Origin: a bacterium
GTDB taxonomy: Bacteria; SM23-31; JAUVVT01
NCBI GenBank assembly: GCA_030616165.1
Contig: JAUWXV010000004.1
Span: 1-40,164, forward strand
Direction of reading: 5' to 3'
Length of the DNA: 40,164 nt
The notes under the pieces were generated by a model that ran no database searches, was not told where the DNA came from, and saw nothing but the letters and a program-made list of their open reading frames with translations. Made by a program: the position numbers and the translations under genes. Within the stretch, counting starts at the first letter, position 1; each line of letters opens with the position of its first letter. Shown here piece by piece: positions 1-40,164 of the stretch.

Positions 1-1137
1 CAGAAACAAGCAGATGTTACAATTGACCTGGCAGGGATGTTCAGACTTAAAAAGAGCGATACTACAAAAAGGGCAGGAGCAGGAAATGTAAGAATAAGAA
101 GACCTATTATTAAAGATGAAGAGGAGAAAAAAGAAGATTCAGAAGATAAAGAGGAGAAAAGTTTTTTTCTTTTTAGAGGTTTTGCTTCTTTGATAAAAAA
201 GGTCAATCCGATATCTTTAAGATATTCACAAACTGTAAATGTCCGAAATGTAGGTTTAGAAGCAAATCCTTCTTTAAAATATCAGTTTGGATTAGATAAT
301 GATCCCGGTGTTTTATTTAAAGCAAATGTGGGGACAAATCAAGGCTCGGTTATTATAACAGATGATTTTAACATCACTACTGGCTTTAATTTTACAAGTA
401 ATATCAAAAGTGTTTTAAACTATTTAAAGAGAGATAATACTACCGAGCGTGCAAATACTTATACTGGAAATATAAGTGAGACATACATTATTTTAGGTGA
501 TAAAAAGATTCCGTTTTTTAACTGGAAATTTTCTTTGAGCGGGCTTGAAAAGCTGAAATTTTTATCATCTCTTTTTCGGACTGTATCTTTTAGTCATATT
601 TATTCCGGAACAAAAGAAACTCAATTACAGACGACTGATAATGTTTATATACCAATAACCGAGTCTTATAAATCGGGATTTAGACCTCTTGCTGGTCTGA
701 CATTTAATTGGAAAAATGGAATATCTTCAAAATTCACCTGGAATGTTTCGGAGACCATTAGTGATAATTTAAAAGTTAATTCCAGCAGTAAAGTTATTCA
801 GCAGAATATTAGTTTTATCACCACTTACCTTACAAGGGGAGGATTCAATCTTCCCCTGCCTTTCTTAGGTTCAAAAAAGGTGGATAATAATGTTAGCTTC
901 AGATTTACGTTTAATATGAGTTCCAATGCAACATTTAATAACAATCCCCAGGGTGAATATATAAAGTTTAGCGAAAATTCAAACTGGTCGTTAAAACCAG
1001 AAATTACATACAACTTCAGTTCAAGGATTAGCGGCGGAATGCACTTTGAACTGATGAGTATCAAAGATAATTTATCAGGCAAGAAATCCACTAAAGATTT
1101 TGGCATCTCCGTTGATATTATTATTGCAGGAAGTTGA
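1..1137 (+). CDS. SprA-like outer membrane protein, C-terminal part (5' end outside window)
   Basis: Frame is open from base 1 (QKQADVTIDLAGMFRLKK...). Long run of beta-barrel-like strands with 'PLAGLTFNWKNGIS' and a terminal 'GISVDIIIAGS', resembling the C-terminus of SprA-type T9SS translocon proteins. Confidence 0.6.
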   Translation, partial: QKQADVTIDLAGMFRLKKSDTTKRAGAGNVRIRRPIIKDEEEKKEDSEDKEEKSFFLFRGFASLIKKVNPISLRYSQTVNVRNVGLEANPSLKYQFGLDNDPGVLFKANVGTNQGSVIITDDFNITTGFNFTSNIKSVLNYLKRDNTTERANTYTGNISETYIILGDKKIPFFNWKFSLSGLEKLKFLSSLFRTVSFSHIYSGTKETQLQTTDNVYIPITESYKSGFRPLAGLTFNWKNGISSKFTWNVSETISDNLKVNSSSKVIQQNISFITTYLTRGGFNLPLPFLGSKKVDNNVSFRFTFNMSSNATFNNNPQGEYIKFSENSNWSLKPEITYNFSSRISGGMHFELMSIKDNLSGKKSTKDFGISVDIIIAGS

Positions 1138-1270
1138 TACAAAAATAAGAGATTTGTTATTTAATGTGAATAGATGTATTGCCGCTGTAAAAATGCAGCA
1201 GCATTTCCTGGTTCTGCTTAATTATTAAAAGAACGTTAATAAATTATCAATCACGCAGAATTTTTATTAG

Positions 1271-1420
1271 AGTTTCTCTCCTTATTTTCTTTTAAAAGAA
1301 CCAGCTGTAATTTATTATGGCAAGATATATTCTCCTTTAACTGTATCCATTATATGCGTTTTTGCAACCTGTATCAGTGCTTTGATAGACAATATAGTTA
1401 TAGGAACATTCTTTTGGTGA
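1271..1420 (+). pseudogene. Remnant of a VTT/DedA-type membrane protein gene
   Basis: Start-less frame SFSPYFLLKEPAVIYYGKIYSPLTVSIICVFATCISALIDNIVIGTFFW* aligns to PPTIMVYGESFNPILVAIVGGIGTCIASLIDYTVITFIF of the adjacent downstream ORF. Confidence 0.55.
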
Positions 1421-1427
1421 ATAAACT

Positions 1428-2093
1428 GTGAATTTCATAAACAAACTGAGTATTTTGAGAGGTAAGTGGAGCGTTCTGATTTTTTCTTTGGCTGCCTATG
1501 TAATGACGTTGGTTATTCTATTCTTTTCTTTTCCGCTTCAACAAAGTTTGGAACTGCTGTTCTTGCTTGTATATATGACCTTTGCGTGTACCTTCTTTCC
1601 CCTCCCAACACCTCCAACAATTATGGTCTATGGTGAAAGCTTTAACCCTATCCTGGTAGCTATAGTCGGTGGGATTGGCACTTGCATAGCAAGTTTAATT
1701 GATTACACTGTGATAACCTTTATTTTTGAGTACAAAAAATTCGCAAAGTTAAAGCAGACGAAGACTTATAAATATTGTGCTTGGTTTTATAACAAAGTTG
1801 CTTTCATAAGTTTAGTTATAGCGGGTTTTACCCCCATTCCATTTGAACCCTTCCGATTTTTGGCTGCTGCTACGAAATATAACAGGGTCAAATATGTTCT
1901 GGCTATATTTATAGGTAGGGCGCCGCGATATTATCTCCTTGCGAAGTTTCAACATCTGTTTCCCATTCCACGCAGCATTCTTATTGGTTCTATTCCTTTG
2001 ATACTGATAATCGGACTAATAAGGGTGCTTTGGAATAGAAGAATTCAAAAGAAGACTCTGCAGGAACACATATATGAGGAGAATGTCAATTAA
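1428..2093 (+). CDS. VTT-domain (DedA/SNARE-associated-like) membrane protein
   Basis: 221 aa, multiple hydrophobic segments, 'FTPIPFEPFRFLAA' and 'GRAPRYYLLA' typical of VTT proteins. Confidence 0.6.
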   Translation: MNFINKLSILRGKWSVLIFSLAAYVMTLVILFFSFPLQQSLELLFLLVYMTFACTFFPLPTPPTIMVYGESFNPILVAIVGGIGTCIASLIDYTVITFIFEYKKFAKLKQTKTYKYCAWFYNKVAFISLVIAGFTPIPFEPFRFLAAATKYNRVKYVLAIFIGRAPRYYLLAKFQHLFPIPRSILIGSIPLILIIGLIRVLWNRRIQKKTLQEHIYEENVN

Positions 2094-2280
2094 GCCTCGT
2101 GATTCTGTTAATCAGGAGGGGCTTGTGAAAAGTCATAAGGTAAAAGTTAAAATAATATAAATATTCAGCCAAAAATTTTGATTGATTTTATAAAGTATTA
2201 TCATATATTATAAAAAATAAATGAATTCATAAAATCTTAAATTCGTTCAAGTTAGATAAGGAGGAATACAAACGAAAGAT

Positions 2281-3034
2281 ATGTCGTTGACTCAATCTTT
2301 GCGGATTTTGGGACGGGCCCTGCGTAATTATATAATCGAAAAGCCGCTTGTTGTTTCATTTGAAGTTACCCATTCTTGTACCTGCAATTGTCTTCACTGT
2401 GTTATGGGAGGAATAAAAGAAGAAAAGGATTTACTCGAACCAGCAGGCTATACAGCCCTGGTGTCATCATTACGCCCTTGTGTGGTGCAGGTGTCAGGTG
2501 GAGAACCACTTCTCAGACCAGAAGTGGTAGATATAGTTAAAGCGATTAAAAAGTATCATAACGGTCTTATACATGTAATTCTTGTAACTAATGGTTCTCT
2601 TTTGAATAAAGAGAATTATGCAGAATTGAAGGAAGCTGGCGTTGACCGCTTTTTTGTATCGCTTGACTTCCCCAATGAGAAACACGACGAGTTTCGGCGG
2701 CATCCCGGTCTATATGCTCATCTGCATGAAATCATCCTGCGTCTTGCAGCCGAGTCTGGTTATGATGATATTGCGTTGAATTCTGCAATAACCCGATTGA
2801 ACCTGCCATATCTTATAGATTTAACAAATAAAGCTGAGGAATGGGGTGTATCCATCTCTTACAGCACCTATGGTCTTTTCGTAAGAAAGATAAAAACTTC
2901 TTTATTTACTCCAAAGAAGACTTGGAAATGTTACAGCAGCAAATACTTTATCGAGACACGGTATATCATTTTTCTATTTCTGATTGTGATAATTCCACTT
3001 ATAAAACAGGATTGTCTGTGGGAGGATTATGTAA
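2281..3034 (+). pseudogene. Radical SAM protein, frameshifted and 3'-truncated
   Basis: CxxxCxxC motif (CTCNCLHC) and 'SGGEPLLRPE'. Homology to the intact ORF 4673-5656(-) moves to another frame near 2873-2880 (FRKKDKNFFIYSKEDLEML), and the SPASM-type tail is absent. Confidence 0.65.
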
Positions 3035-4447
3035 ATGGATTATGATAAATGTGTAATGCTTTTATTTGATGGTGCAAGATTTGATGTCTTTAATGATTTA
3101 CTAAAAGCAGATAAACTTCCTAATATTAAAAAATATATACTGTCTAACGGAACTTTTTTGAAAGGATATTCGAGTCTACCTACAACTACTGGTCCAGCAC
3201 ATATACCATTTATTTACGGAATATATCCAGGTAAGGCAAATGTACCCGGGATAAGATGGTTTGATAAAACTACTGCAAAAAGAAATATTATGACCAATTC
3301 AGATATAAGGTCGTATGTTGGTCCTGGTTGTTTTTCTATGGGGACTGACGTTGCAAAGAATTATATCCCATTGTATAATTATTTTTCAAAACCGATAAAC
3401 ATACTCGGTTTTTTAGATAAGAATTATAATGTTAAATTAAAGACCGACAGAATCCAAAAAACTCTGTATTATATATATGCTCATTATACAGGTAAATGGG
3501 GGGTAGTAGATTATTTTACTGCACAATCTGTAAAAAGATATATCGAGCAAGGTAATGATTTTATCTTTTCATTATTCCCTGCCATAGATGAAATAACACA
3601 CCTCCATAATCCAGTTCATGAAAAGGTTCTGAGACAATATTGTAAACTCGATGAATTTGTAGGAGAAATATTTCATAGTTTATCGGATGGAGAACTTGGG
3701 AAAATTTTGGTCTTTATCGTGAGTGACCATGGCCTTTCCAAAACTCATACTCATATTCCATTAGTTAATTTATCCAAAGAGGAAGGGTATTTACCAATAT
3801 TTTATCCAAAGATATTAAGAAGAAAATATGACATAGCAATTATGGAAAGTGGCAATGCCATGGCATTTATATATTTTATGGAACCTGTAAATAACAGACC
3901 TGCTCTTTATGGAGAATTTAATATAGTTGATAAAAACAAGAAATTTATTAACCGGCTTTTATCCCATGATGGTATCGATTTCATAGCTTACAGAATAGAT
4001 AACTCTTCTATAGTCGTGAGGAATAGACATGGAGAGATCATATTTGACTTTAAAGAAAACGAGCGTATAAAATTAATAAATATTGGTGATAATCCATTAG
4101 AATTTAAAGTGGATAAGGATTCAATACCTCTGAGTGAATCATTGAACTTCACGATGAATACCAATTATCCAGATTCGATAGTTCAATTAAGACAGCTATT
4201 TAATTCAAATCGTACAGGCGATTTAGTAATATTTGCAAAAGATGGTTTTGATTTAAGAGAAAGATATGAATGGCCAGAACATAGAAGTTCGCATGGTTCA
4301 TTATTAAAATCACATATGGAGGTGCCAATTTGCACTAATATCAAATTGAAATCTACATCATGTAGGACAGTCGATATTTTTCCAACAATACTCTATAAGT
4401 TAGGATATAATATCTCAAGCAACATAGATGGAAAAGTTATACAATAG
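3035..4447 (+). CDS. Type I phosphodiesterase/nucleotide pyrophosphatase-like protein (alkaline phosphatase superfamily)
   Basis: 'MLLFDGARFDVF..', 'SSLPTTTGPAHIPFIYGIYPG' nucleophile region, 'VSDHGLSKTHTH' metal-binding region. Confidence 0.75.
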   Translation: MDYDKCVMLLFDGARFDVFNDLLKADKLPNIKKYILSNGTFLKGYSSLPTTTGPAHIPFIYGIYPGKANVPGIRWFDKTTAKRNIMTNSDIRSYVGPGCFSMGTDVAKNYIPLYNYFSKPINILGFLDKNYNVKLKTDRIQKTLYYIYAHYTGKWGVVDYFTAQSVKRYIEQGNDFIFSLFPAIDEITHLHNPVHEKVLRQYCKLDEFVGEIFHSLSDGELGKILVFIVSDHGLSKTHTHIPLVNLSKEEGYLPIFYPKILRRKYDIAIMESGNAMAFIYFMEPVNNRPALYGEFNIVDKNKKFINRLLSHDGIDFIAYRIDNSSIVVRNRHGEIIFDFKENERIKLINIGDNPLEFKVDKDSIPLSESLNFTMNTNYPDSIVQLRQLFNSNRTGDLVIFAKDGFDLRERYEWPEHRSSHGSLLKSHMEVPICTNIKLKSTSCRTVDIFPTILYKLGYNISSNIDGKVIQ

Positions 4448-4672
4448 GGGCTGGTTTTTTAAACCTTTTTATTTATGGTGAGATGTTATAGTGAGCGGTG
4501 TGAATTACGTGGATATGTAAGATAACACGGACTTTTTGGGGGGGTAAAATAAAAAAACACAGATGCATGAGGAGCAACTGAAATTAGAAACTGAGGAGAA
4601 AAGAACTACAAGTTTTTTTGCATAGATTCTGAACTATACTGCAACACAAGCAGTATGACTATTACACAAATT

Positions 4673-5656
4673 TCAAGAATATTGTGAAGTGACTTTTTGA
4701 TAAACATTATCCTTAATTAAATACCAAACAGGTTTTTCAGTATTGGGACGAATACTTGTATAACATTTCCCACAAGTATTATTTTTTGTAAAATCTTTCA
4801 CGATTTCATCCTGAGATTTACAATGTGCTGTAATTAATCCGCAAGGTGATAAGGTACCATCCGGATTCACAATTAAAAATCTTTCACCTGCACGACAGTC
4901 AGAACGGAAACCGTTTTTAAAATAAGTAACCATATTCTTAAAGCTATATTCGGATGTATAGATTGTATTGTTTCTCTTCCTCAAATCCAAAACTTGTTTA
5001 ATTATTTCCTTAAATTCTTCCAGTTCTTCCTTTGAAAGCATGTAATCTTTGTTGCCTGTTCTAAGTGGTGTATAAGCACTAAAACTGATTGTGACATTCC
5101 ACTTTTTAGCTAATTCAACCAATTGAACCATCTCTCTAAAATTATCACTTTGTAATACACAGGCGATGTTAATTGCTTTATGATTTTCTGAATCAAGAGA
5201 CTTTATAAGTGTTTCAATATGTTTGAAGAGTCCAGGGACCTGTCGGAATTTGTCGTGACGCTCATCAGGATAATCTAAAGAGATTGAGAATCTGTTCGCT
5301 CCACCTTCTAAGAGTTGGAAGTATTTCTCTTTTGTCAAGAGCACACCATTGGTTGTTACTATGATATAAGGAGCCCTATTCGGAATTCTTATAGCTTTCA
5401 AAATTTGTTCAAAATCCCTGCGTAGCAAAGGCTCACCACCGGAAAGTTGTGCAATAACAGGCTTGATTTGACTGCAAATTTCACCATATATTTGGGCTGA
5501 AGCTCTTTCTTCATCAACCGGACCTCCCAAGTGGCAGTGTTTGCATCGGGCATTACATTTATAAGTAATCTCAAAAGAAACACAAATTGGACTTTTTAAA
5601 AAATAACTTCTAAACCCGCGATTTAGGTACGAAAGAAAGTGTGTTACAGAATCCAT
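4673..5656 (-). CDS. Radical SAM/SPASM domain protein
   Basis: CNARCKHC motif, 'LSGGEPLLRRDF', C-terminal cysteines (CRAGERFLIVNPDGTLSPCGL...CGKC). Confidence 0.85.
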   Translation of the reverse strand: MDSVTHFLSYLNRGFRSYFLKSPICVSFEITYKCNARCKHCHLGGPVDEERASAQIYGEICSQIKPVIAQLSGGEPLLRRDFEQILKAIRIPNRAPYIIVTTNGVLLTKEKYFQLLEGGANRFSISLDYPDERHDKFRQVPGLFKHIETLIKSLDSENHKAINIACVLQSDNFREMVQLVELAKKWNVTISFSAYTPLRTGNKDYMLSKEELEEFKEIIKQVLDLRKRNNTIYTSEYSFKNMVTYFKNGFRSDCRAGERFLIVNPDGTLSPCGLITAHCKSQDEIVKDFTKNNTCGKCYTSIRPNTEKPVWYLIKDNVYQKVTSQYS

Positions 5657-6026
5657 TGGTTTGATTATATTTTATTTAAATATTCTTTTAATATATATTA
5701 TTTCTCAAATTAACATAAAAAATTAATTATTAATATAACTATTGTTTTTCTTAATTAAAATTATCTTAATAGTTAATAACTATTTATATAATTGTCAAGT
5801 ATTTTTTTAGTAAAGTCCCAGTTGACATTTAACATAGAATGAATGAATTTTAAAAATTTTTAATATATTTTTATTGTTATATGATATTCATTATTGTATA
5901 TTTACTTGAAAATAAAAAATTACCTATTTTGATTCAGAATAACCCATTCATTTAAATCCTTTATTTCAAAAGTAATTTAATCAATTATATTCATAAGTGT
6001 TTTAAGATAAAATAAGGAGAAAAATA

Positions 6027-6938
6027 ATGTTCAAAGAAATGGACCGTAGGAAATTTTTAAAAAGTTCCGCAGTTATTCCTGTTGTAGCAGCGGCAGGTTT
6101 GAGCATCAAAGGGGATAAAAGTTATTCCCAGACAAAGATAAAAAGGGTAGGAAGTCCAAGTCTTAAGGTAAGTTGTTGTGCATATTCGTATCGTCAGTAT
6201 TTGACAAAAGGTAAATGGACACTCGATAATTTTTTGGAAACTGCGGCAGAGTTAGGATTTGATGGAGTAGAACTAACTTCTTATTATTTCCCAAATTATC
6301 CAAATAGGCCTGATGATGAATATCTTTGTCACATTAAGCAGAAAGCATTTTTACTTGGACTTGATGTAAGTGGGACAGCGGCTCGAAATAATTTCTGCAA
6401 CCCTGATAAAAATAGAAGAAAAGAGGATGTAGAAGATGTTAAAATGTGGATGGAATGTGGAGCAATGTTTGGGGCACCTGAAATACGAATATTCGGTGGA
6501 AATGGTATCCCCAAGGGACATACTGAAGAGGAGGCAACTGAATGGGTAGCAGAATGTTTAAAAGAGTGTGCTGACCATGGAGCAAAATATGGTGTAATGG
6601 CTGCATTGGAAAATCACGGTGGTTTTCCTGAAAAGGCTGAACAGGTATTAAGGGTATTAAAAATGGTTGATTCGGATTGGGCTGGCGCAAATCTGGATAC
6701 TGGCAACTTTAGGAGTGATGACCCTTATAAAGAGATAGAAGAAGTTGCCCCATATACTATTACCTGTCATGTTAAAGTAAGCTTAAGAAAGGGAGTAAAA
6801 GCCGACATGGGAAGGATTGTTGATATACTTAAAAAAGCGGGTTATAGAGGACATCTTCCAATTGAATACGAGGAAAAAGAAGACCCAATAACAGGGGTGC
6901 CAAGGTTTCTTAACGAAATTAAAGAGGCTATTGGTTAA
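6027..6938 (+). CDS. Tat-exported sugar phosphate isomerase/epimerase-like TIM barrel protein
   Basis: DRRKFLKSSAV twin-arginine motif; 'FDGVELTSYYFP', 'ALENHGGFPE', 'GANLDTGNF', 'HLPIEYE' are typical of AP endonuclease family 2/xylose isomerase-like barrels. Confidence 0.8.
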   Translation: MFKEMDRRKFLKSSAVIPVVAAAGLSIKGDKSYSQTKIKRVGSPSLKVSCCAYSYRQYLTKGKWTLDNFLETAAELGFDGVELTSYYFPNYPNRPDDEYLCHIKQKAFLLGLDVSGTAARNNFCNPDKNRRKEDVEDVKMWMECGAMFGAPEIRIFGGNGIPKGHTEEEATEWVAECLKECADHGAKYGVMAALENHGGFPEKAEQVLRVLKMVDSDWAGANLDTGNFRSDDPYKEIEEVAPYTITCHVKVSLRKGVKADMGRIVDILKKAGYRGHLPIEYEEKEDPITGVPRFLNEIKEAIG

Positions 6939-6955
6939 ACTTTCGAGAGGATAAA

Positions 6956-8704
6956 ATGAAAAAAATTTTAAAAACAATAATGATTTTTCTTGTATTGATT
7001 GGAATGACCCGATGTGCAAGAGAACCTGAAGTGAGCAATTTTCCTGAACTTATTTTGTATAATGGAAAGATAATTACAGTAGATGAGAATTTTTTTATAG
7101 CGGAGGCTTTGGCAATAAAAAGGGATAAATTTGCAGCAGTTGGTACAACCAATGAGATTGAAAAATTGGCTGGCAAAACTACAAAGAAAATAAATTTAAA
7201 CGGTAAAACAGTAATACCAGGGCTTATAGAGGCTCACGCCCACCCTGAGGGAGCATCCACAAGCGAACTTTTTGAGGAAATACCAGATGTTCATTCTGTT
7301 GGTGAACTCCTTGACTGGATTAAACAACAGGCTGAAAAGAAAAACTCGGGTGAATGGATTATCCATCCTAAATTTTTTCCTACAAGACTGAAAGAGATGA
7401 GACAGCCCACTAAAGAGGAACTGGATAAGGCTGCTCCTGAAAATCCTGTTTTTTTAAATGGGAGTTATGGAGGGATGATAAATACCGCCGCTATGCGTAT
7501 CTCTATGATTACGAAGAATACAAGACATCCAGGGATTCTGAAAGATACAAAAACTGGTGAGCCAACAGGATTCATTCAGGCATCTGCCTTTAGTCTTCTT
7601 AAAGGAAGACCGTCAAGAGATATCTTGTATGAGGAAAGACTTGATGCTCTGGTAAATATGATTAAAAGATATAATAGTGTTGGTATAACAAGTTTTTGGT
7701 CTGGGTCAGGTGGTCCGTCTAATTCAAAGATGTATATGGACCTGTGGAAGAGTGGAAGGCTTACCGCAAGGGTGTTTCAAAATATAAGTGTTCCAGTGAA
7801 TATAAGGGCACCAATTGAAGAAATTAGAGAAAAGTTATCCAGTTTAGGATATTATACCGGTTTTGGAAACGAATGGGTACGGGTGGGGGCACTGAAAACG
7901 AGTATGGACGGGGGTATTCTCACGGGAACTGCGTACTTGAGAGAACCATGGGGGAGTAAAGCAGAAGAAATTTACGGAATAACAGACCCGAAATACAGGG
8001 GTGGCTTTAAGATATCAAAAGAAGAATTGATTCCTGTCGTTACAGTTGCAAACGAGATTGGCTGGAAATTTACCGCTCACTGCACCGGCGGCGGTAGTGT
8101 AGATATTATGCTCGCTGCTTATGAAGAGGTAAATAAAAAAAGACCAATCAAGGATAGGCGATTTTCTATCATACACGGAAATTTCTACACACCTGATGCT
8201 ATCGAAAAGATGAAAAGGCTCGGCGTTTGTGCAGATATGCAGCCTGCCTGGTTTTACAAGGATGCGGATGCAATGAAGTATGTGCTTGGCGATAGAAGAA
8301 TCAAAACATTTCATCCTTATAAATCACTGTTCGATGCCGGTGTTGTTGTGAACGGCGGCTCTGACCATATGGTCAAATTCGATTCCCATACGTCTATCAA
8401 TCCATACAATCCTTTTCTCGCTATGTGGTCAATAATCACAAGGAAAACCGAAAGGGGGAGTGTTATAATTCCTGAGGAAGCAATTACAAGAGAAGAGGCT
8501 TTGAAGATGTACACAATAAATAATGCATTTGGTTCATTTGAAGAGGATATTAAAGGCTCGATTGAACCAAATAAACTCGCAGATTTGGTAGTTATCTCGG
8601 ACGATATTTTGACCTGCCCTGTTGATAAAATCAAGGACATTAAAGCAGAGATGACTGTGGTGGGTGGCAGAGTTGTTTATAAAAGCGAATCTTTTGAATT
8701 TTAG
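6956..8704 (+). CDS. Amidohydrolase family protein (YtcJ-like), exported
   Basis: 'NLNGKTVIPGLIEAHAHPEG', 'NGGSDHMV', 'GSIEPNKLADLVVI'; hydrophobic N-terminus followed by Cys. Confidence 0.85.
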   Translation: MKKILKTIMIFLVLIGMTRCAREPEVSNFPELILYNGKIITVDENFFIAEALAIKRDKFAAVGTTNEIEKLAGKTTKKINLNGKTVIPGLIEAHAHPEGASTSELFEEIPDVHSVGELLDWIKQQAEKKNSGEWIIHPKFFPTRLKEMRQPTKEELDKAAPENPVFLNGSYGGMINTAAMRISMITKNTRHPGILKDTKTGEPTGFIQASAFSLLKGRPSRDILYEERLDALVNMIKRYNSVGITSFWSGSGGPSNSKMYMDLWKSGRLTARVFQNISVPVNIRAPIEEIREKLSSLGYYTGFGNEWVRVGALKTSMDGGILTGTAYLREPWGSKAEEIYGITDPKYRGGFKISKEELIPVVTVANEIGWKFTAHCTGGGSVDIMLAAYEEVNKKRPIKDRRFSIIHGNFYTPDAIEKMKRLGVCADMQPAWFYKDADAMKYVLGDRRIKTFHPYKSLFDAGVVVNGGSDHMVKFDSHTSINPYNPFLAMWSIITRKTERGSVIIPEEAITREEALKMYTINNAFGSFEEDIKGSIEPNKLADLVVISDDILTCPVDKIKDIKAEMTVVGGRVVYKSESFEF

Positions 8705-8714
8705 ATTAATTTAC

Positions 8715-8767
8715 AAAAAAGGGAACAGGCGGGCAAATAATATCGATAGACCTTCGAGCCTGTTCCC
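8715..8767 (-). terminator. Intrinsic terminator of the minus-strand oxidoreductase gene
   Basis: GGGAACAGGC (8721-8730) pairs perfectly with GCCTGTTCCC (8758-8767); followed on the minus strand by TTTTTT. Lies between convergent genes. Confidence 0.7.
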
Positions 8768-8771
8768 GTCT

Positions 8772-9827
8772 TTATTGGATTATATCTTTTACTTTTACAA
8801 GTTTTCCAGTTTCCGCAGATTCATAAATTGCCGATACAACAGCAAGTGCTTTGAGACCATCCTCACCTCTGGTTCCCTCTTTAGGTTCGGTATTGTTTCG
8901 CACACAATCCACAAAGTGAGAAATCTCATTAAAATAACCGAGTGACTGAATTTCATCCACAGCGGGTTTTGTCCAGCCATAAGTAAAATCTGCCTTCTCT
9001 ACAGCATATCCGTATCCTTTACGGCTGTAAACAGAGATAGGTGAGCCTTTTGTCAGGTCTATATGAAGATTCCCGTTGGTGCCATAAATTTCAATTATGT
9101 CGTCCATCCCTCCACAGGTTATATAATTTCCTTCAACAAATCCCCTTATACCATTTTCAAATGTCACAAGTGAAGCAGCCCAATCTTCCCCACTGTAATT
9201 TTTATGGAGAAGATTTTTTTCCTCACCACCTGATTTCATACTCACTACTTCAATAATCTCTTCTCCGACAAACCATGGTAAGAAACCAATCGGATGAATA
9301 CCAAGATGAATCATTGAACCACCTCCGCAGTATTCTTTTTTCTGGGCATAAACCGAGTGCGAACCGCTGTGGGTCTCTTTTGCCTTTATATAAAGGACTT
9401 CCCCGACTGCACCCTCTTTGCATATCTGTTTTGCTCTGGTCAAAGCAGGAGCAAAAATCCAGTCCTCAGCATACATAAGTTTTACTTTGTTTTTCTTGCA
9501 AACATTGACCATTTTTTCAGCGTCTGCTATACTCGTTGCCAGTGGTTTTTCGCAAATTATATCCTTACCAGTTTCAGCAGCAGCAACAACCACATCTTTA
9601 TGCAGAAAATTTGGCACGCAAACACTGACAAGATTAATATCCTCTTTTTCAAACATCTCGTGATAATCTTCATACCGTTTTGGAATTTTGTATTCATCTG
9701 CAAACTCATTAAGATTATCGATTGCAGATACAGACTTAATCTCTGCATATATACAGCGCTTATATGACTCCGCATGAAGCATTGCGGCAAACCTTGAACC
9801 TACTATTCCTATTTTTATTTTATCCAT
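8772..9827 (-). CDS. Gfo/Idh/MocA family oxidoreductase
   Basis: 'IGIVGSRFAAMLHAESY', 'EKPLATSIADAEKMV', 'GGGSMIHLGIHPI'. Confidence 0.9.
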   Translation of the reverse strand: MDKIKIGIVGSRFAAMLHAESYKRCIYAEIKSVSAIDNLNEFADEYKIPKRYEDYHEMFEKEDINLVSVCVPNFLHKDVVVAAAETGKDIICEKPLATSIADAEKMVNVCKKNKVKLMYAEDWIFAPALTRAKQICKEGAVGEVLYIKAKETHSGSHSVYAQKKEYCGGGSMIHLGIHPIGFLPWFVGEEIIEVVSMKSGGEEKNLLHKNYSGEDWAASLVTFENGIRGFVEGNYITCGGMDDIIEIYGTNGNLHIDLTKGSPISVYSRKGYGYAVEKADFTYGWTKPAVDEIQSLGYFNEISHFVDCVRNNTEPKEGTRGEDGLKALAVVSAIYESAETGKLVKVKDIIQ

Positions 9828-9883
9828 GTCTAAATTCCGTTTTTATTAAGTGAATATAAAATTATAACAAAATAACAAAATAA

Positions 9884-10005
9884 CTTACTTTCTTTGAAAA
9901 GAAAGTAAGCAAAGAAACTTTAAACTTATTCCTAATCCTTGCGGAGCAAGGATTAGGAATATAGATAAGTTTTTTGGGGACACCTTTTTTTCTAAAAAAG
10001 GTGTC
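9884..10005. repeat. Three consecutive perfect hairpins
   Basis: 9884-9909 (12-bp stem), 9928-9960 (15-bp stem, GGA loop), 9979-10005 (12-bp stem, TCT loop). Confidence 0.85.
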
Positions 10006-10030
10006 AAAAAAGTAACTATTCTGTATTATA

Positions 10031-12682
10031 TTAGTCAACTTTTATTATTTCAATATTTTTGTTTGGGCATCGCCATACACAAACTCCACAGGCAACACAT
10101 TCTTCGTTATCAATAAAGGGTCTCCCTTTGACATTACTTACAGCAAAAGAATTGCAGACATCAACACATAAAAGGCACCCTTCACCGCAACCGCAGTTCA
10201 AACATCTTTTTGCCTCCACAATGGCCTCTTCTTCCGTAAGTGTTCTGCTGTAAATATCGAAATTCTTTCTTCTCTCTTCCGGACTTTTTGTATAAATCTT
10301 AATGCTGGAAATTCGTTCAACATTTCCTGTTCTTTGAAGCACGCTGTTTCTATTAATCTCGTTTAACTGTTTCATTGAATCCAGTATGGAGTTTTCACCC
10401 GATATATATTTATCCACAGAAATCGCTGCTCTTCTCCCGCTGGCAACTCCCGTTATTATATTACTTGCGCCAACAGCCGCATCTCCAGCAGCAAAAACAC
10501 CGTCGATATTAGTTTTACCTGTTTCTGGAACATTTTCAATTATTCCTGTCGAAGTGAGCTTTAAACCATCATAACTTATGTCGCTCTCTACTCTTTGACC
10601 GAGTGCAGAAATAACTGTATCAACTTTAAGGGTGAATTCAGTTCCCTCAACTTCTACTGGTCTTCTTCGATTGGATAAATCCTTTTCACCTAAAACATAG
10701 TTCACAAGTCGAATTCCAATAACTCTGCTATCTTCTGTTAATATTTCCTTCGGTGAAACCAAATACATTATATTTACCCCTTCTTCTTCGGCTTCAATAA
10801 CCTCTTCCGGGATAGCAGGCATTTCGTCTTTAGTCCTTCTATATAATATAAAGACCTCTTTTGCACCTAATCTTCGACAGGATCTTGCAGCGTCAACCGC
10901 AGTAAATCCTCCCCCGATGACTGCAATTCTCTCTCCAATTTTATATTGTTTACCATTTGACAAATCTTTTAGAAAATCGAGTGCAGGTAAGCATCCATCC
11001 GCCGATTCTCCGGGAATATTGAGATTAATACCCTCCTGAGCACCTACCGCTATTATTATCCCCTTATAACCTTGTTTTTTCAGTTGGGGAATTGTAAAAT
11101 CTTTAAGAAATCTTTTTCCCGTTATAATTTCAACCCCCAATTCCTTAATTATATCAATTTCGTAATCGATTATGTCCAGAGGGAGTCGGAATCTTGGGAT
11201 TGCATATCTCAGCATTCCACCGGGCTTGTCTTCTGCTTCAAAAACCGTAACATCATAACCAGCAACCGCAAGGTAATATGCCGAAGAAAGTCCAGCAGGA
11301 CCTGATCCAATCACCGCTACTTTATCAGATTTTTTACTTGCTGTCGTAATTTCAGGTTTCCAGTTGTTTTTTCTTGCATATTCAAGAACAAACCTTTTAA
11401 CTTCCCTAATTTTAATGGATTCATCAATGTCTCCTCTGATACAAACCGATTCACAAGGATGGTGACAAACATATCCACATATCGATTGAAATGGTCCTGC
11501 AGAGACTATGAGGTCGTATGCCTCTCTAAAATCTCTTTTTGAAACTGCCATGACATAACCTTGTGCAGGAACGAAGTTCGGACAGGAAGTTACACAAGGG
11601 GCTGAAATTGTAGTATCTTTAATCTGAGCATGTCCCTCAAATATAGTCAGTTCTTCGGCAGATTTCAGTTTTTCAACGATTTGACCCCTTATCTCATCCA
11701 ATGAAGAATAGCCCATTTCTTCTAAATAAAATTTTAAATCCTCAATCAGGTTTCCAAGAAAACCATAACCGCTGATAATGGTTTCTGTGCATATTCCGAA
11801 GAGGTTAGCCCCCATCAATGCCATCTTCACCACATCGCGAAAACTTCTAATCCCTCCAGTAGCGGCTATAATGGGCTCCTTGCCGAGTAGTTTTCTCATT
11901 TCATAAGTATCTCTTAGAGCAAGGGGTTTGACCCATTCCCCTGAAAAACAGGATAGACTTATTTCCTCCTGGAGTGCATAGGGTGCCTTTCCGGGGTGAT
12001 ATATATCAAATGGCGGTATAGCCAATCTGTTTGCGGTTCCACTGACCGCATCAGCACCTGCATCGATACAGGCTTTTGCTACTTGAGCTATTTTTCCACC
12101 CTCAGGCGTTAACTTAACAAATACCGGAATTGAAACCATCTCTTTTACTACTTTTGTTATGTAGCTCACTGCTTCTGCATCCTGCCCCAGACTTGCACCA
12201 GTTTTAGGACTATCGGTATGTGCCTCACCTGACAATTCCACGTTAAATGACATATTCGGACAGCACATGTTTAATTCAATAATATGAGAACCCGCACTTT
12301 CAAACCTTTTTGCAAGTTTTCCCCAGCCCTCTTCTACACCCTTTTCACCGGCATAGGCTATGTTTGCGAAAATAATAAGTTCTGAAGTCTTTTTTCTTGC
12401 CTCTTCAACAAGTCTCAAACCTTCATCAGGAGTCAATCTTTTCTCGGCTGTAAATGCAAAAATACCCTTGTTTGAAAACCAGCCGTACCTTGGTTCTCTG
12501 TTGATGTATGGTGCCGGGTCAATTATCAGTTTTATGCTTGCTCCACCCCACCCGCATTCCTCTGCCTTAATAATCTGCTTAATATTTTTTGTTGTTGGTC
12601 CAGAAGAGATATAAAATGGATTGCGAAATTTTACTCCTTTTACTGAAATTGGATGAAAATAGAATATTTCTTTATCTTTCAT
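10031..12682 (-). CDS. Fusion protein: dihydroorotate/dihydropyrimidine dehydrogenase-like FMN barrel + Fer4_20/FAD-NAD(P) oxidoreductase (PreT/GltD-like) + C-terminal 4Fe-4S
   Basis: N-terminal 'VKFRNPFYISSGP...LNMCCPN...AATGGIRSFRDVVKM'; middle 'CVTSCPNFVPAQGY...CGYVCHHPCESVCIRGDIDESIKIREVKRF' and 'VAVIGSGPAGLSSAYYLAVAGYDVTVFEA'; C-terminal 'CVACGVCVWRCPN'. Confidence 0.88.
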   Translation of the reverse strand: MKDKEIFYFHPISVKGVKFRNPFYISSGPTTKNIKQIIKAEECGWGGASIKLIIDPAPYINREPRYGWFSNKGIFAFTAEKRLTPDEGLRLVEEARKKTSELIIFANIAYAGEKGVEEGWGKLAKRFESAGSHIIELNMCCPNMSFNVELSGEAHTDSPKTGASLGQDAEAVSYITKVVKEMVSIPVFVKLTPEGGKIAQVAKACIDAGADAVSGTANRLAIPPFDIYHPGKAPYALQEEISLSCFSGEWVKPLALRDTYEMRKLLGKEPIIAATGGIRSFRDVVKMALMGANLFGICTETIISGYGFLGNLIEDLKFYLEEMGYSSLDEIRGQIVEKLKSAEELTIFEGHAQIKDTTISAPCVTSCPNFVPAQGYVMAVSKRDFREAYDLIVSAGPFQSICGYVCHHPCESVCIRGDIDESIKIREVKRFVLEYARKNNWKPEITTASKKSDKVAVIGSGPAGLSSAYYLAVAGYDVTVFEAEDKPGGMLRYAIPRFRLPLDIIDYEIDIIKELGVEIITGKRFLKDFTIPQLKKQGYKGIIIAVGAQEGINLNIPGESADGCLPALDFLKDLSNGKQYKIGERIAVIGGGFTAVDAARSCRRLGAKEVFILYRRTKDEMPAIPEEVIEAEEEGVNIMYLVSPKEILTEDSRVIGIRLVNYVLGEKDLSNRRRPVEVEGTEFTLKVDTVISALGQRVESDISYDGLKLTSTGIIENVPETGKTNIDGVFAAGDAAVGASNIITGVASGRRAAISVDKYISGENSILDSMKQLNEINRNSVLQRTGNVERISSIKIYTKSPEERRKNFDIYSRTLTEEEAIVEAKRCLNCGCGEGCLLCVDVCNSFAVSNVKGRPFIDNEECVACGVCVWRCPNKNIEIIKVD

Positions 12683-12831
12683 ATTGTCTGGTAATGTTAA
12701 TTGTATTGTTATGAGTTATTTAATGGTATAGTATTAAATTTCCTGTAAAAATAGATATGAAAATGGCGCATCTCCTTTTAAATTATAATCAAAAAACTGA
12801 AAATTATTAACAGAAAGAAAAGGACAACACA

Positions 12832-12969
12832 ATAAGTAAAAAGTTAACACATTCAGAAAGAATAAGCAAGTAAATTTCTAAACTTTTAAAGTATGGAGCC
12901 GAAGAAGAAGAATTTATGAATATTTTTATTAAAGTGTGTGGAGTTTACAAGTCAAATAATATATTTTAA
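12832..12969 (+). pseudogene. Decayed small ORF
   Basis: Frame (ATA)SKKLTHSERISK*ISKLLKYGAEEEEFMNIFIKVCGVYKSNNIF*: protein-like composition on both sides of a single in-frame TAA (12871-12873), and no ATG. Confidence 0.35.
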
Positions 12970-13059
12970 TATATATGGTTATCCGGATTTTTTGATTAAA
13001 AGGCAAAATTAATTTTTTAAAGTTGCAAATATAATATAAAATAGCAATAATTTCAAAAG

Positions 13060-13090
13060 CCGCAGTTGAATCAAATAACTGCGGTTTTTT
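13060..13090 (+). terminator. Intrinsic terminator, possibly bidirectional
   Basis: CCGCAGTT (13060-13067) / AACTGCGG (13077-13084), flanked by AAAA and TTTTTTT. Confidence 0.75.
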
Positions 13091-13251
13091 TATTTTTTGA
13101 TTTGATTTGATATGATAATTTGTTATATTTAAAAATAATAATAGAGTTTATTTAACTGAAAAAAAATTAATTATCAAATTCCATTAAATTTATATTTTTG
13201 ATAATTTAGTTTTAAATCTTTATATAAATATTATATTTAGGACTGTAAATT

Positions 13252-13995
13252 ATGAATAAAAGATATAAAAATCCACCTATAGTAGAAGCTTTGTGTGAAT
13301 TTCAGTTTATTCCGGGACAACCCTGGGATTTAACAATTCCGGGTTTAATATACGAAAAAATAAAAGAAAAATTTCCAAATAAAAAGCAGCAACAAATGAT
13401 GCACATGCAATTTAAGCCTACAGATAAAGGTTTAGAACACAAACTCGAATCTGTTCCTCCAAGAATGCAATTTCTAAATAAAGATAAAACAATTTTAGTC
13501 CAGGTAGGTACAGATTTGTTGTCTATAAATCTTCTAAAACCATATACAACTTGGAATGAATTTAGACCTTTGATACTAAAAAATTTAAGAGTATATAGGA
13601 ACATTGCAAAACCCAAAGGGATTAAAAGATTGGGATTAAAGTATATAAATAAAATTAATATACCTAAAAAGACAATAGAATTAACTGAATATTTTAAATT
13701 TTATCCATATATACCAGAAGAATTACCCCAAATCAAAATAAATTTTAATATTAGAGTTGAAATTCCCTACGAAAAAAATAGAGACATTTTACTCTTGACT
13801 TTAGCCAGCACAACTCCTAGTAAAGAAGGTGAATTATCTATAATACTTGATTTGGATTATGTAATGATTATCCCTGAAAAAATAACTTTTAAAGATATAA
13901 TTAAATGGATTGATAAAGCTCATCATAATTTAGAAAATGCCTTTGAAGAGTGTATTACAGATAAAACCAGAATTTTATTTGAGGAGGTTAAATAA
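13252..13995 (+). CDS. TIGR04255-like family protein
   Basis: N-terminus 'YKNPPIVEALCEFQFIPGQPWDLTIPGLIYEKIKEKFPNKKQ' matches the recognisable pattern of this sporadically distributed family. Confidence 0.7.
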   Translation: MNKRYKNPPIVEALCEFQFIPGQPWDLTIPGLIYEKIKEKFPNKKQQQMMHMQFKPTDKGLEHKLESVPPRMQFLNKDKTILVQVGTDLLSINLLKPYTTWNEFRPLILKNLRVYRNIAKPKGIKRLGLKYINKINIPKKTIELTEYFKFYPYIPEELPQIKINFNIRVEIPYEKNRDILLLTLASTTPSKEGELSIILDLDYVMIIPEKITFKDIIKWIDKAHHNLENAFEECITDKTRILFEEVK

Positions 13996-14516
13996 TGTTA
14001 CATACTTCAACTTTAAAAACATTGGAACCCCCTACTACTAATTATATTAATTTACCATTATTAGTTGGTAATTTTGATTCAAAAGAATCCTCATTAAAAA
14101 ATCTTTTATATGATATAAAAAGATGTTATACAGATAAAATAACAGCTGAACCTAATATTATTGGAGAATCGTCTATTTTCTTTTCGATTCAAAAACATAT
14201 AGATTTATTAGAAAATTATTATATTATTGATAATTATGATGAAATTTTAATGTTTTTATTGACGAATGATTTTCTTATTAATATTCTTTTAGAAGCTACA
14301 CAACCGATTAGAAAGGTATTTGGAGAATCTATAAAAATTCATCTTAACCTTCATAGTGATCCCGAAGAAAATTATGATGAACTTTTTATTGTAATAAAAA
14401 ATCGTTTTAATCCCAATAAGGCTTTAAAATGTATGGATGAGTTAGACCTAATTTGGTTTGACAAAATTGACAATAACACTCAGGGAAAATTAAATATCAT
14501 AGAAGAACCATTATGA
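13995..14516 (+). CDS. Hypothetical protein, middle gene of a coupled three-gene cassette
   Basis: Start overlaps the preceding stop (TAATG); C-terminal 'DELFIVIKNRFNPNKALKCMDELDLIWF'. Confidence 0.65.
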   Translation: MLHTSTLKTLEPPTTNYINLPLLVGNFDSKESSLKNLLYDIKRCYTDKITAEPNIIGESSIFFSIQKHIDLLENYYIIDNYDEILMFLLTNDFLINILLEATQPIRKVFGESIKIHLNLHSDPEENYDELFIVIKNRFNPNKALKCMDELDLIWFDKIDNNTQGKLNIIEEPL

Positions 14517-14899
14517 CTTTTGATTGGTTTTTTTATATAAAATTAGCGAATGAATTAATAAATTTTCAAAAAACCTCCTATATAAAAGAAGCATATTTTA
14601 GAACCTCTATAAGCCGCTCATATTATGGAGCTTTTTGCTTATCAAGAAATTTTTTAGAAAGAAAAGGCATTTCACTAATTCCTAAAGACAAAAGTGTCCA
14701 TCAATTTGTGATTGAGAAATACAGATATTCTAATAATAGCATTGAAAGAGAAATTGGTAAAAAACTTGATCGTTTAAGAAAAGAACGTAATGATTCAGAT
14801 TATAATGATAGAAAGAAAGTAAAATCTCAAAATGCAGTTCGAGCATACAACAAATCTAAAAAAATTTTAAAACTATTGAAAAATATTAAGGCTATTTAA
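14513..14899 (+). CDS. HEPN-like domain protein
   Basis: 'RTSISRSYYGAFCLSRNFLE' and 'LDRLRKERNDSDYND' resemble HEPN helices; ATGA overlap with the upstream gene. Confidence 0.65.
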   Translation: MTFDWFFYIKLANELINFQKTSYIKEAYFRTSISRSYYGAFCLSRNFLERKGISLIPKDKSVHQFVIEKYRYSNNSIEREIGKKLDRLRKERNDSDYNDRKKVKSQNAVRAYNKSKKILKLLKNIKAI

Positions 14900-14967
14900 C
14901 AAGTTTAGTATTATAAAAGTTTTACTTTTAATTAATTTTTGTAAATTTTAAAGTCTGGAGATTAGAC

Positions 14968-16356
14968 ATGAAAACCATAACCAGAAGGGAGTTTATAAGG
15001 TACTCATCTGCGGGTATATTGAGTTCGGCTGTTGGGCTGGGTCTTCATTCTTGCGCTAAAAAAGAAGCAGAACGACCGAACTTTGTTTTTTTTATGACCG
15101 ATGACCAGAGATGGGATGGTATGAGTTGTGCCGGAAATCAAATACTCAAAACGCCCAATATGGACAGAATAACCCAGGAGGGTGTTAGGTTTGAGAATAT
15201 GTTTGTTACAACATCTTTGTGCAGTCCAAGCAGGGCATCTTTTTTGACCGGAAAATATGTTCACAATCACGGCATCAGACGGAATGGAATGATGCTTCCC
15301 ATGGAAGAGAAGACTTTTCTGGAAATGTTAAAAGATGAAGGATATGAAACAGCATTCGTAGGGAAATGGCATATGCAGGACTCAGGAAGGAACAGAGACT
15401 TCGATTATTACTTTGGTTTTAGAGGGCAGGGCAGATACTATAATCCCGTTATTGCTGAAAATGATGGCCCGGATATAGAATATACGGGGCACGTTACCGA
15501 TATATTGACAGACCATGCTATAAATTTTTTAAGAAGGGAGCATAATAAACCATTTTGTCTTCTTTTGTGGTATAAGGCGCCGCACAGGAGCTGGCTGGCG
15601 GCTGAACGTTTTCAGGATTTATACAAGGAAATTAAGATGCCCAAACCAGTTACATTTAACGACACTTACGAAGGAAAGCCAGATGCAGTTAAGAATGCTG
15701 ATATGAAAATTGGGGATTTCAAAGATGTTCCTGACCTTGATACCTTCCTTAAGAATTATTACAGGTGTCTTGTTGGTGTTGATGAAAATGTGGGTCGTGT
15801 GCTGAACATTCTTGACCAATTGGGATATTATGATAATACTGTTGTAATTTACAGTGGTGATAACGGATTTTTCCTTGGAGAGCACCACTTCTTTGATAAA
15901 CGGCTTATGTATGAAGAATCGATTCGAGTGCCGCTGCTTGTTCGTTATCCGAGAATGATTAAAATGGGGACAACAAACTCGGAGATGGTTTTAAATGTTG
16001 ATGTAGCACCGACAATTTTAAATCTTGCTAGTGCTCTGATACCGGAAACGATGGATGGAATGAATTTTAAACCTCTTTTAGAAGGAAAGAAAATAGAATG
16101 GAGAGAAGATTTCTTATATGAGTATTACGAATATCCTGGTGCTCATTCTGTTAGAAAGAACCGCGGTATCCGCACAAAAAGATGGAAATATATCCATTTT
16201 TTTGAAGAGCCTCAAGAGTTTGAACTTTACGATTTGCAGTATGACCCCAACGAGATACGTAATCTTATCAATGAACCAGTATATAAGAATATAGTGGTAT
16301 ATCTTAAAAATCGTATGACCTCACTGAGGAGAGAACTTAAAGACCCGGATTTATAA
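14968..16356 (+). CDS. Type I sulfatase, Tat-exported
   Basis: 'FVFFMTDDQRWDGMSCAGN', CSPSR formylglycine motif (TSLCSPSRASFLTGKY), 'VIYSGDNGFFLGEH', TRREFIRYSS N-terminus. Confidence 0.93.
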   Translation: MKTITRREFIRYSSAGILSSAVGLGLHSCAKKEAERPNFVFFMTDDQRWDGMSCAGNQILKTPNMDRITQEGVRFENMFVTTSLCSPSRASFLTGKYVHNHGIRRNGMMLPMEEKTFLEMLKDEGYETAFVGKWHMQDSGRNRDFDYYFGFRGQGRYYNPVIAENDGPDIEYTGHVTDILTDHAINFLRREHNKPFCLLLWYKAPHRSWLAAERFQDLYKEIKMPKPVTFNDTYEGKPDAVKNADMKIGDFKDVPDLDTFLKNYYRCLVGVDENVGRVLNILDQLGYYDNTVVIYSGDNGFFLGEHHFFDKRLMYEESIRVPLLVRYPRMIKMGTTNSEMVLNVDVAPTILNLASALIPETMDGMNFKPLLEGKKIEWREDFLYEYYEYPGAHSVRKNRGIRTKRWKYIHFFEEPQEFELYDLQYDPNEIRNLINEPVYKNIVVYLKNRMTSLRRELKDPDL

Positions 16357-16456
16357 AAATCTTCATTTTACCTGTTCTATACATAAACCTTTTGTCATCC
16401 TTTGAAACTTGTATTAAATTAATAATTAATATTTTTAACAATCTTCTGTTAATAAG

Positions 16457-17671
16457 ATGGTTTTCGATAAGTCATTAATTATAAAGCCAGCAGGTGCAAA
16501 CTGCAATTTCGATTGTGATTATTGCTTTTATTTAAAGAAAAGTGAGTTGTATCCTGATGTTAAAAAGCATCGTATGTCTGTTGATGTGCTGGAGGAGATG
16601 ATAAAGCAGGTTATGCAGTCATCGGGAAAGCAGGTTGGTTTTATCTGGCAGGGTGGAGAACCTACACTAATGGGGCTTGATTTTTTTAAGAAAGTTGTTG
16701 AGTTTCAGCAGAAATATGGAAAGGGACAAATAGTTTCCAACGCATTTCAGACAAATGGATATCTCTTGAACGAGGATTGGGCAAGACTTTTTCATCAATA
16801 TAAATTTTTGATTGGGCTTTCTATCGATGGGGAGCCGTTTGTCCATAATCGTTTCCGAAGGACTATTGGAGGTGGTTCAACTTTTGAGAAAATCTGGAAG
16901 AATATGGAGATACTTAGACGGTATGATGTTGACTTCAACTTTCTTGCAATGGTCAACAGTGAGAGTGCAAAATATCCTGAAAAGACTTTTAATTTTTTCT
17001 TAAAAAACAATATAATTTATATGCAGTTTATTCCAATAGTAGAGTATGATAATAAAGGAGAAATAGCGGATTTTTCTGTATCCCCATCTGCGTATGGCGA
17101 TTTTTTATGCAGGTTGTTTGATTTATGGTATAATAATGGGCATCCAAATACTTCAGTTCGTGATTTTGATTCATTACTTCACAAAGAGGTTCGGGGAAGA
17201 TGCACCATCTGTATATACGACAATCGCTGTGGACAGCACGTTGTAGTTGAGCATAATGGAGACGTTTACGCCTGTGATTTTTTTGTTGAGCCAAAGTGGA
17301 AATACGGTAACCTAATGGAAACTCCTCTGCCAGAACTCGTTTTAAGCGAAAAGTGTAAAGAATTCACAAATCTAAAAATGGATTTACAAAGGCAGTGCAG
17401 AAATTGCAAATGGTTCAGTTACTGTTATGGAGGATGCCAGAAATATAGAGGTATTAAGGATGACCCTGAAAAAAAGTACTACTTCTGTGAGTCATATAAA
17501 ACTTTTTTTGAGTATAGTGTTCCGAAGGTAAAAAAACTTGCAAAAATTGTAGCGGAATCAAATAGAGTACATAGTGATAATGCCTTGATGGATGCCAATA
17601 AAAAAGTAGGAAGAAATGCCCCATGTCCCTGTGGAAGCGGGCTTAAATACAAACACTGCTGTGGAGCATAA
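16457..17671 (+). CDS. Anaerobic sulfatase maturase-like radical SAM/SPASM protein with C-terminal SEC-C motif
   Basis: 'IIKPAGANCNFDCDYCFYLKK', 'FIWQGGEPTLMGLDFF', SPASM cysteines, then 'GRNAPCPCGSGLKYKHCCG'; directly downstream of the sulfatase. Confidence 0.9.
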   Translation: MVFDKSLIIKPAGANCNFDCDYCFYLKKSELYPDVKKHRMSVDVLEEMIKQVMQSSGKQVGFIWQGGEPTLMGLDFFKKVVEFQQKYGKGQIVSNAFQTNGYLLNEDWARLFHQYKFLIGLSIDGEPFVHNRFRRTIGGGSTFEKIWKNMEILRRYDVDFNFLAMVNSESAKYPEKTFNFFLKNNIIYMQFIPIVEYDNKGEIADFSVSPSAYGDFLCRLFDLWYNNGHPNTSVRDFDSLLHKEVRGRCTICIYDNRCGQHVVVEHNGDVYACDFFVEPKWKYGNLMETPLPELVLSEKCKEFTNLKMDLQRQCRNCKWFSYCYGGCQKYRGIKDDPEKKYYFCESYKTFFEYSVPKVKKLAKIVAESNRVHSDNALMDANKKVGRNAPCPCGSGLKYKHCCGA

Positions 17672-17710
17672 CTTACTTACTTTGTGTAGAAAGTAAACAA
17701 AGAAACTTTA
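17671..17710. repeat. Degenerate copy of the 9883-9922 hairpin-repeat segment
   Basis: ACTTACTTACTTTGTGTAGAAAGTAAACAAAGAAACTTTA compared with ACTTACTTTCTTTGAAAAGAAAGTAAGCAAAGAAACTTTA. Confidence 0.6.
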
Positions 17711-17729
17711 TAATTATGACCTTTTATAG

Positions 17730-17820
17730 CGGAAAGGGGGGGATTCGAACCCCCGGTAAAGATATTCTCCCTACAATCGCTTAGCAGGCGATCGCCTTAA
17801 ACCAACTCGGCCACCTTTCC
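17730..17820 (-). tRNA. tRNA-Ser (GCU)
   Basis: Minus strand GGAAAGGTGGCCGAGTTGGTTTAAGGCGATCGCCTGCTAAGCGATTG...GGGGGTTCGAATCCCCCCCTTTCC: 7-bp acceptor stem, CT-GCT-AA anticodon loop, variable arm, GTTCGAA T-loop. 3' CCA not encoded. Confidence 0.95.
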
Positions 17821-17950
17821 GAAATGGTTAAACAATTATTAAACCTTATCTTCTATCAATTTAATTTGTAAATAAGATTAACTTTATTATTTTTAAATTT
17901 TTTGGAAAAAAAGTTGCACAAAAAAACTGTTTAATTTTTATCAGTTAAAA

Positions 17951-17978
17951 TTTAAAAAATATTTACTTAAATAACAAG
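17951..17978 (+). repeat. 28-bp direct repeat, left copy
   Basis: TTTAAAAAATATTTACTTAAATAACAAG, identical to 19888-19915. Confidence 0.85.
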
Positions 17979-17990
17979 TGTTTTATTTAC

Positions 17991-18034
17991 TTAACCTATT
18001 CATGAAATTTGATAGTATGATAATTTGTCATTTC
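17991..18034. repeat. Intergenic repeat family copy (TATTCATRAAATTTGAKAGTA...ATAATTTGTCATTTC)
   Basis: Matches 22486-22532 and, in part, 34482-34511. Confidence 0.65.
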
Positions 18035-18076
18035 TCCACTTCGCAATACTCCCCCCCCAAAATATACTTTGTCATT

Positions 18077-18113
18077 ACGAGGAGCGAAGCGACGCCTGCG
18101 CAGGCGTGGTAAT
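18077..18113. repeat. Palindrome-bearing intergenic repeat, left copy
   Basis: ACGAGGAGCGAAGCGACGCCTGCGCAGGCGTGGTAAT, containing the perfect palindrome CGCCTGCGCAGGCG. Confidence 0.85.
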
Positions 18114-18268
18114 CTACTTTTTCAGCATTCTCCTTAAAAAAAATAGAACGATTTTTATCAAGAGATATTTCCGTATTATTTCCAGAAAAAAAATGAATCC
18201 TTGCTGGTTCGGAAACAATCGTCAAGGACTACCTTTAAAAATTCTTTTCGTGTAACTTTTATGTTAAA

Positions 18269-19378
18269 TTAGATGAGCGCTGCCACGACGTCTTCCATTA
18301 GTTTTAATGTTCCCGCCACCACATCTCCGCCTGCCTCATATTCGAGGGAGATATACCCGTGATAATTGGCATTATTAAGAATATGAACGCATCGGGCAAT
18401 GTCAACATCCGGATATCTCGTCCAGCGTTTCGCATGACACATGGATGAAGCCAGAGGAATCAGAGCCTCAAGCCCATGGTACAGCATATACTCATGCTCC
18501 CAATTACAAAAATCGGGTGAGGTCTCACAATAGAGGCTGTTTACTTCATTGACGATAATTCTCACATTCATCGGGTGTGCGGCAATACCCCAGTGGTTTT
18601 CAATCGTAACTTTAACACCAACCTTTTCCCCGTAATCTGCCATCTCTTTAAACGACTCGATCGCTCGTTTTAAGTAAGGGACTATCTCTCTGTTCCGGGA
18701 ATATCCTTCCTTTGTATCCGCGGACGGGGCAATCCTGGGACCTCCAGTATTCACCCTCATCGACTGCACTCCAATCTGTTTAGCGGCGTCGAGCCATATT
18801 TTTGCTACACGAATTCCCTCATTCCGTGCTTCTTCATCCTCCTCGCATATGCTCCGGGGTGCATTATTGGATATATGTTTTGCCATCACTCCGGTTTCGA
18901 CAATTTTATCAGCAAGTTTGTCCAGATACCGCTTTGATGAAGGCAGCGACGGATCAAAGCCACGATTGGTAAATTGTGATTCATCATCGATATCCCCGAA
19001 TAGTGGGTCCCATAGGTCCATTTTTGTGACACCGGGATAGGTATCCTTTGTCCATTGAGGGAAGTCGAGCATAGTAATTTCACCATACTTCTGCTTGAAT
19101 TGCTCGAGTTCCTGCATACGTGCCTTCTGTGCGTCGCTCATCGGACGTGTCGGCGACCTCCTAGATCGTCGCTTGAACAAACGATTGACCGCATAACTGT
19201 TAGATGCTATCTGCTTAATGCGTTCATCTCTCGGTCTCGCATACGCCTTTTGGCTTGCAGTCAGTACCGCTCCTGCGGCTGCGGTCAACGCTATTCCTTT
19301 CCCCACTGATTTTAAAAAATCCCGGCGTCCCACTCCCGAAGATCCCAACTCCATTATTTGTTCTTCTATCCTGTCCAT
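18269..19378 (-). CDS. Tat-exported sugar isomerase-like TIM barrel protein
   Basis: GRRDFLKSVGKGIALTAAAGAVLTAS signal; 'VTIENHWGIAAHP', 'CETSPDFCNWE', 'NYHGYISLEYEAGGD'. Confidence 0.8.
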   Translation of the reverse strand: MDRIEEQIMELGSSGVGRRDFLKSVGKGIALTAAAGAVLTASQKAYARPRDERIKQIASNSYAVNRLFKRRSRRSPTRPMSDAQKARMQELEQFKQKYGEITMLDFPQWTKDTYPGVTKMDLWDPLFGDIDDESQFTNRGFDPSLPSSKRYLDKLADKIVETGVMAKHISNNAPRSICEEDEEARNEGIRVAKIWLDAAKQIGVQSMRVNTGGPRIAPSADTKEGYSRNREIVPYLKRAIESFKEMADYGEKVGVKVTIENHWGIAAHPMNVRIIVNEVNSLYCETSPDFCNWEHEYMLYHGLEALIPLASSMCHAKRWTRYPDVDIARCVHILNNANYHGYISLEYEAGGDVVAGTLKLMEDVVAALI

Positions 19379-19575
19379 AATATTCTCCTTTTTAATATTA
19401 TATGTTATATGATAAAAGATTTTATTAATTACTGAACTTTTGTAAAATTCAGATTATGGTAAAAAAGCCAAAATAATAAGCTATGTGCGTGTCCATTGGG
19501 TTGGTGTTGTCACCAACACACTTTGCTACTTGCAAGATCAATAAATACATGTCATTGGGATCTACCTCTGGTACG

Positions 19576-19612
19576 ACGAGGAGCGGTGCGACGCCTGCGC
19601 AGGCGTGGTAAT
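19576..19612. repeat. Palindrome-bearing intergenic repeat, right copy
   Basis: ACGAGGAGCGGTGCGACGCCTGCGCAGGCGTGGTAAT; 35/37 identical to 18077-18113, same orientation. Confidence 0.85.
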
Positions 19613-19887
19613 CCAATCTTAAGAATCTTTGCATTGATTATATTCGTATAAAAAAATCAAAATTTACAAAAGTTTTGTAATTATATAAAAGAAACATCCT
19701 CCAAACTTTTCTGAAGTGACTAAATACTCACCTTTCACTTAAAACTTCAAGACTGATTAATTTCGGGCTTAGGAACCAGCTGATGTAAACCTATTCTTTC
19801 GACGAGAAAACTCACGATATGGGGTTTTTTTAGCCGAAGCTATAAAATTCTATAACTTAATATTTTCATTCCAATATTTAATTGAAG

Positions 19888-19915
19888 TTTAAAAAATATT
19901 TACTTAAATAACAAG
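19888..19915 (+). repeat. 28-bp direct repeat, right copy
   Basis: Identical to 17951-17978. Confidence 0.85.
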
Positions 19916-20111
19916 ATTTTTTTAATCTCACAAAATTTTGCTTTATTAAAAGTTAGTTTATTCCAAATTTCTAATTATTTTTTTATTTTTGATTGCCTTA
20001 TTCTTTTAGATTTTTTATATTTATTCAAACCCAAAAAATTAATAACCACTGTAAATAATAATTTTGAACTATTTCTCTCTCCCTTAATTTATTTAAATAT
20101 ATTTTAAACTT

Positions 20112-22289
20112 ATGTTATCACATATTTTACGAAGAAAAAGGGAATTTAAATACTTAATATTAATTGTATTATATTCTCTGGTTTTTGCCTGTGACGGAAA
20201 GAAAGATAAATTTGAATTTTTTGAGATTGATGGTAGTTATATCTGGTTTAGAAACGATATTATCAAGCTTCGGATTGACAATAAAATGCTTATGAAAGTA
20301 TATTTTAAAACTGAAAAAATGGGACAATCTTTAAATATAGCAGAACCGGAAGAGTTTTTATCAAAACCCCCTCATTATGTTACTGTGAGCGGAAGAGAGG
20401 TAAAAAATTTTAATTTGATATCTGAAAAACCTCAAATTTCATATATTACAGGCAATTTTGGTTCAGGTAAAAGATTGATATTAAGAGGTATTACGGATGA
20501 GTCAGAGAAAATTAAAATAGAAAAGAGATTGATAATAGAACTCTACGAAAAATTTCCTGACACTGCGATAATGTATGTGGTATATAAAAATCTTGAAGAT
20601 TATAGAACAATAACTATAGAAAAGATATATAGTAATAGTTTCAGACTTGATGCATCATTGGTGAATAAAATGGATGAGCCGTATGATTTCTGGTCGTTTC
20701 AGGGCATTTCAGAATTCAATGGTGATTGGGTTGTAAAGATTACTGAAAATTTTTCGAGAACTAACTACTGCGGCACAAGGAGAATAGTCGGCAGCAACTC
20801 TGCGTATACCAGTGGACAAGGAATACCATTAGTGGATTTATGGACAGAAAGAATGGGAATGGCAGTAGCAATGATTGAGTCAGAACCAAAAATTGTGAGT
20901 TTCCCCGTAAATGTTGAATTTGATAAGACAGTCAGGGTCAGCGTTTTAGAAGAGCCGAAAGTAAAACTCAAACCAGGAGAAAGTTTTCAAACTTTTAAAT
21001 ATGCTGTAATTGTCCATAAACTTGACTATTTTGATACACTGAAAAGGTTAAAGGAATTACTTACAGTTCAGGGTTATACTATAAGGAATGCACCCCAGAT
21101 TGCTTATTATCCGTACTGGTCAACTCAAGGTTTTGGAAGTAATTTTATGCTAAATAATATATACGATAATTTTTCACAATTGAATAGACTTGGTATAGGC
21201 TGGATTGTTATAGATGAGGGTTGGTATAATCGGTTCGGAGACTGGATTCCTGTTAGGAAAATCTTTACTTCAGGTGAAGAGAGCGTAAAAGAGATTGTTT
21301 ATTTGATTCATAAGAACGGATTTAAAGCGATGCTCTGGTGGGTTCCCTTTTCGGTTCATATTGGTTCATTGATTGATAAAGAACATCCGGATTGGTTTAT
21401 ATTAAACGAAAAAGGGGAAAGGGAAGAAAGTGGTTGGGGTTCTTATTATATTTGTCCTGCTCATCCAGGAGTAAAAAAATATACAGTTAATCTTATTAGA
21501 AAGTTCATAAATGATTGGGGATTTGATGGATTTTATCTTGATGGGGCTTGTTTAAATTCTGTTCCATTTTGTTATACTGCAAATCATAATCATCCCTCTC
21601 CAACAGAATCGCTAAAATCTTTATCTGATTTTTTCAAAATTATATATGAAACATCGATTGATATTAAGCCGGATTTTGTAATAAAAGTGAGTCCGGATGG
21701 GATTTGCCCTTCAGTTTATAATATGTTCCAATACAATATGCCAGTTGTCGGCAGTCCGAACACAAGATTTCAGTTAAGAAGCAGGATCAAGGCGCTAAAA
21801 GCATTTTTTGAAGAAAAAGCACCAGTTGATTGCGATTACTACGAAGAAGGAATTCGGGATTTTGCTTCCTGTGTTGCCCCTGGCGGAGTGATATCGGTTA
21901 AATTCACAACCCTTAACCCCGATGATACAGATATACTAATAAGAACCGAGCCGAACATTCCCAAACCTACAAAATATACTGAAATGATTTATGAAAGATG
22001 GTTTACAATATATAGAGAAAAAAAATTATATAATGGAGAATATCTGAATCTTTATGATATAGGATTTGACAAACCAGAAACACATTTGATAAAAAAAGGA
22101 GAAAAATTTTATTACTCGTTTTTTTCAACATTCTGGGATGGTAAAATTGAATTAAGAGGTCTGGAAAAGAAAAGATATCAGGTGAGAGATTATATTCGTA
22201 ATGATGATTTGGAGAGTGTTAAAGGACCAGAAGATAATATTGAAATCGGATTTAAGGAATTTTTACTTCTTGAACTTACTCCGAGATAA
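20112..22289 (+). CDS. GH36/melibiase-like alpha-galactosidase, probable lipoprotein
   Basis: 'WIVIDEGWYNRFGDW', 'GFKAMLWWVPF', 'WGFDGFYLDGACLN' catalytic TIM-barrel motifs; 'SLVFAC' lipobox. Confidence 0.75.
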   Translation: MLSHILRRKREFKYLILIVLYSLVFACDGKKDKFEFFEIDGSYIWFRNDIIKLRIDNKMLMKVYFKTEKMGQSLNIAEPEEFLSKPPHYVTVSGREVKNFNLISEKPQISYITGNFGSGKRLILRGITDESEKIKIEKRLIIELYEKFPDTAIMYVVYKNLEDYRTITIEKIYSNSFRLDASLVNKMDEPYDFWSFQGISEFNGDWVVKITENFSRTNYCGTRRIVGSNSAYTSGQGIPLVDLWTERMGMAVAMIESEPKIVSFPVNVEFDKTVRVSVLEEPKVKLKPGESFQTFKYAVIVHKLDYFDTLKRLKELLTVQGYTIRNAPQIAYYPYWSTQGFGSNFMLNNIYDNFSQLNRLGIGWIVIDEGWYNRFGDWIPVRKIFTSGEESVKEIVYLIHKNGFKAMLWWVPFSVHIGSLIDKEHPDWFILNEKGEREESGWGSYYICPAHPGVKKYTVNLIRKFINDWGFDGFYLDGACLNSVPFCYTANHNHPSPTESLKSLSDFFKIIYETSIDIKPDFVIKVSPDGICPSVYNMFQYNMPVVGSPNTRFQLRSRIKALKAFFEEKAPVDCDYYEEGIRDFASCVAPGGVISVKFTTLNPDDTDILIRTEPNIPKPTKYTEMIYERWFTIYREKKLYNGEYLNLYDIGFDKPETHLIKKGEKFYYSFFSTFWDGKIELRGLEKKRYQVRDYIRNDDLESVKGPEDNIEIGFKEFLLLELTPR

Positions 22290-22485
22290 CATAAACATTA
22301 ATAAAAATCTAATATTATATTTAAAATTGCAAAAAAGTCATTAAAAACTTAACAAAATATCATTCAGTAAGTTAATATTTTTTTGTTGATATATAAGAAA
22401 AATATGACTATTATTATGTATCAAAAAACGACAGGTAAGTGATAAAGTGTAAAAAAATTTTAATTATAATCCATAAATTTTTATT

Positions 22486-22532
22486 ATCCTGACTTATTCA
22501 TAAAATTTGAGAGTAGTATAATTTGTCATTTC
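22486..22532. repeat. Intergenic repeat family copy
   Basis: ATCCTGACTTATTCATAAAATTTGAGAGTAGTATAATTTGTCATTTC, similar to 17991-18034 and 34482-34511. Confidence 0.7.
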
Positions 22533-22640
22533 GACCGGAGTCCCCCGAGTACTCGGGGGACGGAGTGTCCGCCTTTGGCGGAGAGAAATCTCAAAAGAAG
22601 AGATGTCTCGTCCCGATGGTTCGGAATAGACATGACAAAT
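22521..22640. repeat. MITE-like palindromic element
   Basis: Terminal inverted repeats ATTTGTCAT (22521-22529) / ATGACAAAT (22632-22640); internal 22-nt perfect palindrome GTCCCCCGAGTACTCGGGGGAC (22540-22561) and hairpin TCCGCC-TTT-GGCGGA (22568-22582). Confidence 0.75.
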
Positions 22641-22759
22641 TGAGATATGCACAATTATTTGTATTTATATGAGTTATAAACCACAAAAAGAATATTTATG
22701 AATTATTCAGGTTATTTAAGTTAATTATTAATTAAAGGGCCTTATTGTTAAGGGCATTG

Positions 22760-23707
22760 ATGAGAATACTGAGTTTCAAATCATCTATGGTTGGGTTGGT
22801 CCTGACCTATTTCATGGCTCAAGTGCTCCCGGCGCAGCAAATTGGGGATGTGAACTTCAATCCGTCGATAGACAATCCAGCCTATCCTCAAGGGGAAGGC
22901 CCGGTGGTGCTCATCGATGAGGCTCATCACAATTTTCACACCGTAAATGGTCGCTATCAAGCATTCGCCGACTTGCTTCGACGAGATGGTTATGTGGTAA
23001 AAGGATTGGCATCCAAGTTCACTTTAGACGCTCTCCAGACAGGGGATATTTTAGTGATCTCAAACGCCCTTGCCGAGGCCAACGTAGAGGACTGGAGTTT
23101 GCCCACTTCTTCTGCCTTTAATGAAGCGGAAATCACAGCGGTCCAGAGGTGGTTGAATGGCGGTGGTTCCCTGCTGCTGATTGCAGATCACATGCCTTTT
23201 CCGGGTGCGGCTGCCCAGCTTGCAGAGAAGTTTGGTCTTCTGTTTAGCAATGGTTATGTCCTCCATGTCGACTCTAATTCTGGCCCTATGAAATTCCGGT
23301 TGAAGGATGGATCACTTCAAGACCATCCAATTACTCGTGGTCGTAATCCAACTGAAGCGGTGAAGTTCGTTACTACTTTTACAGGGCAAGCGTTTCGGAT
23401 AGAGCCAGGAGTCAGTGCTCAATCTCTCATGATCCTCGATACAAAGTCGGTTCTCATGTTTCCATTGGAAGCTGGGGGAGTTTCTGAGAAAACCCCCCGT
23501 CTCTCGGCGGCTGGCATGCTGCAAGGAGCCGCATTGCGCCTGGGTGCTGGTAGCGTGGCGGTGTTTGGTGAAGCGGCAATGTTTACGGCGCAGGTGTCTG
23601 GACCAGAACGCAGACCGATGGGTATGAATCATCCCGAAGCTCCGTACAATGCCCAGTTTGTTTTAAATGTACTTCACTGGCTCTCGGGATTGCTTCCTGA
23701 TAGATGA
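22760..23707 (+). CDS. Exported DUF4350/GATase-like-fold protein of unknown function (compositionally foreign)
   Basis: Signal peptide-like N-terminus ending 'AQVLPAQQ'; 'GPVVLIDEAHHNFHTVNGRYQAFADLLRRDGY', 'NGGGSLLLIADHMPFPGAA'. Visibly GC-richer than its neighbours. Confidence 0.65.
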   Translation: MRILSFKSSMVGLVLTYFMAQVLPAQQIGDVNFNPSIDNPAYPQGEGPVVLIDEAHHNFHTVNGRYQAFADLLRRDGYVVKGLASKFTLDALQTGDILVISNALAEANVEDWSLPTSSAFNEAEITAVQRWLNGGGSLLLIADHMPFPGAAAQLAEKFGLLFSNGYVLHVDSNSGPMKFRLKDGSLQDHPITRGRNPTEAVKFVTTFTGQAFRIEPGVSAQSLMILDTKSVLMFPLEAGGVSEKTPRLSAAGMLQGAALRLGAGSVAVFGEAAMFTAQVSGPERRPMGMNHPEAPYNAQFVLNVLHWLSGLLPDR

Positions 23708-23717
23708 AAAGGGATGG

Positions 23718-23792
23718 CCCTCTAATCCGCGGTTCAAGCGGACCGAAACTCGCTACGCTCGTTTCGACAGATTAACCGCCAGCCGATACGGG
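23718..23792 (+). other. attC-like recombination site (candidate)
   Basis: GCGGTT-c-AA (23729-23737) pairs with TTAACCGC (23772-23779), leaving an extrahelical C; inner stem CGAAAC/GTTTCG; outer CCC...ATC pairs with GAT...GGG. Confidence 0.5.
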
Positions 23793-23816
23793 TAAAAAAG
23801 GAGAAGAGATTATTTA

Positions 23817-26099
23817 ATGATAACTGGACTTAAAACATTGAAGAGCATTTTTTATTTATCCATAAAGATATTTTTTATTCTTTCAGTCTCAGCATTTTAT
23901 GGATATTCCGCACAGGATAAGATAGAAGTTTCCGCTCAAGAGTCAGAATCTGATGAAAGGAAGATAATTTACGTCAAAAAGGTTAATTCATCCATTAAAA
24001 TAGATGGAATTTTAGATGACCCTGAATGGGAAGAAAGTATTCCTTCGAGTGGTTTTATTCAGCAGGAACCGCGTGATAAAAGCCCTGCAACAGAAAAAAC
24101 GGTTGTAAGGGTCATCAGGGATGATGATAATCTTTATTTTGGCATAACCTGTTATGACAATGAACCTGATAAAGTAATTTCAAATGAGATGAGGCGCGAT
24201 GCATCATTGTTCAATAATGATAATATTGAAATATTTTTAGACACATTCAATGATAGGAAGAACTGCTATTATTTTCGGACAAATCCTGCAGGGGCGAGGT
24301 ATGACGCAATGATATCAGAAGAGGGGAAGAACGTGAATTATGACTGGAATACTATATGGAGATGCAGTGCAAAAAAGAGTGATACTGGATGGACAGCAGA
24401 AATTGCAATTCCTTTTTATGCCATAAGATTTAAAGAAGATTTAGACAACTGGGGTGTTAACTTTGGCAGAGAAATCAGAAGAAAGAATGAAAGGACTTTT
24501 TGGTCATATATTCCACGCGGACTGGGAATGGGCGGAAAATATCGAGTTTCACTTTATGGAAATATGGTCGGTCTCGAGGGATTATCTAAGGGTAAGAATG
24601 TTGAGATTGTACCTTACGCTAATGGTGGAAAAACAACAGAATATGCTCCGAATAAATCTTCCTCAGACTTTGATGGAGGTGTAGATATTCTTTACAGGAT
24701 AACCGGTAATTTGAGGGCGGACTTTTCTTTTAATACTGATTTTGCTCAGGTAGAAGCAGACCAGGAGGTAGTTAATGTGTCACGGTTCAATCTGTTTTTT
24801 CCCGAAAAAAGGGATTTTTTTCTTGAAAATGCGGGGCTTTTCCAATTTGGAGATGTGGTTCTTTCCGAGAGGGCATCTGGTGGAGGCGGAGGTGGGAGGG
24901 TTTCTTCATCAAGTTCAAGTCGTCAGAGCGGATATTTATTGTATTACAGCAGAAGAATAGGATTAAAAGAGGAGGAAAAGATTCCACTTTATGGAGGGAC
25001 GAAGTTAGCAGGTAAAATAGGTAAAAATTCAATCGGTTTTATGAGCATGCAGACTAAAAAGAAACAATTATCAGAGGGGGAGACAGAACCCACAACAAAT
25101 TATACTTCATTAAGGATTAAGCATGATGTATTAAGGAATTCAAGTATTGGTATGATTTTTTTGAATAAACAGAGTTCTTATGAAAAATACAATCGTGCAT
25201 TTGGAATTGACGGGAATTTTCCTCTCACTACTTCATTTACTATGGGGGGCTCAATTGCAAAAACTTTTACTCCGAATGTTAAAGGAAAGGATTATGCAGA
25301 GACATTTTTTATGGACTTTAGAACCGACGTCTTTTCATGGAATGTAAAATATCTAAATCTTGGTGATAATTTTAATCCCGAAATGGGTTTTGTTAGAAGG
25401 GATAACATAAGAAGCACTTATGCTACTGCCACTCTCAACAAATGGATTAACAAGTATGGTCTCAGGAATTTCAGATTTTATACTTCATTTAACTATGTTA
25501 CCGATGATAAAAATATCCTTGAAACAAAACGTTTATCAGGAAGTTTATATACAATATTTTCTTCTGGTGACTACTTGGGATTTGGTGTTTATCGCAATTA
25601 TGAATTTCTTGATGAGAATGATGACATAAGAGATATTTTGATTCCATTGGGAGATTATAAATACGACACCTTTAATTTATTTTACAGTTCAGACCACAGC
25701 AGGGTGTTAGCTGGTGGGATAAGGTATAATTTTGGTGATTATTACGGGGGTAAAAAAAGGACATTTTCACCTCACTATCATTTCAGACCCACGCCGCACT
25801 TTAATATGGATGTAAATTACGATTATAATCATGTTATACTTCCAAATGGATATTTTTATTCCAATGTATTAAGCAGCAGGATAACATACATGGTTAATCC
25901 TGATATGTATATTAAAACCTACATACAATGGAATGACCTTGATAATCAACTTTCTGCAAATATTTTGTTTCATTATATTTATAATGCTGCAAACAACTTT
26001 TATATAGTTTACAACGAAAATCGCAATCCCGATACCCCAAGAATAGACCTCAGAGACCGTGTATTAATGGTAAAATTCGTATATCATTTGTTTATATAA
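23817..26099 (+). CDS. DUF5916 protein: N-terminal CBM9-like domain plus predicted beta-barrel
   Basis: 'SIKIDGILDDPEWEESIPSSGFIQQEPRDKSPATEKTVVRVIRDDDNLYFGITCYD', 'FSFNTDFAQVEADQEVVNVSRFNLFFPEKRDFFLENAGLFQFG'. Confidence 0.85.
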   Translation: MITGLKTLKSIFYLSIKIFFILSVSAFYGYSAQDKIEVSAQESESDERKIIYVKKVNSSIKIDGILDDPEWEESIPSSGFIQQEPRDKSPATEKTVVRVIRDDDNLYFGITCYDNEPDKVISNEMRRDASLFNNDNIEIFLDTFNDRKNCYYFRTNPAGARYDAMISEEGKNVNYDWNTIWRCSAKKSDTGWTAEIAIPFYAIRFKEDLDNWGVNFGREIRRKNERTFWSYIPRGLGMGGKYRVSLYGNMVGLEGLSKGKNVEIVPYANGGKTTEYAPNKSSSDFDGGVDILYRITGNLRADFSFNTDFAQVEADQEVVNVSRFNLFFPEKRDFFLENAGLFQFGDVVLSERASGGGGGGRVSSSSSSRQSGYLLYYSRRIGLKEEEKIPLYGGTKLAGKIGKNSIGFMSMQTKKKQLSEGETEPTTNYTSLRIKHDVLRNSSIGMIFLNKQSSYEKYNRAFGIDGNFPLTTSFTMGGSIAKTFTPNVKGKDYAETFFMDFRTDVFSWNVKYLNLGDNFNPEMGFVRRDNIRSTYATATLNKWINKYGLRNFRFYTSFNYVTDDKNILETKRLSGSLYTIFSSGDYLGFGVYRNYEFLDENDDIRDILIPLGDYKYDTFNLFYSSDHSRVLAGGIRYNFGDYYGGKKRTFSPHYHFRPTPHFNMDVNYDYNHVILPNGYFYSNVLSSRITYMVNPDMYIKTYIQWNDLDNQLSANILFHYIYNAANNFYIVYNENRNPDTPRIDLRDRVLMVKFVYHLFI

Positions 26100-26263
26100 G
26101 ATTTTTAATTTTTATTGGCGTTTAATTTAAAATAGTTCAAATTTTTTATGCGTTTTGGTTAATCTGTTTAATTATTAAAAAATATTTCATCAAAAAAGTT
26201 TGCTAATCTATGGTCGTCTCTGCCCGCAGATTTGGTGAAAAATCTAATAATATTGGAGGAATT

Positions 26264-27607
26264 ATGTTTAAAAAATCAGATAAGATAACAATAAGTCTAA
26301 TTGGAGTATTGAGTGTGGTTTTTCTCTTTTTATCACTCAACTATTCCTTTTCGCCATTTTTTAAATCCGAAGCGAAGGCAAAATTCCAGAGGGCGAAAGG
26401 AAAAGCTGATGGTTGGATTTCTCTTTTCAACGGGAAAGACCTTACGGGATGGGACGTTCCTAAAAGGGGAAACTGGAGGGTTGAGAATGGTGAGATGGTT
26501 GTAACCTGGGATGAAGCAAATCCCGGTGGAGGATGGATTGTTACCAAGGAGATGTTTGATGATTTTATTTTAAGGATGAAGTTTAAAGTTAACAAAGGTG
26601 GCAACAGCGGAGTATGTATCCGTGACCCATCGCGGGCAACCAAAAATCCTGCATACTCTGGCTATGAAGTGCAGATTGATTTCAATGACCTAACAAATCC
26701 TACGGGGAGTTTATACAACCTTGCGAGGGCATATACGATAATTGGTGCATATACGCCTGAAGAAAGGATAGTGGGTAAAGAAGAGGAATGGAACCAGTTT
26801 GAAATCAGCGCAATAGGTGAGCATATAGTAGTTAAGTTGAATGGAGAGAAGGTAGTTGAACGGTATGACCGCAGGTCACTTAAGGGTGTAGTCGGGATGC
26901 AGCTTCATGACCGTGAATCGGTAGTTCGATTTATGGATATTGAAATTATGCCAATTTCTATGAGAGGACCAATTCCTCCACCTATAGAAGAGAGGCTAAA
27001 GAACGCAAAAGGAGATTTTAAAAAACTATTTAATGGAGAGAATTTGGCTGGGTGGCAGGTGCTATGGGGCGGTGATTGGAAGGTTGTGGATGGTGTGATT
27101 GAAGGGACAATTAAAGGTAGTATGGGATGGCTTGTTACAAAAGAGGAATATTCAGATTTTATATATCGTCTGAAGGTTAAGATTGCGAAAGGTGGAAATA
27201 GCGGTCTTACGACTCGCTTTCCTTTTCCAACGAGACCTGAAGATAAAACATATAAAGCCGGGATGAAAGATGATAAACTCAATCCTGCATTTGGTGGGTA
27301 TGAAATTCAAATACTTGCCTATGACCTTCCGCAGATTGGTAATCCTTCAGGAAGTATTTATAATATAGGACGTGCATATGCAGGAGTCTTGAAAGCTGGT
27401 GAATGGAATGAATATGTTGTCTATGCTCAGGGACCGCAGACTACTGTTTATATAAATGGCAGAAAGGCTGCCGAAGCAGAAGATACACGCTCTTTAAAGG
27501 GCATAGTGGGGCTTCAGGTTCATCATTTGGAAGAAGAACTTGTTGGAGTTGAAACTGAACCGTATAAGGTATGGTTCAAGGATATCGAGATAAAGGCGGT
27601 TAAGTAG
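26264..27607 (+). CDS. Tandem DUF1080 (3-keto-disaccharide hydrolase family) protein
   Basis: Two copies of the 'LFNGxxLxGWxV...W.V..G....GW.VT...F.DF..R.K.K..KGGNSG' signature; GGAGGA upstream of the ATG at 26264. Confidence 0.88.
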   Translation: MFKKSDKITISLIGVLSVVFLFLSLNYSFSPFFKSEAKAKFQRAKGKADGWISLFNGKDLTGWDVPKRGNWRVENGEMVVTWDEANPGGGWIVTKEMFDDFILRMKFKVNKGGNSGVCIRDPSRATKNPAYSGYEVQIDFNDLTNPTGSLYNLARAYTIIGAYTPEERIVGKEEEWNQFEISAIGEHIVVKLNGEKVVERYDRRSLKGVVGMQLHDRESVVRFMDIEIMPISMRGPIPPPIEERLKNAKGDFKKLFNGENLAGWQVLWGGDWKVVDGVIEGTIKGSMGWLVTKEEYSDFIYRLKVKIAKGGNSGLTTRFPFPTRPEDKTYKAGMKDDKLNPAFGGYEIQILAYDLPQIGNPSGSIYNIGRAYAGVLKAGEWNEYVVYAQGPQTTVYINGRKAAEAEDTRSLKGIVGLQVHHLEEELVGVETEPYKVWFKDIEIKAVK

Positions 27608-27652
27608 TGAAATAGAAATATGTTGGGAAATGTGTTAGTGAGTGAGTATATA

Positions 27653-27693
27653 AAAAGTCGGGCAGCAAATTTTAATATTGCTGCCTGACTTTT
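27653..27693. terminator. Bidirectional intrinsic terminator between convergent genes
   Basis: AAAAGTCGGGCAGCAA / TTGCTGCCTGACTTTT, 16-bp stem with one G-T pair. Confidence 0.85.
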
Positions 27694-27709
27694 AAATTTT
27701 GTTATTTTT

Positions 27710-28963
27710 TTACATAAATACGCTTTTTGCATCCCAGGTTCCTTTTGCGACTTGTGGGACGAATTCGTCGAGCCCGGGAGGTGGGAATTTGAGTTTTTCT
27801 CCTTTTTCTGATGCCATATAGCATGCAGCGAGGATTCTTGAGATAAAAAGACCATCCTCGAAGTTTTCTTCGGGCTGTTTTCCATCGAGAAAGCATTCTA
27901 TCATATACCTGTCTTCAGCAGCATATCCATATACCACATCTTCTGCTGAGAGTACAGGCATTAAACCCTGTTCTGCAGCCTGTTTTTCGACGAGGTCTTC
28001 ACCGGCTTTGCCTTTGACCTCCCGGCTGAAGAATATGTGAAGGTCGGGTGATAATGTGTTTATCTGCATATAGTATTCGGGACCCATCATTTCAAAACTG
28101 AGTCTCAGTCCGGGACCAACAAAACTCCATGAAGTAGTAACTTCTACAATGAGAGGCATTTTTTCCGGAGATTTATATACTACAGTTGCTCTCGCGAAAT
28201 CCTCAACCGGTGTTTTTGAATAATCGACTTTGCCACCTGACATATTTTTTAATTTTTTAATATATTTTGGTCTTGTCCATTTAATATTTGCGATTTCGCA
28301 GGATACACTCACAGGTTTGAGTGACGATTTCTTTTTACCTGGCTGTGTCAATAAAAATCTTGCTGCTTCCATACTGTGGCACATCATATCGCTGAGCACA
28401 CCGCCTCCCTGCTTTGTTCCCTGCCAGAACCAAGGTTCATGTGGACCGCCGTGTTCTTCAGCGCATCTTGCAAGATAAGGTCTTCCAGAAACGGATGCTC
28501 CCCGCTTCCAGATAATTTCTTTACCGCGTGTTATAGATGGGGCAAAACACTGATTTTCTAAATATCCATGCAGTATTCCTGCCTCCTTTACAAGTTCAAC
28601 CATTTTTTTTGCTTCTTTGACAGTCCTCGCAAGGGGTTTCTCACAGGCTACTCCGATGAGTTTGGCTTTTTTTCCAGTAGTTAATTTAACTATTTTTTCC
28701 ATTATTGGTATTCTGGTATAATTGGGAGAATTTATATAGATTACATCAATCTTGGGGTCTTTTACCATATCCGAGACATCGTTGTATATCTTCGGATTAC
28801 CCACTCGAAGTTTTTGGCAGACTTTGACAAATTCTCGTGCTCTTCTTTTGCTTATCTCGGCTACTCCTTTTATGTCCGCATGTCTTACATTTGTCCAGGC
28901 TGTGGCGTGAAAACCGCTTATAAATCCAGCCCCAACGAATCCTACTCCTAATCTATCTTTCAT
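27710..28963 (-). CDS. Gfo/Idh/MocA family oxidoreductase
   Basis: 'VGFVGAGFISGFHATAW', 'ACEKPLARTVKEAKKMV', 'GGGVLSDMMCHSMEAARFLL'. Confidence 0.9.
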   Translation of the reverse strand: MKDRLGVGFVGAGFISGFHATAWTNVRHADIKGVAEISKRRAREFVKVCQKLRVGNPKIYNDVSDMVKDPKIDVIYINSPNYTRIPIMEKIVKLTTGKKAKLIGVACEKPLARTVKEAKKMVELVKEAGILHGYLENQCFAPSITRGKEIIWKRGASVSGRPYLARCAEEHGGPHEPWFWQGTKQGGGVLSDMMCHSMEAARFLLTQPGKKKSSLKPVSVSCEIANIKWTRPKYIKKLKNMSGGKVDYSKTPVEDFARATVVYKSPEKMPLIVEVTTSWSFVGPGLRLSFEMMGPEYYMQINTLSPDLHIFFSREVKGKAGEDLVEKQAAEQGLMPVLSAEDVVYGYAAEDRYMIECFLDGKQPEENFEDGLFISRILAACYMASEKGEKLKFPPPGLDEFVPQVAKGTWDAKSVFM

Positions 28964-29268
28964 ATCAAACCTCCTTAGTTTTTTGTTAGTATTGTAAAAA
29001 TTTAATCACAATGAGTTAAGGGAAATACCATTCACTCCTCTCTGTGGTTTCATATTTTATCATCGTTTTTCATAGAACTTTTGACACTACCTTTTGGTTA
29101 AAAAAACTGAATTTTTATAAACTGAATAAAAATATAATACCATATTTTTATATAATCAAGTCAAAAAAATAAATATTTTAAAAATATATTGAATTAATGT
29201 ATTGAAAGTATTAAATTTATTTTAAATTTATATAAAAACCCTTATTAAATAAAAAAGGAGGTATAACT

Positions 29269-30318
29269 ATGAAAATAATAAGAATAGGAATGCTCGGGAG
29301 CGGTTTTGTTGCAAATTTTTATATGGAGGGTTTAAAAAATGTCAACGGTCAGGAGGTTGTTATAAATTTTTCACGTCCTGATGACAAAATAAACACCGCA
29401 GAGGGTTTCGCAGAAAAATGGAACATTCCAGAATATACCAATAACCTGTTAGAAGTGATTGAAAGGGATGACATTGATTTATATTTTATAGCCTTGCCAA
29501 ACGAGGTTCATAAAGAGATAGCGTTAAAACTTGCTGATTATGGGAGAAATCAGGTGTGTACCAAACCACTTGGAAGGAATGAGGAGGAAGCGAAATCTAT
29601 GGTGGATGCGGTTGAGAAAGCAGGTGTATTTCATGGTTATGCGGAGACTGAGGTATTTGCACCAGCAGTTGTTAAGGCGAAAGGTATAATAGATATGGGT
29701 GGATTGGGAAGAGTGATATGGGTAAGGAGCCGTGAGGGACATGGGGGACCACACGCACCTCATTTCTGGGATGCTGACCTGACAGGTGGCGGGGCTCTGA
29801 TGGACCTCGGTGGACACTGTGTTGAAGCAGCAAGATACTTCTTCGGAAAAGATGACCATATTACAGAAGTCTTTGCCTGGGGAGACCTTATTGTCCATAA
29901 AGATAAGACTAAAGCAGAAGATAATGCCATTATGATTATGCGTTTTGCTTCAGGAGGAGTAGCACATATTGAACTTACGTGGTGCTCAAGAGGGGGGCTT
30001 GACCTGAGAAATGAAATTCATGGAACCGAAGGCTCAATTTTTACCGATGTTACCAGAGCAACACCGATAACCACATTTACCACAAAAGGAACTGGGTATG
30101 TGATAGAAAAGGCAGATGCAGACCGTGGATGGGTATTTCCACTGCCTGAAGAAGCATTTGTATATGGATATCAAGCGGAATGTCGGCACTTTGTGGAATG
30201 TGTGAGAGAGGGCAAACTACCAAGGGAAAATTATTACGATGGACTTGAAGTAGCAAAGGCTATTGATGCTGGATATAAGTCGATGAAAGAAAAAAGATGG
30301 GTAAAAGTTGGGGAATAA
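29269..30318 (+). CDS. Gfo/Idh/MocA family oxidoreductase
   Basis: 'IGMLGSGFVANFYMEGL', 'CTKPLGRNEEEAKSMV', 'GGGALMDLGGHCVEAARYF'. Confidence 0.9.
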   Translation: MKIIRIGMLGSGFVANFYMEGLKNVNGQEVVINFSRPDDKINTAEGFAEKWNIPEYTNNLLEVIERDDIDLYFIALPNEVHKEIALKLADYGRNQVCTKPLGRNEEEAKSMVDAVEKAGVFHGYAETEVFAPAVVKAKGIIDMGGLGRVIWVRSREGHGGPHAPHFWDADLTGGGALMDLGGHCVEAARYFFGKDDHITEVFAWGDLIVHKDKTKAEDNAIMIMRFASGGVAHIELTWCSRGGLDLRNEIHGTEGSIFTDVTRATPITTFTTKGTGYVIEKADADRGWVFPLPEEAFVYGYQAECRHFVECVREGKLPRENYYDGLEVAKAIDAGYKSMKEKRWVKVGE

Positions 30319-30600
30319 AGTTTATAAAAATGAAACATTGATGTATTTGAAAATTCCGAACTTTTTATTAAGAAATTACTTGACAAAAGATTTTAATTTT
30401 AATAGATTTTAAAAGATTTGTTTTTAGAAGAATAAAATTATTCCTACAAGACCCGCAAATAGTTTGCAGTTCTTGAAAATGTTTTCCTTATAGTATATCT
30501 CATTTAATTATGAAATATAATATTCCTGATTTTAGATAATTATTTTAATGAGTAAAACATTTCTAATGCGATTTACCTGAAAAATAGATAGGAGGGCATT

Positions 30601-31938
30601 ATGCCATCAGATAAAAAAATAACAAGAAGGAGATTTTTTAAAAAAAGCGCTCTCGGAACTGCAGGAATAGCATTCGCAAGTACATTGGGGGCATCAACTG
30701 TCCTTGCAAGTCCTAACTCTTCTGATACAATAGGTATTGGAATAATTGGGGTTGGAGTACGAGGGATTGAACATTTAAGAGAAGTATTGAGAATTCCTGA
30801 TGCTCAAATTCGCGGTATATGTGATATATATACTGGACATATGGAAAGGGCTTTGAAGGCTGTTAATAATCCTGATGTGAAAAGTTATACTGATTATCGG
30901 AATTTACTGGAGAATAGGGACATCGATGCGGTAATTGTAGCGACACCTGACCACTGGCATGCGAAAATGGCAATCGATGCAGCCGAAGCGGGAAAGGATA
31001 TTTACGTTGAAAAATGTTTGACACGTACTATTTCGGAGGCAAAAGCTATAGTAAAAGCAGTTAAAGGAAATAAAAGGGTTCTTCAGTTAGGTCATCAGGG
31101 GAGAAGCAGCCCTACTAATGCGAGAGCAAAAGAGATTTATAATTCAGGGATACTCGGACCTGTCACAATGGTAAGGATTTCCACTTTTCGAAATAGTGAG
31201 ATTGCCCAGTGGAGATGGTATAGTAGTTATAGTAATTTCAATATACCGTCAGATGCTGACCCAGAACATATTGATTGGAATAAATTTTTAGGAGATGCTC
31301 CCAAAAGAGCGTTTGACCTCAGGAGATTTTTTCACTGGAGATGCTACTGGGATTATGGGACTGGCATTGCTGGAGATCTACTCAGTCATCAGTGGGATGC
31401 CGTTAATGATATAATGGGTGTTGGGATCGCAAAAACTTGTGTTGCTTCAGGTGGAGTTTATTATTGGGATGATGACAGAGAAGCTCCGGATGTATGGAAT
31501 GTTATATATGAATATCCAGATAAAAATTTAGCTATCACCTACAGTTGTGAATTTCAAAACAGCCACTACGGCTCTGAACTCCAACTTTTTGGGAAAAATG
31601 CGACCCTTGAAGGTGGAAGAGGCCTGAGGGTTTTTCTGGAACCATATGGAGAGAGAGATAGAGAAATGCTCAAAAAATTGGCTGAACGACAAAAAGGAGA
31701 AAAAGCAGAAGCGCCTGGAAGAGGAGCAGCAATTCCTATATATACCTATACCGAAGAGCCAGGATTATATTTCACAAGTCATATGCAGAATTTTATAGAC
31801 TGTGTTCGCTCCCGTGAGAAGCCAAGATGCCATATAGATGTTGCATTTGAAGAAGCTGTGACCGCCATTATGTCAGTCATTGCATATAAAGAAAAAAGAC
31901 AGGTTACTTGGGACTCGGTGAGGCAGGAGGTTATTTGA
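30601..31938 (+). CDS. Gfo/Idh/MocA family oxidoreductase with Tat signal
   Basis: TRRRFFKKSALGTAGIAFASTLGAS signal; 'GIGIIGVGVRGIEHL', 'VATPDHWHAKMAIDAAEAGKDIYVEKCLTRTISEA'. Confidence 0.92.
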   Translation: MPSDKKITRRRFFKKSALGTAGIAFASTLGASTVLASPNSSDTIGIGIIGVGVRGIEHLREVLRIPDAQIRGICDIYTGHMERALKAVNNPDVKSYTDYRNLLENRDIDAVIVATPDHWHAKMAIDAAEAGKDIYVEKCLTRTISEAKAIVKAVKGNKRVLQLGHQGRSSPTNARAKEIYNSGILGPVTMVRISTFRNSEIAQWRWYSSYSNFNIPSDADPEHIDWNKFLGDAPKRAFDLRRFFHWRCYWDYGTGIAGDLLSHQWDAVNDIMGVGIAKTCVASGGVYYWDDDREAPDVWNVIYEYPDKNLAITYSCEFQNSHYGSELQLFGKNATLEGGRGLRVFLEPYGERDREMLKKLAERQKGEKAEAPGRGAAIPIYTYTEEPGLYFTSHMQNFIDCVRSREKPRCHIDVAFEEAVTAIMSVIAYKEKRQVTWDSVRQEVI

Positions 31939-32024
31939 GATTTTTTAGAATTATTATTTAATAAAATTGAGTTTAGGTATATCTTAATTAAATCAACCAT
32001 AAATGAAAAAAGGAGGAATTTAAT

Positions 32025-32861
32025 ATGAAAACTAAAAAAATGTCATTTATTCTAATAGGTTTACTTATAATATTACTCCAGATGAGTATATTAGGGCAGG
32101 CAAGTGCCCAGGAAGATATTACCCAGTGGAGAAATAAGACAATAATGTGGGTTGGACCACATCAAGATGATGAGGGCGGGAGTATGGGGACGTTGGCGAT
32201 GCTTCAGGCAAATGGTAACAAAATTGTTCTCGTACTGTACACAACCGGTAATAAAGGTTCCAGAGACCTTGAGATGACAAGCGAGAGACTTGCTCAGATA
32301 AGGAGAAAAGAAGATGCAAATGCAATGAGAGAACTCGGAATACCAACGGAAAATTACATCTGCCTTGGATATGATGATGGAATGCTCGAGTACGTTCCAA
32401 AATTAGAACTAACTGAGAAAATTTGCAGGCTGATAAGACAATACCGTCCGGATGCAGTGTTTACTATGGACCCTGGTACTACCTGGATGCGGTGGCATAA
32501 AACAGACCATCGTTCTTCGGCTTTCATTACTCTTGACGGTGCACGTGCCGCCGCTTATCATTTATATTTTCCGCATCATAGAATCTATGAAGGATTACAA
32601 CCTTTTACTGTAAGAGATTATTTCTTTTATAGCACTCGTGAATCTAATTTTAAAGTAGATATTACTGAATTTAGTGAAAATAAAATCAGAGCTCGTTCCT
32701 GGTATGTAAGTCAATTCGGAGCAGGTAATTTTAAATATGTAGGTCCAGAACCAGACCAAGAAAGACTTAATCAACAATTGAAACGCAATGCCGATAGAAT
32801 AGCTAAAGGTGAAAGAATATCTGAAAATTTCAGGAGACTCTCAAGTTCGATGTCGTTCTGA
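32025..32861 (+). CDS. PIG-L family deacetylase, exported
   Basis: Signal peptide (LGQASAQ); 'VGPHQDDEGGSMGTLAML', 'WHKTDHRSSAF'. Confidence 0.88.
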   Translation: MKTKKMSFILIGLLIILLQMSILGQASAQEDITQWRNKTIMWVGPHQDDEGGSMGTLAMLQANGNKIVLVLYTTGNKGSRDLEMTSERLAQIRRKEDANAMRELGIPTENYICLGYDDGMLEYVPKLELTEKICRLIRQYRPDAVFTMDPGTTWMRWHKTDHRSSAFITLDGARAAAYHLYFPHHRIYEGLQPFTVRDYFFYSTRESNFKVDITEFSENKIRARSWYVSQFGAGNFKYVGPEPDQERLNQQLKRNADRIAKGERISENFRRLSSSMSF

Positions 32862-32888
32862 TATATTCTTTTGAAGTTTAAAAAAATA

Positions 32889-32928
32889 GCAAATAGAATT
32901 AATAAATTTCATCTACTTTGCATTTTTT
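32889..32928 (+). terminator. Imperfect intrinsic terminator after first PIG-L gene
   Basis: GCAAATAGA / TCTACTTTGC with one bulge, followed by ATTTTTTT. Confidence 0.5.
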
Positions 32929-32966
32929 TGGTAGGTCATACCAACAAAAATAAGGAGTAATTTCTT

Positions 32967-33830
32967 ATGAAAATTAAAAATTTTATTATTGTCAGTTTAC
33001 TGATAATAATACTGCCTTTGAGTCTTTTTGGGCAGGAACAAAAGCAACTATCGGATAGAGGTCAGGTTCGTGAACGGAATCCAGAAGATATAAATGACTG
33101 GAGGGGAAAGACTGTGATGGTATTTGCACCGCACCCTGATGATGACCTTTCACCTGCAGGAACAATGGCAAAACTCGTTGAAAATGGTAATAAGGTTTTT
33201 ATAGTAGTTTATACAAGCGGGAATAAGGGTTCAAGAGACCTTGAAATGACAAGTGAAAGGCTTGCCCAGATAAGGAAACAAGAGGATATAGCGGCAAATA
33301 AAATATTAGGGATTCCGGAAGAAAATATTATCTGGTTAGGATATGATGACGGGATGCTTGAGTATGTCCCTGAAAAAGAACTCTGTGAAAAGGTATGCTA
33401 TCTTATAAGGAAATATCGCCCGGATGCTGTGTTCTGTCATGACGCTGGTACTGACTGGATGCAGTGGCATAAAACTGACCATCGTATGTCGGCTTTCATA
33501 ACTCTTGATGGGGCGCGTGCTGCGGCGTATCATTTATATTTTCCGCATCATAGAATCTATGAAGATCTACAGCCCTTTACTGTAATGGACTATTTCTTTT
33601 GGGGTTCTCATGAGCCCAATTACAATGTTGATATTACAGATGTCATAGAACTTAAATTTGAAGCAGCATGTCAGCACGTGAGCCAGTTTGGTAAAGGAAA
33701 TTTTAAATACACTGGACCTGTAATGGACACTGAAGATAAGGAAAATATAAGAAAACGATATATGAGAAAAGAACCTGATGGAAAGATGTATGAAAGATTC
33801 AGAAGACTTCAAGGATCACGATCTTTCTAA
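32967..33830 (+). CDS. PIG-L family deacetylase, exported (paralog of 32025-32861)
   Basis: Signal peptide; 'FAPHPDDDLSPAGTMAKL', 'WHKTDHRMSAF'; extended identity to the upstream paralog. Confidence 0.9.
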   Translation: MKIKNFIIVSLLIIILPLSLFGQEQKQLSDRGQVRERNPEDINDWRGKTVMVFAPHPDDDLSPAGTMAKLVENGNKVFIVVYTSGNKGSRDLEMTSERLAQIRKQEDIAANKILGIPEENIIWLGYDDGMLEYVPEKELCEKVCYLIRKYRPDAVFCHDAGTDWMQWHKTDHRMSAFITLDGARAAAYHLYFPHHRIYEDLQPFTVMDYFFWGSHEPNYNVDITDVIELKFEAACQHVSQFGKGNFKYTGPVMDTEDKENIRKRYMRKEPDGKMYERFRRLQGSRSF

Positions 33831-33892
33831 TCTGGAATTTAAAAAATTTGATTCAATATCCTTTTATTGAACAATATTTGTAATTTATTAAC

Positions 33893-33928
33893 TCAAAGGG
33901 GATGTATTTCATCCCCTTTGAATTTTTT
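33893..33928 (+). terminator. Intrinsic terminator
   Basis: TCAAAGGGGATG / CATCCCCTTTGA, 12-bp perfect stem with TATTT loop, followed by ATTTTTT. Confidence 0.9.
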
Positions 33929-33945
33929 AGAGTATTGGAGGATTT

Positions 33946-34278
33946 ATGAAGTCGAAGAACTTATTTAAAATATTTGTGATTTTTACATTTATTTTATTGT
34001 TTGTTAATATTTATATTATATTTCTATTTACTCCTCGACTCACAGCCCAAGAGAACTATCAAAAGATGTCTGAAATAAATGTAAATCCAAATATTCCAGA
34101 GGCTGGTAAAGCAATAATTCCTGAAAATTTTGGCGAATTGAAAGGCATCGAAAATGTTGGAAGGTCAACAATGCTCTGGTTTGAATCGAGAGACGGAACA
34201 ATTAGAAGAGTAAATATAAGTTTCTGGGAAGATGAGATTATTCTGGATGATTTGGTTGTGGTAATCAAAAGAAGATAA
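33946..34278 (+). CDS. Small exported or membrane-anchored hypothetical protein
   Basis: 110 aa, RBS GGAGG, strongly hydrophobic N-terminus. Confidence 0.6.
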   Translation: MKSKNLFKIFVIFTFILLFVNIYIIFLFTPRLTAQENYQKMSEINVNPNIPEAGKAIIPENFGELKGIENVGRSTMLWFESRDGTIRRVNISFWEDEIILDDLVVVIKRR

Positions 34279-34481
34279 AGGGACTACTGACAGTGGTGGG
34301 TAGAATAGGTGTTGATAGAAATATGAGAAAATGTCTTGGCTAAAATGAAGAAACGAGAAGCAGCCGGGATAAATAATGTAATATGAATAATCACCGAGGA
34401 TTATTATTGCACAGATTCAAGCATTCGTTATTTTTATCTAAATTTTCTGGTGCACTGCTTGTTAGACTTAATAAAATATAT

Positions 34482-34511
34482 AATCCTGATTTATTCATAA
34501 AATTTGAGAGT
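34482..34511. repeat. Intergenic repeat family copy (partial)
   Basis: AATCCTGATTTATTCATAAAATTTGAGAGT, near-identical to 22486-22514. Confidence 0.65.
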
Positions 34512-34552
34512 TCGCTCGAGAAAGTCAAGTAAATTTTAATTTAGAGTCTAGA

Positions 34553-34720
34553 CTATTTTAGTGAATTGTTTTCAAAATTATCCAATAATAATTTATAGAT
34601 ATTTTTATTTCTATTATTAAAACGAAATTCACATTCTTTAAGATGCAGGTGAAACGTTAACTTTGGCAAGCCATGAAATTTTTCTAAACGTCTTTTATTA
34701 TATGAACAAAAATAGAAATA
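34553..34720 (-). pseudogene. C-terminal remnant of an IS1595 (ISXO2-like) transposase
   Basis: Minus frame ...FCSYNKRRLEKFHGLPKLTFHLHLKECEFRFNNRNKNIYKLLLDNFENNSLK*, matching the conserved 'FWSYAKRRL.KF.G.....FYLHLKECEFRFN.R' region. Confidence 0.7.
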
Positions 34721-34836
34721 CTTTAATACAATAATCTACTATTCGGGACGGAGTCAAGCCGCGAATATAAGGGTTTATTCTACTCTCGGTGTTTTAATTA
34801 TCACAACACACAAGAATTGAGAATAAAAGTATTTGT

Positions 34837-34935
34837 TTATGTATTTAAATAATATTCTGTCGATATATTGTAGCCGAATTTGGCCATCTCGGTAAGCATG
34901 AACATAAGTGCAAACTGAATAATTCTATCAGCAAC
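34837..34935 (-). pseudogene. Possible coding remnant
   Basis: Minus frame VADRIIQFALMFMLTEMAKFGYNISTEYYLNT*; protein-like but no start codon. Confidence 0.25.
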
Positions 34936-35053
34936 CTACATTTTGATAAATTGTCATTAGAGGTAATAAGATTTACCAATGGCTTAGGATTCAAATGAAA
35001 TAAAAAATTTACTATTAATTTTAATTATAATTCACGTATTTACTAAAATTCTG

Positions 35054-37486
35054 TTATCTATTTTTAAGTTTTTCAAGTTCAAATTTTCTTATTTCTTCTC
35101 TCAACTTTCTACTGTATTCTTCTTGTGTAATAATTCCTTGATCAAGTTGTGATTTCAATTGTTTTTCAATTTTAAACAGTTGAAGTTGTGTAAGAAACTC
35201 CTCTGCTCTCTCTTCCCTTATTTCCTGTGCTTTAAGTTGTTCTTTTAAGAATTCGGTGACATCTGTTTGTGTTGGTCTATATCTTTTTAGTTTTTCTATC
35301 TCTTGAACGTAGTATCTTGATTCATTTTCTGATGCGATATTTTCATTTTGTGTTCTATAAATTTCACCCCAGTAGTTGTCATAGTCGTTCATGGCTTCTT
35401 TTACTCTTGGTTCATCAATGCTTCTGAGATAACCTTCAGCGGTTATTCTGATAATGGAACTTTCGTTCATAAGTGAATTGACCATACCATTAACTACCCA
35501 TTTAGGTTTTTGGTCGAGGATTTTAATCGCCTGAACCGCGTTTCTTCTTTCAAAGTATGAAGGGCTGTCTTTTTGTCTTGATATAAGCAAAAGTTCCGGA
35601 ACTACGGATGGGCTGCCTACTTGATTCATTACCCTTGTAAATACCTCCATTCGACTTTTGGGCATCGTAATATCTTTATTGGTCTCCCAGTTTATAATGT
35701 TTGTATACCTATCCTGATAGCTAATACTGGAAATACTTTTTGCAGTGGCATTTCTCCAGTTTTTTCCACCATCTGTTGAAAATTGAACAACAGGAGTAGT
35801 GGAATCGGAAATTGTGTTATAATATCTTAAAACGACATCATTTTTTCTCAAGCCCGCAACGGGTTTTGCATAGAAGCTTGGTTTCATGAAAAATTCATTA
35901 GTTTCGGCAGAAAGACCGAAATCATTATCATGAGGGGCAAGCCTAATTATAACAGGTGATTCTTTAATCTGTGGGATATCAAACCCAGCATACCATTTAA
36001 GAATTCCTTGATACATAGATGGGATTAATTTAGATATGTTACCCGATACTGTTGCCATTTCCCAGGAGGCTCCATTGTTTAATGAGAACTCCGGAATTAA
36101 TCCAATAGTATCTCCCTCTGCGTCAGTTATTTGATATTCAACCTCAAGAAGTTCTGCATCATTAATGCTAAGTATTTTTACTGATGGTGTTTCATTATTA
36201 TCGAGATGAAATGGGATTGTGGAGTCCCACTTCCCAAGGATTTTTCCTCCCCCTAATGATACCAAGAAAGAAACGTCTTCTGAATCATATCCTGAGAGGT
36301 CTTCGTCTGATTTCCATACAACCTTTTCAGTGTCTGGAGCAACTGTCTCCCCTTCTGTAATTCTCTGTGCAGTTGCGTATATCCAATTATTTCCACCATT
36401 TAAGGAGTACATATATTTAAATATATCCTCCGGAACAGGAATTTCTCCAGGATAGTAAACGGAGAATGATATATTTCCATTTACTTCCGCAAAGATATCT
36501 TGTATAGCCATCTCGTTGTAATTAACATTTATAGTGATTGCGTCATAAACACCATTCGATTCGAAGGCATATTTTTTGGCTGGTGTTAATTTGAAAAAAA
36601 TCTTTGTTTGAGGTGAATATTGGATATTATCCTTATCTGTTCTCCAGTATAGTTCACCCTCATAATTTTTTGAAGAGATGTTATTAGTTATTCCCTCGAC
36701 AGTTGCCACAGACCATGAGTTTCCACCATCTTGTGAGAATTCCGGTGTAATATTCAGGGTGTCGAGTTCATCATCAAAAAGTTGATAACGAATCCAGACG
36801 ATTCCTATTGGGCTCGTTCTATAATCGATAATTTCGATTCTCGGTGGAATATTGCTACCCAAATATTGATATGTCCTTGTGTGTTTCCAAGATGGGTCAT
36901 CCTTTCCTCTATGAATAACTCTTAACCTAACATCCTGCGGTTCTTCAGGAGTGGGCTTTTCCAGAAATTCAAGAAGATAAGGAATAACTGACTCATCGCC
37001 GATATTTCCTAAAGCAGTGAATGCAGAAAGATAATAAGGTTTTCTATCTTTAATTATCTGAATTAATGTTGGCACAGCACGGTCATCTTTTAATTCTGCA
37101 AGTATTTCGATTGCTTTTGGGGTGTAAGGACGGTCTTCTTTAACTACTCTTATTAAAATAGGAACCGATCTTTTGTCAAGTATCATACCCAGAGCAGTTA
37201 AGGATTCTTCAGCATAACGACCATCCCTTAATAATTCAGAACAGAGGTCTTGCGTGGCTCTTGGGTCTCCTATTTTTCCAAGGACCATGGCTGCATTTCC
37301 TGAATATTTATCCCCTCTTTTAAATGCTTCAAGAATTTCAAAAAATTTTGCATCATCTCCCTGAATATATTCCCAGAATGATTCGTCTATTTTCTGGTAT
37401 TCAGGTTGAGAAAATGCTATACAGCCAGGGAATATAAGTGTGGCTATTAATACTGGTAATAATAAACATTCTTTTCTCATTATCAT
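35054..37486 (-). CDS. HEAT-repeat lipoprotein with four internal repeats of a 'S.DGG.NW..AT' module and a SHOCT-like tail
   Basis: 'LIFPGC' lipobox-like signal; HEAT-like repeats ('LGKIGDPRATQDL', 'LAELKDDRAVPTLIQII', 'LGNIGDESVIPYLLEFL'); four repeats of the Ser-Asp/Asn-Gly-Gly/Ala...Trp..AlaThr motif; 'LKSQLDQGIITQEEYSRKLREEIRKF' tail. Confidence 0.75.
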   Translation of the reverse strand: MIMRKECLLLPVLIATLIFPGCIAFSQPEYQKIDESFWEYIQGDDAKFFEILEAFKRGDKYSGNAAMVLGKIGDPRATQDLCSELLRDGRYAEESLTALGMILDKRSVPILIRVVKEDRPYTPKAIEILAELKDDRAVPTLIQIIKDRKPYYLSAFTALGNIGDESVIPYLLEFLEKPTPEEPQDVRLRVIHRGKDDPSWKHTRTYQYLGSNIPPRIEIIDYRTSPIGIVWIRYQLFDDELDTLNITPEFSQDGGNSWSVATVEGITNNISSKNYEGELYWRTDKDNIQYSPQTKIFFKLTPAKKYAFESNGVYDAITINVNYNEMAIQDIFAEVNGNISFSVYYPGEIPVPEDIFKYMYSLNGGNNWIYATAQRITEGETVAPDTEKVVWKSDEDLSGYDSEDVSFLVSLGGGKILGKWDSTIPFHLDNNETPSVKILSINDAELLEVEYQITDAEGDTIGLIPEFSLNNGASWEMATVSGNISKLIPSMYQGILKWYAGFDIPQIKESPVIIRLAPHDNDFGLSAETNEFFMKPSFYAKPVAGLRKNDVVLRYYNTISDSTTPVVQFSTDGGKNWRNATAKSISSISYQDRYTNIINWETNKDITMPKSRMEVFTRVMNQVGSPSVVPELLLISRQKDSPSYFERRNAVQAIKILDQKPKWVVNGMVNSLMNESSIIRITAEGYLRSIDEPRVKEAMNDYDNYWGEIYRTQNENIASENESRYYVQEIEKLKRYRPTQTDVTEFLKEQLKAQEIREERAEEFLTQLQLFKIEKQLKSQLDQGIITQEEYSRKLREEIRKFELEKLKNR

Positions 37487-37806
37487 ATATTTAAACTTTT
37501 TGGAAGTCTAATAAGTTTCAGATATTTTTTAAAAAATAATTTTTATTTTATATCGAATTCTTTATAAATTAAAATATATTAAAAAATTATATCTACTTAT
37601 AAAAATATCGGCAGTTTATTAATATAAGGTTAGTAATTTTCAATTGTTTAAATATTTTTGCATACAATATTAAAAAAATATATTGATTTTTAATACAATA
37701 GAATTTAACTTAATAATTAATAAATATATGTATTATTTTGAAAATGTATTTACAAAAATGACCAAAAGTCAGGCGAGAATTTCTGAATTATCAGCATAAA
37801 TCATAA

Positions 37807-37830
37807 GTAGGACAGACATTCTTGTCTGTC
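37807..37830. repeat. Hairpin repeat GTAGGACAGACATTCTTGTCTGTC
   Basis: 8-bp stem GACAGACA / TGTCTGTC; first 11 nt recur at 40154-40164. Confidence 0.6.
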
Positions 37831-37857
37831 TATGATACTTTCTTAAGGGAAATAATA

Positions 37858-39201
37858 ATGGATGTCAGGTTTAATCGAGATTTAGTGAGTGTCATCCTTG
37901 GTCTTTCGTATCCGATAATGGCTGGGATGGTTTCGAGGACTTTGCTAAGTTTTATGGATACACTGATGGTAGGTCGTCTTGGGGCAATTGAGATTGCCTC
38001 TGTTGGGCTTGGCAGCATTACTGTGTGGGTAATTATTTACCTTTTCTTTTCGCTTGGAATGGGAACGCAGATTATGACTTCAAGAAGATACGGTGAGAAA
38101 AATTATAAAGAGTGTGGAGATGTTCTTAATAATGCTATTATGTTCTCAGTAATTGCCGCTTTAGTTTTTACTGCATTGGGTTTTATGGAGATCAGGAGGA
38201 TTTTCAAATTTGTTGCTGAAGACCCACTTGTATATCAACACGGCAGTTCATATATAAGGATACGCATTTTTGAGGTATTTTCATTTACAATAATATCTGT
38301 TTTTGCAGGATTTTTTAATGGAATAGGAATTACCAGAATTCACATGTATGTGATGCTTATTGTTAATCTTATGAATATTCTTCTGAATTATCTCCTGATA
38401 TTCGGGAAATTTGGTTTCCCGAGGCTTGAGGTAACCGGTGCTGCTTACGCTTCAACCATAAGCACATATTTGGGGGCAATTGTTATTGTGTTGATTTCAT
38501 TGAAAGAAAAATATTGGAAGAAATTTTTATATTTTAAAAATTTGAAGGTAAGTTTGAATACATTAACCACACTGTTAAAATTATCATATCCGAATGCATT
38601 AAAGAATTTCTTTATACTTTCTGGTTATATTATATTTTTTAAATTTATAGGTATTATAGGAACGAAGGACCTTGCAGCAAGCAGTATTTGTCTGACAGTA
38701 ACTTCAGTCTCATGGATGCCCGCAGTGGGGATTGGAGTGGCGACTGCCACACTAGTGGGTCAATCACTTGGCTCAGGAGAGAGTAAACTTGCAGAAAGAT
38801 ACAGCTGGGAATCTATTAAACTCTCCCTGGTTATTATGGGTAGCATTGGTATTCTATTTATGGTTTTTCCAAAATGGATAATAGAGATTTTTACTTCTGA
38901 TACAGAAATTATTCAAAAAGGGACAATTGTTTTGAGGATTCTTGGAGTAATCCAATTCTTTGATGCATTCGGAATCATATTATCAAGTTCTCTTGAGGGA
39001 GCAGGTAAAACCTTTTTTGTTGGTTTCTCTGAAATATTATTTTTTTGGCTCGTTTTTATACCGCTTTCGTATCTTTTGGGAGTGTTTTTAGAATTTGGTA
39101 TTATAGGTAGCTGGATTGCGATGATTGCTTATTTTTTAGGATTTGACATTGTATTGTTTAGGAATTTTAAGAAAGGGGAATGGAAAGAACATAAGGTATA
39201 A
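37858..39201 (+). CDS. MATE family efflux transporter
   Basis: Start ATG at 37858 preceded by AAGGG; 'LSYPIMAGMVSRTLLSFMDTLMVGRLGAIEIASVGLG', 12-TM-like hydrophobicity. Confidence 0.9.
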   Translation: MDVRFNRDLVSVILGLSYPIMAGMVSRTLLSFMDTLMVGRLGAIEIASVGLGSITVWVIIYLFFSLGMGTQIMTSRRYGEKNYKECGDVLNNAIMFSVIAALVFTALGFMEIRRIFKFVAEDPLVYQHGSSYIRIRIFEVFSFTIISVFAGFFNGIGITRIHMYVMLIVNLMNILLNYLLIFGKFGFPRLEVTGAAYASTISTYLGAIVIVLISLKEKYWKKFLYFKNLKVSLNTLTTLLKLSYPNALKNFFILSGYIIFFKFIGIIGTKDLAASSICLTVTSVSWMPAVGIGVATATLVGQSLGSGESKLAERYSWESIKLSLVIMGSIGILFMVFPKWIIEIFTSDTEIIQKGTIVLRILGVIQFFDAFGIILSSSLEGAGKTFFVGFSEILFFWLVFIPLSYLLGVFLEFGIIGSWIAMIAYFLGFDIVLFRNFKKGEWKEHKV

Positions 39202-39284
39202 AAATTATCTTGCATTAATTATAAAAAAACAATATATTTAGGTTTATACTTAAAAATAAATTTTAACTTTACTGTATAATTTAA

Positions 39285-40049
39285 ATGTTAATAGACAGTC
39301 ACAGTCATCTTCAATTCAGCCAGTATGAAGATGATATTGATACTGTAATAGAGCGCTCGTTTAAAAATGGAATTGACTATATAATCAATGTTGGGACAAA
39401 TTATGAAGATAGTATTAAATCTGTTGAACTTGCGGATAGATACGATAATATTTTTACATCTGTTGGTGTTCATCCGCACGATAGTGCAAAAATGAGCGAG
39501 TCTGAATTTAACGATATAGTAGAACTTCTCAATATGAAAAAGGTTGTGGCTGTCGGTGAAATCGGGCTTGACTATTACAAGTGTTATTCTCCAAGAGAGG
39601 TTCAGAAAGAGATTTTTAAAAAATTTCTAAATCTTGCAGAAAATAAGAATATTCCAGTAATAATTCACAATCGTGCTGCTTCTGAGGATATAAAAAAAAT
39701 AATTTACAAAGAATCAAACGGAAGACTAATAGGTGTAATGCATTGTTTTTCTGGTGATGAAAAATTTGCAAAGGATATGATAAAATTGGGATTTTATATC
39801 TCTTTTGCCGGGAATATTACGTATCGTAGTTTTAAAAATGAGGAAGTAATAAAGAGTGTTCCGATAGAAAGAATTCTAATCGAGACAGACTGCCCGTTTC
39901 TAACTCCGGAATCGAAACGGGGAGAAAGAAACGAGCCTTTAAATGTATGGTTTGTTGTAGAGAAGATTGCCCAAATTAAAGACCTATCTTTTAAAGTAGT
40001 GGAAAGAATAACATCCGAAAATGCATGTAAACTTTTTGGGATTGAGTAA
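39285..40049 (+). CDS. tatD: TatD family metal-dependent DNase
   Basis: 'LIDSHSHLQFSQYEDDID', 'VAVGEIGLDYY', 'VIIHNRAA', 'GVMHCFSGD', 'LIETDCPFLTPESKRGERNEP'. Confidence 0.93.
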   Translation: MLIDSHSHLQFSQYEDDIDTVIERSFKNGIDYIINVGTNYEDSIKSVELADRYDNIFTSVGVHPHDSAKMSESEFNDIVELLNMKKVVAVGEIGLDYYKCYSPREVQKEIFKKFLNLAENKNIPVIIHNRAASEDIKKIIYKESNGRLIGVMHCFSGDEKFAKDMIKLGFYISFAGNITYRSFKNEEVIKSVPIERILIETDCPFLTPESKRGERNEPLNVWFVVEKIAQIKDLSFKVVERITSENACKLFGIE

Positions 40050-40164
40050 TAAAGTTTTTTAAGTAATTTTTTAAAAAATTGGAAAGATGATTGCTATTTA
40101 AATTTTACTAAATTTTTGGTATTAATTAAAATTACAGTGTTTGGTAAGTTTGGGTAGGACAGAC

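Follow-up and report, generated by a model that had tools for sequence, protein, structure and literature searches.

Introduction

The landing of cassettes outside integrons is a known event, though one that is seldom caught; insertion at attG sites was described by Loot et al. 2024 (Nat Microbiol 9:228-240, doi 10.1038/s41564-023-01548-y), as cited in PMC12901181 and PMC12444791, and cleavage at GAT is documented in secondary-site reactions on the account in PMC10127599. Moreover, genes that bear an attC without a linked integrase are known as CALIN or single-attC CALIN, in the IntegronFinder terms used in PMC9024848.

Here we analyzed a window of 40,164 nucleotides, contig C125 of MAG G000 (3.74 Mb, 343 contigs, 90% complete), and focused on a GC-rich block between two resident genes, which a sequence-only reading had proposed as a candidate orphan cassette inserted by an integrase. 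On balance we lean to a similar view: the block may be a single integron cassette, inserted by an integron integrase at a non-integron (attG-type) site between resident genes, with an attC that has since decayed. This is the best-supported reading because the block is missing in a relative, its attC-like end coincides with a composition edge, the genome carries other attC cassettes and a Shewanella homologue is itself a cassette; the recombination reaction, the enzyme and the exact crossover are what we infer.

Results

Composition and edges of the block

The block occupies 22748..23785 on the forward strand (the 3' limit may be 23782), and we treat it as a putative single gene cassette on the grounds of its composition edges and its absence from the syntenic locus of the relative G001. 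The letters quoted in the sequence-only reading agreed with the window when read directly. With a length of about 1.04 kb and 50% GC, the block is set in DNA of about 33% GC; the GC fraction rises from 0.22 upstream (22641-22747) to 0.505 in the gene and 0.58 in the tail, and falls to 0.29 just past it. The change-point fit, which omits an unrelated dispersed GC-rich repeat at 22515-22650, placed the left edge at 22734-22752 and the right edge at 23781-23811, and the abrupt shifts claimed at 22747 and 23785/23786 both lie within these intervals. As had also been claimed, the block is a compact unit of one gene, with one ORF (22760-23707) beginning 12 nt inside it. The GC3 of this gene (0.48) is the highest among the 26 ORFs of the window, and the non-coding tail (23708-23785) is likewise GC-rich. 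We found no DNA match in the plasmids searched, no CGCGGTTCAAGCGGACCG in viral contigs and nothing relevant in Rfam; GTTCAAGCGGACCG occurs once in the genome. The repeat at 22515-22650, about 100 bp left of the block, is palindromic (TTGTCATTTCGACCGGAGTCCCCCGAG...), has 52 matches in the genome and is probably a MITE or REP-like element.

Flanking genes and the relative G001

Both flanking genes were assigned by Pfam and are syntenic in G001: the left one (20112..22289, forward strand) belongs to the Melibiase/DUF6259 family and is glycoside-hydrolase-like, and the right one (23817..26099, forward strand) is a CBM9/DUF5916 gene. The AAGGAG ahead of the downstream gene is left intact by the insertion, which shifts the former upstream region of that gene about 1 kb away. 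Elsewhere in the window, two adjacent similar LmbE/PIG-L-like deacetylase genes lie at 32025-33830, as judged from ORF translations.

G001 belongs to the same family but to another genus, and its genome is 70% complete. Its orthologues of the two flanking genes (72-75% nucleotide identity) stand in the same order, about 200 bp apart, with AT-rich DNA and no block between them; no homologue of the block gene was found in this 70%-complete genome. Since G001 keeps both flanking genes adjacent without the block, we favour reading the block as an insertion relative to G001, unless G001 lost it. G001 alone cannot tell gain from loss, and gain is favoured because of composition and the protein tree below. 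A relative with an uninterrupted target, which the sequence-only reading had proposed to look for, was thus obtained in part: the block is missing in G001, but the intergenic DNA there is too diverged to align with the window junction, and the empty site cannot be read.

The encoded protein and its homologues

The gene (22760..23707, forward strand) encodes a DUF4350-like protein of 315 aa that seems to have a signal peptide, according to the ORF, Pfam and an alignment of homologues; the signal peptide was judged by eye from the N-terminus. Homologues are spread over many phyla. Pfam DUF4350 was matched by 26 of the 36 aligned members, with a weak match for the window protein itself, and 28 columns are invariant among the aligned members, including D-E-x-H-H-N-F-H from residue 53 and D-H at 143. 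No NCBIfam family was found for the protein; its weak Pfam matches let us guess at a fold like that of class I glutamine amidotransferases.

The window protein forms a group with two proteobacterial MAG sequences (99/93) in a tree of 72 sequences; Gemmatimonadota are close by, and the AT-rich paralogue of its own genome falls elsewhere. This paralogue is 49% identical to the block gene and lies on contig C118 of G000 (L108, 2776-3719). Because the tree places the protein with proteobacterial sequences, away from this paralogue, the block gene was probably acquired. The C118 paralogue adjoins a protein-kinase/TPR-like gene.

Homologues inside cassette arrays had been proposed as a further check, and one was found: in Shewanella sp. 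OPT22 a homologue with 42% identity lies in a cassette array (L061), between attCs at 4923-4977 and 6254-6310, and this genome contains several integron integrases. In a planctomycete (L035), the homologous gene is directly preceded by an attC-like site. At the other homologue loci searched, the two nearest (L026 and L028) included, no attC was found. The block gene draws attention to an uncharacterised protein family that is carried in a cassette by Shewanella and, with less certainty, by a planctomycete.

The attC-like 3' end

The tail reads CTCTAAT-CCGCG-GTT[C]AAGCGGAC...GATTAAC-CGCCAG/CCG on the forward strand. Alignment with known attCs and a scorer delimited an R''-like, non-canonical box CTCTAAT (23720..23726) and, together with a covariance model, an L'' arm GTT[C]AAGC (23732..23739) whose extrahelical C is at 23735; the scorer and the covariance model gave the L' arm GATTAAC (23770..23776), with outer pairs that run on to 23779. 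Real attCs share with the tail an R''-L'' spacer of five nucleotides, the TTAAC arm, the motif of L'' and the extrahelical C, while the R'' box and the broken inner L pairs are flaws. The arms GCGGTT-c-AA and TTAACCGC with their single extrahelical C are present as described earlier, and the suspicion of non-canonical R boxes in a perhaps degenerate site was well founded, R'' being CTCTAAT instead of YYYAAC. A hairpin at about 23744-23766 was considered as an intrinsic terminator and rejected, as no T-run follows it.

The attCs gathered for scoring came from Shewanella arrays, related genomes and class 1 integrons. An initial rule-based finder gave too much noise, with 4352 candidates over 1.34 Mb (both strands). 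Two covariance models built from more uniform attC sets, R1 (R'/R'' paired) and R2 (R' omitted), gave no match at the site, and a third, more diverse model matched exactly on L''-L', weakly, at 7.6 bits. We trained a scorer that combines position weights and pairing on 31 attCs, with the tail site left out; over both strands of the window, the site took the first rank among 13,181 G positions. Its score was reached by 2 of 3000 dinucleotide shuffles of the tail and by 7 of 333,118 positions in homologue loci, and at least one of these 7 has the look of a true attC. An earlier, smaller position-weight scorer, which omitted the conserved extension after L'', had ranked the site 29th and 115th of 13,698, and 10 of 400 tail shuffles reached its score, so the strength of the attC signal depends on the training set. 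Because the extended scorer was built after these weaker results, we take the support for an attC as moderate. The fold of the bottom strand, also proposed as a check, went against expectation, being no more stable than shuffles (z -0.64).

With moderate confidence, then, the 3' tail may be regarded as a worn attC. The earlier claim of an attC at this end has in its favour the top rank with the broad scorer and the weak third-model match, and against it two blank covariance models; a lack of any attC model hit, named beforehand as grounds for giving the claim up, was found with the standard-type models, whereas the diverse model hit weakly at the exact place. If the cassette reading is true, worn attC sites can escape attC models.

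Junctions and crossover

The left edge G|TTAAGG (22747..22753, forward strand) is R'-like, and G|TTAAGGGC can be paired with GCCCT(c)TAAT across R'', at the cost of one bulge and one wobble. Equally good R'' pairing occurs at 0.6% of the 691 GTT sites of the window, and at 0.14% when equal R'-likeness is also demanded. This complementarity between R'' and an R' remnant at the 5' edge is confounded by a possible ribosome-binding site that overlaps the edge: AAGGG, just before the ATG, resembles a Shine-Dalgarno sequence, and the R'-likeness may therefore have another cause. In a blind scan the pair of edges ranked 11 of 317 candidate pairs, and it gains weight from agreement with the composition edges, not from this rank.

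On the right, the crossover may lie at G23782|CC, from the spacing of the training attCs, or at G23785|AT, from the G|WT rule and the report of GAT cleavage (23782..23787, forward strand). The G|AT edge preferred by the sequence-only reading satisfies that rule and GAT cleavage is known, but it implies an L'-R' spacer of 8, whereas the 31 training attCs, with few exceptions, have 5 or 6, and normal attC spacing would favour G23782|CC. Since spacing favours one point and the G|WT rule the other, we leave the crossover at either G23782 or G23785. The reconstructed target CTTATTG|ATACGGG was not borne out, because the G001 intergenic DNA is too diverged and spacing favours G23782; the uninterrupted target would read ...CCTTATTG + ATACGGG..., or ...CCTTATTG + CCGATACGGG....

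Other cassettes in the genome and the integrase search

Cassettes with attCs are also present on at least four other contigs of G000, namely C172 (L114), C204 (L120), C233 (L113) and C311 (L121); the attC counts come from searches over a limited set of scored candidates and are lower bounds. On C233 a canonical attC of 60-62 bits is followed by a second cassette, and on C204 an attC accompanies a TIR-like gene. The genes on C172 are exonuclease and PDDEXK-like, and the array on C311 includes a SIR2-like gene next to pilus-assembly-like genes. The names on C204 and C311 are readings of the ORFs, profile scans having covered the cassette genes of C172 and C233. Several of the cargo genes on these four contigs (TIR-like, SIR2-like, exonuclease, PDDEXK-like) look like defence genes. 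A further candidate, C40:43350, was discarded as a chance match inside a seemingly coding gene.

No integron integrase over the curated cut-off was found in the MAG (90% complete) or in five other searched genomes of its class, and the matches below the cut-off look Xer-like. The block locus is not an integron, having ordinary genes on both sides and no integrase over the cut-off in its MAG.

Several other observations concern these loci. C233 has another attC-like site (GCCTAACAATTGGCTGGAGCTGACCG...G|TTATGCG; L113 6289-6416), which stands apart from the array at 11665. An AT-rich promoter-like stretch (TTATTATTAAATATTAAT...AATTTACTTGACTTT...AGTAAGTTA) is common to the left flank of the C204 cassette (L120, about 15400) and to L114 5050-5140, after the C172 cassettes; it may be a repeat that brings a promoter with it or serves as a site of insertion. 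At L121 2874-2962 (minus strand) and L116 (about 2015-2100), the R' box that closes the C311 array (G|TTCTAGGACACAATACTAATTATTG) was seen to run into GGGACACAATACTAATTATTGAC; the latter sequence is also found near the C204 cassette and looks like the beginning of a REP-associated transposase element. Moreover, the loci L122-L136 of G005 and G006, one of which is a genome of the same class, contain many diverse attC sites, some seemingly with hybrid R' boxes.

If the lineage has cassettes at five or more scattered places, several apparently single and with hybrid R' boxes, off-target integration might rank among the chief ways in which these bacteria gain genes and be no rarity, an idea that we consider rather doubtful; the integrase would perhaps act from a transient plasmid. 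In any case, that cassettes are scattered through a lineage which seems to have no integrase is a more interesting lead than the block itself.

Discussion

If the block is an orphan cassette, its arrival can be outlined as follows. A circular cassette, made up of the gene and its attC, would present the folded bottom strand of the attC; the integrase would cut at the G|TT of the R' box and join it to a double-stranded, G|WT-like genomic target. The inserted cassette would then begin with TTAAGGGC and end with the attC up to a G, and the R' box would become a hybrid with the target sequence. As no integrase was found in the 90%-complete MAG, we infer its action, and the source enzyme would have been lost or be missing from the assembly.

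Two other histories of the block deserve weight, each of them unlikely in our estimate. The block could be all that is left of an earlier array, a CALIN shrunk to one cassette, its boxes worn by deletion and mutation. The genome does have arrays without a detected integrase, such as those on C311 and C233, and CALINs are thought to be degraded integrons, on the account in PMC9024848; the locus, on the other side, holds one attC-like site and one foreign gene only, with resident DNA adjoining both edges. The gene could also have arrived by another kind of horizontal transfer, with a tail that resembles attC by chance. The covariance models, which give nothing or little, the modest rank of the edge pair in the blind scan (11 of 317) and the position of most homologues outside cassettes are in keeping with such a transfer, but the top attC-like site of the window sits at the composition edge, positions elsewhere with as high a score number about 7 in 333,118, and other cassettes are present in the genome.

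That the gene was resident and has been lost from G001 appears very improbable: a single relative cannot separate gain from loss and an AT-rich paralogue exists on C118, yet the GC-richness extends into the non-coding tail and the protein groups with proteobacterial sequences, not with that paralogue. An assembly or binning artefact, conceivable in a MAG of 343 contigs, is still harder to credit, both flanks being within one 40 kb contig with the gene order of G001.

A natural, probably old cassette outside an integron, in a bacterium not yet cultured, together with a syntenic relative that lacks it and further cassettes in the same genome, would show that cassettes can leave integrons and settle as ordinary genes. 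The Shewanella sp. OPT22 chromosomal array holds the homologue as a cassette too, but there the array is a true one, its attCs are good and the genome has integron integrases. The tail shares with the attCs of class 1 cassettes (aadA, dfr and catB types) the GTTCAAG motif of L'', the extrahelical C, the TTAAC L' arm and the 5-nt R''-L'' spacer, and differs from them in its R'' box (CTCTAAT, not YYYAAC), its broken inner L pairs and, for a crossover at G|AT, the length of its L'-R' spacer (8). Like a CALIN, the block is an attC-bearing gene without a linked integrase; its one attC-like site, however, is too degenerate for two of the three models that we built, and the default definition of at least two clustered attCs without an integrase describes C311 and C233, not the block. 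In the insertions at attG sites (Loot et al. 2024), too, one cassette comes to lie in ordinary DNA of the chromosome and the 3' junction bears a hybrid R'. The block differs from them in being natural and seemingly old, and in that its attC is decayed and no integrase was found. CALINs, single attCs and off-target cassette insertion are already known, and the block is a new, degenerate example.
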